A DNA stretch of 64,000 nt from Stackebrandtia nassauensis DSM 44728 (lineage in GTDB: Bacteria; Actinomycetota; Actinomycetes; Mycobacteriales; Micromonosporaceae). The DNA is taken from NCBI RefSeq assembly GCF_000024545.1, contig NC_013947.1:744001-808000 (forward strand), read 5' to 3'. Both the position numbers and the translations under genes were made by a program. Positions 1 through 64,000 of this stretch are shown here, one piece after another; position 1 is the first letter of the stretch, and each line of letters starts with the position of its first letter. The notes under the pieces were generated by a model, which made no database searches, had not been told where the DNA came from, and worked only from the letters and a program-made list of their open reading frames with translations.

Positions 1-170
1 AACTGATCAAGGTGCTCGCCTCCGAGGTGACCGCGCTGCGGGACGGCCGCACCGAGGAGGCCGACGCGCTGCGCGACGCCCGGCAGCGCGCGCTGGCGGA
101 CAAAGAGGACCTCACCGGGGACGCCGGGGAGACGACGGACGAGACCGAGCCGAAGGAAGACAAGGAATGA
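1..170 (+). CDS. C-terminal end of a probable DivIVA-like coiled-coil protein (5' truncated)
   Basis: The reading frame is open from the window edge and stops at the TGA at 168-170. The visible 55 residues begin LIKVLASEVTALRDGRT and end in a very acidic tail rich in E, D and K. This is charged and probably helical or disordered. In mycobacteria the gene just upstream of tag (Rv1209) is a DivIVA-domain protein with a similar charged C-terminus, so the DivIVA assignment rests on position and composition. The stop overlaps the ATG of the next gene (ATGA), which implies translational coupling. Confidence 0.55.
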   Translation, partial: LIKVLASEVTALRDGRTEEADALRDARQRALADKEDLTGDAGETTDETEPKEDKE

Positions 171-748
171 GCTCCGACGCGGCCACCGGTGCCGACGGAC
201 TGGCGCGCTGCCCCTGGGGCGACGAGCCCCAGATCTATCGCGAGTACCACGACACCGAGTGGGGCCGTGAGCTTCGCGGCGACGACGCCCTGTTCGAGCG
301 GCTGTGCCTGGAAGCGTTCCAATCAGGACTGTCCTGGTTGACCATCCTTCGCAAACGGGAGGCGTTTCGGGCCGGGTTCGCGGGATTCGTGATCGACAAG
401 GTAGCCAGGTTCACCGAGGCCGACGTGGAACGGCTGCTGGCCGACGCGTCGATCGTCCGCAACCGGCAGAAGATCGACGCCGCGATCAACAACGCCCGGG
501 CCGCCAGCGACCTCGACCTGTCCGCGCTGCTGTGGTCCTTCGCCCCGGAACCGAAACCCCGGCCGAGGACGATCGCCGAGGTACCCGCCATCACCCCCGA
601 GTCCACGGCCATGGCGAAGGAACTCAAACGCCGCGGCTTCCGGTTCGTGGGCCCCACCACCGCTTACGCCCTCATGCAAGCCGTCGGCATGGTGGACGAT
701 CACCTCGCCGACTGCCACGTGGCCGCGCGTGATGGGATGTCCGCATGA
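167..748 (+). CDS. tag: DNA-3-methyladenine glycosylase I
   Basis: Base-excision repair enzyme that removes 3-methyladenine from alkylated DNA; cytosolic. The 193-residue protein has the usual Tag length. It carries the family zinc snap: Cys15 and His28 (CPWG...YHDTEWG) at the N-terminus, and His179 and Cys183 (DHLADC) at the C-terminus. The conserved LEAFQSGLSWLTIL segment holds the base-recognition glutamate and the helix-hairpin region. The ATG overlaps the stop of the upstream gene, and its own stop overlaps the ATG of the next small gene, so three genes are probably cotranscribed and coupled. The order tag then DUF3117 is that of Rv1210-Rv1211. Confidence 0.95.
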   Translation: MSSDAATGADGLARCPWGDEPQIYREYHDTEWGRELRGDDALFERLCLEAFQSGLSWLTILRKREAFRAGFAGFVIDKVARFTEADVERLLADASIVRNRQKIDAAINNARAASDLDLSALLWSFAPEPKPRPRTIAEVPAITPESTAMAKELKRRGFRFVGPTTAYALMQAVGMVDDHLADCHVAARDGMSA

Positions 749-951
749 ACGAGATCCGGGACTGGCAGGTGAGCGTCGCGCTGCCCATCGAGGCGAGCGG
801 GTACAGCGAGGCGGTGGCCCAGTTTTGGGAGTACGTGCGCACCCTCGGCCCCGAGGAACTGCCCGCCTTCGTCGCCCCCAGCGGCCATGAGCTCGACATG
901 AAGGCCTACGTCGCCGGAGCCGAGACCGACCTGGACCCCGAAGAGGACTGA
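745..951 (+). CDS. Small conserved hypothetical protein
   Basis: A 68-residue acidic protein of unknown function whose ATG overlaps the tag stop (ATGA at 745-748). The sequence opens MNEIRDWQVSVALPIEA and contains a predicted amphipathic segment (SEAVAQFWEYVRTLG). It has no signal peptide, membrane segment or cysteine motif. The coupling to tag and codon usage like its neighbours argue that it is real. I do not recognise a named family; small proteins beginning this way occur in other actinomycetes, which is inference. Confidence 0.7.
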   Translation: MNEIRDWQVSVALPIEASGYSEAVAQFWEYVRTLGPEELPAFVAPSGHELDMKAYVAGAETDLDPEED

Positions 952-1033
952 ACGCCCCGAAATCGCGACCGGGCGGGATATTTGCACGCCGTTGCTACGT
1001 TGTGCCGACGCGCAATGTGGTGGAGGAGAGCAG

Positions 1034-1843
1034 ATGTCTCAACACGGTCCACACGGGGGCTATCCCGATCAGGGGCCGAGCGGGTATCCCCAGTACTCGC
1101 CCTCGTACTATTCGCAGCCGGTCACCGGCGCCCAGCCGGTCACCGGAATGCCGATGATGGGTGCGGCACCGCAGCAGCCACAACCGGATCCACGTCCACG
1201 CGGCCCGCTCAAGTTCCTGGTACCGCTGTGCGTGGTGTTGGCACTCGCCTTCGGCGGTTCGGCCTACTTCTTTTTCATCTCCGGTGACGCGCCGTCGGAA
1301 GTCGTCGGGCAGTACATAACCCATGCCCAGGACGAGGACTTCGCCGGTGCGCGTGAGTTCACGAGTGACAGCGCGACCAAGGCGACCAAGTTCCAGGGGA
1401 ACTCCGAGGGTATGGAAACCATGCGTCGCTGGTTCGGCGAGGACACCATGCGCTGGGAGGTCCGCGGGGATTCCACGAGCGGTTCGAAGTCGACGGTCAC
1501 CGTTGACAAGACCCTCGTTCTGCCCAACTACGACGAGCCGGTTGAGATGCGCTGGGACTACCGGTTGGAGCGCGAGTCGGGCAACTGGAAGATCGACCGG
1601 GTCAAGATAATGTCTATTGTAGATGACGGAATCGCGGGCCCCGGTGACTGCATGCTTGCCACCGGATTCGCCTACGAGGCCGCTGACTGTTCGGACGGTC
1701 CGAACTCCGAGGCGTCCGTCCTGGTCGAGGTGACCGATGCGGTCGACGTCCCGGACGACTGCCCGAACCCCACCGGCCCGGCGGTCGAGACCACGAAGAA
1801 GCGGATTCTGTGCATTGAGGAACAGAGTCCGGAGTCGAGCTAG
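1034..1843 (+). CDS. Single-pass membrane protein with Pro/Gly/Tyr-rich N-terminus
   Basis: A 269-residue protein of unknown function. Residues 1-55 are low-complexity, rich in G, P, Y, Q and S (typical cytoplasmic N-termini of actinobacterial membrane proteins). One transmembrane helix follows (FLVPLCVVLALAFGGSAYFFF), then an extracytoplasmic domain of about 185 residues with SEVVGQYITHAQDEDFAGAREF near its start. That part resembles DUF4878/NTF2-like extracellular modules that follow a single helix. Cysteines in the C-terminal third (GDCMLATGF, ADCSDGP, DDCPNP, RILCIE) could form disulfides. Start chosen at ATG 1034, preceded by GGAGG at 1022-1026; a longer in-frame start at 992 has no ribosome site. 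Confidence 0.75.
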   Translation: MSQHGPHGGYPDQGPSGYPQYSPSYYSQPVTGAQPVTGMPMMGAAPQQPQPDPRPRGPLKFLVPLCVVLALAFGGSAYFFFISGDAPSEVVGQYITHAQDEDFAGAREFTSDSATKATKFQGNSEGMETMRRWFGEDTMRWEVRGDSTSGSKSTVTVDKTLVLPNYDEPVEMRWDYRLERESGNWKIDRVKIMSIVDDGIAGPGDCMLATGFAYEAADCSDGPNSEASVLVEVTDAVDVPDDCPNPTGPAVETTKKRILCIEEQSPESS

Positions 1844-1874
1844 CCCGGGCCCGACGACAATTCCCTTACGGCGG

Positions 1875-2657
1875 TCAGCGGCCCTCGAAGGTCGGTTTGC
1901 GCTTGTTGACGAAATCCGCCGTGGCCTTGGCGTGGTCGGAGGTCTCGCCGCAGGCCTGTTGTGCCTGAGCTTCGCATTCGAGGCTGGCGGCGAAGCCGCC
2001 GTCGACGCGCAGCTGTTGTTTGATCCAGCCGTAGGCGACGGTCGGACCGGCCGCCAGGTGGGCGGCGAGCTGTTGGGCCCGGGGGAGGACGTCGTCGTCG
2101 GTTTCGGTGACCTGGGTGAGCAGGCCCAGCCGCAGGGATTCGGTGGCGTCGACCGGGGTGTTGAGGATGAGCAGTTCTGCCGCCTTGGCCCGGCCGATCA
2201 GGCGCGGGAGGGCGAAACTGGCGCCGGTGTCGGCCGCTAGGCCGATGCCGCTGAACGCCATCGAGAACTTGGTGCCCGGGCCGCCGATGCGGAAGTCGGA
2301 CAGGAAGGCCAGCGAGGCACCGGCTCCGGCCGCGGTGCCGCGGATCGCGGCCACGACGGGGGTGTTCATCTCGTAGAGGGTGGTGGCCAGCGGGTTGTAG
2401 TGGTCGCGGACCGTCGACAGGCCCTGGCCGGTTTCGAGGTTCTCGGCGTGTTCGCGCAGGTCCTGGCCGACGCAGAAGCCGCGGTCGCCCGCGCCGGTCA
2501 CCACGACGGCCCGGCAGGAGGCGTCGGCCTCGGCGGCGGCGAGGGCTTCGCGCAGTGCCACCTTGACCGGGACGTTCAGCGCGTTGAGGGCCTTGGGGCG
2601 GTTGATGGTGATCGTGGTGACGCCGTCGGCTGATTCGCTCAGTACTTCGTCGGACAT
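1875..2657 (-). CDS. Enoyl-CoA hydratase/isomerase family protein
   Basis: Crotonase-superfamily enzyme of 260 residues, the usual length. The N-terminus has the typical ITINRPKALNALN strand. An oxyanion-hole region is seen at VVVTGAGDRGFCVGQDLREH and a second at VAAIRGTAAGAGASLAFLSDFRI. It lies 7 bp after a PaaX-family repressor on the same strand, so the two form an operon. By that context it may be a PaaG/PaaF-type isomerase or hydratase of the phenylacetyl-CoA pathway, but no other paa gene is in the window and the substrate cannot be read from sequence. The ATG at 2657 is preceded by GAGG at suitable spacing. Confidence 0.85.
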   Translation of the reverse strand: MSDEVLSESADGVTTITINRPKALNALNVPVKVALREALAAAEADASCRAVVVTGAGDRGFCVGQDLREHAENLETGQGLSTVRDHYNPLATTLYEMNTPVVAAIRGTAAGAGASLAFLSDFRIGGPGTKFSMAFSGIGLAADTGASFALPRLIGRAKAAELLILNTPVDATESLRLGLLTQVTETDDDVLPRAQQLAAHLAAGPTVAYGWIKQQLRVDGGFAASLECEAQAQQACGETSDHAKATADFVNKRKPTFEGR

Positions 2658-2664
2658 GTGGACC

Positions 2665-3444
2665 TCACGTGGTTAGCAGGGACGAGACGAAACGGTCGGC
2701 GGCCGGGCGTAGCCGGGCCGCGTGGGTGTCGAAGAAGGCCGCCGCGGTGTGGCCCGCCCAGTGGGGAGGGCACAGTTCGGCGGGCAGGCCCGGGTCGGAG
2801 AACAGGAAGACCCGGAAGGCGTGCAGCAGCCGCATCCGGGCCGCGTACGCGCGTGAGTCGGGAGTGGAGGTGTCGATGGCCTCCACAATAGGCGCCAGTT
2901 CGGCGGTGAACGCGCGGTACCGGTCGGCCAGCTCGTCCAGGTTCCAGGCGCGGCGGGTCAGGACCACGGTGTCGCCGTTGTGGACCGAACGGAACCGTTC
3001 GAACTCGACGTCGGCCTCGGTGAAGACCTCCGGCAGCTCGGGCTGGCACCAAGGCGACACCCAGGTGCCCGACGTCAGTGGGCCGTAGCCGTGGAACCGC
3101 AGCGCCGCCACCAGCCGGGCGCGTTCCGGGCGGGGGCGGGGCGGGGTGAACACCACCAGGTCCAGGCTGCCGTCCCATTCGCGGGTCTCGGTGCGGTAGA
3201 TGCGCGTCGCGGACTCGTCGAGGCGGCGTTTGGCGCGGTCGGTGGGGGCGTAGCCGCGCTGGCCGCCCAGGTCGACGGGGGCGAGCCAGCCCTGGCGCAC
3301 CATCCGGGAGACCGCGGTGCGCACGGCCGGGGCGTTGACGCCCAGCGGTTCGAGCAGCGCGACGAGGGCCGCGACCGGAACCGGATGGCCCCACTGGCGC
3401 AGGTGATCGCCGTAGACGTCGAACAGCGCCGAACGCGCGTGCAT
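2665..3444 (-). CDS. paaX: PaaX family transcriptional regulator
   Basis: 259-residue repressor-like protein. The N-terminal winged helix (GHPVPVAALVALLEPLGVNAPAVRTAVSRMVRQGWL) is followed by the family-typical LGGQRGYAPTDRAKRRL wing, and then the PaaX middle and C-terminal domains (RIYRTETREWDGSLDLVVF; FRVFLFSDPGLPAELCPPHW). PaaX repressors bind phenylacetyl-CoA and release paa promoters. Here the gene leads a two-gene operon with an enoyl-CoA hydratase. An inverted repeat lies just upstream of its start and could be its own operator. The actual ligand is not known; PaaX homologues in actinobacteria also occur away from phenylacetate genes. Confidence 0.9.
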   Translation of the reverse strand: MHARSALFDVYGDHLRQWGHPVPVAALVALLEPLGVNAPAVRTAVSRMVRQGWLAPVDLGGQRGYAPTDRAKRRLDESATRIYRTETREWDGSLDLVVFTPPRPRPERARLVAALRFHGYGPLTSGTWVSPWCQPELPEVFTEADVEFERFRSVHNGDTVVLTRRAWNLDELADRYRAFTAELAPIVEAIDTSTPDSRAYAARMRLLHAFRVFLFSDPGLPAELCPPHWAGHTAAAFFDTHAARLRPAADRFVSSLLTT

Positions 3445-3455
3445 TGAGTGAGTCC

Positions 3456-3474
3456 TTCACGCATGGTGGGTGAA
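3456..3474. promoter_or_regulatory. Inverted repeat upstream of paaX (putative operator)
   Basis: TTCAC at 3456-3460 and GTGAA at 3470-3474 form inverted half-sites with a 9-bp spacer, starting 12 bp upstream of the paaX ATG. An autoregulatory PaaX site is plausible from position only. Confidence 0.35.
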
Positions 3475-3671
3475 ATCCGCCTGAGAGTGTGACAAGAACC
3501 CGACATATTTTCAAGTCTTCGTCACAAACAGGCTGGGCCGGTTTGGAGTTCACCGATGTCATCAGGGAAGATTGTTCGTCGAGCGTTTGGGCGCGACACC
3601 CGAACGATCAACATCATGTCCCACCCAACAACGCCGCGACACCGCGGCATCGAGTCGAGGGGAGTCAACAC

Positions 3672-3974
3672 ATGGCGGCCATGAAGCCGCGGACAGGCGA
3701 CGGTCCGCTGGAGGTCACCAAGGAGGGCCGCGGCATCGTCATGCGGGTCCCGCTCGAAGGCGGCGGCCGGCTGGTGGTCGAGATGACCCCGGATGAAGCC
3801 GAAACTCTGTCTCAAGAGCTGAAGAATCTCAACGGCTTACCGGAAAGTCCTATAGAAACACATCCCTCTTGTGGTCCCGGTGGCGGGCGAGGAGTCGTCC
3901 GCGGCCGGGACCTTTCCACGGTAAGGACGAGGGCTGTTCCGACTAGTATCGAGGCGGGTGGCACGCGGCGTTGA
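3672..3974 (+). CDS. DUF3117 small protein with extended C-terminus
   Basis: Homologue of Rv1211, a tiny protein that is almost invariant across actinobacteria and of unknown function. Residues 1-55 show the signature (MAAMKPRTGDGPLEVTKEG, then IVMRVPLEGGGRLVVEMTPDEA). The start at ATG 3672 has AGGGGAG upstream with ideal spacing. The family protein normally ends shortly after this core; here the frame stays open for about 45 more residues rich in P, G, S and T before the TGA at 3972-3974. That tail has no recognisable motif and may be a read-on into former intergenic sequence. The gene lies 42 bp before htrA. Confidence 0.9.
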   Translation: MAAMKPRTGDGPLEVTKEGRGIVMRVPLEGGGRLVVEMTPDEAETLSQELKNLNGLPESPIETHPSCGPGGGRGVVRGRDLSTVRTRAVPTSIEAGGTRR

Positions 3975-4016
3975 TCGCCGCCACCCACCATCGAGGCGGG
4001 CAGGAAGGACGACACC

Positions 4017-5336
4017 ATGGCTGACGGCACCGTGCCGACCCCCGGAGCGCAGCCCCCGGGCTGGGAAGCACGGCCGGACTGGCGAACGCCGGGCCCCGGA
4101 CAAGCGCAGCCTTCGCCAACCCCGGCACCGGCGAACCGGCCCGACTCCTCCGCTTGGTGGGCCCAGGGTGCCGCCACCGATCCGTGGCGCGACCCCAGCA
4201 CCACCGCGGTCGTGCGACACACCCCGCCGCCGATGCTGCCGCCCACCGAACCGCCGCTGCCGCCCCCACCCCCGGCCCGGACCGGACTGGGCACCATCGT
4301 GCTGGTCGCCGTCCTGTGCTCGGTGTTCGCCGGAGCGCTCAGCACCGCCGCGACCCTGCTGATCGCCGAACCCGGCAACGGAAGCTTCGACTCTCCCGGT
4401 GGCAACCGGCCGCTGGGCGAGTACCAGGACACCATCAAGGACGCCATGCCCAGCGTCGTCACGATCTGGGCCGAATCCGACGAGGGCACCGGCAACGGCA
4501 CCGGCTGGGTGTACTCGCCGGAGGGCTACATCGTCACCAACCAGCACGTCGCGGCCCTGGCCGAGGGCGAGGGCACCAAGATGTCCATCCAGTTCAGCGA
4601 CGGCACCATGGCCAAGGGCGAGGTGGTCGGCGCCGCCAAGAGCACCGACATCGCCGTCATCAAGGTCGACAAGACCGACCTGAAGGCGCTGAAGGTCGCC
4701 AACTCCGAGGAACTGGCCGTCGGCGACCCGGTGATCGCCATCGGCGCGCCGTTGGGGCTGTCGGGCACCGTCACCGACGGCATCGTCAGCGCCCTGGACC
4801 GTCCGGTCGTGTCCGGCGAGGGCGAGAGCTCCTCCGAACCCAACACCGTCATGGCCGGTATCCAGACCGACGCGGCCATCAACCCCGGCAACTCCGGCGG
4901 CCCGCTGCTGGACGCCTCGGGACAGCTGGTGGGCGTCAACACCTCGATCTACTCCTTCGCCAACGACAAGGGCGAGGCCGGGAGCATGGGGCTGGGCTTC
5001 GCGATCCCCAGCAACCAGGCCGCCCGGGTCGCCGAGGAACTCATCGACGACGGCGTGGCCACCCGCCCGGTGCTGGGCACCGAGATGGAGGCCACCAAGG
5101 TCGGCGAGACCGGCGCCGAGGTGAAGTCGGTCGGCTCCAAGACCCCGGCCGCCGACGCGGGCATCAAGGACGGCGACGTGATCACGAAGTTCAACGACAC
5201 GGTCATCACCGACGACGTCCAACTGGCGGCGCTGGTCCTCAAACACGCTCCCGGCGACTCGGTGGATCTCACCTACGAGCGGGACGGCAAGTCCTCCGAG
5301 ACCAGCGTTGAACTGGGTTCGGCGAAGGACGATTAA
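4017..5336 (+). CDS. htrA: HtrA/DegP-type membrane-anchored serine protease
   Basis: 439-residue S1C protease. Residues 1-90 are a Pro-rich cytoplasmic region and residues 91-117 one transmembrane helix. The trypsin-like domain follows outside the membrane, with catalytic His177 (TNQHVA), Asp211 (STDIAVIKV) and Ser293 (GNSGGPL). A single PDZ domain spans about 352-432 (VKSVGSKTPAADAGIKDGDVI). Such proteases degrade misfolded exported proteins. The gene sits directly before tatB as in mycobacteria (Rv1223-Rv1224), but the sigE-rseA pair found upstream there is missing between DUF3117 and htrA. ATG 4017 is chosen because it opens the Pro-rich N-terminus and follows an AGGAAGG sequence. Confidence 0.93.
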   Translation: MADGTVPTPGAQPPGWEARPDWRTPGPGQAQPSPTPAPANRPDSSAWWAQGAATDPWRDPSTTAVVRHTPPPMLPPTEPPLPPPPPARTGLGTIVLVAVLCSVFAGALSTAATLLIAEPGNGSFDSPGGNRPLGEYQDTIKDAMPSVVTIWAESDEGTGNGTGWVYSPEGYIVTNQHVAALAEGEGTKMSIQFSDGTMAKGEVVGAAKSTDIAVIKVDKTDLKALKVANSEELAVGDPVIAIGAPLGLSGTVTDGIVSALDRPVVSGEGESSSEPNTVMAGIQTDAAINPGNSGGPLLDASGQLVGVNTSIYSFANDKGEAGSMGLGFAIPSNQAARVAEELIDDGVATRPVLGTEMEATKVGETGAEVKSVGSKTPAADAGIKDGDVITKFNDTVITDDVQLAALVLKHAPGDSVDLTYERDGKSSETSVELGSAKDD

Positions 5337-5375
5337 CCGGCGTAGGCTGGCTGCTCGACCCCCTAGGAGTTGGTG

Positions 5376-5816
5376 ATGCTTGACAATCTCGGCGGCCTCG
5401 AGATCGTGGTGCTGCTGCTGGTAGCGCTGTTCATCATTGGGCCCGAACGGCTGCCCAAGGTGCTCAAGAGCGTTGGCAACGGCATCCGCAAGCTGCGGCG
5501 CATGGCGTCCAACGCCACCGCCGACATCAGCAAGGAGGTCGGCCACGACATCGACATCACCGACCTGCACCCCAAGACGTTCATCCGCAAGCACGTCCTG
5601 TCCGCCGCCGACGAGGAGGCGTTGAAGAACCCGCTGAAGTCGGCGCTCGACGACGTCAAGAAGCACACCCAGCCGCTGCGGGACGAACTGGACGACACCG
5701 CCAGCGCCATCCGCTCCAAACCCGGTCGCGCCAACGGCAGCAGACGGGACCGCGACGACGAGGACGAGTCGCCGTCGTCGTCCAAGGCGCACAGCTACGA
5801 CGCAGACGCGACCTGA
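5376..5816 (+). CDS. tatB: Sec-independent translocase subunit TatB
   Basis: 146-residue TatB. The N-terminal membrane helix (LGGLEIVVLLLVALFIIG) is followed by the hallmark GPERLPKVLKS hinge, an amphipathic helix (GNGIRKLRRMASNATADISKE) and a long hydrophilic, basic/acidic disordered tail. TatB with TatC forms the receptor for twin-arginine signal peptides at the cytoplasmic membrane. It is 39 bp after htrA and probably cotranscribed. ATG 5376 is chosen because AGGAG at 5365-5369 is 6 bp away; GTG 5373 is an alternative. tatA and tatC are not in the window. Confidence 0.92.
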   Translation: MLDNLGGLEIVVLLLVALFIIGPERLPKVLKSVGNGIRKLRRMASNATADISKEVGHDIDITDLHPKTFIRKHVLSAADEEALKNPLKSALDDVKKHTQPLRDELDDTASAIRSKPGRANGSRRDRDDEDESPSSSKAHSYDADAT

Positions 5817-5830
5817 AAACCAGCATAAGC

Positions 5831-5865
5831 AAAAGCGATCATTCCGATCAGAATCAATCGCTTTT
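5831..5865. terminator. Hairpin after tatB
   Basis: AAAAGCGAT at 5831-5839 pairs with ATCGCTTTT at 5857-5865 across a 17-nt loop. The A-rich and T-rich ends make it a plausible bidirectional terminator for the htrA-tatB unit. It sits 33 bp before the next gene start. Confidence 0.55.
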
Positions 5866-5897
5866 CATGATGGGTGATTGCTTCTAGGGTCGGCGGT

Positions 5898-6773
5898 ATG
5901 AACTCCACCCGCAAACTCGTTCATGTCAACGACGTCGACCTGTGCGTCGAGACCTTCGGCCACCCCGACGATCCGCCCGTCCTGCTCATCATGGGGACGG
6001 CGGCACCGATGGACAGCTGGCCCACCGGCTTCTGCGAACGCCTCGCGGCGCGGGATCGGTACGTCATCCGGTACGACAGCCGCGACACGGGACAGGCGAC
6101 CAGCTTCGAGCCCGGCAAGCCCTCGTACCGCGCGGCGGACCTGACCAACGACGCGCTCGGCCTGCTCGACGCGCTCGACATCCCCGCCGCCGAACTGGTC
6201 GGCGTGTCCATGGGCAGCGGCATCGGTCAGGAACTCGCCGTCTCGCACCCCCACCGGGTCACGACGCTGACCCTGCTCGGCTCGTCGCCGCTGGGGTCGC
6301 ACAGCTATCAGCTGCCGGGACCGTCGGCGGAACTGGGACGCTGGCTCGCCGATCCGGGGCCACCGCCCGACTGGTCCGACCGCGCGGCCGTGGTGGAGCG
6401 ACTGCTCGCCGACCTGCGGCTGTACCACGGTTCGGTGACGATGGACGAGGATGCGTGGCGGGAACTGGCCGAACGCATCGTCGACCGCACCACCGACATG
6501 GCCGCCTGCACGCTCAACCACTGGGTGGTGCTCAACGACCCGAGCAGCGGTGACGGCGAACCGGATTCGAGCCAGATCACGGTTCCGACCCTCGTGCTGC
6601 ACGGCACCGAGGACCCGCTGTTCCCGTATCCCCACGCCGAGGCGCTGGCCGCGTTGATCCCGAACGCGCGGCTCGTCCCCATGGACGGGGTCGGTCACCA
6701 GGAACTGCCGGAAGCGGTGTGGGGCATCGCCGTCGAGGCGATCGTGGACCTCGCGGCGACCCGGAACGCCTAG
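5898..6773 (+). CDS. Alpha/beta fold hydrolase (RdmC-like)
   Basis: 291-residue alpha/beta hydrolase. The opening strand pair (VNDVDLCVETFG) and the PPVLLIMGTAAPMDSW oxyanion region are as in aclacinomycin methylesterase RdmC-type proteins. The nucleophile elbow is GVSMGSG; the acid is probably the Asp in LHGTEDPLF and the catalytic base the His in GVGHQELP. The substrate is unknown; many genomes carry several such esterase-like proteins. The gene is monocistronic, follows a terminator-like hairpin and converges on mrp with 4 bp between stops. ATG 5898 is chosen over an upstream in-frame ATG at 5874, which lies close to the hairpin. Confidence 0.85.
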   Translation: MNSTRKLVHVNDVDLCVETFGHPDDPPVLLIMGTAAPMDSWPTGFCERLAARDRYVIRYDSRDTGQATSFEPGKPSYRAADLTNDALGLLDALDIPAAELVGVSMGSGIGQELAVSHPHRVTTLTLLGSSPLGSHSYQLPGPSAELGRWLADPGPPPDWSDRAAVVERLLADLRLYHGSVTMDEDAWRELAERIVDRTTDMAACTLNHWVVLNDPSSGDGEPDSSQITVPTLVLHGTEDPLFPYPHAEALAALIPNARLVPMDGVGHQELPEAVWGIAVEAIVDLAATRNA

Positions 6774-6777
6774 ACGG

Positions 6778-7923
6778 TCAGCGTTTCGGCGCCAGACCCA
6801 GCGGCTTGCCCGCGAGGCTCTCGCGACGGACCGCGAGCCGGTCGGCGATGCCGAACAGCGCCTTGGCCGCCGCCGAATCGGGCTGGCTCAGCACCAGCGG
6901 CACTCCGGCGTCCCCGGCCTCGCGCAGCTGCGGCTCCAACGGAACCTGGCCGAGCAGCGGAACGTCGGCGCCCATGCGCTTGGTCAGCGCCTCCGACACC
7001 GCTTCGCCGCCACCGGAACCGAAGATCTCCATCCGGGAGCCGTCGGGCGTCTCCAGCCAGGACATGTTCTCCACGACGCCGGTCAGCCGCTGGTGGGTCT
7101 GCATCGCGATGGCACCGGCGCGTTCGGCGACCTCGGCGGCCGCCGCCTGCGGGGTCGTCACGACCAGCAGTTCCGCGCCCGGCAGCAGCTGCGCCACCGA
7201 GATCGCGATGTCACCGGTTCCGGGCGGCAGGTCGAGCAGCAGCACGTCCAGCTCGCCCCAGTAGACGTCGGCGAGGAACTGTTGCAGCGCCCGGTGCAGC
7301 ATCGGGCCGCGCCACACCACGGCGGCGTTGCCCTTGGTGAACATGCCGATCGAGATCAGCTTGACGCCGTTGGCCTGCGGCGGCATGATCATCGACTCCA
7401 CCGGGGTGGGCCGGGCGTCGGCGGCACCCAGCATCCGGGGCACCGAGTGGCCGTAGATGTCGGCGTCCACGACGCCCACCGACAGCCCTCGGGACGACAG
7501 CGCGGCGGCCAGGTTCACGGTGACGCTGGACTTGCCGACGCCGCCCTTGCCGGACGCGACCGCGAACACGCGGGTGCGGGAACCGGGCTGGCTGAACGGG
7601 ATCACCGGATCCCCGCCGCCGGAGTCGCCGCGCAGCTTGGTCTGAAGGTCCTTGCGCTGGGCGTCGGTCATGGCGCCGAAGTCGATCGACACCGACTCGA
7701 TCCCGGCCACGCTCGTCGTCGCGGCGGTGATGTCGCTGCGCAGCTTGTCCTTGAGCGGACAGCCCGCGATGGTCAGCAGGATGCGCAGTGCGGCGTGGCT
7801 GCCGTCGACGGTCACGGACTCGACCATGCCCAGCTCGGTGATGGGCTTGCGGATCTCCGGGTCCTGCACCGTGGCCAGCGCGGTGTGAATGGCCTGCTCA
7901 ACAGTGGTGGCGGGGGCTGACAT
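6778..7923 (-). CDS. mrp: Mrp/NBP35 family iron-sulfur cluster carrier ATPase
   Basis: 381 residues. The N-terminal MIP18/DUF59 domain (about 8-85; VQDPEIRKPITELGMVESV) is followed by a deviant Walker A P-loop ATPase domain (ASGKGGVGKSSVTVNLA), Walker B-like DVLLLDLPPGTGD and a C-terminal switch region. ApbC/Mrp proteins carry Fe-S clusters to apoproteins in the cytosol. The C-x-x-C pair found in many NBP35 proteins is not evident, which is common in the bacterial short form. The syntenic mycobacterial gene is Rv1229c. I chose ATG 7923 (MSAPATTVEQ); an ATG at 7932 is also in frame. Confidence 0.92.
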   Translation of the reverse strand: MSAPATTVEQAIHTALATVQDPEIRKPITELGMVESVTVDGSHAALRILLTIAGCPLKDKLRSDITAATTSVAGIESVSIDFGAMTDAQRKDLQTKLRGDSGGGDPVIPFSQPGSRTRVFAVASGKGGVGKSSVTVNLAAALSSRGLSVGVVDADIYGHSVPRMLGAADARPTPVESMIMPPQANGVKLISIGMFTKGNAAVVWRGPMLHRALQQFLADVYWGELDVLLLDLPPGTGDIAISVAQLLPGAELLVVTTPQAAAAEVAERAGAIAMQTHQRLTGVVENMSWLETPDGSRMEIFGSGGGEAVSEALTKRMGADVPLLGQVPLEPQLREAGDAGVPLVLSQPDSAAAKALFGIADRLAVRRESLAGKPLGLAPKR

Positions 7924-7952
7924 GGTTCCCATCGTACGTGCCGGTCCCGGGC

Positions 7953-8762
7953 TCACCGATCCGACGCGTCGTTGTCGCCGGGGGAGGGCGTCGCCTTGAG
8001 ATCGCGGTCACTGTCCCCGGATTCCGAACCACCGGAGTCTTGAGTGGACGGTTCGGGTTCCTCGGAGGGTGCTTCGGACGTCGTCGGCCCGTCCGGTTCC
8101 GTCGACGGCGTCTCCTCGCCCGAGGGCGTCTCCTCCCCGGAGGATTCGGACTCCCCGGAGCCGTCCTGGTCCGAACCGCCCGACGGCGAGTGCTGCTCGG
8201 AACTGGAGGACTCGTGCGGATGCGCGCCGTAGTAGGTGGTCGCGGGCTGCCCCGACACCAGCGCCAACCCGGTCAGCAGACCGACGCTCAGCACGAACAC
8301 GATCAGGCTCGACACCGCCAGCGGCCGCCAGTTGCGTTTGAGGAACGTCCTGGCGCGCGCCGACGCCGACGGGCTCGACTCGGCGGCCACCGTCGCGGTG
8401 GGAACGGCGGCGGTACCCCGCGCCGTCGCCGCGGGACCGGTCTTCGTCACGGCCCCGGTTTCGGGTGCGGGCTCGCGCACCGCGGTCTGGGCGCCGGTGC
8501 GGCTGCGGACCTTGTCGAGCTTCTCCTTGGTGTGGTGCATCGACTTCAGGTACAGCACGGTGGCGACGGAGGAGACGACACTGAACACGGCGACACCGAC
8601 GACGGTCCCGGAGATGCCCAGCGCGTTGGCCACCACTGCCGCCGTCGAGGCGGCACAGGTGGCGGCGACGATCTGAAGCGCGTTGATCCGGTTGGTGTCG
8701 TCCTTGTCGCCAGCCGATTCCCTTATGGACTTGTCTTCCGGCTGCCGGCCGTTTTCCGACAC
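7953..8762 (-). CDS. Membrane protein with three predicted helices and acidic C-terminal tail
   Basis: About 269 residues, unrecognised. Two adjacent hydrophobic helices near residues 28-72 (VVANALGISGTVVGVAVFSVVSSVATVLYL) are followed by a basic cytoplasmic segment and an Ala/Thr-rich linker. A third helix (LIVFVLSVGLLTGLALV) leads to a long Ser/Glu/Asp/Pro-rich tail, which would be extracytoplasmic if the N-terminus is inside. No catalytic motif is seen. GTG 8762 is chosen because AGGGGG on the minus strand lies 9 bp upstream; GTG 8771 is an alternative. It precedes mrp by 29 bp on the same strand, so cotranscription is possible. Confidence 0.7.
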   Translation of the reverse strand: MSENGRQPEDKSIRESAGDKDDTNRINALQIVAATCAASTAAVVANALGISGTVVGVAVFSVVSSVATVLYLKSMHHTKEKLDKVRSRTGAQTAVREPAPETGAVTKTGPAATARGTAAVPTATVAAESSPSASARARTFLKRNWRPLAVSSLIVFVLSVGLLTGLALVSGQPATTYYGAHPHESSSSEQHSPSGGSDQDGSGESESSGEETPSGEETPSTEPDGPTTSEAPSEEPEPSTQDSGGSESGDSDRDLKATPSPGDNDASDR

Positions 8763-8932
8763 TGTAGACACTCCCCCTGTCTGGCGTCTCCGCGTGGCTA
8801 CCCAGCCTGCATTTCCCGAATCGGAGCGGCCAGTGATTGTGCGAATGCTCACCGGTCGCATTTGCGCCACCGGACCACCGTCGTCGCGACGCCGCGACAA
8901 GTGACCGGTGGCATGGGCTTAGGCTGGCGGTC

Positions 8933-9856
8933 GTGTCGGTGAAAGTACGCATAGGTACCCGTTCCTCGCCCATGGCGCTGGCCCAGGCCGATCGGGTCTC
9001 GGCCGCCCTGACGGCCCTCGATCCGGACGTGGCGGTGGAGATCGTCCCGTTCACGACCTCGGGCGACAAGTGGATGGGACCGCTGTCCCAGCTGGGCGGC
9101 AAGGGCGCGTTCACCAAAGAGGTCGACGCGGCCCTTGTGGAGGGAACCTGCGACCTCTGCGTCCACTGTGTCAAGGACATCCCCGGCGACCGCGACCTCC
9201 CCGAGGGCACCGTCATCGCCGCCCACCTGGAACGCGACGACGTCCGCGACGCCCTGGTCCACCCGGGCGGCCTGAGCCTGTCGGACCTGCCCGACGGCTC
9301 CCGCATCGGCACCTCCTCCCCGCGCCGCGCCGCCCAACTCGCCCTGCACTGGCCCCGCCTGAGCCCGCTCCCGATCCGGGGCAACGCCAACACCCGCCTG
9401 GCCAAGCTCGACGCGGGCGACTTCGACGCTCTACTTCTGGCGGTCTCGGGTCTGGAACGTCTCGCCCTCACCGATCGCATCACCGAGATCCTCGACGTCG
9501 ACACCATGGTCCCCGCCATCGGCTCGGGCACCCTGGCGCTGCAATGCCGCACCGACGACACCCCGGTCCGCGACCTGGTGGCCAGGCTGGACGACCCGAT
9601 GACCTCCTGGCGCACCGAAGCCGAACGCTCCATGCTGCGAGCCCTCAACGGCCACTGCCACTCCCCGATCGCGGGCTACGCGATCCAGGAGTCGGAGGGC
9701 GTACTGAGCCTCCACGGCCGGGTCATGTCGCTCGACGGTTCGACCGTCCTGGAAGCCCGCGAATCCGGCGCCGACGCCACAGCGCTGGGCACCAGCGTCG
9801 CCGAAGCCCTGCTGCGCCAAGGCGCGCGCGAGCTCATCGACTCGCTGGCCGAATAG
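8933..9856 (+). CDS. hemC: Hydroxymethylbilane synthase (porphobilinogen deaminase), stand-alone copy
   Basis: 307-residue HemC-family enzyme that polymerises four porphobilinogens in heme/corrin synthesis. The N-terminal [15 protein letters not shown] motif, [14 protein letters not shown], a dipyrromethane-binding loop with Lys81-Asp82 (HCVKDIP) and [11 protein letters not shown] are present. The cofactor cysteine is Cys242 in NGHCHSP. It is diverged from canonical HemC (usually HSMKDxP and GGCxxP) and stands alone, without hemA, hemB or hemD beside it. It may therefore be a second copy like the second HemC proteins of some streptomycetes. GTG 8933 is chosen as the last start before the conserved N-terminus. 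Confidence 0.88.
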
Positions 9857-9862
9857 GCCGCG

Positions 9863-10384
9863 CTAACGCTTACGCCGCTTGACCCGGTGCAGCCGGAATG
9901 GTTTGCGGGTCGGGCGGGCCGCGGGGCTGGGGACGACGGTCGCGGCCAGGCTGGCCGACGGCAGCGCGGCGCCCGACAGCGGTGCCTCGTCGGGTTTCGG
10001 GGCGAGGCGGTAGAGGGCGCATTCGGTGCGCCAGCGTTCCACGGTGTCGCCGTCGGTGGCGTTGAGGCGTTTGGCGGCCAGGGCGGTGGCGGTCTCGGAC
10101 CAGGAGTCGTCGGCGGGGTCGAGCCGGGCGACCGTGGCCGTGAAGTCGACGATACGTCCATTGTGGTCGCCGCGTAGGGTGACGTGGCATTCGTCGGCGG
10201 TGTCCAGGCCCGGGTCGGGTTGTTCGCCGGGGCCGCAGACCAGGTGGAGCGCGTCGTCGATCCACAGGCACCACAGGCAGGCCGCAGGGGCGGAGCCGAC
10301 GCCGATCCACGCGATCTGGGCTTTCTTGGCCGCCTCGGTCGTCAGCGGGTGCGGCGCCGGGTTCGGGGTCACCTCGTCGGTCAT
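9863..10384 (-). CDS. Probable PNPOx-like split-barrel protein
   Basis: 173-residue protein. The pattern KKAQIAWIGVGS...CLWCLWIDDALHLVCGPGEQ...ECHVTLRGDHNGRIVDFTATVARLDP is that of pyridoxamine-phosphate-oxidase-like split beta-barrels, which bind FMN or F420. No substrate can be inferred. The C-terminus is Pro/Arg-rich and basic. The ATG at 10384 overlaps the stop of the AMMECR1 gene by 4 bp, so the two are translationally coupled. The gene converges on hemC with 6 bp between stops. Confidence 0.65.
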   Translation of the reverse strand: MTDEVTPNPAPHPLTTEAAKKAQIAWIGVGSAPAACLWCLWIDDALHLVCGPGEQPDPGLDTADECHVTLRGDHNGRIVDFTATVARLDPADDSWSETATALAAKRLNATDGDTVERWRTECALYRLAPKPDEAPLSGAALPSASLAATVVPSPAARPTRKPFRLHRVKRRKR

Positions 10385-10989
10385 GTCTCCTCCAGCGGCG
10401 GCCTCGGGGGCGCGGACGTGTAGTAGTCGGTGCCGTAGGTTTCGGCGGTCATGGCTTGGGGCCAGTCGGAGTCCCAGCCGCCCTTGCGAAGCAGGGCCGC
10501 GACGAAGTCGGCGGGTTTGGGGAGAGATTCCCAGACCGAGGGCAGGAATGTCGCCCGGCGGCCGCCTTCGCGGAGGGTGAGGCCGTCGACGCCGGGGCGC
10601 AGGGCGGCTTCCAGGTCGGCGCGGTCGGTGATCGGGAGGGGGGTGGGGGGCGACAGCACCGAGACCGAGATGGAGAGCTGGGGCCATTCGCGACGGTCTA
10701 CAGCGGGCATTCGGGGGTCGTTCATGGCCTTGCGCGCGTTGTGGGCCACGTCGTCGAGCAGGCGGCGGTGGGCGATGAGGGTGCCGATGCAGCCGCGAAG
10801 TTTGCCGTCGCGTTGCAGGGTGACAAAGGACGCGCCCTCGCGGCGCAGTGCTTCGGCCAGCGGTTCGTCGGTGCCGGTGAGCCGGGCCAGGAGGGCGTCG
10901 GTGTCGAGGTTCTCGCCGAGGAGAGCGTGTCGCACCGCCTCGGCGGCCACCGTGGGCACCGCGGCGGCGAAAGCGCTGTCTTCGGTCAC
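10381..10989 (-). CDS. AMMECR1 domain protein (AmmeMemoRadiSam system protein A type)
   Basis: 202 residues covering a full AMMECR1 domain. The diagnostic LRGCIGT motif lies in FVTLQRDGKLRGCIGTLIAH, and the C-terminal part reads GLTLREGGRRATFLPSVWESL and LLRKGGWDSD. In many bacteria this protein (AmmA) is encoded with a Memo-like dioxygenase (AmmB) and a radical SAM enzyme. Neither partner is present within the window; instead it is coupled to a split-barrel protein. The biochemical role of the family remains unresolved. Confidence 0.85.
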   Translation of the reverse strand: MTEDSAFAAAVPTVAAEAVRHALLGENLDTDALLARLTGTDEPLAEALRREGASFVTLQRDGKLRGCIGTLIAHRRLLDDVAHNARKAMNDPRMPAVDRREWPQLSISVSVLSPPTPLPITDRADLEAALRPGVDGLTLREGGRRATFLPSVWESLPKPADFVAALLRKGGWDSDWPQAMTAETYGTDYYTSAPPRPPLEET

Positions 10990-11116
10990 ACCCCGATGGT
11001 GTCATGTTCGCACCCGGGGGCGCTCACCCGTCGGTGTATCCATGCGAAGATCGGGGCGTGAGGGCTCCATGGCTCACCGGATTGAGAGTTCCCGAACACG
11101 GATTCAGGAGGGCAAT

Positions 11117-12025
11117 GTGGACAGTCTAGAAGGTAGGATCGCGTTGGTGACCGGCGCCGGCAGCCCCGACGGCATCGGATTCGCGGTCGCCAAACGGCTG
11201 CGGGCCGCCGGTGCCGAGGTGATCCTGGTGTCGACCACCAAGCGCATCCACGAGCGCGCCTCCGAGGTGGGCGGCACCGGTTTCGTCGTCGACCTGACCG
11301 AGGACGCGGAGGTGGCCGGGCTCGCCGACGCCGTGGCCGACCAGATCGGGGAGGTCGACGTTCTGGTCAACAACGCGGGGCTGAACTCCAAGACCGACCC
11401 GGCGGTGCTGCGTCCGGTGGCGCAGTTGACGTACGCGGAGTGGCAGAACGAGCTGGAACGCAACCTGGCCACCACCTTCCTGGTCAGCCGGGCCTTCGTG
11501 CAGGGCATGGCCGAGCGGGGTTGGGGCCGGGTCGTCAACGTGGCCGCCACCGCCGGGGTCGTCAACGGGGTGCCCGCCGAGGCCGCGTACGCCGCCGCCA
11601 AGGCCGGGGTCACCGGCCTGACCCGGGCGCTGTCCATGGAACTCGTCGCCGACGGGGTCACCGTCAACGCCGTCGCCCCCGGCCTGATCCGCACCGGTTC
11701 CTCCACCGTCCCCGAACTGCAACGCGGCCTCGACATGCCCATCGGGCGCCCCGGCACCCCCGATGAGGCCGCCGCCGCGATCGCGTTCCTGTGCTCCCCG
11801 TCAGCGGGCTACATCACCGGACAGGTTCTCGTCGTCGATGGTGGGGCGGGCGTTCGGGCGTTAGCGTTGAGGTATGGCCGAGCCGGTTTTCCTGTACGAC
11901 GGCGATTGCGCGTTCTGCACCCGCTGCGTGGAGTTCTACCGGCGCCATGCCGCCACCGAGGTGCCGATCCTGCCGTGGCAGGCGGCCGATCTCGACGCGC
12001 TGGGCCTGACCGCCGCCGAGTGTGA
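11117..12025 (+). CDS. Short-chain dehydrogenase/reductase (FabG-like) with extended C-terminus
   Basis: Classical SDR using NAD(P)H. The cofactor motif is TGAGSPDGIGFAV, NNAG is intact, and the catalytic Ser region is atypical (VNVAATAGV, Ala/Thr where Ser is usual) ahead of Tyr-x-x-x-Lys in AYAAAKAG (Y584-type YxxxK present). The C-terminal IGRPGTPDEAAAAIAFLCSPSAGYITGQVLVVDGG is typical. A normal family member would end within about 10 residues of VVDGG. Here the frame runs about 55 residues further, overlapping the next gene by 152 bp. GTG 11117 is chosen because AGGAGGG lies just upstream; ATG 11070 is also in frame. Confidence 0.8.
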   Translation: MDSLEGRIALVTGAGSPDGIGFAVAKRLRAAGAEVILVSTTKRIHERASEVGGTGFVVDLTEDAEVAGLADAVADQIGEVDVLVNNAGLNSKTDPAVLRPVAQLTYAEWQNELERNLATTFLVSRAFVQGMAERGWGRVVNVAATAGVVNGVPAEAAYAAAKAGVTGLTRALSMELVADGVTVNAVAPGLIRTGSSTVPELQRGLDMPIGRPGTPDEAAAAIAFLCSPSAGYITGQVLVVDGGAGVRALALRYGRAGFPVRRRLRVLHPLRGVLPAPCRHRGADPAVAGGRSRRAGPDRRRV

Positions 12026-12254
12026 CACCGCCGTTCAGTGGGCGCGGCCGGGAGCCGAGCCCAAGGCGGGGCCGGACGCGATCGCGCGGCTGCTGCGCGC
12101 CTCCACCGGCCACCTGGGCGCGTGGAAGCTGGCGGGCCTGGTGCTGAGCTTCCCGCCGGTGCGCTGGCTGGCCTGGCCGGGGTACCGCTGGGTGGCGCGC
12201 AACCGGCACCGGATGCCCGGCGGCACCGCCGCGTGCAGCCTGCCCCGCGGCTGA
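11874..12254 (+). CDS. DCC family thiol-disulfide oxidoreductase-like protein (DUF393)
   Basis: 126-residue thioredoxin-like protein. It opens with the family signature YDGDCAFCTRCVEF (Cys12 and Cys15, plus Cys18), and continues with the ILPWQAADL and WAR...DAIARLL segments of DUF393. Proteins of this family are proposed disulfide oxidoreductases; no substrate is established. The ATG at 11874 lies inside the 3' extension of the SDR frame, in a different frame. Its own sequence looks normal in length, which suggests the SDR extension rather than this gene is the anomaly. Confidence 0.85.
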   Translation: MAEPVFLYDGDCAFCTRCVEFYRRHAATEVPILPWQAADLDALGLTAAECDTAVQWARPGAEPKAGPDAIARLLRASTGHLGAWKLAGLVLSFPPVRWLAWPGYRWVARNRHRMPGGTAACSLPRG

Positions 12255-12333
12255 GGCTTCGCCCGGCCCCGACGGGCGCGACCTGCCCCGCGCTGGCGCC
12301 GGCCGCCCCGGTCCGGACGGGTACTGTTCCCGC

Positions 12334-12951
12334 GTGAACGACAGCGACGAGGTCGGCGTCGGCCCGTGGTCGGGGCCCTGGCCCGAGGACGATCGATACG
12401 ATCCCGAACTGCTCGCCGAGGGCGACCGCCGCAACGTCGTCGACCGCTACCGGTACTGGCGCCGGGAGGCCATCGTCGCCGACCTGGACGAACACCGGCA
12501 CGACTTCCACGTCGCGATCGAGAACTGGCAGCACGACTTCAACATCGGCACGGTGGTGCGCAACGCCAACGCCTTCGCCGCCAAGGCCGTCCACATAGTA
12601 GGAAAACGGCGCTGGAACCGGCGCGGGGCCATGGTCACCGACCGCTACCAGCACGTCCACCACCACGACACCATCGACGGCTTCGTCGACTGGGCCCAGC
12701 GGCACGAACTGCCCATCATCGGCATCGACAACCTGCCCGGCAGCGTGCCGCTGGAGACCACCACGCTGCCCAGCGCCTGCGTACTGTTCTTCGGGCAGGA
12801 GGGGCCGGGCCTGTCGCGGGCGGCCCGGGACGCCAGCCGACTGGTCTGCTCGATCGCCCAGTTCGGTTCGACCCGCTCCATCAACGCCGGGGTCGCCAGC
12901 GGCATCGCCATGCACGCCTGGATCCGCGACCACGCCGTCATTCCACGCTAA
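12334..12951 (+). CDS. SpoU/TrmH family RNA 2'-O-methyltransferase
   Basis: 205-residue SPOUT enzyme using S-adenosylmethionine. Motif 1 is FNIGTVVRNANAFAA, motif 2 LFFGQEGPGLSR and motif 3 the knot-forming IAQFGSTRSINAGVASGIAMHAW. It lacks the N-terminal substrate-binding domain of the 23S rRNA enzymes, so tRNA or another RNA could be the target; the exact nucleotide cannot be told. GTG 12334 is taken as start. It follows the DCC gene by 79 bp on the same strand. Confidence 0.88.
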   Translation: MNDSDEVGVGPWSGPWPEDDRYDPELLAEGDRRNVVDRYRYWRREAIVADLDEHRHDFHVAIENWQHDFNIGTVVRNANAFAAKAVHIVGKRRWNRRGAMVTDRYQHVHHHDTIDGFVDWAQRHELPIIGIDNLPGSVPLETTTLPSACVLFFGQEGPGLSRAARDASRLVCSIAQFGSTRSINAGVASGIAMHAWIRDHAVIPR

Positions 12952-13297
12952 TTCAGCGAAAGTAACTTAAAGTGACAGAAATTTGACACAGTGTTCTGGC
13001 CCTTTCGAGGGGTTCCGGAGTGTCGTACTTGCGACTATGAATGTGTCCAAGCTGGTCCCTACCTGGGGCGGGGGAGACTCGGAGATGCGCTTGAGGCAAA
13101 AGGAGGCTAGGCTTGAGGCGGCAGAACCCATCGGAAAGGGATGCCGTGGCAGTTGACTTTACGAGTGACAACACGTGCACCAGCGCACTTGAAGCTGTAC
13201 GCTCTGTGGTGTCCGAGAATCCGAGTGGCTTTCGGCACGCTCCGCCGAAGACCAACTGTGGTTCGCTTGAGACGCAGTGGGAGGGGGTTCGCCCGAC
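12952..13297. other. 346-bp stretch without a confident gene
   Basis: The interval is less GC-biased than its surroundings and contains the direct sequence TTGACACAG near 12980 but no convincing -10 at normal spacing. A weak small frame (see the entry at 13113) fills the second half. No RNA gene or hairpin was recognised. Confidence 0.4.
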
Positions 13298-13301
13298 ATG
13301 A
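13113..13301 (+). CDS. Possible small coupled protein (62 aa)
   Basis: A TTG at 13113 stands 6 bp after a perfect AGGAGG (13101-13106). The frame encodes about 62 residues and its TGA overlaps the ATG of the next small gene (ATGA at 13298-13301). The predicted protein has two to three cysteines and no hydrophobic segment. I do not recognise it, and codon usage is less biased than in the neighbours. The ribosome site and coupling are its only support. Confidence 0.3.
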   Translation: MRRQNPSERDAVAVDFTSDNTCTSALEAVRSVVSENPSGFRHAPPKTNCGSLETQWEGVRPT

Positions 13302-13450
13302 AAAAGATTCTGATGTGGGCCGGGGTTGCATTCCTGGTCTTCTTCGTCGCGTTCAGACCTGACGATGCTGGCAATGTTGTCGGCAACATTGCCGGGACCA
13401 TTGGCGCGATCGGAGAAGGTTTCGCCACGTTCATCGCCGGTCTCGTGTAG
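13298..13450 (+). CDS. Small hydrophobic membrane protein (50 aa)
   Basis: A 50-residue protein starting MKKILMWAGVAFLVFFVAF and followed by a Gly/Ala-rich amphipathic second segment (VVGNIAGTIGAIGEGFATFIAGLV). It probably forms one transmembrane helix plus a membrane-associated helix. GAGGGGG lies just upstream of ATG 13298. It lies 6 bp before a PH-domain membrane protein, so they are probably one operon. Small hydrophobic proteins in this position occur in related actinomycetes (inference). Function unknown. Confidence 0.7.
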   Translation: MKKILMWAGVAFLVFFVAFRPDDAGNVVGNIAGTIGAIGEGFATFIAGLV

Positions 13451-13456
13451 CGATCG

Positions 13457-14224
13457 ATGAACGACGGTAAGCATGCGGGCGACGGTGGTCCGGCTGAGTA
13501 CGCCGAAGGCCGGGTCACCGAGCCGCTCGATCCTCCCAGTCAACGACGTCCCTCCGAAGGCGCCGCTCCCGACATCGCCGAGGACGACCTGAAGGGTTTC
13601 CGCTTCGACGCGTCGGGCATGCCCTTGGGCCCCAGCGACATGCCGGTGCCGGACGTCCCGTCGCCGCTGGCGGCGCGCTACCTGTTCCCCACCGAGAAAT
13701 ACCGCGGCGAATGGCGCCGCCACTGGATCCACCTGATGCCGGTCATCGTGATCGGCGTACTGGCCACCTTCGTGGGCGGCTACATCACCGGCGTGTTCGG
13801 CAAGGGCGGCAACTCCACCCTCGTCACCGGCGTCATCGTCGTCTACCTGTGCATCCTGCTGTGGGGTGCCTGGCGGGTCTTCGACTGGTACTTCGACCGC
13901 TTCATCCTGACCAACAAGCGGGTCATGGTCATCAACGGGATCATCACCCGCAAGGTCGCGATGATGCCGCTGCTGCGGGTCACCGACATGAAGTACGAGC
14001 AGTCGCCGCTGGGCCGGATGATGAACTACGGCAGCTTCGTGATGGAGTCGGCCGGTCAGGACCAGGCGTTGCGCGAGGTCAAGCACCTGCCCGACCCCAA
14101 CGAGCTCTACCTCCAGATCTGTGAGGAGATGTACGAGCCCGAGGCCGTCGACGCCCGCGACACCGTGGACGAGAGCCTCGACGAGCCGCTGACCGCCGAC
14201 AACAAGCAGGGCGGCGACGCCTGA
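13457..14224 (+). CDS. Bacterial PH domain (YdbS-like) membrane protein
   Basis: 255 residues. The first 75 or so are hydrophilic and acidic; two transmembrane helices follow (WIHLMPVIVIGVLATFVGGYI and VTGVIVVYLCILLWGAWRVF). Then comes a bPH2-type domain (WYFDRFILTNKRVMVINGIITRKVAMMPLLRVTDMKYEQ) characteristic of YdbS/YdbT-like proteins, and an acidic C-terminal tail. Such proteins are membrane-bound with a cytoplasmic PH domain and no settled function. It is paired with the preceding 50-aa membrane protein. Confidence 0.85.
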   Translation: MNDGKHAGDGGPAEYAEGRVTEPLDPPSQRRPSEGAAPDIAEDDLKGFRFDASGMPLGPSDMPVPDVPSPLAARYLFPTEKYRGEWRRHWIHLMPVIVIGVLATFVGGYITGVFGKGGNSTLVTGVIVVYLCILLWGAWRVFDWYFDRFILTNKRVMVINGIITRKVAMMPLLRVTDMKYEQSPLGRMMNYGSFVMESAGQDQALREVKHLPDPNELYLQICEEMYEPEAVDARDTVDESLDEPLTADNKQGGDA

Positions 14225-14255
14225 GACGCTCGCGTCCTCATCGTCGGCCGTCGCG

Positions 14256-14756
14256 CTACTTCACCGGCACCGCGCAGATCTCCCAGTAGATCTTGCCCCG
14301 CCGTCCCCGCTCGGAGAAGCTCTCACCGTCCGGGTGGTCCAGGCACACCGAGGGGTTGCCCCGGCCGGACTGCTTGTTGACGACCTCGAACTTGGCGCTG
14401 GCGCCGTCGCACGGCACGATCTCCAGACCACCGATGAACCGGTCGTCCATGCTGGCCAGGCACTGGCCGACGTTCGGCTCCGACTTCGTCATCTGGACCG
14501 CGAAGAAACCGCCGCCCAAGACGACCACCAGGACCAGCCCCAGCCAGCTGATGTTCTTGCGGCGCTTGGGCGCCGGCTGGTACGCGGGCGGCTGGTACGC
14601 CGGGGGCCGCTGCTGGAACTGCGGCGGCGGGGCGTAACCCGGGCGCTGCTGTTGCGGCGGGTACTGGTAGCCGTACTGCTGTTGTGGATAACCCTGTGGC
14701 GGCTGTGGATAACCCTGTGGTCGCTGTGGATGGCCGTACTGCGGCGGATAGGACAT
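14256..14756 (-). CDS. Single-pass membrane protein, LppU/SCO3897-like
   Basis: 166 residues. The first 75 are a Pro/Gln/Tyr-rich low-complexity region with repeated GYPQ-type units, reflected in repeated TTATCCACAG blocks on the plus strand around 14690-14720. One transmembrane helix follows (WLGLVLVVVLGGGFFAVQM), then a small extracytoplasmic domain with VGQCLASM...VPCDGASAKFEVVNK...CLDHPDG...WEICAVPVK. The four spaced cysteines fit the LppU_SCO3897 family of actinobacterial surface domains. Function unknown. ATG 14756 is chosen because it opens the repeat region. Confidence 0.75.
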   Translation of the reverse strand: MSYPPQYGHPQRPQGYPQPPQGYPQQQYGYQYPPQQQRPGYAPPPQFQQRPPAYQPPAYQPAPKRRKNISWLGLVLVVVLGGGFFAVQMTKSEPNVGQCLASMDDRFIGGLEIVPCDGASAKFEVVNKQSGRGNPSVCLDHPDGESFSERGRRGKIYWEICAVPVK

Positions 14757-14854
14757 GGTGCCGACTCCCTGGGGCATCGAAGGGGTTGTTCGTTGACCCA
14801 AGGAAACGCGTTCGCCGCGTCCGGATCATCACCAATCCGTGCCGCGAGTGCCGA

Positions 14855-16210
14855 TCAGGCCCACACGAAATACCGTAGCCACAGGTAGGGGGTGACGATC
14901 GAAATCGTCACCAAGGTGACGACGAGCCCGTACTTCGTGAACTCCCAGAACGAGATCTTGTGCCCGGCCCGGGCGGCGATGCCCAGCGCCACCACGTTGG
15001 CCGAGGCGCCGATAGCGGTGGCGTTGCCGCCCAGGTCGGCGCCGAAGGCCAGCGCCCACCACAGCACGTGCGACTGGGAGGTGTTCCCCGCGTCGTTGAC
15101 GAGCTGGTCGACGATCGGGGCCATAGTCGCCACGTACGGGATGTTGTCGACGATCGCCGACAGCACCGCCGAGGCCCACAACAGCACCATCGAGGCGCCC
15201 AGCAGGTTGTCGCCCATCGCGTCGGAGGCCGCCGAGGCGACCGTGCCGATGACCCCGGTGTGCACCAGCGAGCCCACCATGATGAACAGCCCGGCGAAGA
15301 ACGCCAGCGTCTCCCACTCGACGTCCTTGAACACCGACTGGCCCGACAGCCGGTTCGGCGACAGGTTCGAGTGCCGGTGCCGCATCACCACCGGTGAGGC
15401 GATGACCTGCGCGGCGGCGAAGATCGTCAGCCCGCCGATCATCGCGACCACCGAGGCCTCGACGTGCAGGACGGTGTGCAGTGTGAACGCGGCCAGCACC
15501 AGGCCCAGGATCGTCAGCGACACGATCAGCAGCAGCGGGTCCTTGATGGCGTCGCGTTCCCGCAGCGCCATGATCGAGGCGACCCGCTCGGGGTCGTAGC
15601 GGAACTTCTTGCGGAACATCAGCCAGCACAGCCCGACGAACACCACGATCAGCAGCACCACCAGCGGCGCCATGTGGATCAGGAAGTCGTTGAAGCTCAG
15701 CTCGCCCTGCGCGGCGATGATGATGTTGGGCGGGTCGCCGATCAGCGTCGCGGTGCCGCCGATGTTGGAGGCCATCACCTCGGCGATGATGAACGGCACC
15801 ACCGGCAGGTTCAGCCGCTCGCACACCAGGAACGTCACCGGCGCGATCAGCAGCACCGTGGTGACGTTGTCCAGCGCGGCCGAGGCGATCGCGGTGACGA
15901 GCACCAGGATCACCATCACCTTGAACGGCCTGCCCTTGGCCCGTTTCGCCGACCAGATCGCCAGGAACTCGAACACACCGGTGCGCTTGAGCACCGCCAC
16001 GATCAGCATCATGCCCAACAGCAGGAAGATGACGTTCCACTCGATGCCGGTCTTCTGCTCGAAGAACGCGGTGTCGGCGGTGGAGGCGCCGATGAGGAAC
16101 ATCAGGACGGCGCCGCCCAGTGCGGCGGTCACCTTGTTGATCTTCTCGGTCGCGATGAGGACGTAGGCGCCGGAGAACACGGCGATGGCGGCCCAGGCTT
16201 GCCAAGTCAC
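14855..16210 (-). CDS. SLC13/ArsB-NhaD family ion permease
   Basis: About 451 residues with 11-12 hydrophobic helices. The two conserved repeats are seen as ASAALDNVTTVLLIAP with ASNIGGTATLIGDPPN, and SAIVDNIPYVATMAPIV with GADLGGNATAIGASANVV. These are typical of the ArsB/NhaD/CitMHS ion transporter superfamily. Such permeases move arsenite, Na+/H+ or dicarboxylates; sequence alone does not decide, and no ars genes are adjacent. GTG 16210 is chosen because AGGAG is 9 bp upstream on the minus strand; a longer frame from 16288 has no ribosome site. Confidence 0.85.
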   Translation of the reverse strand: MTWQAWAAIAVFSGAYVLIATEKINKVTAALGGAVLMFLIGASTADTAFFEQKTGIEWNVIFLLLGMMLIVAVLKRTGVFEFLAIWSAKRAKGRPFKVMVILVLVTAIASAALDNVTTVLLIAPVTFLVCERLNLPVVPFIIAEVMASNIGGTATLIGDPPNIIIAAQGELSFNDFLIHMAPLVVLLIVVFVGLCWLMFRKKFRYDPERVASIMALRERDAIKDPLLLIVSLTILGLVLAAFTLHTVLHVEASVVAMIGGLTIFAAAQVIASPVVMRHRHSNLSPNRLSGQSVFKDVEWETLAFFAGLFIMVGSLVHTGVIGTVASAASDAMGDNLLGASMVLLWASAVLSAIVDNIPYVATMAPIVDQLVNDAGNTSQSHVLWWALAFGADLGGNATAIGASANVVALGIAARAGHKISFWEFTKYGLVVTLVTISIVTPYLWLRYFVWA

Positions 16211-16438
16211 AGCGGGCGGCTCCTGTCGGGCAGGGGGCGGTTGCGTCGCCGACCAGACTTCCCGGCACACCAAGATCAGTTTTCGCACCCGACCCTACCG
16301 GTCGAGCCTCCGGAAGTGTCAACGACTCGTCAACGCGTGTCAAGAGGCATAGGAACCTCATTCAGGCTCTGGACAAACACCCTCCGTATCGGGGAAGATC
16401 ATTGGAAGCTCTCGCGCGCGCATAAGGAGGGCTGGGCC

Positions 16439-16840
16439 ATGTCTATTACCGCGCTTCCCTTTGATCGCTGTGGTGTCGCCATCGCGAAACTCGAGGTGGA
16501 CATCCGTACAAGACCCGCGGAGCGGCGCTGGCGAGACGCCGTCCGCGAAGGGCTTACCGCACTGCGAGAAGCCCTGTCTCCCAACAATTACAACGCTGCC
16601 GGTGCCGAGGAGCTCTTCCGGGACGCACCCCGGCTGGCACGCGCCATCCGGCGGATCGGTGCCGAACGAGAACAGCTGGCCTCCCGCGCCGACGCGCTGG
16701 TGGCCATCGGTTCCCAACTGTCACCGGCCACGCTGGCCGCGAGTGTGCGGCAGCTGCTCGACGAGGTGCGCCAGCACCGCCGCCGGGTATCCGACCTGCT
16801 TCACGAGGCATACGTCGTCGACATCGGCGGCGAAATGTGA
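16439..16840 (+). CDS. Hypothetical helical protein upstream of a two-component system
   Basis: 133 residues, strongly helical and charged, with a heptad-like distribution from about residue 30 (ERRWRDAVREGLTALREAL; RAIRRIGAEREQLASRADALVAI; VRQLLDEVRQHRRRVSDLL). No signal peptide or membrane segment. AAGGAGG precedes ATG 16439 by about 9 bp. It lies 41 bp upstream of the response regulator gene and may be cotranscribed with it. I do not recognise a family; a role as a small regulator or partner of the two-component pair is possible but unproven. Confidence 0.65.
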   Translation: MSITALPFDRCGVAIAKLEVDIRTRPAERRWRDAVREGLTALREALSPNNYNAAGAEELFRDAPRLARAIRRIGAEREQLASRADALVAIGSQLSPATLAASVRQLLDEVRQHRRRVSDLLHEAYVVDIGGEM

Positions 16841-16881
16841 GCGACAGCCCCCGCCCGAGACGGTGTGGCTAGAGTTTTCGC

Positions 16882-17583
16882 ATGACGCAACAGATCGCTC
16901 ACATCCTCGTCGTCGAGGACGACCCCAACGTGTCTGATGTGGTGCGTCGCTATCTGGAGCGGGAGGGGTACCGGGTGACCCTCGCCGCCGACGGGCTGTC
17001 CGGGCTGGCCGAGTACCGGTCCGGGCGGCCCGATCTGGTCGTGCTCGACCTGATGCTGCCCAAACTGCCGGGCATCGAGGTGTGCCGGGCACTGCGCATC
17101 GAGTCCGAGGTGCCGGTCATCATGCTGACCGCGCTGGGCGACGAGTCCGACCGCATCGCCGGACTGAGCGTCGGCGCCGACGACTACCTGTCCAAGCCGT
17201 TCTCGCCGCGCGAACTGGTGCTGCGGGTGGCGGCGGTGCTGCGCCGCGCGGTCCGCACCGAGGCGGCGGAGCGGCCGGGGGAGCAGCTGACCGACGGCGA
17301 ACTGATCCTCGACCCCGGCTCCCGGGTCGCGACGCTGCGCGGCACGAAACTGAACCTCACCGTGCGGGAGTTCGACCTGCTGGAGTTCCTGCTGCGGCAC
17401 CCCGGTCAGGTGTTCTCGCGGGCAGAACTGCTGGAACGGGTGTGGGACTGGACCTTCGGCGACCAGTCCACCGTCACCGTCCACGTCAGACGGCTGCGCG
17501 AGAAGATCGAGGACGCGCCCGCGCAGCCCAAACGGCTCGTGACGGTGTGGGGCGTCGGCTACCGCTTCGAGGCCACGTCATGA
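16882..17583 (+). CDS. OmpR/PhoB family response regulator
   Basis: 233 residues. The receiver domain 7-120 carries the acidic pair (VEDDP), phospho-acceptor Asp56 (VVLDLMLP), Thr in MLTALG and Lys in SKPFS. A winged-helix DNA-binding domain spans about 135-232 ([32 protein letters not shown] ... [10 protein letters not shown]). It is coupled to the histidine kinase through an ATGA overlap at 17580-17583. Target genes are not known. Confidence 0.95.
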
Positions 17584-18602
17584 AGGACATGCTGATACTG
17601 CTGGGCATCGCGGTGATCTGCGCGGTCGCCGTGGCGGTGCCCGGCGCGCTGGTACTGCGGCGGCTGCGCGGCAGATCGGTGACGGTCATGGTCAGCGCCC
17701 TGCTCGTCATCACCGTGCTGGCGCTGCTGGCGGCGATCGTGGGCGCTTCGGTGGAGATGTTCCTCAACACCCACGACCTCAATGTCGTCCTCATCCTGGT
17801 CGGTGTGTCGGGAACCGTCGGCCTGGCGATCGCGGTGTGGCTGGGACGCCGCATGACCGCCGAGGCGATGTGGCAGGAGGAACTGCGGGCCCGGGAACGG
17901 CAGCTGGAGGCGCGACGCCGCGAACTGGTGGCCTGGGTCAGCCACGACCTGCGCACCCCGCTGGCGGGTCTGCGGGCGTTGACCGAGGCCCTCGACGACG
18001 GCGTGGTCCGCGACGAGGCGGGCGTGGCCGAGTACCACCGCCGGATCCGCGACGAGACGATGCGGATGTCGCGGCTCGTCGACGACCTGTTCGAACTGTC
18101 CCGTATCAACGCCGGGGCGGTACGGCCGCAGCTGCGGCCGGTGTCGCTGCCGGAGGTCACCGCCGAGGCGATGGCCGCCGTCCAGCCACTGTCGCACCGC
18201 TACGGCGTCCAACTGCGACACGAGGAACCCGGCGGCGTGATCGTGACCGGCAGCCACCCCGAACTGCTGCGCATCATGGAGAACCTGCTGCGCAACGCGA
18301 TCCGGTTCACCCCTTCGGGTGGAACCGTGACGGTGTACAGTGGCGCGGCCGCCGGATACGGACTCGTGTCGGTGGCCGACAGCTGCGGCGGGATCCCGGC
18401 CGACGATCTGCCGAGGGTCTTCGACGTGGCGTTTCGGGGCGAGGCGGCCCGCACTCCCGACGGTGATCCGCGTCGCGGCGACACCGGCGCCGGGCTGGGA
18501 CTGGCCATCGTGCACGGACTCGTGTCCGCCCACAACGGCCGGATAGCGGTGAGCAATGTCGCGGGCGGCTGCCGCTTCGACGTCAGGCTTCCGCTGGCCT
18601 AG
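17580..18602 (+). CDS. Sensor histidine kinase (HisKA type)
   Basis: 340 residues. Three hydrophobic helices fill residues 4-88 with almost no extracytoplasmic loop, so signals are probably sensed in or near the membrane. A charged coiled segment leads into the H-box with His122 ([12 protein letters not shown]). The ATPase domain has the N-box [12 protein letters not shown] and a G-box region [15 protein letters not shown]. The G1 box is altered to VADSCGGIP, with Cys where Asn/Gly is usual. Pairs with the preceding regulator. Confidence 0.93.
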
Positions 18603-18771
18603 GGCGCAGGCCGGGGGCCGGATGCGGACGCCGGTTGTCGGATTGCCGACGCGAAAGCGGCAATTCGTCGGTAAAGTTCGTCGCGCTGTTTGCATTGTCC
18701 CGCAAAGGCCGATAGCGTGCGAGGTAGGAAAGGCAGCGCATCCCAATGCGGACTAGCAGGAGGGCCGACCC

Positions 18772-19362
18772 GTGATACCACAAGAACCGGGAACGGTAGA
18801 GAACCAGGCCGGGTCACTGGTCGGGCGGCTCCTCGTGGCCACCCCAGCTCTCCAGGATCCGAACTTCGAGCGCACCGTCGTGCTGCTGGTCAGCCACGAG
18901 TCGGCGGGCGCTCTGGGCGTCGTGCTCAACCGGGCCACCGAGGTCCCGGTCGCCGAGGTGCTCGGCGACTGGAGCGAGCTGGCCCGCGAACCCGCGGTGC
19001 TGTTCGAGGGCGGTCCGGTGCAGCCCGAGGCGGCCATCGCGCTGGGCTGGATGCGCAGCGGCGTCGGCGAACCGTCCTGTTTCAAGCCCTTCGCCGGACG
19101 TCTGGGCACTTTGGACCTGTCGGTCGACCCCGAGCCGCTGGCCGACCGGCTGGAGGGCATGCGGGTGTTCGCCGGTTACTCCAGCTGGGGTGCCGGACAG
19201 CTCGACGACGAGCTCAAGGACGGAGCCTGGATGGTCTTCGACTCCCTGCCCGGCGACCCCTTCGGTTCCCGACCGGAAGACCTGTGGGCCATGGTGTGGC
19301 GACGCCAGGGCGGCCTGCTGGCCGCCGTGGCGCACTACCCCGCGGACCCCAGCCACAACTAG
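18772..19362 (+). CDS. YqgE/AlgH (UPF0301) family protein
   Basis: 196-residue cytosolic protein of unknown biochemical role. Family hallmarks are LVGRLLVATPALQDPNFERTVVLLV, GALGVVLNR, GGPVQPEA and FAGYSSWGAGQLDDELKDGAW. GTG 18772 is taken as start, with AGGAGGG about 10 bp upstream. It converges on mca. The upstream 169-bp gap shows no gene or strong hairpin. Confidence 0.9.
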   Translation: MIPQEPGTVENQAGSLVGRLLVATPALQDPNFERTVVLLVSHESAGALGVVLNRATEVPVAEVLGDWSELAREPAVLFEGGPVQPEAAIALGWMRSGVGEPSCFKPFAGRLGTLDLSVDPEPLADRLEGMRVFAGYSSWGAGQLDDELKDGAWMVFDSLPGDPFGSRPEDLWAMVWRRQGGLLAAVAHYPADPSHN

Positions 19363-19380
19363 CCGGGACGCGGTAAAGCT

Positions 19381-20256
19381 TTAGCGAAGTCCGGCGAACA
19401 GGTCGTCCTCGGGCTTGGTCGTGGCCACGTGCGACTTGACCAGCTCGTAGTCCTCGGTCGGCCACGCCTTCTGCTGGATCTCCATGGGAACCCGGAACCA
19501 GAAGCCCTCCGGGTCGACCTGGGTGGCGTGGGCCTTGAGGGCCTCGTCCCGCACCGGGAAATAGGACGCGCACTCCACTTTGGTGGTCACACGCTCGCCC
19601 TTGTCGTCGGTCCAGTCGCGGCTCTCCAGCCATTCGCCGTAGGGCGACTCCAGGCCCTCGGCCAGCACCGCCTCGTGCAGCGCGGTCAGCCGGGCCCGGC
19701 CGAACGACATGTGGTAGTACAGTTTGGACGGCTGCCAGGGCTCGCCGAACTCCTTGTAGCGCTCGGGATCTCCGGCCGCGTCAAAAGCCTCCATGCTGAT
19801 CACGTGGGTCTTGATGTGGTCCGGGTGCGGGTAACCGCCGTCCTCGTCATAGGTGATGACCACGTGCGGCTTGAACTCCCGGATCAGTCGCACCAGCGGC
19901 GCGGAGGCCACCTCCAGCGGTTCCAGGTAGAAGCAGTCCTCCGGCAGGTCGATGCCGGAGTCCGGCAGCCAGCCCTCGGGCAACCCGGAGTCGACGAAAC
20001 CCAGCCAGGCCTGCTTGACACCCAGGATCTCGCGGGCGCGTTCCATCTCCTTGGCACGGATGCCGGTGATGTCGCGCCACACCTCGGGTCGATCCATCTT
20101 CGAGTTGAGCACGCTGCCCCGCTCGCCTCCGGTACAGGTCGCCACGAGCACATCGACGCCCTCTGCCACATAGCGGGCCATGGTCGCGGCCCCCTTGCTC
20201 GACTCGTCGTCCGGGTGCGCGTGGACAGCCATCAACCGCAGTTTCTCAGTCACCAT
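19381..20256 (-). CDS. mca: Mycothiol S-conjugate amidase
   Basis: 291-residue zinc amidase that cleaves mycothiol conjugates of electrophiles into a mercapturic acid and GlcN-Ins, a detoxification step. The PIG-L/LmbE metal motif HAHPDDE is at residues 12-18, and the third ligand lies in the GYPHPDHIKTH region. Mca (rather than the MshB deacetylase) is indicated by length, sequence such as CTGGERGSVLN and the neighbourhood: the DUF4307 gene and greA are divergently arranged next to it, as around Rv1080c-Rv1082. This is strong evidence for a mycothiol-producing actinobacterium. Confidence 0.93.
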   Translation of the reverse strand: MVTEKLRLMAVHAHPDDESSKGAATMARYVAEGVDVLVATCTGGERGSVLNSKMDRPEVWRDITGIRAKEMERAREILGVKQAWLGFVDSGLPEGWLPDSGIDLPEDCFYLEPLEVASAPLVRLIREFKPHVVITYDEDGGYPHPDHIKTHVISMEAFDAAGDPERYKEFGEPWQPSKLYYHMSFGRARLTALHEAVLAEGLESPYGEWLESRDWTDDKGERVTTKVECASYFPVRDEALKAHATQVDPEGFWFRVPMEIQQKAWPTEDYELVKSHVATTKPEDDLFAGLR

Positions 20257-20418
20257 TCTCGCCTTTGCTGTAAGCTGGTTCGTCTTGCGCTCGCGTCCGA
20301 CCGACTCGGGCCGACGCGGCTGCCGTTACCAACCGTCTGCCACAATCGATTCTTCCGGCTTTGCCGGTCGAATCACCGCGAATTACGGTACGACGACCCA
20401 CGAGAAAAGGCGACGAAC

Positions 20419-20832
20419 ATGGACGAGACACGCACCACTGCCGTGCGTTTTCCGCCCGGTCGCTACGGGCGTCGGCGAGAAGGCCGCAAGGCGCAGAAAT
20501 GGGTGCTGGCCGCGATCGGCTCCGTGTTCGTCGCGGGCGGCCTGTTCGTGTCGCTGTCGATGTACAACCAATACGGCGGCACGGACTTCAGCCACCAGGT
20601 GGTCGGCTTCGACACCGCGGAATCCTCGGTGTCGATCACCTTCGAGGTGTTCAAACCCGAGGGGCAGGCCGCCATCTGCCAGATTCGGGCCAGATCCGCC
20701 GACGGGGCGGACGTCGGCCAGGCCGAGGCGGAGATTCCGGCAGCGAAATCCGAGGTCAGAGTCGAATACACCTTGGAAACCAGCGCCAAGCCGGTCACCG
20801 GCGAAGTACTGCGGTGTTATCCGGCTCGTTGA
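20419..20832 (+). CDS. DUF4307 single-pass membrane protein
   Basis: 137 residues. A basic N-terminus (FPPGRYGRRREGRKAQK) precedes one transmembrane helix (WVLAAIGSVFVAGGLFVSL), followed by an extracytoplasmic beta-rich domain (SSVSITFEVFKPEGQAAICQIRARSADG). Homologous in position and architecture to Rv1081c, between mca and greA. Function unknown. ATG 20419 is chosen as it opens the basic segment. Confidence 0.88.
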   Translation: MDETRTTAVRFPPGRYGRRREGRKAQKWVLAAIGSVFVAGGLFVSLSMYNQYGGTDFSHQVVGFDTAESSVSITFEVFKPEGQAAICQIRARSADGADVGQAEAEIPAAKSEVRVEYTLETSAKPVTGEVLRCYPAR

Positions 20833-20977
20833 GTCGAGCGGCGCTGTGCCGGTACTCTAGGGGTTTGGTCGACGACCGGGCATCGAGACCACCCACTCCA
20901 TAAATCAGCACTTCGTCGCGACATTCATCAAAGCTCCATATCCATATCCATCTACCTATCGTCCGGAGGATGCGACC

Positions 20978-21481
20978 GTGTCCATGACCGACAACAGCTC
21001 CACAGGCGCGTGGCTCTCCCAGGAGGCCTACGACCGGCTCAAGGCCGAACTCGACGAGCACATCGCCAACCGGCCCGCCATGGCCGCCGAGATCAACGCG
21101 CGCCGGGAGGAGGGTGACCTGCGCGAGAACGGCGGCTACCACGCCGCCAAGGATGAACAAGGCAAGATCGAGTCCCGCATCCGCTACCTCGAGGACTTCC
21201 TGCGCAAGGCTCAGGTCGGCGAGGCACCCGTGGACGTCAAGGGCGTCACGCCGGGAAGTGTTGTCACGATCGCCTTCGACGACGACCCCGAGGACACCGA
21301 GACCTTCCTGCTGGGATCGCGTGAGATCTCCGCGACCACCGACCTCACCGTCTACAGTCCGGAGTCCGCGCTGGGCGCGGCGATCCTGGGCCACGCCGAG
21401 GGCGACACGGTCACCTACACCGCCCCCTCGGGTGCCGAACTCAAGGTCAAGGTCCTGAAACTGGAGCCCTTCGAGGGATAG
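20978..21481 (+). CDS. greA: Transcription elongation factor GreA
   Basis: 167 residues. The N-terminal antiparallel coiled coil (LSQEAYDRLKAELDEHI ... NARREEGDLRENGGYHAAKDEQGKIESRIRYLEDFL) has the acidic tip D and E residues that stimulate RNA polymerase to cleave backtracked RNA. The C-terminal FKBP-like domain holds VTPGSVVTIAF and ILGHAEGDTVTYTAPSG. GTG 20978 is preceded by GGAGGA with 7-bp spacing. Confidence 0.95.
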   Translation: MSMTDNSSTGAWLSQEAYDRLKAELDEHIANRPAMAAEINARREEGDLRENGGYHAAKDEQGKIESRIRYLEDFLRKAQVGEAPVDVKGVTPGSVVTIAFDDDPEDTETFLLGSREISATTDLTVYSPESALGAAILGHAEGDTVTYTAPSGAELKVKVLKLEPFEG

Positions 21482-21530
21482 TCACGCACGGGCGGCGAAG
21501 ACCGTGTTCATCGATGGCATGATCACGTCC

Positions 21531-22754
21531 ATGACGTCGCTTGTCACCGTCGACGAGGTCTTCGCCGCCCGCAAGGCACTGTCGGGCTTCGCCCGCGTGA
21601 CTCCCATGGAGCCCTCGCGCGGCATGGACAGCGTGCCGGGGCCGGTGTACTTCAAGTGCGAGAACCTGCAACGGGCCGGTTCCTACAAGGTCCGCGGCGC
21701 CTACGTGCGCATCAGCAGGCTGTCCAAGGCCGAACGCGCTCGCGGCGTGGTGGCCGCCAGCGCCGGTAACCACGCCCAGGGCGTGGCGGTGGCGGCCGCG
21801 GAACTGGGCGCGGCGGCGACGGTGTTCATGCCCTCGGGCGCGCCGCTGCCCAAGGTGGCCGCGACCCGGGGCTACGGGGCCCGGGTGGAGCTGGTCGGCT
21901 CGACCGTTGAGGACTGCCTGGCGGCGGCCCGGGAGCATTCCGAGGCCACCGGCGCGGTGTTCATCCACCCCTTCGACCACCCGGACGTCATCGCCGGGCA
22001 GGGGACGGTGGCCTGCGAGATCTTCGAACAGTGCCCGGAGGTCAAGACCATTGTGGCCGGTGTCGGCGGCGGTGGCCTGATCTCGGGCATCGGGGTGGCG
22101 GCCAAGGCGCTGCGTCCCGAGGTGAAGGTGATCGGGGTGCAGGCCGAGCAGGCCGCGGCCATGCCGCCGTCGCTGCGGGCCGGGCGGCCGGTGCGGTTGT
22201 CGTCGTACGCGACCATCGCCGACGGCATCAAGGTGGGCCGCCCCGGAGAGGTGACCTTCCCGCACGTGCGTGACCTCGTCGACGACGTCGTGACGGTGTC
22301 CGAGGAGGACATCACGCAGGCGGTGCTGGTCCTGTTGGAGCGCAACAAACTGCTCGTCGAGCCCGCCGGGGTCGTGGGTGCCGCGGCCCTGCTGAGCGGG
22401 GTGCTGGCCGCCGAACCGCCCACCGTGGTGGTGCTGTCGGGCGGCAATATCGACCCGCTGTTGTTGTTGCGGCTCATCGAACACGGCCTGGCGGCCTCGG
22501 GCCGGTTCCTGCGGTTCACGGTGCGCTGCTCCGACGTGCCCGGGGTGCTGGCGTCCATGTTGGGCCTGATCGCCGAACGCGGCGGCAACGTCATCGACGT
22601 CATGCACCAGCGCTACGACCGCGGCCACTACGTCGGCGAGGTGACGGTGGCGCTGTCGGTGGAGACCCGCGGCGACGACCACGCCGCGCACCTCCTGTCG
22701 GCGCTGAAGGACGCGGGCTACGCCGTGACGATGCAGGGCTCCGGTGCTCACTGA
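21531..22754 (+). CDS. ilvA: Threonine ammonia-lyase (short form with ACT domain)
   Basis: 407 residues. PLP enzyme that converts threonine to 2-oxobutyrate for isoleucine synthesis or threonine breakdown. The PLP lysine is in AGSYKVRGAY, the phosphate loop is AGVGGGGLISG and the substrate loop ASAGNHAQGVA. A single C-terminal ACT domain (FTVRCSDVPGVLASMLGLIAERGGNVIDV) makes it the short TdcB-like form typical of actinobacteria. ATG 21531 is chosen; GTG 21504 and ATG 21519 are also in frame. It follows greA by 49 bp. Confidence 0.93.
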   Translation: MTSLVTVDEVFAARKALSGFARVTPMEPSRGMDSVPGPVYFKCENLQRAGSYKVRGAYVRISRLSKAERARGVVAASAGNHAQGVAVAAAELGAAATVFMPSGAPLPKVAATRGYGARVELVGSTVEDCLAAAREHSEATGAVFIHPFDHPDVIAGQGTVACEIFEQCPEVKTIVAGVGGGGLISGIGVAAKALRPEVKVIGVQAEQAAAMPPSLRAGRPVRLSSYATIADGIKVGRPGEVTFPHVRDLVDDVVTVSEEDITQAVLVLLERNKLLVEPAGVVGAAALLSGVLAAEPPTVVVLSGGNIDPLLLLRLIEHGLAASGRFLRFTVRCSDVPGVLASMLGLIAERGGNVIDVMHQRYDRGHYVGEVTVALSVETRGDDHAAHLLSALKDAGYAVTMQGSGAH

Positions 22755-22794
22755 GGACTGACGGCCGCCTGTGCCCTCCGACACAGGAGTGTCG

Positions 22795-23511
22795 GTGCCG
22801 ACCACTAAGCTTTCGCTTGTGGGACAACCATTGGATGAGATTGTGGAAAAGGGCTGGGCCAAGGCTTTGGCGCCGGTCGCCGACAAGATAGCCGAGATGG
22901 GGGATTTCCTGCGCGCCGAAGTCGCGGCGGGACGCAAGTATCTTCCCGCCGGGGAAAACGTGCTGCGGGCCTTCAAACAGCCCTTCGATGAGGTCAAGGT
23001 CCTCATCGTCGGCCAGGACCCGTACCCGACGCCGGGGCACCCGATCGGGTTGAGCTTCGCGGTCGCGCCGGACGTGCGTCCGCTGCCCAAGAGCCTCGTC
23101 AACATCTTCAACGAGTACAAGAGCGACCTCGGCTTTCCGTTGCCCACCAACGGAGACCTGACTCCGTGGACCAACGAGGGCGTGTTGCTGCTCAACCGGG
23201 CGCTGTCGGTGGCTCCCGGCGCTCCCGCCTCCCACCGCGGCAAGGGCTGGGAGGAGGTCACCGAGCAGGCCATCAAGGCGCTGGCACAGCGCGGCAGCCC
23301 GCTGGTGGCGATCCTGTGGGGACGCGACGCCCGCAACCTGCGGCCGATGCTCGGCGAACTGCCCTGCATCGAGTCGCCGCACCCGTCCCCGCTGTCGGCC
23401 CGCAGCGGCTTCTTCGGCTCCCGGCCGTTCAGCCGCGCCAACGAACTGCTGACCGAGCAGGGTGCCGAACCGGTGAACTGGCGGCTGCCGTCCCCGGAGG
23501 ACGCGGCGTAG
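22795..23511 (+). CDS. ung: Uracil-DNA glycosylase (family 1)
   Basis: 238 residues. Removes uracil from DNA. The water-activating motif [25 protein letters not shown] and the Leu-intercalation loop [18 protein letters not shown] are intact. Only GTG starts are available; GTG 22795 follows AGGAG by 5 bp, while GTG 22771 and GTG 22819 are alternatives. The gene lies 40 bp after ilvA. Confidence 0.93.
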
Positions 23512-23520
23512 TCTGTAACC

Positions 23521-23736
23521 GTGATCGAGATTCTGGCCGAGGAAGGCGTCAACAACTTCGGTGACACCCGTGGCGGTGGCCTGGCCGGGCCGACCGGCCT
23601 GTTCATCATCGTGGTGCTGGCCATCGTGACCGTGCTGCTGATCCGCAACATGAACAAGCGCATCAAGCGGCTGCCCGCCGAGTTCCCCAGGCAGGACGAC
23701 ACCGCCGTCAACTCCGAGGCCAAGAAGACCGACTGA
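23521..23736 (+). CDS. Small single-pass membrane protein (71 aa)
   Basis: Starts at GTG 23521, 9 bp after ung. A short N-terminal segment (MIEILAEEGVNNFGDTRGG) precedes one transmembrane helix (TGLFIIVVLAIVTVLLI) and a basic then hydrophilic C-terminus (RNMNKRIKRLPAEF). It is followed by a strong terminator, which marks the end of the greA-ilvA-ung transcription unit. Small proteins with this layout recur next to ung in other actinomycetes (inference). Function unknown. Confidence 0.8.
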   Translation: MIEILAEEGVNNFGDTRGGGLAGPTGLFIIVVLAIVTVLLIRNMNKRIKRLPAEFPRQDDTAVNSEAKKTD

Positions 23737-23753
23737 ACCTCAGCGACGTTCGA

Positions 23754-23782
23754 CCCCGCGCCCATCCGGGCGCGGGGTTTTT
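23754..23782 (+). terminator. Rho-independent terminator
   Basis: Perfect 10-bp stem: CCCCGCGCCC at 23754-23763 and GGGCGCGGGG at 23768-23777 with an ATCC loop, followed directly by TTTTT. This is the clearest intrinsic terminator in the window. Confidence 0.93.
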
Positions 23783-23880
23783 CTGTAACCCTGACTGACA
23801 ATTCGCTAGAAGTGGTGTAATGTTGTAAGCGTCAATACGGTCTTGCGGCGCTAGCGGTTAATAGTCGGTACTCGTCGCAA

Positions 23881-24459
23881 ATGAATTTGTGGCAGGTGTG
23901 CATGCATCCCAAGGACAACACCGCGAGTTGGCGATACGCGGATGTCCCGCAAGCCGACGACGCGGCCAGCTGGATAGCCGGTCGGGTACCCGACGACTGG
24001 TTCGTCTCGCTGCCCGAGGTGTCGGCCGACCGTGACGAACTGATCATCATCGGGCACCTCGAGGAGCCCGAGCACGAATCCGACGCCACCGAGGCCGACC
24101 GGGCGGCGGCCGAGGAGGGCCGGATCAGCCGGTTCCGGGAGGCCACCCGGGACCAGCGGGTGCAGATCTCGCAGCAGATCCAGCACCGCTATCAGCGACG
24201 GGCCAGCTGGGGAGCGGCCTGTGGCAGTACCCGCATCGTCTTCACCCACCAGACGATCCCGGTCATGTCCCGGCTTCGTCAGCCCGAACGTCGGGTGCTG
24301 GACACTCTCGTCGACTCCGGTGTCGCACGATCGAGGTCGGACGCGCTGGCCTGGTGTGTGCGACTGGTCGGCGAACACGCCGACTCCTGGCTGATGGAAC
24401 TGCGCTCGGCGATGTCCAGCGTTGACGAACTGCGGCGCAAGGGTCCCGACATCACCTGA
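23881..24459 (+). CDS. Hypothetical protein with possible ribbon-helix-helix-like C-terminus
   Basis: 192 residues (or 185 from ATG 23902), not recognised as a named family. The N-terminal half (ASWRYADVPQADDAASWIAGRVPDDWF, ELIIIGHLEEPE) is acidic. The C-terminal segment ERRVLDTLVDSGVARSRSDALAWCVRLVGEHADSWL has the strand-helix-helix spacing and the SRSDAL turn seen in CopG/Arc-type proteins. It could thus be a DNA-binding regulator; this is inference. It stands alone between a terminator and a large inverted repeat, 345 bp upstream of pckG. Confidence 0.7.
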   Translation: MNLWQVCMHPKDNTASWRYADVPQADDAASWIAGRVPDDWFVSLPEVSADRDELIIIGHLEEPEHESDATEADRAAAEEGRISRFREATRDQRVQISQQIQHRYQRRASWGAACGSTRIVFTHQTIPVMSRLRQPERRVLDTLVDSGVARSRSDALAWCVRLVGEHADSWLMELRSAMSSVDELRRKGPDIT

Positions 24460-24478
24460 GCGACGCGTTCACGCGAAC

Positions 24479-24528
24479 GGACACGTCGTCCTCGAAACCC
24501 GGAGGGGAGTTTCGAGGACGACGTGTCC
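24479..24528. repeat. Perfect 20-bp inverted repeat
   Basis: GGACACGTCGTCCTCGAAAC at 24479-24498 is exactly complementary to 24509-24528, with a 10-nt loop (CCGGAGGGGA). There is no T-run after either arm. It could act as a bidirectional transcription barrier for the preceding gene, an mRNA stabiliser or a protein-binding cruciform. It sits in a 344-bp gene-free stretch (24460-24803) upstream of pckG; a smaller inverted pair CGTTC/GAACG precedes it. Confidence 0.9.
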
Positions 24529-24803
24529 GGCGATCGGGGCGGCGAAGTCCCCGATGGAAAGCACAACGTGCACGTCGCTGCGTGTTCATGTACCGGTTTC
24601 GCTCGAAACCCGCACGGACGCGCGGCACCCTGCGAAAAACCGGTGCTTCAGCAGCGCAACGACCGGGTTTGGGCTCCGTCACACCAAGATCGCGGGCATA
24701 GCCTGTGGCCATCAAACGCGGCATCGGTGCCGCGGGCGTTTTCCCGCCTTCGCATTCCGCCGCGATCCGGCGTAGCGGGCACACATCTCAAAGGAGCACC
24801 CGT

Positions 24804-26639
24804 ATGAGCGCATCTCCGGCTATCCCCGGCCTGGACGAAGCACCCACACAGCACCCGAAACTTCGTGAATGGGTCAAACAGGTAGCCGCACTCACCACTC
24901 CGGACACGGTGGTCTGGTGCGACGGATCGGACGCCGAGTGGCAGCGGCTGACCGATGAACTGGTGGCAGCCGGGACCCTCGTCCGCCTGAACGAGGACCG
25001 GAAACCGAACTCGTTCTGGGCCCGCACCGACCCCAGCGACGTCGCCCGCGTCGAGGAACGCACCTTCATCTGCTCGGTCGACGAGGCCGACGCCGGACCC
25101 ACCAACAACTGGATGGCGCCCGACGAGATGAAGGCGACCATGACCGAGCTGTACCGGGGGTGCATGCGTGGCCGCACCATGTACGTCATCCCGTTCTGCA
25201 TGGGCCCGCTGACCGCCGAATCACCCATGTTCGGCGTGGAGCTCACCGACTCGCCCTACGTCGTCACCAGCATGCGCATCATGGCCCGGATGGGCTCGGG
25301 CGTTCTGGACGCGATGGGTACCGAGGCCGACTTCGTCCCGGCGCTGCACTCGATCGGCGCGCCGCTGGAACCCGGCCAGACCGACGTGCCGTGGCCGTGC
25401 AGCCAGACCAAGTACATCTCGCACTTCCCCGAGACCCGGGAGATCTGGTCCTACGGCTCCGGTTACGGCGGCAACTCGCTGCTGGGCAAGAAGTGCTACT
25501 CGCTGCGCATCGGCTCGGTCATGGGCCGCGACGAGGGCTGGCTGGCCGAGCACATGCTGATCCTGCGGCTGACCAGCCCGCAGGGCAAGGTCTACCACGT
25601 CACCGGCGCCTTCCCGAGCGCCTGCGGCAAGACCAACCTGGCGATGCTGGAGCCGACCATCCCCGGCTGGAAGGTCGAGACCCTCGGCGACGACATCGCC
25701 TGGATGCGGTTCGGTGAGGACGGTCGTCTGTACGCCGTCAACCCGGAGTACGGACTGTTCGGCGTCGCGCCGGGCACCGACTACACCACCAACCCGAACG
25801 CGATGCGCACCATCGCGAAGGGAAACTCGCTGTTCACCAATGTGGCCCTCACCGACGACGGCGACATCTGGTGGGAGGGAATGGGAGAAGCACCGTCGCA
25901 TTTGACCGACTGGAAGGGTCGCGACTGGACGCCCGACTCGGGTGAACTGTCGTCCCACCCGAACAGTCGCTTCTGTACTCCCATCAAACAGTGCCCGATC
26001 CTGGCCGACTCCTATGACGACCCCCGGGGCGTCCCGATCGACGCGATCCTGTTCGGAGGCCGCCGCGCCTCGACGATCCCGCTGGTGAGCCAGTCCCGCG
26101 ACTGGGCCCACGGCGTGTTCCAGGGCGCGACCCTGTCGTCGGAGACCACCGCCGCCGCCGTCGGGCAGGTCGGCGTGGTGCGTCGCGACCCGATGGCGAT
26201 GCTGCCGTTCATCGGCTACAACGGCGCCGACTACTTCGCGCACTGGATCGCGATGGGCAAGGGGGCCGACGGTTCCGGCGACGACTCGAAACTGCCCAAG
26301 ATCTTCTACGTCAACTGGTTCCGCCGCGGCGAGGACAAGCGCTTCCTGTGGCCCGGCTTCGGGGAGAACAGCAGGGTGCTCAAGTGGGTGGTGGAGCGGC
26401 TGGAGGGCTCCGCCGAGGCCGTGGAGACCCCGGTCGGGTTCGTCCCGACCCCCGAGGCGCTGGACACCGAGGGCCTGGACCTCGACGCCGACGACCTGGC
26501 CGCCGCGCTGCGCGTCGACCCGGAGGAGTGGCGGGCCGAGCTGCCGCTCATCACCGAGTGGTTCGAGAAGTTCGGTGACAAGCTGCCCGGCGTCCTGTGG
26601 GCCGAACTCGACGCGCTCAAGGCCCGCCTGAACGGTTAA
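24804..26639 (+). CDS. pckG: Phosphoenolpyruvate carboxykinase (GTP)
   Basis: 611 residues. Gluconeogenic enzyme interconverting oxaloacetate and PEP with GTP. The GTP-family kinase loop with its reactive Cys is [12 protein letters not shown], the metal/substrate regions include [21 protein letters not shown] and [23 protein letters not shown]. Usual length for the GTP form. ATG 24804 follows AAGGAG by 7 bp; an in-frame ATG at 24705 would add 33 unrelated residues. Confidence 0.96.
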
Positions 26640-26695
26640 GGATCTGTCCCAGTAGCCGCTCAACTGCCGCGATACACCGGCGTAGGCTGTCCGGC

Positions 26696-27466
26696 GTGGT
26701 GTTGCGCGATCTGCTGTACAAGGTTTACGAGAAGCGGCTTGCCCGGCAACTGGAGGGCAAGCCGCTTCCTCAACATGTGGGGGTCATGGTCGACGGCAAC
26801 CGCCGCTGGGCCAAGGACATGGGCTTGCTCAACCCCAACGACGGCCACCGCGAGGGTGCCGAACACATCAAGCGGCTGCTGCGCTGGTGCGACGAGATGG
26901 GCGTCGGGCATGTGACGGTGTGGCTGCTGTCCACCGAGAACCTGTCCCGTCCGGCCGCCGAACTCGACCCGTTGCTGCAGATCATCGAGGACCTGGCCGT
27001 GGAGCTGGCCGAGGAGGGCCAGCCCTGGGGGCTGCGGATCGTTGGCGCGCTGGACCTGCTGCCCGCCAAGCACGCCACCGTCATCAAGGACGCCGCCGAA
27101 CGCACCCGCGACCGCAACGACGGCGCCATCATCAACCTGGCGATCTGCTACGGCGGCCACCGCGAGATCGCCGACGCGGTGAGGTCGCTGCTGCAGGAGT
27201 ACGCCCGCGGCGGCAAGACCCTCGACGAGGTCGCCGACCTCATCGAGGAGGGGCACATCGCCAAGCACCTCTATCTGCACGGCCAGCCCGCCCCCGACCT
27301 GCTGATCCGCACCAGCGGTGAGCAGCGGCTGTCGGGGTTCCTGCTGTGGCAGTCGGCCTACTCGGAGTTCTACTTCTGCGACATGAACTGGCCCGACTTC
27401 CGGCGGGTCGATTTCCTGCGGGCGCTGCGGTCGTACGCGACCCGGCAACGCCGCTTCGGGGTCTGA
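26696..27466 (+). CDS. uppS: Short-chain Z-prenyl diphosphate synthase (isoprenyl transferase)
   Basis: 256 residues, cis-prenyltransferase. VMVDGNRRWAKDMG carries the catalytic Asp and Arg; LSTENLSRP, AICYGGHREI and DLLIRTSGEQRLSGFLLWQSAYSEFYF are the other conserved regions. It resembles Rv1086 (Z,E-farnesyl diphosphate synthase) more than the decaprenyl enzyme and lies near mca/greA as Rv1086 does, so a role in priming decaprenyl-phosphate synthesis is likely. Start could be GTG 26696 or 26699. Confidence 0.9.
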   Translation: MVLRDLLYKVYEKRLARQLEGKPLPQHVGVMVDGNRRWAKDMGLLNPNDGHREGAEHIKRLLRWCDEMGVGHVTVWLLSTENLSRPAAELDPLLQIIEDLAVELAEEGQPWGLRIVGALDLLPAKHATVIKDAAERTRDRNDGAIINLAICYGGHREIADAVRSLLQEYARGGKTLDEVADLIEEGHIAKHLYLHGQPAPDLLIRTSGEQRLSGFLLWQSAYSEFYFCDMNWPDFRRVDFLRALRSYATRQRRFGV

Positions 27467-27480
27467 TCCGGCGTCGAATT

Positions 27481-27502
27481 CCGAATCCCTTGCGGGATTT
27501 GG
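27481..27502 (+). terminator. Hairpin downstream of uppS
   Basis: AATCCC at 27484-27489 and GGGATT at 27494-27499 form a 6-bp stem with TTGC loop, extendable by CC/GG around one mismatch. No T-run; weak terminator candidate. Confidence 0.45.
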
Positions 27503-27713
27503 ATACCCGGTAGGGGTCGGGTGGAATACCTCACCTCTGTTTTCACACGAGTCACAAAAACTCATACGTCTGTGTTGACTGTCGTCATCACTTCGTGCGC
27601 TTCCCTTGTCGCTGAACGTTTTTCGCTGGCAGGGTTCGCAGCTGTTGCCGTTCGGACGTCCTGGGGACCTTCGCTCGGCAACGACCGTGTTAAGCGAGCG
27701 AAGAGGACAGATC

Positions 27714-28376
27714 GTGAACGACGCGCCCGAAGAAAACGTCGAGCCGACCCGAAAGACCTCGCGTGGACAGCGCCTGCGCGGCTGGGTGACCAGCCAGCCC
27801 AGGCTGCGGCTGGGCCTGGTCGGAGTGGTCGCGCTCGCGCTCGTCGCGGGAGCCTGGACCGGCGTCAGCTACGCCAGCAACGGATCCGAACCGGCCGCGG
27901 CGAAACCGAGTGCCACCGCCGACGCCGGTGACAGTCAGTCGCTGTCGCCGGAACCGCACCCTTCGACGGCTCCCGAGAAGGAGAAGACCGAGAAGGAGAA
28001 GAAGCCGAAGCCCAAGGCCACCGAGGAAGAGGAGAAGCCCAAGACCGAGGCTCCGGCTCCCGGTTGTGACGGCTTCTCGGGCAACCAGCTGACCGCCTGC
28101 AAGATGCTCGACGACCACGGCTTCGGCACCGACCAGATGGACTGCCTGTCGCAGCTGTGGGACCACGAGAGCGGCTGGAACCACCAGGCCAGCAACGGCT
28201 CCTCGGGCGCCTACGGCATCCCGCAGGCGCTGCCGGGCGACAAGATGGCCAGCGCCGGTTCCGACTGGAGCAGCAACCCGGCCACCCAGATCGAGTGGGG
28301 TTTGGGCTACATCGCAGACCGTTACGGAAACCCTTGCGGCGCTTGGGGTTTCTGGCAGAGCAACAACTACTACTAG
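27714..28376 (+). CDS. Membrane-anchored or secreted lytic-transglycosylase-like protein, copy 1
   Basis: 220 residues. A basic cytoplasmic N-terminus and one hydrophobic helix (LRLGLVGVVALALVAGAWTGVSYA, about 32-55) act as signal/anchor. A Pro/Lys/Glu-rich linker (85-115) spans the wall, and the C-terminal domain (118-220) is SLT-like. The likely catalytic Glu152 is in LWDHESGWN, followed by GAYGIPQALPGDKMA and ATQIEWGLGYIADRYG. Two cysteine pairs may be disulfides. Peptidoglycan cleavage is the predicted role. GTG 27714 follows AGAGGA. Paralogous to the next gene. Confidence 0.85.
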   Translation: MNDAPEENVEPTRKTSRGQRLRGWVTSQPRLRLGLVGVVALALVAGAWTGVSYASNGSEPAAAKPSATADAGDSQSLSPEPHPSTAPEKEKTEKEKKPKPKATEEEEKPKTEAPAPGCDGFSGNQLTACKMLDDHGFGTDQMDCLSQLWDHESGWNHQASNGSSGAYGIPQALPGDKMASAGSDWSSNPATQIEWGLGYIADRYGNPCGAWGFWQSNNYY

Positions 28377-28383
28377 GACGTCT

Positions 28384-28413
28384 CCGATCGGTGGACCCCG
28401 GTCCACCGATCGG
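28384..28413. terminator. Strong hairpin after transglycosylase copy 1
   Basis: Perfect 14-bp stem: CCGATCGGTGGACC at 28384-28397 and its complement at 28400-28413 with a 2-nt loop, followed by TTGATTT. Probable terminator. Confidence 0.75.
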
Positions 28414-28634
28414 TTGATTTCCCGGTACCGGCGTGAATGCCGGGCAAATCGACCAAAAAGTGTGAAAAGGACGGTGCCGGGTTCGTTGGCCTGCTTGGGA
28501 AGATGCGGTATGGTGTCCCGCGGCCTCATTCAGCGATACCCGCGAGATTGCCAAAACCGAGACACTCGGGCATGGTGGTGTGCGGCGTTCGCCATGACGC
28601 CGAGCCCATGTTGCCTGCGGAAGGAATTCCACGC

Positions 28635-29318
28635 GTGGTTCCCCTGCTGACCAAGCTGGCCTGCCGAACCTTCGCCGTGCTGCTCCTGATCTCGGGAGTC
28701 GCGATCGGTGTTCACATGGGTCTCACCGACAAGGGGATCACCCCCGCCGATGACCCCCGTGCGGTGGCCCAGAACGACCTGGCGAATACGCAGGAAGAGC
28801 AACAAGAGGACACCTACGACTGGCACGCTTCCTACGCGAAGAACGCCGCCAACCAGGACGCCTCCTCCAAGGCCGAGAGCATGGCCGACGTCGCCGCTGA
28901 CCAGGCCAAGGCTCTCGACGGCGCCTACAAGGACGCCAAGGAAGAGGCCGAGGAGAAGGAAGAAGAGGAAGGGAGCGGCGGCGGATCCACCGTCGACATC
29001 CCCTCCAGCTGCAAGGAATTCTCCGGGAACAAGGCCGCCGGTTGCGCCCTGCTGCAGGAGGCCGGTTTCGGCCTCGACCAGATGGGGTGCCTGGAGCCGC
29101 TGTGGGACAAGGAGAGCGGCTGGAACGAGAAGGCCTCCAACCCGTCCGGTGCCTACGGCATCCCGCAGGCGCTGCCGGGCGACAAGATGGCCTCTCACGG
29201 CGATGACTGGCAGACCAACCCGGACACCCAGATCCGTTGGGGCCTTGACTACATCAAGGGCCGCTACGGCGACCCGTGCAGTGCCTGGGACCACTCACAG
29301 GCCAACGGTTGGTACTAG
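28635..29318 (+). CDS. Secreted lytic-transglycosylase-like protein, copy 2
   Basis: 227 residues. A signal peptide or anchor (FAVLLLISGVAIGVHMGL) is followed by an Ala/Asp/Lys/Glu-rich region (45-115) predicted to be helical or coiled coil. The C-terminal domain (122-227) is clearly homologous to copy 1, with Glu160 in LWDKESGWN, GIPQALPGDKMAS and TQIRWGLDYIKGRYG. The linkers of the two copies are unrelated, so the catalytic domain was duplicated and joined to different spacers, or the spacers diverged quickly. GTG 28635 follows GAAGGA. Confidence 0.85.
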   Translation: MVPLLTKLACRTFAVLLLISGVAIGVHMGLTDKGITPADDPRAVAQNDLANTQEEQQEDTYDWHASYAKNAANQDASSKAESMADVAADQAKALDGAYKDAKEEAEEKEEEEGSGGGSTVDIPSSCKEFSGNKAAGCALLQEAGFGLDQMGCLEPLWDKESGWNEKASNPSGAYGIPQALPGDKMASHGDDWQTNPDTQIRWGLDYIKGRYGDPCSAWDHSQANGWY

Positions 29319-29363
29319 GTCGTAGTAATCCTTACCGAACTGTAAGTCTTTCTAAAGTCTTGC

Positions 29364-29400
29364 CGGAACGCGCCGAGTCATCTTGACTCGGCGCGTTCCG
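29364..29400. terminator. Strong hairpin between transglycosylase copy 2 and chitinase
   Basis: Perfect 17-bp stem (29364-29380 with 29384-29400) and a 3-nt loop. No T-run follows. It separates the two secreted-protein genes and probably ends transcription of the first. Confidence 0.75.
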
Positions 29401-29426
29401 CGTCATTAGCCTCTGCCTCAGGAAAG

Positions 29427-29438
29427 TTAGTTCACTAA
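29427..29438. promoter_or_regulatory. TTAGTTCACTAA palindrome upstream of chitinase gene
   Basis: TTAGT-TC-ACTAA is a perfect inverted repeat in an AT-rich patch 25 bp before the chitinase ATG. Position fits an operator; the regulator is unknown. Confidence 0.4.
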
Positions 29439-29462
29439 ATATTGAAATAGAGGCAACCCCCA

Positions 29463-30488
29463 ATGAGCGTTACCGGCAAACGTTATTGGCGCGTGGCCGC
29501 GGTGGCGGCGATCGCCCTGGCGGCGTCCACAGGAATCGCGCTGACCTCACACGCCGACGACACGTCCACCAAGGACTCGTCCACGGCCGAACTCCCCAAG
29601 CACACCCTGACCGGCTACTGGCACAACTTCGACAACGGCTCCACCGTCAAGCGACTGTCCGATGTGCCGGCCGAGTACAACATCGTGGCCGCGGCCTTCG
29701 CCGAGGCCGACGCCTCCAAGCCCGGTGCGGTCACCTTCGGCGTCAGCCCCGAGGTCTCCGACGCCCTCGGCGGCTACAGCGACGACGACTTCAAGGCCGA
29801 CGTGAAAGCGTTGCAGGACAAGGGACAGCACGTCATCCTGTCGGTCGGCGGCGAGAAGGGCAACGTCGTCGTCGACGACGCGACCAAGGCGGCCAACTTC
29901 GCATCCAGCGTCAAATCCCTCATGGACGAATACGGCTTCAACGGCGTCGACATCGACCTGGAACACGGCATCAACGCCCAGCACATGGGAGCCGCCCTCA
30001 AAGATCTGTCCTCACAGGCCGGAGACGGTCTCACCATCACCATGGCCCCCCAGACGATCGACATGCAGTCCACATCGACCGAGTACTTCAAGCTCGCGCT
30101 CGACATCAAGGACATCCTGACCGTCGTCAACATGCAGTACTACAACTCCGGCTCCATGAACGGCTGCGACGGCCAGGTCTACGCGCAGGGCACGGTCGAG
30201 TTCCTCACCTCGCTGGCCTGCATCCAACTGGAGAACGGCCTGTCGCCCAGCCAGGTCGGACTCGGGCTGCCCGCCACGTCCCAGGCGGCGGGCGGCGGTC
30301 ACGTCGACCCGGCCGTGGTCAACGCCGCCCTCGACTGCCTGGCCAAGGGCGAGAACTGCGGCTCCCACAAACCTCCGAAGACCTACCCCGACATCCGTGG
30401 CGCCATGACCTGGTCCATCAACTGGGACGCGACCAGCGACTACGCCTTCGCCAAGACCGTGGGCGGCCACCTGTCCGAAATGCCATAG
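29463..30488 (+). CDS. Secreted GH18 chitinase
   Basis: 341 residues. A Sec-type signal peptide covers about residues 1-31 (WRVAAVAAIALAASTGIALTSHA). One GH18 TIM barrel follows: LTGYWHNFDNGS, ILSVGGEKGN and the catalytic motif NGVDIDLEHG with Asp163, Asp165 and proton donor Glu167, then MAPQTID and MQYYNSG, ending with AMTWSINWDA. It resembles actinobacterial single-domain ChiC/D-like exported chitinases without a binding module. Likely roles are chitin use or N-acetylglucosaminidase-like wall turnover next to the transglycosylases. Confidence 0.93.
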   Translation: MSVTGKRYWRVAAVAAIALAASTGIALTSHADDTSTKDSSTAELPKHTLTGYWHNFDNGSTVKRLSDVPAEYNIVAAAFAEADASKPGAVTFGVSPEVSDALGGYSDDDFKADVKALQDKGQHVILSVGGEKGNVVVDDATKAANFASSVKSLMDEYGFNGVDIDLEHGINAQHMGAALKDLSSQAGDGLTITMAPQTIDMQSTSTEYFKLALDIKDILTVVNMQYYNSGSMNGCDGQVYAQGTVEFLTSLACIQLENGLSPSQVGLGLPATSQAAGGGHVDPAVVNAALDCLAKGENCGSHKPPKTYPDIRGAMTWSINWDATSDYAFAKTVGGHLSEMP

Positions 30489-30608
30489 AACTTCATCCCG
30501 TTCCCATCGCGGCAAGGCACGCGCCACCCGGCGTGTGCCTTGCCGCGATGTCGCTCGGTCGTTACGGTTAACCCAGAGTCTCTCCAGGGCGAAACGCGGT
30601 GGTGCGAC

Positions 30609-31580
30609 ATGGACTCCTACGATCTGGCCATCATCGGTGCGGGACCGAGCGGACTGTTCGCCGCCTACTACGCGGGGTTCCGGGGCCTGTCCACCGTGGT
30701 GGCCGACGCGCTGCCCGAACCCGGCGGCCAGATCACCGCCATGTACCCGGAGAAGATGATCTACGACGTGGCCGGGTTCCCCGCCATCAAGGGCCGCGAC
30801 CTGGTCGACAACCTGGTCCGCCAAGCCGCCATGTCCAACCCCCACTACCTGCTCGGCAACCGGGTCGAGGACCTCGAATACGTCGACGGCCAACCGATCC
30901 TGTCCTTCGCCGACGGCACCCGCCTGCGCTTCGGAGCCGTCATCATCACCGGCGGCCTGGGCAGCTTCACCTCCCGCCCCCTCCCCGCCGCCGACTCCTT
31001 CACCGGCGAGGGCGTCGTCTACTTCGTCCCGGAACTCGCGGCCCACACCGACAAGGACGTCGTCATCGTCGGGGGCGGCGACTCGGCTTTCGACTGGGCC
31101 CAGGCCCTCCACCCCATCGCCCGCAGCGTCATGCTGGTCCACCGCCGCGAGAAGTTCCGCGCCCACGCCCGCAGCGTCACCGTGGTCCGCGACCTTGGCG
31201 TCCCGATCGTCGTCAACGCCCAAGTCGCCCGCATCCTCGGCGACGGCACCGTCAGCGGCGTCGAGATCGCCGTCAAGGGCGAAGCCGACGCCCGCACCTA
31301 CCCGGCCGACACCGTGGTCGCGGCGCTGGGCTTCACGGCCGACCTGGGCCCCCTGGGCCGCTGGGGCCTCGAACTCGACAAACGCCACATACGCACCGAT
31401 TCCACCACCGCCACCAACCTCCCCCGCGTCTTCGCGGCCGGCGACATCGCCGACTACCCGGGCAAGGTCCGGCTCATCGCCACCGGCTTCGGCGAAGCGG
31501 CCACCGCCGTCAACAACGCCGCCGTCGCCATCAACCCCGACGCCCACCTCTTCCCCGGCCACTCCAGCGACGACGGCTGA
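30609..31580 (+). CDS. Ferredoxin/flavodoxin-NADP+ reductase, TrxR-like type
   Basis: 323-residue flavoprotein. FAD motif LAIIGAGPSGLFAAYYAG, NADP motif VVIVGGGDSAFDWA with following HRREKFRAH, and C-terminal FAD-binding VFAAGDIADYPGKVRLIATGFGEAA. The redox CxxC of thioredoxin reductase is absent, and PGGQITAMYPEKMIYDVAGFP is typical of the YumC-like FNR2 group. It transfers electrons between NADPH and ferredoxin. ATG 30609 chosen. Confidence 0.88.
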   Translation: MDSYDLAIIGAGPSGLFAAYYAGFRGLSTVVADALPEPGGQITAMYPEKMIYDVAGFPAIKGRDLVDNLVRQAAMSNPHYLLGNRVEDLEYVDGQPILSFADGTRLRFGAVIITGGLGSFTSRPLPAADSFTGEGVVYFVPELAAHTDKDVVIVGGGDSAFDWAQALHPIARSVMLVHRREKFRAHARSVTVVRDLGVPIVVNAQVARILGDGTVSGVEIAVKGEADARTYPADTVVAALGFTADLGPLGRWGLELDKRHIRTDSTTATNLPRVFAAGDIADYPGKVRLIATGFGEAATAVNNAAVAINPDAHLFPGHSSDDG

Positions 31581-31615
31581 GTCGTCACCTCGCCGCGCTC
31601 GGCGGCCTCCGATGG

Positions 31616-32818
31616 TCAGTCCGGCAGCGGTTCCCGTGCGCTACGCCATTCCGTGGGAATCGCCGCTGATCCCAGGTGTCCGGAGACGATGCCGCCGACG
31701 ATCGCGCAGTTGGTGTCGATGTCGCCGCCCACCGAGGCGGTGGCCCAAAACGCCGCCGGGAAGTCGCTCAGGTTGTGTATCGCCAACCAGGCGCAGATGG
31801 GCACCGTGTCGGCGGCGGTGGTGGCGCTTCCGTTGCCCAAGAGGCGGGCCGCGTCCTCAGGCCGGGTCGAGTCGGGGAGGTCGCGAGCGTCCATCAGACC
31901 GTCGCGGACGGCTCCCGGCGGCGTTGCCGCTATCACCTGGGTCAGCAGTTCGACGGGTGGCGGCACCTCGTCCGCGGCCGCCAGGGCGGCGGCGACCGCG
32001 ACCGCGACGGCCCCGGCGATGCCTTCGGCATGGCTGTGGGTGATCTCGGCCGACAGGGCCGCCTGTTCGACGACCTGGTGGGTTCCCCGGTCGGCGAACC
32101 AGGCACCGAGCGGGGCGACCCGCATCGCGGCGCCGTTGCCGAAGGATCCGTTGCCGCCGAACAGTTCTGAGGACAGTTGGCGCCAGTCCTCCCCGTCGCG
32201 AACCCGGCGCAACAGCCGGGCGGCTCCCGGTCCATAGCCGCGGTACAGGTCGAACTCGGCGGCGAAACCGCGCGCCAGTTCGTCCTGCCGGACCTCGTCG
32301 TGTTCACACAGGTGGGTGGTGAGGACGGCGGCCATCTGGGTGTCGTCGGTCCACTGCCATAGTCCATCAGGGACGGTCTGGGATCGATAGTGCTCGCGGT
32401 TGTCCGGCACGAAGAACTGAGCACCGAGCGCGTCGCCGACACTCAGCCCCTCAAGAGAGGCCCTCGCCCGGAGCCCTCGGTCGGCGCGCTGGAACTGTTC
32501 CAGTGTGTCGTCTTCGTCGAGCAGCAAACTGTTGACGAGCATGACGAACTGGCCCGGGTGATTGACGGTGTCGCGGTGCCGACTCGGGTCGGTCTCGACC
32601 TGTAGCTCGGTCACCGCCCAACCATCACCATCGGGCGCGAACCGGGCGCGGTAGATTTCGTAGCCGGTCCAGCTTCGGGAGAGTCGAAGCGTGGTGCCAT
32701 CGCTCCACGCGTCCCACTTCTCCTCCATGGACATGGCGTGAAGTCCGAGCCGAACGCGTTGCCACTCCACTTCGGAGTAGTGGCGTTGCGGCGGCGGTAG
32801 CGTGCGTGGCGCGAGCAT
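31616..32818 (-). CDS. ADP-ribosylglycohydrolase with an extra N-terminal domain
   Basis: 400 residues. Residues 115-400 are an ADP-ribosylglycohydrolase: SLEGLSVGDALGAQ, the Mg2+ motif TDDTQM at 157-162, GNGAAMRVAPLGAWF and a second metal site VGGDIDTNCAIVGGIVSG. Such enzymes remove ADP-ribose from proteins. Residues 20-100 form a separate domain (LHAMSMEEKWDAW, RLSRSWTGYEIYRARFA) that also exists as stand-alone or fused units in bacteria; its role is unknown. ATG 32818 is chosen; the longer upstream frame is low-complexity Pro/Arg sequence. Confidence 0.85.
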   Translation of the reverse strand: MLAPRTLPPPQRHYSEVEWQRVRLGLHAMSMEEKWDAWSDGTTLRLSRSWTGYEIYRARFAPDGDGWAVTELQVETDPSRHRDTVNHPGQFVMLVNSLLLDEDDTLEQFQRADRGLRARASLEGLSVGDALGAQFFVPDNREHYRSQTVPDGLWQWTDDTQMAAVLTTHLCEHDEVRQDELARGFAAEFDLYRGYGPGAARLLRRVRDGEDWRQLSSELFGGNGSFGNGAAMRVAPLGAWFADRGTHQVVEQAALSAEITHSHAEGIAGAVAVAVAAALAAADEVPPPVELLTQVIAATPPGAVRDGLMDARDLPDSTRPEDAARLLGNGSATTAADTVPICAWLAIHNLSDFPAAFWATASVGGDIDTNCAIVGGIVSGHLGSAAIPTEWRSAREPLPD

Positions 32819-33012
32819 GGGGTGGACGGTGCGGGGTTCGGGCTGAGCTTCGGTGGGGGCGGCCGGTCTGTGACCGACGATGCTGTGGCGCCACAGCAGA
32901 TAGCGAAACTGCGATGTCCAGTTGCGGGAAATGGGTGCTCCTCCAGGTGTCGGCGAACACCGTATCCCCGCGCGACCGGTTGAGCCAACAGGATTGCCCG
33001 GTCGTGGCGGGG

Positions 33013-33435
33013 TTAGGAGACGGTGGGGAACTGGCCGGTGTTGGTGAGGGCTTCGTCGAGGAGGGGGCGGACCTGGGCCGCGAAGTGGCCGATCTCGTAG
33101 CCGAGTTGTTCGCGGCTGCACTCCGAGACGGCCAGGAGGGAGAGGCAGATCTGCGGACCCACCGGGGCTGCCAGGAGGAGGCCTTCCGCCATCTCGACGA
33201 TGACCTGGTTGGCGGGGCCGTAGTCCATGACCTGGCCCGCGCCGTCGCTGATGGAGAGGATGCCCGCGCCGATGCTGGCGAGTTGGAGGGCGCGTTCGCG
33301 GGGGAGGCCCGCGGACATGGCCAGTGGCATGCCGTCGACGCTGACGAGGACGGCGTGGGAGAGGCCGGGTGTGCGCGCCACCAGGGACGCCAGCAGCATG
33401 CTGAGTGAGCGTTCGTATACCCCGAGATCGGTCAT
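33013..33435 (-). CDS. Roadblock/LC7 domain protein (MglB-like)
   Basis: 140 residues filling one roadblock domain (LVARTPGLSHAVLVSVDGMPLAMSAGLP ... LASIGAGILSISDGAGQVMDYG ... EMAEGLLLAAPVG). These dimeric proteins control small Ras-like GTPases. In streptomycete conservons they occur with a histidine kinase, a DUF742 protein and a GTPase; here none of these is adjacent. It instead lies 4 bp after a long protein with an IS110-like N-terminus, in an apparent operon. Confidence 0.9.
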   Translation of the reverse strand: MTDLGVYERSLSMLLASLVARTPGLSHAVLVSVDGMPLAMSAGLPRERALQLASIGAGILSISDGAGQVMDYGPANQVIVEMAEGLLLAAPVGPQICLSLLAVSECSREQLGYEIGHFAAQVRPLLDEALTNTGQFPTVS

Positions 33436-33439
33436 GCCG

Positions 33440-34939
33440 TTATGATCCCGTTCCCGCGCCTACGGTTTCGCGGCGCGCTCGGCTCCAGCCGCGGAAGAAG
33501 CCGGCTGTGCGGGAGGCGAGAGCGGTCGCGTCGCGGCTGATCGGGGCGGCGGGGGCGTCGGAGAGGATTGCTGAGCCAGGGACGAGGTTGGCCTGGGGGA
33601 CGCGGCGGGGGAGGCCGCTGGGTGTCGTCTCGGCGTTGCGGCGGTTGTCGCTGGCCGCTTCCGCCGCGCGCCAGCCCTCGTCGGCGGGGAAGTTCCAGGC
33701 TTCCTCGGAGTCCTCGATGGCGGCGGGGCCCTTGAACCAGGCGGAGCGGGCCTGGCTGAAGATCAGCAGATCGTCGTCGTCGGCTTCGTCGAAGCCGGTG
33801 GGCAATTCGCTGACCGGGACCGAGAGGGCGTCGGTCTTGGGTTCGACCGAGGTGGTCGGGTGGGTGCCGGTGGGGGGTTCGACGTATTTGGGGGGTTCCG
33901 GCATGAGCGGGAAGCCCTCGGCCTCGGCGCGGGCCCGTTCGGCGCGGGGGTGGAGGGGGGCCGTGACGGGTTCGTCGTGGTCGACCGGGTCGGCGGCGAC
34001 CGGGGTGCGGGTCGGCAGCGGGTCGGCCGCCTTGCCGCGGCGGGGGCGTGGGATGGGTGGCTCGGTGTCGGGTGGTTCGGCCGCGCGGCGACGGGAGCGC
34101 GGGGCGGACTCGGAGGCCGACCGGCGGGAACGGGACGGGGGTGCCTCGGCCGGGGTGTCGGTCTCGGTGGCGCGGCGGCGGGAACGGCGCGTGGGGGGCT
34201 GTGGGGCCGCCGGGACGGCCATCTGGTCGTCCAGGGCGGTGGCCAGGGCCAGACAGGCGCGTTCGGCGGCCAGCACCGAGTCGGCGGTGGCCGCGACGGC
34301 TCCGGCCACCCGGGGTTCGAGCTGGTACTGGAGTTTGCGTTGCGTGCGTTCCAGGGCCAGCGCCAGTTCCTTGACGCGGCTGGGTTCCGGCTTGGCGCGG
34401 GGTGGGACCTCGGCGGCGTTGGCCTCGGCGCCCAGCGCCGTGCGCAGCACCTCCAGCGCGGCGGTCTCGGTGGGGTCGCCCCAGGCGGCCAGAGCCGCCG
34501 GGTGGGTCTGGCGCAGCACTTCGATGAGGGACGCGTGCGAGGCGTGTGCGTTGCGGGCCAAGGTGTGCAGGCCCCCGACCAGCTGGCAGACCGGGGTCGG
34601 TTCCTCTGTGCCGAGTTGGGCGGTCAGTTCGCCGCGCGCCAGCATGCGGGCAATGTGGACGGCCTTGTCCAGCGGGTCCTCGGAGTTGACGTCGACCTTG
34701 TTGGCCGACGCCGTCGGCTGTCCGGCCGAAGCCGCCAGCCGCCGCAGGTCCCGGGTGTCGGCGAGGTCGGCGACCGCGACGCGGAGGATGTCGGCGTGCC
34801 GGACCCACATGCGGCACAGCGCCAGGTATCCGAAGGCGTCGTCGGTGACCTCCGCGGTGGCGATGACGCCGCCGCGCTCATTGACGACCGCGGCCGCGAT
34901 CGTCGTCGTGTCGCCAGTCAGTCCACAAAAGATCCGCAA
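33440..34939 (-). CDS. Protein with degenerate IS110-transposase-like N-terminus and disordered C-terminus
   Basis: 499 residues. Residues 1-105 follow the layout of the IS110-family DEDD (RuvC-like) domain: a first strand IFCGLTGD, AAAVVNERGGVIATAEV, a middle strand LRVAVADL and a SEDPLDKAVHIARMLARGEL block that matches the usual KSDxxDAxxxARxLxxGE. The first Asp and the middle Glu of active transposases appear to be replaced. Residues 130-240 are helical and the rest (about 250-499) is Arg/Pro/Glu-rich disorder. It starts at TTG 34939, preceded by GAGGAG. Cotranscribed with the roadblock gene, so it is unlikely to be a mobile transposase. Confidence 0.7.
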   Translation of the reverse strand: MRIFCGLTGDTTTIAAAVVNERGGVIATAEVTDDAFGYLALCRMWVRHADILRVAVADLADTRDLRRLAASAGQPTASANKVDVNSEDPLDKAVHIARMLARGELTAQLGTEEPTPVCQLVGGLHTLARNAHASHASLIEVLRQTHPAALAAWGDPTETAALEVLRTALGAEANAAEVPPRAKPEPSRVKELALALERTQRKLQYQLEPRVAGAVAATADSVLAAERACLALATALDDQMAVPAAPQPPTRRSRRRATETDTPAEAPPSRSRRSASESAPRSRRRAAEPPDTEPPIPRPRRGKAADPLPTRTPVAADPVDHDEPVTAPLHPRAERARAEAEGFPLMPEPPKYVEPPTGTHPTTSVEPKTDALSVPVSELPTGFDEADDDDLLIFSQARSAWFKGPAAIEDSEEAWNFPADEGWRAAEAASDNRRNAETTPSGLPRRVPQANLVPGSAILSDAPAAPISRDATALASRTAGFFRGWSRARRETVGAGTGS

Positions 34940-35074
34940 TGCCTGCGCTCCTCTCAGCCGCCCTGCCGCCGACACTACCCGCCGGTTATGGCATTGGCCA
35001 GCCGTGCCGGGCTCGCACCGGGTTGGGGACACCGGTCACGGGCCGAACTACCGACCCATGGTTTCAAACGGATC

Positions 35075-35989
35075 TCAGTTTCGCCAGTCGACCGTTTCGT
35101 TGATTTTGTTGACGATCCCGCGCCAGGCCAGCGCCGTTTGCTGGGTACCGATCTTGCGGATCTTGCGTTTGGCGAACATGGCCTTGAGGCCGCCGTCGAC
35201 GACGGACCGCAGGTGGTTGTCGAGTCCGTCCAGCGGCGAACCGACCGCCAATGTGGACATGACGGTGGGCAGTCGCAGCGCGTATCCCAGGTCACGGGCC
35301 AGTTCCCCGGCGCCGATCATCAGCTCGGGGTCCCAGGAGTCGTGGCCGCCGCGCAGGTTCTTCACGACCAGGTCGAGCTCGTAGCTGTCGTCCTCGGCGG
35401 GCACGACGTAGTCGACCTTGATGCCCTTGACCAGCTCGTCCCAGGTGTCGATCGCCTCGAGATCGGTGGGGGCGCCGGATTTGACGAATTCGACCAGTGC
35501 CTCGGCCGACTCGAACAGCGGCAGTTTGCCGTTGAGGGTCAGGAAGATCGGGATTTCCTCCGGCTCGGCGGCTTCGGGCTCCTCGTCGGAGTCCTTTTCA
35601 TCCGCTTCGTCATCGGAGTCCGTTTCGGACTCCTCGGAGTCGTCGATCTCCTCGTCGTCCTCGTCGTCCTTCTTCTTGTCCTTCGCCTTGGCCTTGTCCT
35701 TCTTGTCGGCCTTGACGGGCTTCTCGTCCTCGTCAGCCTCGGCTTCGGGTTCTTCCTCCCCGTCCTCGACGGCGTCGGACATGCGGTAGGCGCGCAGGGT
35801 CAGCCCGACCCCCTTGGGCAGGGCGATTTCGACGGGCTCGACTCCGACCTTCTCCCAGAAGGCGTCCGCCTTGGCGGTGCGCTGCGGCGTGTCGTCAGCG
35901 TCCAGCTCATCGGTGTCGTTGTCGGCTTCCGTGGTTTCGGTCTCGGAGGACGTGTCGTCCTCTTCGGGAGCCTTCTTGTCTTTGGCCAC
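35075..35989 (-). CDS. Acidic hypothetical protein with conserved C-terminal domain
   Basis: 304 residues. After a short acidic N-terminus, ADAFWEKVGVEPVEIALPKGVGLTLRAYR forms a small N-terminal unit. An Asp/Glu/Lys low-complexity region follows (about 75-145), then a folded-looking domain (IFLTLNGKLPLFESAEALVEFV ... DTWDELVKGIKVDYVVPAEDDSYELDLVVKNL ... LRSVVDGGLKAMFAKRKIRKIGTQQTALAWRGIVNKI). I do not recognise a family with a known role. GTG 35989 follows GGAG; the frame extends further upstream without a better start. It lies 135 bp upstream of the IS110-like gene. Confidence 0.75.
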   Translation of the reverse strand: MAKDKKAPEEDDTSSETETTEADNDTDELDADDTPQRTAKADAFWEKVGVEPVEIALPKGVGLTLRAYRMSDAVEDGEEEPEAEADEDEKPVKADKKDKAKAKDKKKDDEDDEEIDDSEESETDSDDEADEKDSDEEPEAAEPEEIPIFLTLNGKLPLFESAEALVEFVKSGAPTDLEAIDTWDELVKGIKVDYVVPAEDDSYELDLVVKNLRGGHDSWDPELMIGAGELARDLGYALRLPTVMSTLAVGSPLDGLDNHLRSVVDGGLKAMFAKRKIRKIGTQQTALAWRGIVNKINETVDWRN

Positions 35990-36070
35990 TGCGGTCTCCG
36001 CGTCGTGATCGTTGATTCGTCGGACAGAGCATAAGAGTCGCATCGCCCGTCAGCGCGCGTGGGGCTCGCG

Positions 36071-36931
36071 TCACACCCCGGCGGGATGCCACACCGTCTT
36101 GATCTCGACGAAGCGTCGCAGCCGGTCCAGGCCCGGATCGGCGTTCCAGTCCGGGTTCGCGGGCCGCAGCACCCGGGTGAGGGTCTCGGCGGCGGCGGTC
36201 TCGGCGTCGCGGGCCAGATCGGCGTCGGCGACTCCACACAGGTCGACGGCGTTGACGTCGGCGTGCGAGGCGAACCAGGGCGTCAGCTCGGCGACCTGGC
36301 CGGTGAGGATGTTGACGACGCCGCCGGGCACGTCCGAGGTCGCCAGCGCCTCGGCCAGCGCGACGGCCGGAAGCGGACGGTCCTGCGAGGCCAGCACCAC
36401 GACGGTGTTGCCGGTGACGATCGCGGGCGCGATGACGCTGACCAGCCCCAGCAGCGCGTCGTTCTGCGGCGCGACCATCGCGGCCACCCCGACCGGTTCG
36501 GGCGTGGAGTGGTTGAAGAACGGGCCCGCCACCGGGTTCGCGCCGCCCAGCACCTGCGGCAGCTTGTCGGCCCAGCCCGCGTACCAGACCAGCCGGTCCA
36601 CGGTCGCGTCCACTTCGGCCTCGGCGGCCTTGATGGTGGCACCCGAGTTGCGCAGTTCCTCGATGAACTGGCCCCGACGGCCCTCCACCATCTCGGCGAC
36701 GCGGTAGGTGATCTGGCCGCGCAGGTACGCGGTGGCACCCGCCCAGCCCGGCTGCGCCTTGCGGGCGGCGGCCACGGCGTCGCGGACGTCCTTGCGGGAC
36801 GCCCGGGCCGCGTTGGCCAACAGCGATCCGTCCGATGCGGTCACCAGGTACGTCCTCCCGGACTCGCTACGCGGGAACTTGCCGCCCACGTAGAGCTTGT
36901 AGGTCTTGCGGACCGAGACACGTTTAGACAT
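36071..36931 (-). CDS. Truncated aldehyde dehydrogenase-like protein lacking the catalytic part
   Basis: 286 residues, about 60% of an ALDH. It has the N-terminal and NAD-binding regions (YVGGKFPRSESGRTY, WYAGWADKLPQVLGG, VGVAAMVAPQNDALLGLVSVIAPAIVTGNTVVVL) but no ELGG glutamate motif and no catalytic Cys loop. The end RRFVEIKTVWHPAGV looks natural rather than truncated by a frameshift. ATG 36931 lies within the last codons of the full-length ALDH gene (8-bp overlap), and both follow deoC. This mirrors the second, inactive ALDH domain of ALDH16-type fusion proteins. Confidence 0.85.
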   Translation of the reverse strand: MSKRVSVRKTYKLYVGGKFPRSESGRTYLVTASDGSLLANAARASRKDVRDAVAAARKAQPGWAGATAYLRGQITYRVAEMVEGRRGQFIEELRNSGATIKAAEAEVDATVDRLVWYAGWADKLPQVLGGANPVAGPFFNHSTPEPVGVAAMVAPQNDALLGLVSVIAPAIVTGNTVVVLASQDRPLPAVALAEALATSDVPGGVVNILTGQVAELTPWFASHADVNAVDLCGVADADLARDAETAAAETLTRVLRPANPDWNADPGLDRLRRFVEIKTVWHPAGV

Positions 36932-38360
36932 CGAGATACGCCTCCAGGCCGTGGCGGCCACCCTCACGTCCGTATCCGGACTCCTTCAACCCGCCGAACG
37001 GCGAGGTCGCGTCGAACTTGTTGAACGTGTTCGCCCACACCACTCCGGCCTTGAGCTCGGTCGCGGCCCACAGGATCCGCGAACCCTTCTCGGTCCACAC
37101 GCCCGCGGAGAGTCCGTACGGGGTGTTGTTGGCCTTGGCGATCGCCTCGTCGGGGGTGCGGAAGGTCAGCACCGACAGCACGGGGCCGAAGATCTCCTCG
37201 CGGGCGATGCGGTGCGCCTGCGACACGCCGGTGAAGACGGTCGGCGCGAACCAGAACCCCGACTCGGGGATGTCGCACGCGGGCGACCACGCCTGCGCGC
37301 CCTCGGCGGAACCGGCGGCGGTCAGGTCCTTGATGCGGGCCAGCTGCTCGGCGGAGTTGATGGCGCCGATGTCGGTGTTCTTGTCCAGCGGGTCGCCCAG
37401 CCGCAGGGTCTCCATGCGGCGCTTGAGTTTCTCCAGCACCTCCTCGGCCACCGACTCCTGCACCAGCAGCCGGGAACCGGCGCAGCACACGTGCCCCTGG
37501 TTGAAGAAGATGCCGTTGACGATGCCCTCGACGGCCTGGTCGAGCGCGGCGTCGGCGAAGACGATGTTGGCGGCCTTGCCGCCCAGCTCCAGGGTGAGCT
37601 TCTTGTCGGTGCCCGCCACGGCCTTGGCGATCTGACGCCCCACCTGGGTGGAGCCGGTGAACGCGACCTTGGCGGCGCCGGGGTGCGACACCAGCGTCTG
37701 GCCGGTTTCGCCGGCGCCGGTGATGATGTTGACGACGCCCGGCGGCAGCTCGGCCTGCTGGCAGATCTCGGCGAAGGCCAGCGCGGTCAGCGGCGTGGTC
37801 TCGGCGGGTTTGAGGACGACGGTGTTGCCGCAGGCCAGCGCGGGCGCGATCTTCCACGCCAGCATCAGCAGCGGGAAGTTCCACGGGATCACCTGCGCGG
37901 CGACGCCGAGCGGCCTGGGCGCGGGACCGAAACCGGCGTGGGCCAGTTTGTCGGCCCAGCCCGCGTAGTAGAAGAAGTACGACGACACCAGCGGCAGGTC
38001 GACGTCGCGGGACTCCTTGATCGGCTTGCCGTTGTCCAGTGACTCCAGCACCGCCAGCTCCCGGGAGCGTTCGGCGATGAGCCGGGCGATCCGGAACAGG
38101 TACTTGGCGCGTTCGGCGCCCGGCATCGGGCCCCACACCTTGTCGTAGGCGCGCCGGGCGGCCGTCATCGCCGCGTCCACGTCGGCCTGCCCGGCGGACG
38201 AGACCTCGGCGAGGATCTCCTCGTTGGCGGGGTTGACCGACTTGAACGCCGAACCGTCACTCGGGTCGACGAACTCGCCGTCGATGAACAGGCCGTAGGA
38301 CGGCTTGATGTCGACGATCGCGCGGGATTCGGGCGCGGGAGCGTATTCGAATAGCGACAT
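36924..38360 (-). CDS. Aldehyde dehydrogenase (full length)
   Basis: 478 residues with all ALDH elements: NAD-binding PWNFPLLMLAWKIAPALACGNTVVLKPAE and FTGSTQVGRQI, general base Glu in LELGGK, catalytic Cys in NQGHVCCAGSRL, and the EEIFGPVLSVLTF and PFGGLKESGYGREGG regions. It lies 1 bp after deoC, so a natural substrate is acetaldehyde or another short aldehyde from deoxyribose breakdown; this is inference. It overlaps the half-length ALDH that follows. Confidence 0.92.
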   Translation of the reverse strand: MSLFEYAPAPESRAIVDIKPSYGLFIDGEFVDPSDGSAFKSVNPANEEILAEVSSAGQADVDAAMTAARRAYDKVWGPMPGAERAKYLFRIARLIAERSRELAVLESLDNGKPIKESRDVDLPLVSSYFFYYAGWADKLAHAGFGPAPRPLGVAAQVIPWNFPLLMLAWKIAPALACGNTVVLKPAETTPLTALAFAEICQQAELPPGVVNIITGAGETGQTLVSHPGAAKVAFTGSTQVGRQIAKAVAGTDKKLTLELGGKAANIVFADAALDQAVEGIVNGIFFNQGHVCCAGSRLLVQESVAEEVLEKLKRRMETLRLGDPLDKNTDIGAINSAEQLARIKDLTAAGSAEGAQAWSPACDIPESGFWFAPTVFTGVSQAHRIAREEIFGPVLSVLTFRTPDEAIAKANNTPYGLSAGVWTEKGSRILWAATELKAGVVWANTFNKFDATSPFGGLKESGYGREGGRHGLEAYLDV

Positions 38361-38361
38361 G

Positions 38362-39282
38362 TCAATCCACCGTCACGTAGTCGGGGCCGGAGTAGTGGCC
38401 GGTAGCCAGTTTCTGGCGTTGCATGAGCAGGTCGTTGAGCAGGCTGGAGGCGCCGAAACGGAACCAGTCGGGGTCCAGCCAGTCCTCGCCGGCGACCTCG
38501 TTGACGGTCACCAGGTAGCGCATCGCGTCCTTGGTGGCGCGGATGCCGCCCGCGGGTTTGACACCCACCTGGCGGCCGGTCTCGTCGCGGAAGTCGCGCA
38601 CCGCCTGCAACATCAGCAGTGTCACCGGCAGCGTCGCGGCCGGGGACACCTTGCCGGTGGAGGTCTTGATGAAGTCGCCACCGGCGTACATGGCCAGCCA
38701 GCTGGCGGCGCGGACGTTGTCGTAGGTCGCCAGTTCGCCGGTCTCCAGGATCACCTTCAGGTGTGCCTCGCCGCAGGCTTCCTTGACGGCGACGATCTCC
38801 TCGTACACCTCGTCGAGGCGGCCGGACAGGAACGCGCCCCGGTTGATGACCATGTCGATCTCACCGGCACCGGCGGCCACCGCGGCCTTGGTGTCGGCGA
38901 TCTTGACCTCCATGGGCGCCTGGCCCGACGGGAAGGCGGTGGCGACGCTGGCCACGTGCACGCCCGAACCGGCGACGGCCTCGGCCGCGACCGGCACCAT
39001 CGACGGATAGACGCACACGGCCGCGACGGCGGGGCAGGACGGGTCCGAGGGGTCGGGACGCATCGCCTTGGCGCACAGGGAACGCACCTTGCCGGGGGTG
39101 TCGGCGCCCTCCAAAGTGGTCAGGTCGACCATCCGGATCGCGGTGTCGATCGCCCACTTCTTGGCGGTGGTCTTGATGGAGCGGGTCGCCAGTCCGGCGG
39201 CGCGCTGCTCCAGCCCCACCTGGTCGACACCCGGCAGGCCGCGCACGCGCGCGACCGCGTCCGCGGTGAGTAGAGAGGTCAT
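38362..39282 (-). CDS. deoC: Deoxyribose-phosphate aldolase
   Basis: 306-residue class I aldolase that cleaves 2-deoxyribose-5-phosphate to glyceraldehyde-3-phosphate and acetaldehyde. Schiff-base and partner lysines are in FIKTSTGK and VGVKPAGGIR, and LKVILETGEL is present. The protein is longer than the short bacterial form, with an N-terminal extension typical of actinobacterial and animal types. First gene of a three-gene operon with two ALDH-family genes, divergent from upp with 68 bp between, consistent with nucleoside salvage. Confidence 0.93.
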   Translation of the reverse strand: MTSLLTADAVARVRGLPGVDQVGLEQRAAGLATRSIKTTAKKWAIDTAIRMVDLTTLEGADTPGKVRSLCAKAMRPDPSDPSCPAVAAVCVYPSMVPVAAEAVAGSGVHVASVATAFPSGQAPMEVKIADTKAAVAAGAGEIDMVINRGAFLSGRLDEVYEEIVAVKEACGEAHLKVILETGELATYDNVRAASWLAMYAGGDFIKTSTGKVSPAATLPVTLLMLQAVRDFRDETGRQVGVKPAGGIRATKDAMRYLVTVNEVAGEDWLDPDWFRFGASSLLNDLLMQRQKLATGHYSGPDYVTVD

Positions 39283-39350
39283 GACGGCGATCTTACGTTC
39301 ATCGATCGCGGCAGTTCCTGAGTGTTGACCAGCCGGTAGGGTACGGGTTC

Positions 39351-39983
39351 GTGGACGTACAAGTCGTGGAACACCCCCTCGCCGCCTCCCGTCTGACCGT
39401 GATGCGGGACGCCCGCTCCGACTCGGCGACCTTCCGGGCCGCCCTGCGGGAGTTGACCACCCTGCTGGTGTACGAGGCGACCCGCAGCATCGCCGCCGAG
39501 ACCTTCGCGGTGACCACGCCGGTGGCGACCACGACCGGGACCCGGCTGGCCAATCCGCCGCTGCTGGTGCCGGTGCTGCGGGCCGGACTGGGAATGGCCG
39601 ACGCCGCCCACCGGCTGCTGCCCGAGGCCACGATGGGCTTCGTCGGGCTGGCCCGCGATGAGCAGACCCACGAGCCGCGCGCGTACATGGAGTCGCTGCC
39701 GGACGACCTGGCGGGACGGCACGTCGTCGTCTTGGACCCGATGGTGGCCACCGGCGGTTCGCTGGTGCGCTGCTGCCAGATGATCGCCGACCGCGGCTGC
39801 ACCGACATCTCCGTCGTGTGCGCGCTGATCGCCCCCGACGGCATCGAACGGCTGCGCAACTCGGGCCTGCCGCTGTCGGTGACGACCGGCTCCATCGACG
39901 AGGGCCTCAACGACGACGCGTTCATCGTCCCCGGCCTGGGCGACGCGGGCGACCGCCAGTTCGGGCAGTACCGCCGGTTCTGA
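39351..39983 (+). CDS. upp: Uracil phosphoribosyltransferase
   Basis: 210 residues. Converts uracil and PRPP to UMP. PRPP-binding loop [18 protein letters not shown]-terminal [31 protein letters not shown] and the C-terminal uracil-binding [14 protein letters not shown]. Starts at GTG 39351. Divergent from deoC, so the shared 68-bp region probably carries both promoters. Confidence 0.95.
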
Positions 39984-40111
39984 ATCGCTGGCACTGACGC
40001 TTGAACCGGGCGGGCGCTGACCGTCCGGAGTGTCGAACCCCTGGGTACAGCTTGATCGCCTAAAGTGACGCCGCCACTGTAGGTGAACGCGGAGCAACCG
40101 GGGGGACGCTC

Positions 40112-43100
40112 ATGTCGAGCGACGGCACACGCGCACAACAACCACGGCTGAGCATCGTCATACCTGTCTACAATGTAGAGAAGTATGTGGACGAGTGCCT
40201 CGCCTCGGTCGCTGAGCAGGAGTTCCAGGACTTCGAGGCGGTGGTCGTCGACGACGGTTCCATCGACGACAGCGCCGAGATCACGCGCCGCTGGTGCGAG
40301 CGCGACGACCGGTTCCGGCTGATCCAGCAGCCCAACGGCGGGCTCGGGCACGCCCGCAACACCGGCGCCGCCAACGCGCGCGGCCAGTATCTGGCGTTTT
40401 TGGACAGCGACGACCTGGCCCCGGCCGACGCCTATCGCCGCATGGTCGAGGTGCTCGACGAGACCGGCTCGGACTTCGCCGTCGGCAACGTCCGCCGCTT
40501 CAACTCGGTCCGCACCTGGCAGGCCGCGATGTACAAGAACCTGATGGACTCCGAACGACTGTCCACCCACGTCTCCCGGGAACCGGAGCTGCTGCGGGAT
40601 CACTTGGCGCCCAACAAGGTGTGGCGGATGTCGTTCTGGCGGGACAAGGAGATCAGCTTCCCCGCCGGGGTGCTGTACGAGGACGTGCCCACCGTGATCC
40701 CCGCGCACGTGCGGGCCACCGCCGTCGACGTGCTGCCGATCGTGGCGACGCTGTGGCGGGTGCGCGACCGCGGCGACGTGTCGATCACGCAGGAGAAGCA
40801 CTGCGACCCCCGGCAGGTCCGCGACCGGGTCGACGCGCTGTTGGCCAACACCCGGTTCATCGCCGCCAGCGCCCACCCGCGGCTGAAGGACGAGTACGAC
40901 GCCATCGCGCTGCGCCGCGACCTGCGGATGTTCTTGCAGCCCTACGCCAACATGGACGAGGAGCACCGCCGCCAGACCCGGCTGCACATGCGCCGCTTCA
41001 TCAGCGAGGCCTCGGCGGCGGCCATGCGCAAGATCCCGGTCGACGACCGGGTCGCCTACGCGCTCATCGAACGCGACCGGGTCGCCGAACTGGAGGAGCT
41101 GCTGCGGGCGCGCCGCGCCCGGACGCTGCGCGACACCCCGGTCGAGATCGCCGGACGCCGCGCGTACCTGGACCTGTCGCTGCGGGGACGCGCCGACCTG
41201 CGGCTGCCGGAGCGGCTGTTCGACGTCACCGACGAGTTGTCCACGGTGTCGCGGGTGAGCGACATCCGCGTCGACGGCGACCACGTCGAGATCGACGGCT
41301 GGGCCTACGTCAGCCGACTGCACCGCCCCAACCGGCCCGGTTCGGTGCCGAAGGTGTGGCTGGCCAGCGGCAAACTGCGCATCGCCGCGAAGGTGACCTC
41401 CCGCGAGGAGGCCCGGGCCGAGGAACAGGCCCACCCGCCCGACCTGGGCTGCGAGAAGGCCGGCTTCACCGCGCGGCTGCCGCTGCGGCGGCTGCGCCGG
41501 CTGTGGCGCTGGAGCCGACGCACCTGGACGGTCATGGTCTCGGTGTCCAACGGCGCCATCACGCTGACCGAACCGCTGACCGGGCCGCTGCCGGGGCAGA
41601 CGCAGCGTCCGCTCATGACCGCGCTGGACAAACAGTGGTGGTGGCGGATGTGGTGGAACGACGAGGGACACCTCATCGGCGGCGCCTCCCGGGAACCGGC
41701 GGTGGTGACCGGTTCCGGCGTCCACGCCGACGGGGCCGAGATCGAGGTGACGGCACACGAACCGATCCCCGAGGGCGCGGCGCTGTCGTTCCACCACAAG
41801 CACGTCGACCCGATCCGGCTGCCGCTGGAGGCCGACGCCGACGAACCGCGACGGGGCCGCTGCCGGGTGACCCCGGCGATGCTGCCGGGCGTCGAGTCCT
41901 CCGAAGAGGACAAGTCGGTGCGCTGGATGGTGAAGTGGGACGTGCCCGAGTCGCCACGGCGGCGGCTGCTGGTCACCGGACTGGGCGCGGTCGCCGCGTC
42001 CGGCGACGACGGCCGGACGCTGACCCCCGCCCGCACCAACGATTCCCGGCTGAAACTGATTCACGGTCACGCCAAACCGATCCTGCGGCGGGCCGAGTGG
42101 CTGCCCGAGGGCGGGCTGCGGCTCACCGTCGAACACCAGCCGACCCCGGAGACGGTGACGCTGGTGCTGTCGGCGCGCAAGCAGGCCGAGGAACTGGCGG
42201 TGGTGGCCACCGAGAACGAGGGCGTCGCCGAGGCCGTGCTGCCGGTGCACGCCGTGGAGTCCTTCGGACAGCGGCTGCCGCTGCGTGAGGGCGACTGGGA
42301 TGTCAAGCTGCGCACCAACTTCGAGGACACCAAGGTCACCGTGGACGAGGTCGCGGCGGCGCTGCTGCCGTTGCGCTTCGAGCACGACGGCCGCGAGTAC
42401 GCGCTGCTGGCCGAGGCCGGGAAGAAACCGGTCCTGAAGGTGACCGGGGACCTCGGCCCCGCCGAACGCGGCAAGTCCCACCAGGACCGGCTGCGCACCG
42501 GCTACTACCGTCGCGTCCGGGGCAACGACCTCGACGACGCGATCCTGTACGAGTCGTACTTCGGCAAACAGTTCTCCGACAGCCCCCGCGACATCCACGA
42601 GGAGCTGACCCGTCGCGAGCACGGGCTCAAACAGCTTGTGGCCGTGAGGGACCGGCAGTTCACCGTCCCCGACGGCGTGACGCCGGTGGTGTACCGCAGC
42701 AAGGACTACTACCGAGCGCTGGCGCGGTCGCGGTTCATCGTGACCAACACGCACCTGCCGTCGTTCTTCCAGCGTTCGCCCGGCCAGACCGTCCTGCAGA
42801 CCTGGCACGGCGTCGGCACCAAGAAGATCGGCATGGACATCGGCAAGATCGGCTTCGCCAACGAGTCCTACAAGGACAACCTGGCGACGGAGACCCGCAG
42901 CTGGGACTACCTGATCTCGCCCAACCAGTTCTGCTCGCCGATCATGACCCGCGCCTTCGCCTACCGGGGGAAGCTGCTGGAGACCGGGGCGCCGCGCAAC
43001 GACATCTTCCACCGTCCCGACCGCGAGGAGATCGCCGCGTCGGTGCGGCAGCAGCTGGGCATCGCGCCGGACCGCAAGATCGTCCTGTACGCGCCGACCT

Positions 43101-43621
43101 GGCGCGACAACCTGCACAGCAGAGGCCGTTACCGGCTCGACCTGCGGGTGGACCTGGCCGAGTTGGCCGGGAAGCTCGGCGACGGCTACGCGGTGGTGTT
43201 CCGCAAGCACTCCAACATCGCCGACAAGCTCCCGGCCCGGATGACGCCGCCGGTCATCGACGCGTCCGACTACCCGGACGTGCAGCGGCTGCTGTTGGTC
43301 ACCGACATCCTCATCAGCGACTACTCCACGACCATGTGCGATTTCGCCAACACCGGACGGCCGATGCTGTTCTTCACCTACGACCTGGAGAACTACCGCA
43401 ACGTGTTGCGGGACTTCTACTTCGACTTCGAGGCGACGGTGCCCGGCCCGCTGGTCTTCGACGAGGCCGAACTGGCGCAGGCCGTCGCCGAGGCCGACAC
43501 GATCCGCCGCGAGTACGACGACAAGTACCAGGCGTTCCAGCAACGCTTCTGCTCCTGGGACGACGGCGGGGCGACCCGACGGGTCGTCGACGCGGTGTTC
43601 GGAGACGTGACCCGTGGTTGA
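40112..43621 (+). CDS. GT2 glycosyltransferase - TagF-like CDP-glycerol/ribitol phosphotransferase fusion
   Basis: 1169 residues. Residues 10-250 are a GT-A family 2 glycosyltransferase (LSIVIPVYNVEKYVDECLASV, VVDDGSIDDS, FLDSDDLAPAD). Residues 370-800 hold beta-rich accessory domains (DIRVDGDHVEIDGWAYVSRL). Residues 840-1160 are a TagF/TarL-type polyol-phosphate polymerase (QTWHGVGTKKIGMDI, LYAPTWRDN, ILISDYSTTMCDFANTGRP). It would build a teichoic-acid-like wall polymer at the cytoplasmic face of the membrane. No TM helix is seen. First gene of a probable operon; its stop overlaps the next gene by 8 bp. Confidence 0.88.
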   Translation: MSSDGTRAQQPRLSIVIPVYNVEKYVDECLASVAEQEFQDFEAVVVDDGSIDDSAEITRRWCERDDRFRLIQQPNGGLGHARNTGAANARGQYLAFLDSDDLAPADAYRRMVEVLDETGSDFAVGNVRRFNSVRTWQAAMYKNLMDSERLSTHVSREPELLRDHLAPNKVWRMSFWRDKEISFPAGVLYEDVPTVIPAHVRATAVDVLPIVATLWRVRDRGDVSITQEKHCDPRQVRDRVDALLANTRFIAASAHPRLKDEYDAIALRRDLRMFLQPYANMDEEHRRQTRLHMRRFISEASAAAMRKIPVDDRVAYALIERDRVAELEELLRARRARTLRDTPVEIAGRRAYLDLSLRGRADLRLPERLFDVTDELSTVSRVSDIRVDGDHVEIDGWAYVSRLHRPNRPGSVPKVWLASGKLRIAAKVTSREEARAEEQAHPPDLGCEKAGFTARLPLRRLRRLWRWSRRTWTVMVSVSNGAITLTEPLTGPLPGQTQRPLMTALDKQWWWRMWWNDEGHLIGGASREPAVVTGSGVHADGAEIEVTAHEPIPEGAALSFHHKHVDPIRLPLEADADEPRRGRCRVTPAMLPGVESSEEDKSVRWMVKWDVPESPRRRLLVTGLGAVAASGDDGRTLTPARTNDSRLKLIHGHAKPILRRAEWLPEGGLRLTVEHQPTPETVTLVLSARKQAEELAVVATENEGVAEAVLPVHAVESFGQRLPLREGDWDVKLRTNFEDTKVTVDEVAAALLPLRFEHDGREYALLAEAGKKPVLKVTGDLGPAERGKSHQDRLRTGYYRRVRGNDLDDAILYESYFGKQFSDSPRDIHEELTRREHGLKQLVAVRDRQFTVPDGVTPVVYRSKDYYRALARSRFIVTNTHLPSFFQRSPGQTVLQTWHGVGTKKIGMDIGKIGFANESYKDNLATETRSWDYLISPNQFCSPIMTRAFAYRGKLLETGAPRNDIFHRPDREEIAASVRQQLGIAPDRKIVLYAPTWRDNLHSRGRYRLDLRVDLAELAGKLGDGYAVVFRKHSNIADKLPARMTPPVIDASDYPDVQRLLLVTDILISDYSTTMCDFANTGRPMLFFTYDLENYRNVLRDFYFDFEATVPGPLVFDEAELAQAVAEADTIRREYDDKYQAFQQRFCSWDDGGATRRVVDAVFGDVTRG

Positions 43622-45233
43622 TCTGCTGCGGAAAGTGGTGCGGCGGTTGCGAAACCGCGACGCCCGCGCCGCCCGCGCGGCGAAGGCCGCCAAAGCCGCC
43701 GCCAAGGCGGCCACCGCCCGCGCGTCCTCCCAACTGGAGGCCGGAGCCTGGGGTGCGGCCTGCGAGTCGTACCGGGAGGCGCTGCGCGTCAACGGCGGCA
43801 AGAAGACCAGCAGGTACGCGCTGGCCAAGGCCCTGCAACGTCGCTACCTGGTCCCGTTCGAGGTCGACGGCGACACCGTGGTCCCGATCCCGGCGGAGGC
43901 GGCCGAGGCGGCGTTCACCGAGGCCCTGTTCGAGTTGCAGGCCGTCGTCGACACCGACCCCAAACGGGTGCGCGCGACGTACTTCCTGGGACGGCACTTC
44001 GAGCACGGCGGCCGCTACGTCGAGGCCGCGCAGACCTACCAGCTGGCGTTGACCCGGCTGGAGACGGTGGACGAGCCGTGGGGGCACAGTTCCCGGCTGG
44101 CCTGGATGTTTCGGCGCGACTGGGTGGCGCAGCTGCTCAACGCCGACCCGGACGCCGACCCCCGGCTGCTGCGCTCGACCGAGGCTGCCGAAGCGCTGCC
44201 GGGCGGGCCGTCGCCGGACGTGGCCGGGTTCATCGACGCCACCGTCACCCACAAGGGCCTGGCGGTCACCGGTTTCGTCCTCGCCGATCGCGGCGACGAC
44301 ATCGACATCCATCTCGACGGCCGGTTCCTGGTCCGGGTGACCGCCGATCCGGGCAAGCGGCTGCACAACTTCGGGATCACGCTCACCCACCGGGTGCTCG
44401 ACGAGTTCCCCAGCCGGGCGCGGCTGACCGCGTTCACCGACACCGCGGGCCTGGTCAGCAAGGGCGGCGCCGAGGCGATCATCGTCGACGTCCCCGACGG
44501 CAGCGGCAAACTGCCCGTCCTGCTCGACGACGGGTACCGGGTCAACAAGAAGGGCCGCCTGTCCGAACCGGGCGCCGAGGCCGCCGACCACGGCCCCCGG
44601 TACTTCCGGGCCTACCGCAGGGTCCACGCCGTGTTCGCCGAGAAGCTGGGCAAGCCGCTGTTCCTGGTCTACGGCACCCTGTTGGGCTGCTACCGCGACG
44701 GCGCGCTGATCCCCGGCGACGACGACTTCGACGTCGCCTACCTGTGCGCGGCAACCGATCCGAAAGGCGTGAAGGACGAGACCATGGACGTCATGGCCGC
44801 GCTGATCGCCGCCGGGTTCGACGTCCGGATCGCCATCGACGGCAGACCGTTCCACCTGGGTGTCGACGGGGTCGGCATCGACGTCAATCCGTTGTGGCAG
44901 TACCAGGAGCGGGTGTTCGGCTTCACCGGGCACGCGCTGGCCCGGGAGGACCTGGCGGCGGTGACACCGCTGGACGTCGGCGAGGTGACGGTGGACGTCC
45001 CGCGCGGCGCCGAGGCGTTCCTGCGCGACACCTACGGGCCGGACTGGCGCACTCCGGCGCCCGGTTTCCGGTACTACCGTTCCGACGCGGATCTCAAGGA
45101 GTTGCGCAAGGCGCGGCTGACGCCCTCGGAGGTCCGCCGGTTCGCCGAACGGGTCGAGGAGCTGCGCCGGGACAATCCGGGCGCGGGCCGGTTCCTCGGC
45201 TATGCCGTGCCTGACAACCCGGACTTCGAGTAG
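43614..45233 (+). CDS. TPR-like protein with LicD-type domain
   Basis: 539 residues. A basic Ala/Lys-rich N-terminus is followed by TPR-like helices (SYREALRVNGGKKTSRYALAKAL; TYFLGRHFEHGGRYVEAAQTYQLAL). A beta-rich middle (180-300) comes next, and a LicD-type nucleotidyltransferase-fold domain from about 340 (YGTLLGCYRDGALIPGDDDFDVAYL with the paired Asp motif; later GIDVNPLWQ). LicD proteins decorate wall polymers with phosphocholine or other phospho-groups. GTG 43614 overlaps the polymerase gene by 8 bp, so both probably act on the same polymer. Confidence 0.82.
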   Translation: MVDLLRKVVRRLRNRDARAARAAKAAKAAAKAATARASSQLEAGAWGAACESYREALRVNGGKKTSRYALAKALQRRYLVPFEVDGDTVVPIPAEAAEAAFTEALFELQAVVDTDPKRVRATYFLGRHFEHGGRYVEAAQTYQLALTRLETVDEPWGHSSRLAWMFRRDWVAQLLNADPDADPRLLRSTEAAEALPGGPSPDVAGFIDATVTHKGLAVTGFVLADRGDDIDIHLDGRFLVRVTADPGKRLHNFGITLTHRVLDEFPSRARLTAFTDTAGLVSKGGAEAIIVDVPDGSGKLPVLLDDGYRVNKKGRLSEPGAEAADHGPRYFRAYRRVHAVFAEKLGKPLFLVYGTLLGCYRDGALIPGDDDFDVAYLCAATDPKGVKDETMDVMAALIAAGFDVRIAIDGRPFHLGVDGVGIDVNPLWQYQERVFGFTGHALAREDLAAVTPLDVGEVTVDVPRGAEAFLRDTYGPDWRTPAPGFRYYRSDADLKELRKARLTPSEVRRFAERVEELRRDNPGAGRFLGYAVPDNPDFE

Positions 45234-45267
45234 CGCTCGCGTCCGCCGCCGCCGGTACGGTAGCGGC

Positions 45268-45981
45268 ATGCCCGAGCTCGTTTACCCGCCGGTCGTGGGC
45301 ACGGCCAAAGCCGTGCTGCGTCTCATGGACTGGCATATGGACGCCGTCGGCGCGGAACACCTGCCGCGCGCGGGCGGCGCGGTGGTGGCGTGCAACCACG
45401 TCAGCTACCTGGACTACATCTTCCTGGGCCTGACGGTAACCCGGCATACCGGACGCTACGTCAGATTCATGGCCAAACGCGAAATCTTCGACAACGCGAT
45501 CGGCGGGCCGTTCATGCGGTCCATGAACCACATCTCGGTGGACCGGTCCCACGGCGGCGGTGCCTACGCCGAGGCGGAGGCGGCGCTGGGACGCGGCGAG
45601 ATCATCGGCGTCTTCCCGGAGGCCACCATCAGTCAGTCCTTCACTGTGAAGAAGCTCAAGTCCGGCGCGGCCCGGTTGGCGGTGGCCCGACAGGTGCCGC
45701 TGGTGCCGATGGCGGTGTGGGGCGGTCAGCGACTGTGGACCAAGGGCCATCCCCGGGATTTCCGCAGGCACGTGCCGATATCGGTGACGATCGGGGAGCC
45801 GTTGCGGCCCAGCGCCACCGACAATCCGGACGACGTCACCGCGGAATTGCGCGAACGGATGTCAACCCTGTCGCAGAACGTCCAGCGAAACTACCCCGAA
45901 CGGCCAATTGGCGAAACCGACAATTGGTGGCAACCTGCATACTTGGGCGGTAGTGCGCCCGAATCTGAACCTCCCGGATAA
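45268..45981 (+). CDS. PlsC-like 1-acylglycerol-3-phosphate acyltransferase
   Basis: 237 residues. HX4D motif in CNHVSYLDYIFLG, phosphate-binding region FMRSMNHISVDRSHGGG, and the FPEATISQS motif (Glu and Thr as in FPEGT, with Ala for Gly). VPLVPMAVWGGQRLW is also typical. Acylates lysophosphatidate or a related glycerol-phosphate acceptor at the membrane; a glycerophosphate acceptor linked to the neighbouring wall polymer is possible. ATG 45268 chosen. Confidence 0.87.
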   Translation: MPELVYPPVVGTAKAVLRLMDWHMDAVGAEHLPRAGGAVVACNHVSYLDYIFLGLTVTRHTGRYVRFMAKREIFDNAIGGPFMRSMNHISVDRSHGGGAYAEAEAALGRGEIIGVFPEATISQSFTVKKLKSGAARLAVARQVPLVPMAVWGGQRLWTKGHPRDFRRHVPISVTIGEPLRPSATDNPDDVTAELRERMSTLSQNVQRNYPERPIGETDNWWQPAYLGGSAPESEPPG

Positions 45982-46055
45982 TCGGTCACCGGGCGGAATC
46001 CCCGATTCTTTAGACACTTTGGATGAAAGATGCGAGGCTCGATGGTGGGTGAACG

Positions 46056-46877
46056 GTGAACGGCGCCATTCAAGGCGCCCTTCAAAAGCGGTCGGGAGGG
46101 TGGGTCGCGGTGCGCCGGGTCGTATGGGGGCTGGCAGTTGCGATCGTGGGACTCGTCCTCTTCGTGACGGCGAACATAGGGCTTTCCGCCAACTCGGCGG
46201 ATCCGCAGCCTCCCGACAAGGACCCGGATCTGCGTCCGGCCACCCAAACCCAGTCCATTTCGGTCATGCCGCTCGGCGACTCGATCACCGGATCCCCCGG
46301 TTGCTGGCGATCGCTGCTGTGGAACGAACTCAAGCAGCACGACTACCAGGGCATCGACTTCGTCGGCTCGATGAAATCGGTGCCGTGCGGGCGTGACTTC
46401 GACGGCGACCACGAGGGTTACCGGGGCCTGAAGGTCACCGACGCGGCCCGCAACGCGAAGTTCCTGCCGACGTTCAAGGCCAACCGCCCCGACATCGTCC
46501 TGATGCACTTCGGCACCAACGACATCTGGCGGCTGCGGCCCGGCCCGGACCCGATCCTGGACGCCTACTCCACGATCCTGAAGCAGCTGCGCGCCGCCAA
46601 CCCGAGGGTGACGCTGCTGGTGGCTCAGCTGATCCCGATGAGCCCCAAGAGCTGCCGCGAGTGCATCGACGACGTGGCCGAGCTGAACACCGCGATCCCG
46701 GAGTGGGTGCGCGCGCACGGCACCAAGAAGTCGCCGGTGATCTCGGTGGACCAGTGGACCGGCTTCGACGTCAAGCGCGACACCGGCGATGGCGTCCACC
46801 CCAACGGTTCCGGTACCGAGAAGCTGGCCGCGAACTGGTTCAAGGCGCTGCGCCCGCTGCTCGACAATCGGAACTAG
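46056..46877 (+). CDS. Membrane-anchored SGNH/GDSL hydrolase
   Basis: 273 residues. An N-terminal signal anchor (VVWGLAVAIVGLVLFVTANIGL) precedes an SGNH esterase domain: block I VMPLGDSITGSPGCW with nucleophile Ser, block III HFGTNDIW with Asn, and block V DGVHPNGSG with Asp and His. Cysteines in SPGCW, VPCGRDF and KSCRECI may form disulfides outside the cell. Related secreted esterases deacetylate polysaccharides. Its position in the wall-polymer locus suggests a surface glycopolymer substrate (inference). GTG 46056 chosen. Confidence 0.85.
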   Translation: MNGAIQGALQKRSGGWVAVRRVVWGLAVAIVGLVLFVTANIGLSANSADPQPPDKDPDLRPATQTQSISVMPLGDSITGSPGCWRSLLWNELKQHDYQGIDFVGSMKSVPCGRDFDGDHEGYRGLKVTDAARNAKFLPTFKANRPDIVLMHFGTNDIWRLRPGPDPILDAYSTILKQLRAANPRVTLLVAQLIPMSPKSCRECIDDVAELNTAIPEWVRAHGTKKSPVISVDQWTGFDVKRDTGDGVHPNGSGTEKLAANWFKALRPLLDNRN

Positions 46878-47002
46878 GGGCTCAGAACAGGCCCAGCATT
46901 CGCCGCGCTCGGCTCCGCCAGGCGCGGCGATGACATAGGATCACCGTACGATCACGGCACGTGCCGGGTCGGAACCATTCCGGCGCATTACGTGGGGGAC
47001 CG

Positions 47003-48394
47003 GTGATTCCTAAAGCCGCGCTCAGGTTCGCTTCCGAGCATGACGGTGAACTTCTGGAGGCCGTCCGGGGCGGCCAGGCCGTGCCGGGGGCGGGTGGTTG
47101 CGTGCCGCGCCGGCGGGACAGGGGATTGGCCCGATATCTGGACGCGCTGGCCGAGGGCATCGTGGCGGCCAATCCGCCCGGGGCCGAGCGGCAGCGGGCG
47201 TTGGCGCAGTGTCTGGGCACCGAACTGCTGGACGGGATCATCGTGCGGCGCTGGTTCGACGAGCTGCCCGAGGCCGAGCGGGCGATGCTGCTGGACGCCG
47301 CCACGGCGTTCACCCGGCGCTGGGTGAGTCCGCAGGTGTTCGTCCGGCTGGAGCCCGCGCACCGCATCATGGTCCACTGTCTGCAGTCCGGCGACGAGGA
47401 CGACCTGACCGACGTGGTGCGGTACCGCGCCTTCGGCACCCCGACGCGAGCCATTGTGGATTGTGGTCGGGTGTTCGCGGGGCTGCCGCTGTTCCGCAAC
47501 CCCGCCACCGACATCCCGGACGCCTGCTACGAGATCTCGGCGACCGTCGGGGTGGAGCACCGGCTGAGCGAGTACTCGTGGCACGGCACCCGGATGCGGC
47601 TGTCGGGCTACGCGTTCATCAACCACGTCGACACCGACGACCAGGCCACCACGGTGGTGCTGCGGGAACGTTCCAGCGGCGAGGAGGCGGCGGTGCCGGC
47701 CCGGCTGCGGCCCTCGCCGGAACTGTCCAGCCAGTTCCACGATGGACTCTACGAGTACGGCTACGCCGGTTTCGACGCCGTGGTCGACCTGGACGCGTTG
47801 CCGGGCGATCGGGCGCTGCCCGACGGGCAGTGGGACGTGCTGGTGGAGGTGCGCGCGCACGGCGTCGAGCGCCGGTGCCGGGTGGCCACGCTGCCCGACG
47901 GGGACCGGGATCCCCGGGTGGACCACCACCTGCCGGACTTCTCGCGTCGCGGCGCGGGGCTGGTCACGACCTATGTGTCCCATGAGGGGCAGCTGACCCT
48001 GTTCGTGGAGACCTACGGCGGTGCCTCGCCGGATCTGGTGCAGCTGACCTGCTGCGAGTCCAGCGGCGTCGGCCTGACGTTGTCGGCCTACAGTGGAATC
48101 TCGGACTGGCCGGTGGGGACGACCGCGCGGCTGTGTCTGGTGCGCGGCGACGTGACCCGCACCTTCCCGGCGGCGATGCGGCCCTGCGGTGCCGGTTTCG
48201 GTCTGACGGCGCATATCCGGGCCTCGAAGCTGCTGCTGCCGCCCGGCTGGTGGGGCGTCGGACTGCGGCTGACCTGGGAGCACGGTTCCTGGGAGGTGCC
48301 GCTGCACGACGCCGAGGGGCGGCCGGTGTGGCTGCGGGGGCGGCGATCGGCGCGCGAGATGCTGGGCCTGGTTCGCGACGTGGTTCGCGCATAG
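47003..48394 (+). CDS. Accessory protein of wall-polymer locus with repeated beta-domains
   Basis: 463 residues, cytosolic, no recognised enzyme motif. The N-terminal 125 residues are helical (LARYLDALAEGIVAANPPGAERQRALAQCLGTELLDGI). The rest has repeated beta-sandwich-like units; MRLSGYAFINHVDTDD followed by YEYGYAGFDAVVDL matches the pattern EIDGWAYVSRLHRP ... CEKAGFTARLPL in the middle of the 1169-aa polymerase. It is therefore probably a carbohydrate- or polymer-handling accessory protein of the same system. GTG 47003 follows a G-rich ribosome site; GTG 46961 is possible. Confidence 0.7.
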   Translation: MIPKAALRFASEHDGELLEAVRGGQAVPGAGGCVPRRRDRGLARYLDALAEGIVAANPPGAERQRALAQCLGTELLDGIIVRRWFDELPEAERAMLLDAATAFTRRWVSPQVFVRLEPAHRIMVHCLQSGDEDDLTDVVRYRAFGTPTRAIVDCGRVFAGLPLFRNPATDIPDACYEISATVGVEHRLSEYSWHGTRMRLSGYAFINHVDTDDQATTVVLRERSSGEEAAVPARLRPSPELSSQFHDGLYEYGYAGFDAVVDLDALPGDRALPDGQWDVLVEVRAHGVERRCRVATLPDGDRDPRVDHHLPDFSRRGAGLVTTYVSHEGQLTLFVETYGGASPDLVQLTCCESSGVGLTLSAYSGISDWPVGTTARLCLVRGDVTRTFPAAMRPCGAGFGLTAHIRASKLLLPPGWWGVGLRLTWEHGSWEVPLHDAEGRPVWLRGRRSAREMLGLVRDVVRA

Positions 48395-48412
48395 CGTTGT
48401 GCGTCACTGGGT

Positions 48413-48442
48413 ATTGACGGGGGTATGACCGCATGGTTTGAT
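48413..48442 (+). promoter_or_regulatory. Putative promoter of the flavin monooxygenase gene
   Basis: TTGACG at 48413-48418 and TTTGAT at 48437-48442, spaced by 18 bp, lie in an AT-rich pocket and run directly into the palindrome at 48443. A vegetative-type promoter is plausible. Confidence 0.5.
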
Positions 48443-48464
48443 TAATTCATCACCTGATGAATTA
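48443..48464. promoter_or_regulatory. Perfect 22-bp palindromic operator candidate
   Basis: TAATTCATCA (48443-48452), CC, TGATGAATTA (48455-48464). The two 10-bp arms are exactly complementary. It lies between the putative -10 and the ribosome-binding site of the monooxygenase gene, as expected for a TetR- or MarR-type repressor site. Confidence 0.75.
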
Positions 48465-48477
48465 CAGGAGGACGACA

Positions 48478-49935
48478 ATGAATCGCCTCGACAACGACGT
48501 CATCATCGTCGGCGCCGGCCCCACCGGACTGCTGCTGGCCGGCGACCTCGCCGCCGCCGGGGTCTCGGTGTCCATTCTGGAAAAGCGCGACACCGAATCC
48601 AACCTCACCCGCGCCTTCGCCGTCCATGCCCGCACCCTCGAGACCCTCGACATGCGCGGCCTGGCCGACCCGCTGACCCAGGAGGGCTCCAAAGAGGGCG
48701 AACTGTTGCTGGTGGGACGGGCCCGGCTGCGACTGTCCGACCTGGACAGCCGGTTCCCCTACGTCCTGATCACACCGCAGTACCGCACCGAACAGCTGCT
48801 GCGCGACCGCGCGCTGGCCAACGGCGCCCGCATCGAGTCCGGCGTCAAGGTCACCGAGCTGACCCAGGACGGCGACGGCGTCGAACTGATCGTCGAGACC
48901 GCCGCCGGCACCCAGACCCGCACCGCGGCCTACGTCGTGGGCACCGACGGCGTCCACAGTGTCATCCGCGAGCGACTGGGACTGCCGTTCCCGGGACAGC
49001 TGGCCGCCGGATCCATCATGCTCGCCGACGTGAGGCTCAGCGAACCGCCGCCGGAGACCCTGACGGTGCGCGGCGCGCGGGAGGGCTTCGTGTTCATCGC
49101 GCCGTTCGGCGACGGCTGGTACCGGATCGTCGCCCGGCACTCCCGTGACACCACCCCCGACGACGTGCCGGTGGACTTCGAGGACCTGCGCTCGCTGGTG
49201 CGCCACGTCTTCGGCACCGACTTCGGCATGACCGAACCACGCTGGACCTCCCGGTTCCACTCCGACGAACGGCAGGCGCCGCGCTACCGCGTCGGCCGGG
49301 TGTTCCTGGCCGGGGACGCCGCCCACGTCCACTCGCCCGCGGGCGGACAGGGTATGAACACCGGCCTGCAGGACGCGGCCAACCTGGGCTGGAAGCTCGC
49401 CGCCGCCGTGCGCGGTCACGCCCCCGAGGGCCTGCTCGACAGCTACGAGACCGAACGGCACCCGATCGGGGCCGCGGTCCTCAAGGGCAGCGGCGCGCTG
49501 CTGCGACTGGTGCAGCTGCGCAACGGGCTGGTCCGCGCGGTGCGGGACGCCGTGATGCGGCTCGCGTTGCGCACCAAGAGGATCCGCACCAAGGCGGCGG
49601 GCGCGGTCTCGGGCATCGCGATCCGCTACCCGGCCGGGCACGGCTCGGGCGACGCGGTCGGCACCCGGATGCCCGACATCCCGCTGGCGACGGTCAAGGG
49701 CCAGTCCAACCGGCTCTACGAGACACTGCGGGGCGGCCGCTTCGTCCTGGTCACGGGATCCGAGGGCCCCGAGGTGCCCGAGAACCTCACCGACCTGGTC
49801 GACGTCGTCAACCCCGAGGACGACGACCACACCGCGACCCTGGTCCGCCCCGACGGCTACATCGCCTGGCGCGGCGCGGCGAGTGAGACCCCGAACTGGT
49901 CGGCCTGGCTGCGCGACTCCGAGCGCGTGGCCTGA
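48478..49935 (+). CDS. FAD-dependent aromatic monooxygenase (group A)
   Basis: 485 residues. FAD motif VIIVGAGPTGLLLAGDLAAAG, the DG motif YVVGTDGVHSVIRE, and the GD motif VFLAGDAAHVHSPAGGQGMNTGLQDAANLGWKLA place it in the PheA/TetX-like single-component hydroxylases. A C-terminal thioredoxin-like region is short. It hydroxylates an aromatic or polyketide-like substrate; no biosynthetic cluster is adjacent, so a detoxification role under a repressor is as likely. ATG 48478 follows AGGAGG. Confidence 0.9.
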   Translation: MNRLDNDVIIVGAGPTGLLLAGDLAAAGVSVSILEKRDTESNLTRAFAVHARTLETLDMRGLADPLTQEGSKEGELLLVGRARLRLSDLDSRFPYVLITPQYRTEQLLRDRALANGARIESGVKVTELTQDGDGVELIVETAAGTQTRTAAYVVGTDGVHSVIRERLGLPFPGQLAAGSIMLADVRLSEPPPETLTVRGAREGFVFIAPFGDGWYRIVARHSRDTTPDDVPVDFEDLRSLVRHVFGTDFGMTEPRWTSRFHSDERQAPRYRVGRVFLAGDAAHVHSPAGGQGMNTGLQDAANLGWKLAAAVRGHAPEGLLDSYETERHPIGAAVLKGSGALLRLVQLRNGLVRAVRDAVMRLALRTKRIRTKAAGAVSGIAIRYPAGHGSGDAVGTRMPDIPLATVKGQSNRLYETLRGGRFVLVTGSEGPEVPENLTDLVDVVNPEDDDHTATLVRPDGYIAWRGAASETPNWSAWLRDSERVA

Positions 49936-49983
49936 GCCGACAGCACCGGCCCGGCCATGGTGGCCGGGCCGTAGCCTGGGCCG

Positions 49984-50391
49984 ATGTGGAGCTGGATCAC
50001 CGGGATCGGCATCGGCCTGGCCGTCGTCGCGGTGACCTGGGGTGTGCTGATCCTGCTGGCCCGGCGGCTGCCGCCGGGCCTCGCCCGTGACCTGGCCGCG
50101 TTCCTGCCCGACTGCGTCACCACCGTCCGCCTGCTGCGCAAGGACCCCCGGGTTCCCAAGCGCGCCAAGGTCGCCGTCCTCATCGCCGGACTGTGGGTGC
50201 TGTCGCCCATCGACTTGATCCCCGAGTTCATTCCCGTCATCGGGCCGCTGGACGACATCCTCGTCGTCGCGCTGGCCCTGCGCTACGCGGCCCGCACGGT
50301 CCCGCGCGAGGTACTGCTGGAAGCCTGGCCCGGCAACCCCGAGCTGATGGAGCGGCTGCTTGGCAAGTCGGCCGACGACGAGCCGTCGTGA
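49984..50391 (+). CDS. DUF1232 (YkvA-like) membrane protein
   Basis: 135 residues. An N-terminal helix (ITGIGIGLAVVAVTWGVLILLA) is followed by the DUF1232 motif KRAKVAVLIAGLWVLSPIDLIPEFIPVIGPLDDILVVALALR. The SPIDLIPxxxPVxGxLDD core is diagnostic. Function unknown. ATG 49984 chosen; a Nudix gene starts 37 bp later on the same strand. Confidence 0.9.
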   Translation: MWSWITGIGIGLAVVAVTWGVLILLARRLPPGLARDLAAFLPDCVTTVRLLRKDPRVPKRAKVAVLIAGLWVLSPIDLIPEFIPVIGPLDDILVVALALRYAARTVPREVLLEAWPGNPELMERLLGKSADDEPS

Positions 50392-50428
50392 CCGGTCCGG
50401 CTGGCGACCACCGACTAGCCTGTTCCCG

Positions 50429-51631
50429 GTGACGATCCCTACCGCGGGCTCCCGTGAGCTGCGGCTCGCCGCGCTCGCCGACGAACTGCGCGCCGACGCC
50501 GCCACCGGCCTGCACTACACCACCGACGACGCCGATGCCGCTCGCTTCCACCGGCTGCGAGGGCTGGCCGCCGCGCTGCTGTCGCATGTCGACACCCGTG
50601 ACGCCGCCGAGCTCGAGGCGGTCTTCGCCGCCGACTCCGGTCCCCGCACCCCGCTGGCCGGGGTGGTGCTGCTGTTCAACCACCAGCGCGACGGCCTGCT
50701 GTTCGTCGCCGACGGCGACACCGTCGGCGTCCCGTACGCGTTCGTCGACCCCGATACCGATCACGACACCGCCGTCAAGGACCTGGCCGCGAAGTACCTG
50801 CCGGACGCGGGATTGGTGCCGGTGCCGCACGGGGTGTGCGACAGCATCTCGGCCGGACTGGCGATGCCGCACACCTACTTCCTGACCTATGTGGTCGACC
50901 TGACGCTGGTCGACGACGACGCGATCGCCGTCGACCTGGTGCCCGAGGCCGACACCGTCCCGGGCCGCCGGGACGCGCTGACCAACTTCATCCTCGACGG
51001 CGCGCAGCGCGATGTCCTGGAGGCGCCGTTCGCCCTCACCGACGAGGTCGCCGCACTGGTCACCGCCGTGCGGGCCCTGGCGACCGAGGGCGGGGTCGCG
51101 ACCGAGAACCACTACGACGTCGAACGCTTCGCCCACATCCGCGAGACCACACACTCGCTTTTGGAGGGTGTCCGCAACCAGACGGCGTTCACGCCGGTGG
51201 AGTTCGCGCACCTGGACGTCGCCACCACCAAGACCTGCGCCGAGATGCTGATCCTCGACGACCGGCGCCGGATCCTGTTGCTGCGGCGCCACGACAACGG
51301 CAAGTGGGCGATGCCCGGCGGCGCCTGCGAGGTGGGGGAGTCCTCGGCGGCCACCGCCAGCCGCGAGACCACCGAGGAGGTCCGCGTGGACGCGACCATC
51401 GACGGGCTGGCCGGGGTCTTCGACAACAGCCGCATCGAGGACCGGCCGATCCAGCTGCGGACCTGCTTCGTCTACGTCGGCCACCCCACCGATCCCGGCG
51501 CGAAACCCGAGACCACGGCCGAGGCCCTCGAGGTCGGATGGTTCGAACTGGACGGCCTGGAAGACCTGCCGGATCTGTGGGAGCCGCATCTGGTCAAGAT
51601 CACCGCCGCGCTGAAAACCCTTGTCGAGTAA
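50429..51631 (+). CDS. Tandem Nudix protein with one degenerate and one intact Nudix domain
   Basis: 400 residues made of two similar modules. Each has an N-terminal helical Nudix-accessory segment (LRLAALADELRADAATGLHYTTDDADAARFHRL at about 11-43; LVTAVRALATEGGVATENHYDVERFAHIRE at about 210-239) followed by a Nudix fold. The first Nudix (75-175) lacks the catalytic REuxEE motif. The second has a complete box at 298-317: Gly298, Glu304, Arg312-Glu313, Glu316-Glu317. The accessory segment is typical of hydrolases of nucleoside-diphosphate-linked sugars such as ADP-ribose. Substrate unknown. GTG 50429 chosen. Confidence 0.85.
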   Translation: MTIPTAGSRELRLAALADELRADAATGLHYTTDDADAARFHRLRGLAAALLSHVDTRDAAELEAVFAADSGPRTPLAGVVLLFNHQRDGLLFVADGDTVGVPYAFVDPDTDHDTAVKDLAAKYLPDAGLVPVPHGVCDSISAGLAMPHTYFLTYVVDLTLVDDDAIAVDLVPEADTVPGRRDALTNFILDGAQRDVLEAPFALTDEVAALVTAVRALATEGGVATENHYDVERFAHIRETTHSLLEGVRNQTAFTPVEFAHLDVATTKTCAEMLILDDRRRILLLRRHDNGKWAMPGGACEVGESSAATASRETTEEVRVDATIDGLAGVFDNSRIEDRPIQLRTCFVYVGHPTDPGAKPETTAEALEVGWFELDGLEDLPDLWEPHLVKITAALKTLVE

Positions 51632-51773
51632 CCGATACGGGTCCGAAGGACCCATGAAGCCCGACCGTTCGGACGATACCCGCCTGGGTGGCCTCGTGAT
51701 GTGATTCACAGCAGCCGGGCGACTTCCCCCGTGGTCGCCCGGTTTTTCCTTGCCCGCAGGACGTTTCCGCTGC

Positions 51774-52913
51774 TCAGCTCGCGGCGCGCATCGCGTCCCG
51801 GATCTCGGTGTAGGCCCGCAAACCGTGCCGTGGCGCCAATCCCAGGTGGTAGAGGTTCAGGCCGCGCACCCCGGCCTCGGCGAGCCGTCCGATGTGGGAC
51901 GGCAGTTCGTCCAGATCGGCCGGTGGCAGCACCGTCACGTACGCGTCGACCGGAACCCCGCTGGCCATGGCCGACGCGACGGTCTCGGTGGTGGCCGGAG
52001 CCGTGGGCCAGGCCGGAACCAGCAGCGCGTCCACGTCCTTGGCGGCCGTGGGCGTCAACCCGGGGGAGGCGCCGGTGGCCCACGGGTCGGGGTTGGCGTG
52101 CAGCACCACCGGAACGCCGGGGGCGGCCTGTCGCACCGCCGCCAGCGTCTCGGCGCGCAACCGGTCGGTCGCGTCGTGCCGCACCGACAGCAGCGTCTGA
52201 GCCATATCGGACGGAACCGGCCGCGCCGTCTCGGCCGCCTCGCCCCGTACCGCGTCCCGCAGCGCCGCGACCACCGTGTCGGGGTCGAGTCCGTGCCGGG
52301 CCCAGCCGGAACGGCAGCCGGAGCAGCAGCACACCGACAGCCACCGCACCGCCGCCGGGCTCCAGGCTCCGCCGGTCTTGTCGTGGTGGCTGAGGTGGTT
52401 GACGCCCAACTGTCCACAGGCCTCCAGCGAGACCTCGTGGACGGGCACGTCGCGCAGCACCTCGGCGGCCAGTGTCGCGGCGTACTCGCGCACCTCGGCG
52501 TGTGCGGGGCACAGCGCGTACGGGTAGGTCTCGCCGAAACAGTTGGTGACCGCGAGGTCCGGGAACGCCTGCCCGAGCCGGGTGGCGTGGGTCAGCACGA
52601 TCCACGGTGTCACCGGGATGCCGTTGTCGGTGAGGATTCCGGCAGCCTCGCCATAGGAGTCGCGGCCGTCGACCCAGTCCGGTTCGGCGGGACGCAGCCG
52701 CCGCCCGGCCCACACCGACTCGCGCACCGGCCGGTACAGCGCCGCGTACCGGGCGTCGACGACCTGCCGCACCGGATGCAGCGGCGTCGCCGCCCGCGCG
52801 GAGTGGTATGCCGCCGCCAGCGTGACGCCGTCGACGTCCACCTCCGCGACCCGGTCGACAAAGGACGGGTCGCCGATGACGTCCCACGGGTAGGCGTGTC
52901 CGGAAATCCTCAC
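51774..52913 (-). CDS. Uncharacterised protein of the uronate operon (possible TIM-barrel glycoside hydrolase-like)
   Basis: 379 residues, cytosolic, no recognised family. Alternating strands and helices with HAYPWDVIGDPSFVDRVAEVDVDGVTLAAAYHSARA, VTPWIVLTHATRLG, CFGETYPYALCP, EVSLEACGQLGVNH and VVLHANPDPWATG are consistent with a TIM-barrel enzyme. A Cys cluster (SVCCCSGCRSGW) stands in the middle. The start GTG 52913 overlaps the glucarate dehydratase stop (GTGA), so the two are translationally coupled and a role in uronate or uronide metabolism is likely. A metal site or a hydrolase of uronides are possibilities; no function is asserted. Confidence 0.8.
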   Translation of the reverse strand: MRISGHAYPWDVIGDPSFVDRVAEVDVDGVTLAAAYHSARAATPLHPVRQVVDARYAALYRPVRESVWAGRRLRPAEPDWVDGRDSYGEAAGILTDNGIPVTPWIVLTHATRLGQAFPDLAVTNCFGETYPYALCPAHAEVREYAATLAAEVLRDVPVHEVSLEACGQLGVNHLSHHDKTGGAWSPAAVRWLSVCCCSGCRSGWARHGLDPDTVVAALRDAVRGEAAETARPVPSDMAQTLLSVRHDATDRLRAETLAAVRQAAPGVPVVLHANPDPWATGASPGLTPTAAKDVDALLVPAWPTAPATTETVASAMASGVPVDAYVTVLPPADLDELPSHIGRLAEAGVRGLNLYHLGLAPRHGLRAYTEIRDAMRAAS

Positions 52914-54175
52914 CAATATGCCTTCCTGTTCGTGAACGACGCGTCGAAGCCACGCATATATGTTTCATCGTCGCGGTCGCGAATGCCGCAGGACCGGTAA
53001 TTCTCGTGCATCCGGCCCAGCGCGTCGTGGTCGAGTTCCACCCCGAGGCCGGGGGCGCGGGGCACCCGGATCGAACCGTCCTGGAACGACAGTGGCTCGG
53101 CGACGACGTCGTTTCCCGACTGCCAGGGGATGTGGGTGTCGACGGCGTAGGTGAGGTTCGGTGTGGCGGCGGCGAGCTGCGTCATGGCGGCCAGGCTGAT
53201 TCCCAAGTGGCTGTTGGAATGCATGGACAGTCCGACGCCGTGGACCCGGCAGATCGCGGCCAGTTCGGCCGAGGCGCGCAGCCCGCCCCAGAAGTGGTGG
53301 TCGGACAGCACCACCCCGACGGCGCGTTTGGCGAACGCCTCGGCGATGTCGGCGAAACCCACCACGCACATGTTGGTGGCCAGCGGCATCGGCGCCGCGG
53401 CCGCGACGGCGGCCATCCCGTCGATCCCGGGCGCCGGGTCCTCCAGGTACTCCAGCAGCCCCTCGGTCTCGGCGGCGACCCATATGGACGTCGCCACCTT
53501 CCAGGCCGCGTTGGGGTCCAGCCGCAGCGGGTGCTCGGGGAAGGCCTCCCGCAGTGCCCGGATCGCGGCGATCTCCTCGGCGGGCGGGAACACGCCGCCC
53601 TTGAGCTTGATGGACCGGAACCCGTACTCGTCGATCATGCGGCGGGCCTGGGCGACGATCCCTTCGGGATCCACGGCCTCGCCCCACGCGTCGGGCTCGG
53701 CGCCCGGATGGGCGGCCCACTTGTAGAACAGGTAGGCCGAGAACGGCACCGACTCGCGGACCAGCCCACCCAGCAGGTCGTACACCGGACGGCCCAGCGC
53801 CCGGCCCTGGATGTCCAGCAGCGCGGTCTCGAAGGCCGACACCACCCGCGCGACGGTCTTGTCCACCGAGGAGGCACCGGTGAGGCCGTGGGCGTCGGCG
53901 TCGCTGACACCTCCCACGACCTCGCCCGCCAGCCGACGCAGCCCGGCCACATCGAAGGCGTCCAGTCCGGTGAGACGCTTCGCCGTGGCGCGCAACAGTT
54001 CCAGGTGACCGGAGTCGCCATAGGATTCGCCGAGACCGGAGATGCCGTCGCCGGTGTGGACCTCGATGACGGTGCGCAGCGCCCACGGCTGGTGCACCCC
54101 GGCGGCGTTCAGCAGCGGTGGATCGGGGAAGGCGATCGGCGTGACGACGACTTCGGTGATGTCCAGTGTGCTCAT
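52910..54175 (-). CDS. gudD: Glucarate dehydratase-like enolase-superfamily enzyme
   Basis: 421 residues. Converts D-glucarate (or galactarate) to 5-dehydro-4-deoxyglucarate. N-terminal capping domain (VVVTPIAFPDPPLLNAAGVHQPWALRTVIEV), catalytic barrel with the Lys in RSIKLKGGVF, metal ligands around RLDPNAAW and EDPAPG, and the His base in SMHSNSHLGISLAAMTQLA. Typical GlucD features include SDHHFWGG and YAVDTHIPWQ. It overlaps the kdgD stop by 4 bp (ATGA), forming one operon with the transporter. Confidence 0.93.
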   Translation of the reverse strand: MSTLDITEVVVTPIAFPDPPLLNAAGVHQPWALRTVIEVHTGDGISGLGESYGDSGHLELLRATAKRLTGLDAFDVAGLRRLAGEVVGGVSDADAHGLTGASSVDKTVARVVSAFETALLDIQGRALGRPVYDLLGGLVRESVPFSAYLFYKWAAHPGAEPDAWGEAVDPEGIVAQARRMIDEYGFRSIKLKGGVFPPAEEIAAIRALREAFPEHPLRLDPNAAWKVATSIWVAAETEGLLEYLEDPAPGIDGMAAVAAAAPMPLATNMCVVGFADIAEAFAKRAVGVVLSDHHFWGGLRASAELAAICRVHGVGLSMHSNSHLGISLAAMTQLAAATPNLTYAVDTHIPWQSGNDVVAEPLSFQDGSIRVPRAPGLGVELDHDALGRMHENYRSCGIRDRDDETYMRGFDASFTNRKAYW

Positions 54176-55107
54176 GAGGCGTCCTTCGCCGGGTGGGAGG
54201 CCAGCGCTTCGCGTCCGGCGTCGATGATGTCGCGCAACCGTCGCAGGTGCTCGGGTGTGGGTTCGACCAGCGGCGGCCGTACCGGTCCCATCGGCAGGCC
54301 CGCCAGCCGCGCCCCGGCCTTGACCAGCGACACGGCGTAGCCGGGCACCTGGCCGCGCAGCCGCGCGAACGGCAGGTAGAACTCGGCCAGCAGCAGCCGC
54401 GACAACGCCTCGTCGCCGGTGGCGAAGGCCCGGTAGAAGGCCGAGGCGATGTCGGGGACGAAGCACAGGCTCGCCGAGGAGTAGCTGTCGACGCCGATGG
54501 CCCGGTAGGCGTGCGCCGACAGTTCCGCCGTCGGCAATCCATTGAGGAATCCGATGTCGCCTGAGCGCGGGTGCCCGCTGGTGCGCACCGCCGTCACCAG
54601 TCGCAGCATCGCGTCCACGTCGCCGCGGCCGTCCTTGATGCCGGTGACGGTGTCGATGTCCAGCAGCGCCACCGCCGCGTCGGTGTCCAGGACCGCGTTG
54701 GCGCGCTGGTAGATCGTGATGGACAGTCCGGTGGCGGCGGCGACGTAGCGGACGTGCTCGACCAGCCCCGCCGGAGTGGACTCCACAAGGTACGGCGGCA
54801 GCAGCATGATGCCGTCCGCCCCGGCGTGCTCGGCGGCCACGGCGAACTCGCGGGCCAGCCGCGGCCCGCCCCCGGCCCCGGCGACCACCGGCACCCGCCC
54901 GCCCGCGACCCGCACCGCGCACGACACCACCTGGCGGTACTCCGCCGGGGACAGGGCGGTGAACTCGCCGGTGCCGCAGGCCACGAACAGCCCGGACGGA
55001 CCCGCGTCGATCTGTGCCCGCAGGTGCCGCTCGTACACGTCCAGGTCCACGGTGTCGGTGGCGCTGAACGGGGTCAGCGGAAACGACAGCAGTCCCTTGA
55101 GCTTCAT
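54172..55107 (-). CDS. kdgD: 5-dehydro-4-deoxyglucarate dehydratase
   Basis: 311-residue DapA-family class I lyase. Dehydrates and decarboxylates 5-dehydro-4-deoxyglucarate to 2-oxoglutarate semialdehyde. Schiff-base Lys in VTGIKDGRGD, Tyr of the proton relay in ITIYQRANAV, and the substrate loop CGTGEFTALSPAEY, where GTGE differs from the TTGE of DapA. Placed directly upstream of glucarate dehydratase as in known glucarate/galactarate operons. Confidence 0.92.
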   Translation of the reverse strand: MKLKGLLSFPLTPFSATDTVDLDVYERHLRAQIDAGPSGLFVACGTGEFTALSPAEYRQVVSCAVRVAGGRVPVVAGAGGGPRLAREFAVAAEHAGADGIMLLPPYLVESTPAGLVEHVRYVAAATGLSITIYQRANAVLDTDAAVALLDIDTVTGIKDGRGDVDAMLRLVTAVRTSGHPRSGDIGFLNGLPTAELSAHAYRAIGVDSYSSASLCFVPDIASAFYRAFATGDEALSRLLLAEFYLPFARLRGQVPGYAVSLVKAGARLAGLPMGPVRPPLVEPTPEHLRRLRDIIDAGREALASHPAKDAS

Positions 55108-55131
55108 CGGATATCCATTCTCGAGTGGGTT

Positions 55132-55995
55132 TCAGCCTTTGACGGCACCGGACGTGAGCCCCTTCATGAACTGCCGCTGCATGGCCAAAAAGGCCAGCAC
55201 CGACGGCAACAGGGCCAACAGCGAGGCGGCCAGCAGCACGCCGAGCCCGACCTCGGGGTCGGAGCGCAAGGTCCGCAGCGCCAACGGAAGCGTGAACTGG
55301 GCGGAGTCCTGCGCGACCAGCAGCGGCAGCATGTACTGGTCCCAGATCATGACGAAACCGAAGATGCCGATCACGCCGAGCGCGGGGCGGCACAGCGGCA
55401 GCACGATCGTGGTCAGGATCCGGAACTCACCGGCGCCGTCGATGCGGGCGGCCTCCTCCAGTTCGATCGGGATCTCGCGCATGAACTCCGCCATCACCAG
55501 GATCGAGAAACCCCACGCGGCCACCGGGATGATCATCCCCGCGAGGGTTCCCACCAGGTTGACGTGCACGACCGGGACGTCGGCCAGCACCACCGACAGT
55601 GGAATCGCCAGGATCTCCTCGGGCAGCATCATCGTCGACAGGATCAGCAGGTACACCAGTCGCAGCCCCGGGAACTTCTTGCGGGACAGGGCATAGGCGG
55701 CCGAGACGCTGACGGCGATCTGCAACAGCAGCCCGAAACCGACCACGATGAACGAGTTGAGCAGGTACCCCAGCACGCCCCGGTCGACGGCGCGGGCGAA
55801 GTTGTCCATGGTGACGTGTTCGGGCCACAGGGTCAGCGAGGTCGGACTGGCGACGGGGGAGAAGGCGCTGACCATCAGCGCCAGCAGCGGCCCGCCGAAC
55901 ACCGCGACCAGCAGCAGGTAGACCAGCCACCGCAGTGGCCGCAGCAGCGGATGCCGGGAACCGGCGAAGCCGAGCGCCGTGTCGAACTGTCTCAT
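55132..55995 (-). CDS. ABC sugar transporter permease (CUT1, MalG-like)
   Basis: 287 residues, six membrane helices. The permease EAA loop EEAARIDGAGEFRILTTIVLPLCRPAL contacts the ATPase. The motif TLWPEHVTMDNFARAV after the first helix is typical of MalG/UgpE-type subunits. The start ATG 55995 overlaps the stop of the first permease. No ATPase is encoded in this cluster, so a shared MsiK-like ATPase elsewhere is expected. Confidence 0.92.
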   Translation of the reverse strand: MRQFDTALGFAGSRHPLLRPLRWLVYLLLVAVFGGPLLALMVSAFSPVASPTSLTLWPEHVTMDNFARAVDRGVLGYLLNSFIVVGFGLLLQIAVSVSAAYALSRKKFPGLRLVYLLILSTMMLPEEILAIPLSVVLADVPVVHVNLVGTLAGMIIPVAAWGFSILVMAEFMREIPIELEEAARIDGAGEFRILTTIVLPLCRPALGVIGIFGFVMIWDQYMLPLLVAQDSAQFTLPLALRTLRSDPEVGLGVLLAASLLALLPSVLAFLAMQRQFMKGLTSGAVKG

Positions 55996-56882
55996 GTGGT
56001 ACCGACCTTCCGGCGGGCGCGGACCGCGAGCGTCAGCGTGACGGTGGCCAGCAGCAGCACGATCGAACCGGCCGCGGCCGTGCCCAGGTCGTGCCGTTCC
56101 AGGCCCAGCTTGTAGATCAGGGTCATCAGGACCTCGGTGGAGCCCTGCGGGTCGCCGTTGGTCAGCAGGAACACCTCGGTGAACACCCGCAGGCCCCGGA
56201 TCGCGGCCAGCGTCAACAGGATCACGAACACCGGGCGCAGCCCCGGGAAGGTGACGTGCCACAGCCGCCGCCACCGGCCCGCGCCGTCGATGGCCGAGGC
56301 CTCGTAGAGGCTGCGGTCCACTCCGGCCAGTCCCGCCAGGATGATCATCATGTCGTAGGGGGCGCCGCGCCAGATGCCCACGGCCATGATGGACGACAGC
56401 GAGGAGTCCCGGGAGTTGAGGAAGTCCGAGGGCCCCAGCCCGAACCAGCCGAACACCGAGTTGAGAATGCCCTCGGCGCCGGGGAAGTAGAGGATCCGCC
56501 ACACCTCGGCGACCACCGCCACCGCCACCACGGTGGGCAGGAAGACGGCGGTGCGGATGAACCACAGGTGCCGGGCGGTGCCCTCCAGCAGCAGCGCCAG
56601 CACCAGACCCAGCAGGATGGAACCCGCCGTCTGACCCACCGCCAGGACGACGGTGTGCCAGACGGCGGCCCCGAAATCCGCATCGGACAGGACGGTGCCG
56701 TAGTTGTCCGTGCCGACCCAGCGGTCGCCCAGGTACGGGCGCACCTCGTGGAAGCTCATCTCGATCGCCCGGACCGCGGGGACGAACTTGAAGGCGGCGA
56801 AGATGAGCAGGGCGGGCAGCAGGAACAGCCACGGCGTCAGGCCGCCGCGCAGCCGCGGGAAGCGGACGGCTCGGACGGTCAT
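55992..56882 (-). CDS. ABC sugar transporter permease (CUT1, MalF-like)
   Basis: 296 residues, six membrane helices with an EAA loop YEASAIDGAGRWRRLWHVTFPGLRPV. LFLLPALLIFAAFKFVPAVRAIEMSF is the usual first helix. Its ATG overlaps the stop of the solute-binding protein gene by 1 bp. Partner of the following permease. Confidence 0.92.
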   Translation of the reverse strand: MTVRAVRFPRLRGGLTPWLFLLPALLIFAAFKFVPAVRAIEMSFHEVRPYLGDRWVGTDNYGTVLSDADFGAAVWHTVVLAVGQTAGSILLGLVLALLLEGTARHLWFIRTAVFLPTVVAVAVVAEVWRILYFPGAEGILNSVFGWFGLGPSDFLNSRDSSLSSIMAVGIWRGAPYDMMIILAGLAGVDRSLYEASAIDGAGRWRRLWHVTFPGLRPVFVILLTLAAIRGLRVFTEVFLLTNGDPQGSTEVLMTLIYKLGLERHDLGTAAAGSIVLLLATVTLTLAVRARRKVGTT

Positions 56883-58213
56883 CAGCCGCCCGCCCGCTGG
56901 GATTCGAGCTCGGTGGCGAAGTCCTTCGCCAGTGCCTCCAGTTCGGACTCGGGGTCGGCCTCGCAGTCGGAGGCCACCGCGTTGAAGGTCTTCGCGGAGG
57001 ACTGCAGGAACGGGGTCCAGTCGGGAACCGTCGGCACGTAACGGCTGGCGTCGGTGTAGATGTCGTTGAAGGTCTGCCAGCGTTCGTCCTTGCGCTCGGC
57101 GGCCATGTCGACGGTCGTGTTGATCGGCAGTCGCACGATGCTGCCGTTCTCGTCGCCGTTCATGCCGATCTTCTGCCCGGCGGGGGAGGCGGCGAACTCG
57201 GCGAACTTCAGCTGTCCGGCCTCATTGGCCGAACCGGCCATCAGGTAGGTGTTCTCGCCTTCGGCCAGTGCCGTGGCCTCGCCGCCGGGGCCGGCGGGCA
57301 GCGGCACCACCTCGACCTTGCCCTCGCCGACCGCCTCGTCGAAGCGGGCCATGTTGTAGGGGCCGGTCAGGTACATGCCGCCGGTCCCGGAGTCGAAGTA
57401 GGGGTGGGCGGCGGCGGTCTCGGCGGTCTCGGATCCGGGCACCACTGTCTTGTCGCAGAACGACTTCTGGAACCAGGACAGGGTCGCGGCGGCCTCGGGG
57501 CTGTCGATGGCGGGGGCCAGTTTCGTCCCGGAGCCGGAGAAGTAGTCGGCGCCGGACGACCACAGGAAGCTGGACAGGTACCAGGAGGCGTAGCCGCGTT
57601 TGGTGGAGCCGGGCACGACCCAGCCGTAGGTGTCGTCCTCACCGTTGCCGTCCGGGTCGTCCTTGGTGAACTTCTTGGCCAGCGCGTCCAGGTCGTCCCA
57701 GGTCTTCGGCACCTCGGCGCCGACGGCCTTTCGCCAGTCGGAGCGGATGAACAGCGCGAACGCCTGTGCCGAGAACGGCACCGCGTAGTGCTTGCCGTCG
57801 AAGGCTTTGGTGGCGTCCCAGGCCTTGTCGGAGATGTCCTTGGTTCGGCTCACCTCGCCGGGGTCGACCTCGCGGACGATGCCCTGGTCGACGAGGGTGC
57901 CCAGCTGGGCGGTGTCGTTGATGACGATGTCCGGCAGGTCCTTCTGGGAGGCGGCCTGCTGGAGTTTGGTCTCGAAGTCGTCGAAGATCGCGGTCACCTT
58001 GGTGGGGATGCCGGTCTTCTTCGTGAAGGCCTTGGCGAGGTCCTTGGAGACCTGTTCGGAGGGGTCGCCGGGTGGTCGGCGGGTCCAGATGTCCAGTCGC
58101 GCGTTCTCGTCCTGCGGGACCTCGGCCGCGGAACCGGAGCAGGCCACCAGACCGCCCGCGAGAACGGCGGTCACGACCAGGGCAGTGGTTCGGGTCAATG
58201 TTCGACGAAACAT
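56882..58213 (-). CDS. Extracellular solute-binding lipoprotein of a sugar ABC transporter
   Basis: 443 residues. A lipoprotein signal ends at the lipobox LVAC with Cys25, so the protein is tethered outside the membrane. The family-1 binding-protein fold is visible (LDIWTRRPPGDPSEQVSKDLAKAFTKKTGIPTKVTAI; DIVINDTAQLGTLVDQGI; GTGGMYLTGPYNMARFDEAVGEG). Its place with uronate genes suggests binding of mono- or oligo-galacturonides or glucuronides. First gene of the minus-strand operon that runs through the permeases, kdgD, gudD and the unknown gene. Confidence 0.92.
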   Translation of the reverse strand: MFRRTLTRTTALVVTAVLAGGLVACSGSAAEVPQDENARLDIWTRRPPGDPSEQVSKDLAKAFTKKTGIPTKVTAIFDDFETKLQQAASQKDLPDIVINDTAQLGTLVDQGIVREVDPGEVSRTKDISDKAWDATKAFDGKHYAVPFSAQAFALFIRSDWRKAVGAEVPKTWDDLDALAKKFTKDDPDGNGEDDTYGWVVPGSTKRGYASWYLSSFLWSSGADYFSGSGTKLAPAIDSPEAAATLSWFQKSFCDKTVVPGSETAETAAAHPYFDSGTGGMYLTGPYNMARFDEAVGEGKVEVVPLPAGPGGEATALAEGENTYLMAGSANEAGQLKFAEFAASPAGQKIGMNGDENGSIVRLPINTTVDMAAERKDERWQTFNDIYTDASRYVPTVPDWTPFLQSSAKTFNAVASDCEADPESELEALAKDFATELESQRAGG

Positions 58214-58283
58214 GACGCTGCCTCGAATCTATATATGTGTACACTTCTCGCGTACATGAATGTGGGGCAAGTGGAAGTTAACA

Positions 58284-58294
58284 TTCATAATGAA
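58284..58294. promoter_or_regulatory. TTCATAATGAA palindrome between the transporter operon and iclR-type gene
   Basis: TTCAT-A-ATGAA is a perfect inverted repeat in the 156-bp divergent region. A second AT-rich palindromic patch (GTGTACAC, near 58236) lies closer to the binding-protein gene. These are candidate IclR operators. Confidence 0.5.
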
Positions 58295-58369
58295 GACGGT
58301 CAATGCCTCTATGCGAGAATCTCCAGACGGCGAACCGCCGCCGTCTCGGAACCAAAAGTGGGTGCCACC

Positions 58370-59149
58370 ATGCGAAAGACCGACGCGGACAACCCGTCGG
58401 TGAAGTCCGCCGAGCGAACCGTGAAGATCCTCGAGGCGCTCGCGGGGTCACCACAGCGGCTGTCACTGGCGCAGTTGCAGGAACGGATGGGCTACCCGCG
58501 CTCCAGCCTGCACGCCCTGCTGCGGACGCTGCGCGAACTCAAATGGGTGGAGACCGACGAGACCGGCTCTCACTTCGGCGTCGGCCCGCACGCGCTGCTG
58601 TCGGGAACCGCCTACCTGGACCGCGATCCGGCGCTGCCCTACGCGCGCGAGACCATTGAGGACCTGCGCGCCGAGATCGGCTACACCTTCCACTACGCCC
58701 GCCGCGACGACGCCCACGTCCTCTACCTGGCCAGCCGCGAGGCCCGCGACTCGGTGCGGGTGGTGTCGCGGGTGGGCCGTCGCCTCCCGGCCCACCTGAC
58801 GGCGTTGGGGCAGGCGCTGCTCGCCGACCTCACCGAGGCCGAAGTGGACACGATCCTGCCCGCCGAGCTGGAGTCCTACACCGAGAACACCATCACCGAC
58901 CGGGCCAAACTGCACGCCGAACTCGAACAGGTCCGCGCTCGCGGCTGGGCCTTCGAGCGCGAGCACGGCACCCGGGGTATCGCCTGCATCGCCGCCACTG
59001 TGGACTATCGTATCCCCGCCTCGGACGCCGTCAGCTGCTCGATGCCCGCCCACCTGGCCGAACCCGCCGAGGTCGACCGGGTGGCGCAGGCCATCGTGGA
59101 GCACACCCGCCAGCTCGCGGCCACTTTGCGCCGCAACGGAATCCGCTAG
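58370..59149 (+). CDS. IclR family transcriptional regulator
   Basis: 259 residues. N-terminal winged helix (KSAERTVKILEALAGSPQRLSLAQLQERMGYPRSSLHALLRTLRELKWVE) and a C-terminal IclR ligand domain (VRVVSRVGRRLPAHLTALGQALLADL; ERAHGTRGIACIAATV-like region). Divergently placed between the importer operon and the uronate dehydrogenase gene, so it probably controls the uronate genes with a pathway intermediate as ligand, as KdgR-type IclR proteins do. ATG 58370 is chosen; longer frames upstream would run through the operator region. Confidence 0.9.
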   Translation: MRKTDADNPSVKSAERTVKILEALAGSPQRLSLAQLQERMGYPRSSLHALLRTLRELKWVETDETGSHFGVGPHALLSGTAYLDRDPALPYARETIEDLRAEIGYTFHYARRDDAHVLYLASREARDSVRVVSRVGRRLPAHLTALGQALLADLTEAEVDTILPAELESYTENTITDRAKLHAELEQVRARGWAFEREHGTRGIACIAATVDYRIPASDAVSCSMPAHLAEPAEVDRVAQAIVEHTRQLAATLRRNGIR

Positions 59150-59180
59150 CCGCCGAGCTTGTGGGGCCGGCCCGCCGGAA

Positions 59181-60017
59181 TCAGGCCCCGCCGAGCTCGG
59201 TGTAGCACCACTTGCCGCCGACCCGGACGAGCTCGCGGTCGGCGTCGAAATCGGGCTCCCCGTGTTCGGCGATCAGCTCGGCGGCGTAGTCCTCGGCGTC
59301 GTCGACCGGGTGGTATCCGATGGCCTCGCCCTCGGCCAGCGAGAACCAGCGCCGGGTGTTGCGGCTGATGCCCCACAAGACCCGGTAGCCCGGCGACTCG
59401 ACGGCCAGACACGCCTCGACCAGCCGGGCCCCGTCGTCGGGCGACAGCCACGTCGCCAGCGCGCGCAGGTCGCGCGGCTTGGGGAACCACGAGCCGATGT
59501 GCAGCGACAGGACGTCCATGCCGTAACGGTCGGCGAACATCCGCCCCGCCGCGTCCATGGCCACCTTGGACAGTCCATAGTAAGTGTCAGGGCACGGCTC
59601 GGTGTCGGCCGGAACCGGAACGTCGGTGCGGGGTGTGAAACCCACGGCGTGGTTGGAGGACGCCAGGATGACCCTGGGCACCCCGGCGTCGCGCGCGGCC
59701 TCCAGTGCCAGCAGCGTGCCCCGGATGTTGACGTCGATGACCTTATCCATGGTGGACTCGCCGCTGAGTCCACCTAGGTGGATCAGGGCATCCATGCCCT
59801 TACAGGCTTCGGCCATCAGCGCGGTGTCGCTGACCGAACCGATGACGACCTCCTCGTCGGCGGCTTCCACGCCCGCGCCGTCCGGAAGTTCGGCCAACGG
59901 CAACGGCTGCCGCAGGTCGAGCAACCGCAGTTTGCGTCCCGCCCGGGCCATGCGGGGTCGCAGCTGCGTGCCGACCTTGCCCGCCGCGCCGGTGATGAGA
60001 ATGCGCTGTTCCGTCAT
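59181..60017 (-). CDS. udh: Uronate dehydrogenase
   Basis: 278-residue NAD-dependent short-chain enzyme that oxidises galacturonate/glucuronate to the aldaric acid lactone. ITGAAGKVGTQL nucleotide motif, HLGGLSGE, SSNHAVGFTPR, the catalytic YYGLSK, and NTRRWFSLAEGEAIGYHP, all characteristic of Udh. It feeds glucarate dehydratase and KdgD, completing an oxidative uronate route. It is transcribed divergently from the beta-helix gene. Confidence 0.9.
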   Translation of the reverse strand: MTEQRILITGAAGKVGTQLRPRMARAGRKLRLLDLRQPLPLAELPDGAGVEAADEEVVIGSVSDTALMAEACKGMDALIHLGGLSGESTMDKVIDVNIRGTLLALEAARDAGVPRVILASSNHAVGFTPRTDVPVPADTEPCPDTYYGLSKVAMDAAGRMFADRYGMDVLSLHIGSWFPKPRDLRALATWLSPDDGARLVEACLAVESPGYRVLWGISRNTRRWFSLAEGEAIGYHPVDDAEDYAAELIAEHGEPDFDADRELVRVGGKWCYTELGGA

Positions 60018-60202
60018 GATTTCCGCTCCTGAAGGCGAGGTTCGCAGGACCGCTTCACGATAACGCGTTCAGATACTTGGACGAACGACATCCACATGTC
60101 TTCCATTGATGTATGCGAAACAGTCTGTTATCGTGTCGGCTAAACCGAACTGGCCGTGGGGGCTTGTCCATATCGAACATCGAGATACGGAGGAAACCTC
60201 TC

Positions 60203-61294
60203 ATGGCCCATCCACGAAAACCCCGGCTCGGCTGGCTGGCCCTGGCTCTCACCGGGATCGCGGCCGTCACCGTCGGTGCCCACAGTTCCGCCGTCGCCGA
60301 CGAACGCCCCGAGGCCGTTCAGGTCGACGTCGGCACCGCCGAGGAACTGATCAAGGCGCTGGCCGAGGCCCAACCCGGCCACACCATCAACCTGGCACCC
60401 GGCGAGTATCGCGGCAAGTTCGTCGCCCGGACCGGCGGGGAGAAGGACAACCCGATCACCCTGACCGGCCCGCGCGACGCCGTCCTCGTCAACGACGGCC
60501 CCAGCGGGTCGGCTCCGCAGTGCCCGACCCCGAGTCAGGACTGGGACTCCGGTTATGGCCTGTGGCTGTACGAAAGCGGCAACTGGAACCTCAGCGGCTT
60601 CACCGTCGCGGAGTCCAAGAAGGGCATCATCCTCGACGACTCGCCCGGCGTCACCGTCGACGGTGTCCACGTCCACGACGTCGAGGAGGAGGGCGTGCAC
60701 TTCCGCCGCTCCTCGGCCGACGGCGTCATCAAGCACTCCAGGATCGAGAAGACCGGCCTCGCGAAACCGCAGTACGGCGAAGGCGTCTACATCGGATCAG
60801 CGCATTCGAACTGGGACTGCCACGGCAACTCCGGCGGCGCCGACAGGTCCGACCGGGTTCAGGTGCTGGACAACGAGATCGGCCCGGCCGTGGCCGCCGA
60901 ACACATCGACGTCAAGGAGGGCACGACCGCGGGCGTCATCCGCGGCAACACCTTCAACGGCCAGGGCATCGCGGGCCAGAACTCCGCCGACTCCTGGCTG
61001 GACGTCAAGGGCAGCGGCTACCTGCTGGAGGACAACACCGGGAACTTCGCCCCGCCCGGCGTGTTCGCCAACGGCTACGAGACCCACAATCCCGGCACCT
61101 CCCCGGCGTTTCCCAACGGCTGCGGCAACGTCTGGAAGAACAACGCCTCCGATCTCGGTGACACCGGGGAGTACGCGATAAAGATCACTTCGGTGTCCAA
61201 ATGCGAAGGTGACCCGAATGTCGTGTACGACTCCAACACCGTCACCAACGCCACCGGCGGTCTGACCAACATCGACGTGACTCCCGGGGGATAG
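60203..61294 (+). CDS. Secreted right-handed beta-helix protein (pectate-lyase-like)
   Basis: 363 residues. Signal peptide ([24 protein letters not shown], about 8-33). Then [50 protein letters not shown], the usual N-terminal rung of PL6/PL9-like and other beta-helix lyases. Repeated rungs follow ([42 protein letters not shown]). Catalytic residues cannot be assigned. Next to udh and the uronate importer, it most likely cleaves pectin or another uronan outside the cell. ATG 60203 follows GGAGGA. Confidence 0.85.
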
Positions 61295-61304
61295 CCCCTA
61301 TACC

Positions 61305-61349
61305 CGATCGATCCCGAACGGCCGCTGTCAGGTCGGTCGGGATCGATTG
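61305..61349. terminator. Hairpin after the beta-helix gene
   Basis: CGATCGATCCCGA at 61305-61317 pairs with TCGGGATCGATTG at 61337-61349 (one G-T pair), enclosing GGCCGCTGTCAGGTCGG. It has no T-run, but its position just after the stop suggests it ends the transcript and separates the encapsulin gene from the uronate island. Confidence 0.6.
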
Positions 61350-61491
61350 CTTGTGGCGGCGAAGTTCCCGGCAAATTTACCCGTTCGATTCGGCGCGGCG
61401 TGCCCGCCGATGCCTGACCGTGGACCTAATCTCCTGCCTCAGTAAGACCCGGACCCTCCGGGATGAGGACTCCAACCAAGTGGGGGAAGAG

Positions 61492-62895
61492 ATGCCAGAC
61501 ATTTCAACCATGTCAGAGCAAGAACAGCAAGCTCAGAGCCTGTCCACCGCGGCGGCGCGGAATCTGGCGACGACGACCAAGTCGACGCCGCAGATGCAGG
61601 GGATCTCGGATCGCTGGCTGCTGCGGGTGTTGCCGTGGGTGCAGACCAACGGCGGTGCCTACCGGGTCAACCGTCGGCTCACCTACACCGTCGGGGATGG
61701 ACGGGTCACGTTCACCAACGTCGGTTCCGAGGTACGGGTGGTACCGCCGGAGCTGCGCGAACTGCCGCCGCTTCGCACCTATGAGGACGACGAGGTGCTG
61801 CAGACCCTGGCGGGCCGGTTCGTCCAGCAGGAGTTCGAACCCGGCGCGGTCATCGTCGAGCCGGGCCGCGCGATCGACGAGGTCTACCTGATCGCGCACG
61901 GCAAGGCGAACAAGGTCGGTACCGGCGCCTACGGCGACGACACGATCCTCGGGGTGCTGGCCGACGGGCAGTACTTCGGCGAGGAGTCCCTGACCGAGGA
62001 CGACGCCCAATGGGGATACTCGGTGAAGGCCGTGACCGCCTGCACCGTCATGATGCTGCCCCGGCAGTCCTTCCAGGACCTGATGGAGCAGTCGGAGGAC
62101 CTGCGCGACCACATCGACGACTTCCGGGAGTTCACGCACCACCGGCACAACCAGCACGGCGAGGCCGAGGTCGCCGTGTCCGCCGGGCACAGCGGCGAGG
62201 TCGAACTGCCGGGCACGTTCGTCGACTATGAACTGTCGCCCCGGGAGTACGAGCTCAGCGTCGCCCAGACCGTGCTGCGGGTGCACAGCCGGGTCGCCGA
62301 CCTGTACAACGAGCCGATGAACCAGCTGGAGCAGCAGCTGCGGCTGACCATCGAGGCGCTGAAGGAGTGCCAGGAGAACGAACTCATCAACAACAAGGAG
62401 TTCGGTCTGCTGCACAACGCCGACTTCAAGCAGCGCATCTCGACCCGCACCGGACCGCCGACCCCGGACGACCTCGACGAGCTGCTGTGCCGTCGCCGTC
62501 GTACCAACGTGATGCTGGCGCACCCGCAGACCATCGCCGCCATGGGACGCGAGTGCAACAAACGCGGCATCTACCCGCAGAGCATCGACTTCCACGGGCA
62601 CATGATGCCGACCTGGCGCGGCGTGCCGGTGCTGCCGTGCAACAAGATCCCCGTGACCGAGAACCGGATGAGCTCGATCATCGCGATGCGGCTCGGCGAG
62701 GAGAGCCAGGGCGTCATCGGTCTGCACCAGACCGGCATCCCCGACGAGTACGAGCCGGGCCTTTCGGTGCGGTTCATGAACATCAACGAGAAGGCGATCA
62801 TGTCCTACCTGGTCAGCGCCTACTACTCGGCGGCGGTGCTGGTGCCCGACGCGCTGGGTGTGCTGGAGAACGTCGAGATCGGACGGTTCGACTAG
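61492..62895 (+). CDS. Family 2B encapsulin shell protein with cyclic-nucleotide-binding-like domain
   Basis: 467 residues. An N-terminal arm (1-90; [24 protein letters not shown]) precedes a CRP-like beta-barrel at about 101-205 ([42 protein letters not shown]). The shell domain of the SrpI / major-membrane-protein-I type follows ([88 protein letters not shown]). Such proteins assemble into HK97-fold protein nanocompartments that enclose an enzyme encoded nearby. The next gene, a polyprenyl diphosphate synthase, is the likely cargo. ATG 61492 follows GGGGGA; GTG 61480 is possible. Confidence 0.92.
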
Positions 62896-62977
62896 TCCTG
62901 GTCCGCAGGCGCCGGTCCCGGCTGACAGAGTCGGGACCGGCGCCGACCCCACATCCCACCTGAGCACGAAAGGCACC

Positions 62978-64000
62978 ATGGACACCATTGACGTGATCCC
63001 GGGCTCCCGGTCGGCGCGGGAGATCCTCAGCCACAGCCGCACCCTGGTCGATCCCGGTCTGCGAGCCGCCGTCGACACGCTTCCACCGCCCACGCGGCAC
63101 ATCGCCGGATACCACTTCGGATGGTGGGACGAGAACGCCGAGCCCGCCGAACACAAGGCGGGCAAGGCGATCCGTCCGGCGCTGGTGCTGTTGTGCGCCA
63201 GAGCGGTGGGTTCCTCCGACATCGAGGCGCTGCCCGCCGCGGTCGCCGTCGAACTGGTCCACAACTTCTCGCTGGTCCACGACGACGTCATCGACCGCGA
63301 CGTCACCCGCCGCCACCGGCCCACCGCCTGGAGCGTCTTCGGCGACGGCGCCGCGATCCTGGCCGGGGACGCGATGTCGACGCTGGCCTGCGCGGTGCTG
63401 GCCGACAGCGGTCACCCGGCGGCGATGGACGGCATCAAACTGGTCAACCGGGCGATCCAGGAACTCATCGACGGCCAGCACGCCGACGTCAGTTTCGAGA
63501 CCCGCGAACAGATCGATCCGCAGGAGTGCCGGGCCATGGCCGCCGCCAAGACCGGCGCGCTGCTGGGCTGCGCCTGCGCGATCGGCGCCCGCTTCGGCGG
63601 CGGCAGCCCCCATCAGGTGGAACGCCTGCGCGCCTTCGGAACCGACCTCGGGCTGGCATTCCAGCACGTCGACGACCTGCTCGGCATCTGGGGCGACCCG
63701 CAGGCCACCGGCAAACCGGTGTACTCGGATCTACGCAGCCGCAAGAAGTCGCTGCCGGTGGTGGCGGCGCTGGCCTCCGACTCCCCGGCCGCCGCCGCGC
63801 TGTCGAGCCTGTACTCGGGCACCGAACCGTTGCGGGACGAGGAGATCACCCGCGCCGCCGCGCTCATCGAGGAGGCGGGCGGTCGACAGTGGAGCAGCAC
63901 CGAGGCCGCCGGACTGCTCGACCGCGCCCTGGCGTCACTGGCCGAGGTCGGCGCCGAGGAGTCCGCCGCCAGCGACCTGACCACCCTCGCGCGGCTGGTC
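62978..64000 (+). CDS. Polyprenyl diphosphate synthase (3' end outside window), likely encapsulin cargo
   Basis: 341 residues visible; the frame is still open at the window edge. Trans-prenyltransferase that condenses isopentenyl diphosphate with an allylic diphosphate. KAGKAIRPALVLL binds diphosphate; the first Asp-rich motif is HDDVIDRD (Asp102, Asp103, Asp106); the second is HVDDLLGIWGD (Asp232, Asp233, Asp240), where the third Asp of DDxxD is Gly. The last visible part is helical. The N-terminus before the fold is short (about 35 residues). It starts 82 bp after the encapsulin gene on the same strand and AAAGG precedes ATG 62978. Confidence 0.9.
   Translation, partial: MDTIDVIPGSRSAREILSHSRTLVDPGLRAAVDTLPPPTRHIAGYHFGWWDENAEPAEHKAGKAIRPALVLLCARAVGSSDIEALPAAVAVELVHNFSLVHDDVIDRDVTRRHRPTAWSVFGDGAAILAGDAMSTLACAVLADSGHPAAMDGIKLVNRAIQELIDGQHADVSFETREQIDPQECRAMAAAKTGALLGCACAIGARFGGGSPHQVERLRAFGTDLGLAFQHVDDLLGIWGDPQATGKPVYSDLRSRKKSLPVVAALASDSPAAAALSSLYSGTEPLRDEEITRAAALIEEAGGRQWSSTEAAGLLDRALASLAEVGAEESAASDLTTLARLV

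Follow-up and report, generated by a model that had tools for sequence, protein, structure and literature searches.

According to the accessible part of PMC8049743, a polyprenyl diphosphate synthase gene is the commonest neighbour of Family 2b encapsulin shells. PMC8346489, again in its accessible part, describes the combination of shell and polyprenyl synthase as a cargo class, reports that such systems often encode genes for terpenoid precursors, and gives polyprenyl transferase cargos 50-100 disordered N-terminal residues; a term search of its main text did not return ispH, which the supplements may name. A further point of reference is the two-component encapsulin of S. lydicus (PMC12407261, as far as its accessible text goes), in which Enc2, unlike Enc1, forms shells by itself, two short motifs distinguish the two proteins, and the self-assembling one yields 28-nm shells. 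Among the titles and abstracts found by a literature search, none reported a function for a polyprenyl-synthase encapsulin. Judged by listing, no match for encapsulin together with IspH was on topic, and encapsulin together with Stackebrandtia gave no match.

The window analysed here is the whole stretch of 64,000 nucleotides at G000:C1:744001-808000, from a host genome of 6,841,557 bases on a single contig; the locus lies at its downstream end (Table 1). The first-pass annotation had seen a candidate prenyl-diphosphate nanocompartment at this position, and this observation is right: the locus joins an already described kind of nanocompartment. Like the 2B-polyprenyl transferase operons of PMC8346489 and PMC8049743, as their accessible parts present them, it combines a cNMP-domain shell with a synthase gene. 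To the known kind it adds a link to IspH with a control, a synthase with a short N-terminus, and the pattern that single shells show at motif 1. Our best explanation, to which we assign a probability of roughly 0.6 as a whole, is that the genes for shell, prenyl-diphosphate synthase and IspH, at the least, are co-transcribed as one operon, that its shell protein would assemble by itself with the synthase inside as cargo, and that IspH would supply precursors from outside.

Table 1. Features of the locus in window coordinates.
Feature	Position	Strand	Basis and remarks
Strong hairpin	61305..61349	+	Between beta-helix gene (end 61294) and shell gene; possible terminator, no T-run
Family 2B encapsulin shell protein, 467 aa	61492..62895	+	NF041163, PDB matches, motif table; single-shell locus, RR at diagnostic motif 1
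Inserted cyclic-nucleotide-binding-like domain, residues 113-200	61828..62091	+	PF00027 (cNMP_binding), E 6.2e-18
SrpI-like HK97-type part, residues 215-465	62134..62886	+	PF19307, E 1.8e-140
Polyprenyl (geranylgeranyl-type) diphosphate synthase, 346 aa	62978..64000 in window, stop ends 64018	+	PF00348, NF041169

The shell frame, read from ATG 61492 to the stop at 62895, is open already from TTG 61351. Its product scores 781 bits against the NCBIfam profile NF041163 (encap_f2b; cut-off 400) and 362 bits against the 2A profile NF041162, just under the cut-off of 380. A search against encapsulin family profiles had been proposed by the first-pass annotation, and the protein passes as Family 2B by a wide margin; the layout claimed there, an HK97-like shell with an inserted domain, is likewise borne out by PF19307, PF00027 and the above-cut-off match to NF041163. 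The best-matching solved structures, 9bix, 9bhu and 9bje (E 1.8e-204 to 1.8e-197), align from residues ~8-13 to 464-465, nearly the whole length. Both 9bix and 9bje carry the published S. lydicus motifs and, to go by these, probably belong to the accessible account in PMC12407261. The nearest named relative, from Stackebrandtia albiflava, is 75% identical.

Cyclic-nucleotide-binding domains carry a phosphate-binding Arg in their binding cassette. At the presumed equivalent position, assigned by hand in the alignment, this Arg is absent from the inserted domain of the window shell and replaced by Trp; counting the window's own row, Trp stands there in 186 of 188 distinct shell rows. The inserted domain is most likely unresponsive to cAMP or cGMP, and it most likely covers a pore, as PMC12407261 proposes. 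The accessible text of that paper also cites earlier work in which the Family 2B domain binds no cyclic nucleotide.

Across 190 shells from 112 loci, motif 1 reads RR in nearly all single shells (33 of 34) and second shells (77 of 78), and in no first shell (0 of 78). The count covers the copy in the window itself and a locus that is represented twice (L076, L113), takes the first shell of L133, broken at motif 1, as lacking RR, and includes two contig-end loci (L039, L089) that may be miscalled as single. The exceptions are the single shell of L118 and a second shell cut by a contig end. The window shell carries RR like the other single shells, and we therefore infer that it is of the self-assembling type at motif 1; assembly itself would follow by analogy from one experimental case. 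On the accessible text of PMC12407261, the window shell resembles the S. lydicus system in being Family 2B with motif 1 of the self-assembling type, and differs from it in having one shell gene rather than two and a prenyl synthase rather than a xylulose kinase. L118 (G076) is the sole single shell with a first-shell-type motif 1 (VWKDPGF), and its adjoining synthase ends in RRRY.

Downstream, the synthase frame opens at ATG 62978 and leaves the window, with its stop at 64018 (L009 3979-5019). It matches polyprenyl_synt (PF00348) at E 6.2e-58 and, over the 341 residues inside the window, reaches 471 bits against NF041169 (cut-off 450), a family that NCBIfam names as a Family 2 encapsulin cargo; the adjacent gene had been called a trans-prenyltransferase, and both profiles agree. 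Against NF045549, the equivalog for the GGPP synthase IdsB, it scores 347.5 bits, below the cut-off of 475. Both Asp-rich motifs are intact (HNFSLVHDDVIDRD and QHVDDLLGIWGD), and an aromatic residue, Phe, stands five residues before the first of them. Phe occupies this position in 47 of 48 shell-linked synthases, the split frames of the doubly represented locus L076/L113 having been omitted from the table. A Phe placed in this way is typical of C20 synthases, and the product is most likely C20 geranylgeranyl diphosphate, a chain length deduced from sequence. In the shell-linked synthase of L080 the Phe is replaced by Ser, which presumably would allow longer products. A model of the 341 residues from the ATG, built on an alignment of 18 sequences, has a mean pLDDT of 91.9, with values below 50 at residues 1-8 only and helices at 13-32 and 37-46. 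In fold it is like PDB 3nf2, the Streptomyces coelicolor polyprenyl synthetase (TM 0.92, 48% identity, 334 alignment columns).

Read from the ATG, the modelled window synthase lacks a disordered N-terminus of 50-100 residues and is in this respect unlike the cargos in the accessible part of PMC8346489. An alternative in-frame GTG at 62858, within the shell gene, would lengthen it by 40 residues and could conceivably be the start; the ATG is favoured because an AAAGG stretch lies just upstream of it. In 27 of the 48 shell-linked synthases the farthest start leaves at most 58 residues before the column of window residue 44, and in these no start could add more than ~15 residues to the window-type length; the other 21, including the window's with 83 residues, could have longer N-termini. 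Starts in the synthase table were set at the codon nearest the window ATG, which biases it toward short N-termini, while the farthest-start count is unbiased. No loading tag was found in the window synthase. A C-terminal R-D-H or R-D-R occurs in 32 of 48 shell-linked synthases and was rejected as a specific loading tag, since similar endings, such as VARTH, VDRSK, IDRDR and VERDR, occur in synthases of these genomes that are not near a shell.

The first-pass annotation had suggested extending the locus past 64000. The next gene is ispH, starting at 64018 (L009 5019) with an ATG that overlaps the synthase stop by one base, followed by a convergent frame and then an M15-peptidase-type gene. IspH catalyses the final step of the MEP isoprenoid pathway. 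Shell and synthase had been taken to form a unit of their own, to which the overlapping ispH adds a third gene; the terpene cyclase or further prenyl enzyme anticipated beyond the window end gave way to ispH. None of ten downstream ORFs scanned gave a terpene cyclase, and a cyclase adjoining the unit was rejected. The IspH of this locus has a LytB domain (PF02401, E 9.6e-94), C17, C101 and C198 are invariant in a three-sequence alignment, and read from its ATG it has no N-terminal extension. Its frame has no stop at the usual end (L009 5950-6452, window coordinates 64949-65451, outside the window) and continues ~165 residues beyond the aligned end, antisense to the convergent frame L009 5955-6428 (-), which scores 38.9 bits against NF047960 (cut-off 100); a long C-terminal IspH domain was rejected on this ground in favour of run-on.

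Gene order was followed in a sample of 200 genomes of the same taxonomic order, in 36 of which a shell was matched at E 1e-50 or better; 28 were judged true 2B, and 8 were judged 2A-like because they match only from profile position ~208 onward. Among 30 loci fetched from 27 genomes besides the window's, 22 have a synthase next to the shell or close by, and 14 of these 22 also have IspH. The order shell-synthase-IspH is found in all five other family genomes with a shell match (G157, G070, G105, G119, G169) and in Stackebrandtia albiflava (L027); at least 20 family members among the genomes listed have no shell match, and 144 matchless genomes lie outside that listing. Among the best 80 of 360 named loci, some of them cut by contig ends, a synthase scoring above 200 bits is present in 26, of which 9 also have IspH. 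Shell and synthase trees co-diverge over 47 loci, with L118 excluded for its lack of an RR shell (Mantel r 0.78, which host kinship alone can raise; 0 of 2000 permutations as high). In both trees the three sequences of Stackebrandtia type, those of the window, L027 and L107, group as a single clade (support 0.99 and 0.66), and the four g4 family members fall outside it. The tie between polyprenyl transferases and Family 2 encapsulins on which the first-pass annotation drew is upheld by the cargo profile NF041169, the recurrent pairing and the co-divergence.

It is possible, if unlikely, that the synthase works outside a shell which is empty or holds something else, the genes travelling together as one pathway. 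Such an arrangement would suit the missing loading tag and the nearly fully ordered synthase model, as well as four cargo-type synthases from four genomes (L151-L154) that lie away from any shell, score 356-366 bits to the window's and are similar to that of L118. It fits poorly with the placement of the synthase at the shell in 22 of 30 fetched order-sample loci, and with the rank of this gene as the most often reported Family 2b neighbour in the accessible part of PMC8049743. We continue to favour a synthase enclosed by the shell.

In 27 genomes, 15 of 23 shell-linked synthases (those no more than 8 kb from a shell) have IspH within 3 kb, against 6 of 105 other synthases, with a Fisher p of 1.3e-9 that is too small because related genomes are not independent; the remaining 8 of the 23 have no IspH within that distance. 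This control leaves out G033 (74% complete, split genes), synthase rows G192:C29 and G004:C1:1191569, the weak LytB row G090:C16, the shell fragment G180:C22:35980 and the shell rows of the 8 2A-like genomes. The recurrent adjacency, like the one-base overlap of synthase and ispH, could also be read as a sign that IspH is a second cargo, in which case HMBPP would enter the shell, prenyl diphosphate would leave it, and an oxygen-sensitive Fe-S enzyme would be sheltered. An N-terminal extra of ~115 residues on the IspH of L010, with similar-looking regions in L080, L122, L127, L128 and L135, would agree with this reading, but the window IspH has no such extension from its ATG, and such fusions are not shell-specific, since the ispH of L158, which has a synthase 2.6 kb away and no shell nearby, is N-terminally fused to a phosphorylase (PNP_UDP_1) domain. 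An enclosed IspH would moreover have to be reached by the electron donor that it needs. We regard IspH as a second cargo as improbable. The corresponding organelle, a shell enclosing both enzymes for the route from HMBPP to C20 prenyl diphosphate and loaded via the folded enzymes with no peptide tag, is a decidedly improbable form of it. The extra region on the L010 IspH (13910-15175) has no Pfam match and may be a worn-down phosphorylase, because the fused part in L158 is PNP_UDP_1.

In the explanation we prefer, with IspH outside, the shell protein alone would form a closed Family 2B shell, with the folded synthase retained inside through some contact. IspH, presumably outside the shell, would convert HMBPP to IPP and DMAPP, which would pass the shell pores and be joined by the synthase, most likely to C20 geranylgeranyl diphosphate. 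The locus is a compact case, comprising a single shell, a synthase whose tail is short or absent, and a single precursor enzyme. It allows two questions to be told apart: by what means a cargo lacking any known tag enters the shell, and whether the compartment includes the supply of precursors.

The same genome holds a second Family 2B locus at 2.11 Mb (L010, G000:C1:2103000-2122999), with a terpene cyclase, two shells, a synthase, IspH, DXS and IspG on the - strand, and a further divergent LytB. The cyclase scores 496 bits against NF041167 (cut-off 400), and its N-terminal part contains GPVGLGT, a near match to the published GPTGLGT; the synthase, at 431.6 bits, falls below the NF041169 cut-off of 450. 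Like the window locus it has Family 2B shells, a cargo-like synthase and IspH, and it differs in its two shells, its cyclase with GPVGLGT, its DXS and its IspG. A two-shell locus whose terpene cyclase bears a published targeting-type motif is a natural comparison in the same genome. The window shell might in principle co-assemble with the two shell proteins of this locus and share its cargo, given two Family 2B loci in one genome, the accompanying cyclase, DXS, IspG, IspH and synthase, and the mixed shells of S. lydicus in the accessible text of PMC12407261; but the same-genus genome G157 and the four other matching family members need no partner shell, because each has a single shell gene. 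Such co-assembly is barely credible, and a shell built from the window protein alone remains our preferred reading.

Upstream of the shell gene, the hairpin has a 13-pair stem within a larger fold (-42.1 kcal/mol, z -4.8), equalled by 0 of 200 shuffles. The claim that the genes are isolated by a hairpin stands as to the hairpin; isolation of the shell-synthase unit from the upstream genes is likely, and no more than likely because no T-run follows in the sequence and the terminator scan did not report it. The upstream genes (a beta-helix protein, an NAD-dependent epimerase/dehydratase-type protein, an IclR regulator and an extracellular solute-binding protein) would be compatible with the uronate island proposed earlier.

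A carotenoid or squalene sink for the product was rejected, there being no SQS_PSY match anywhere in the genome. Terpene_syn_C_2 has three matches in it, all elsewhere than the window unit: one at 2.11 Mb and two at 1.20 Mb (one 780-aa frame). At G000:C1:1200951-1202651 a single frame carries two terpene synthase domains, which we take to be geosmin-synthase-like.
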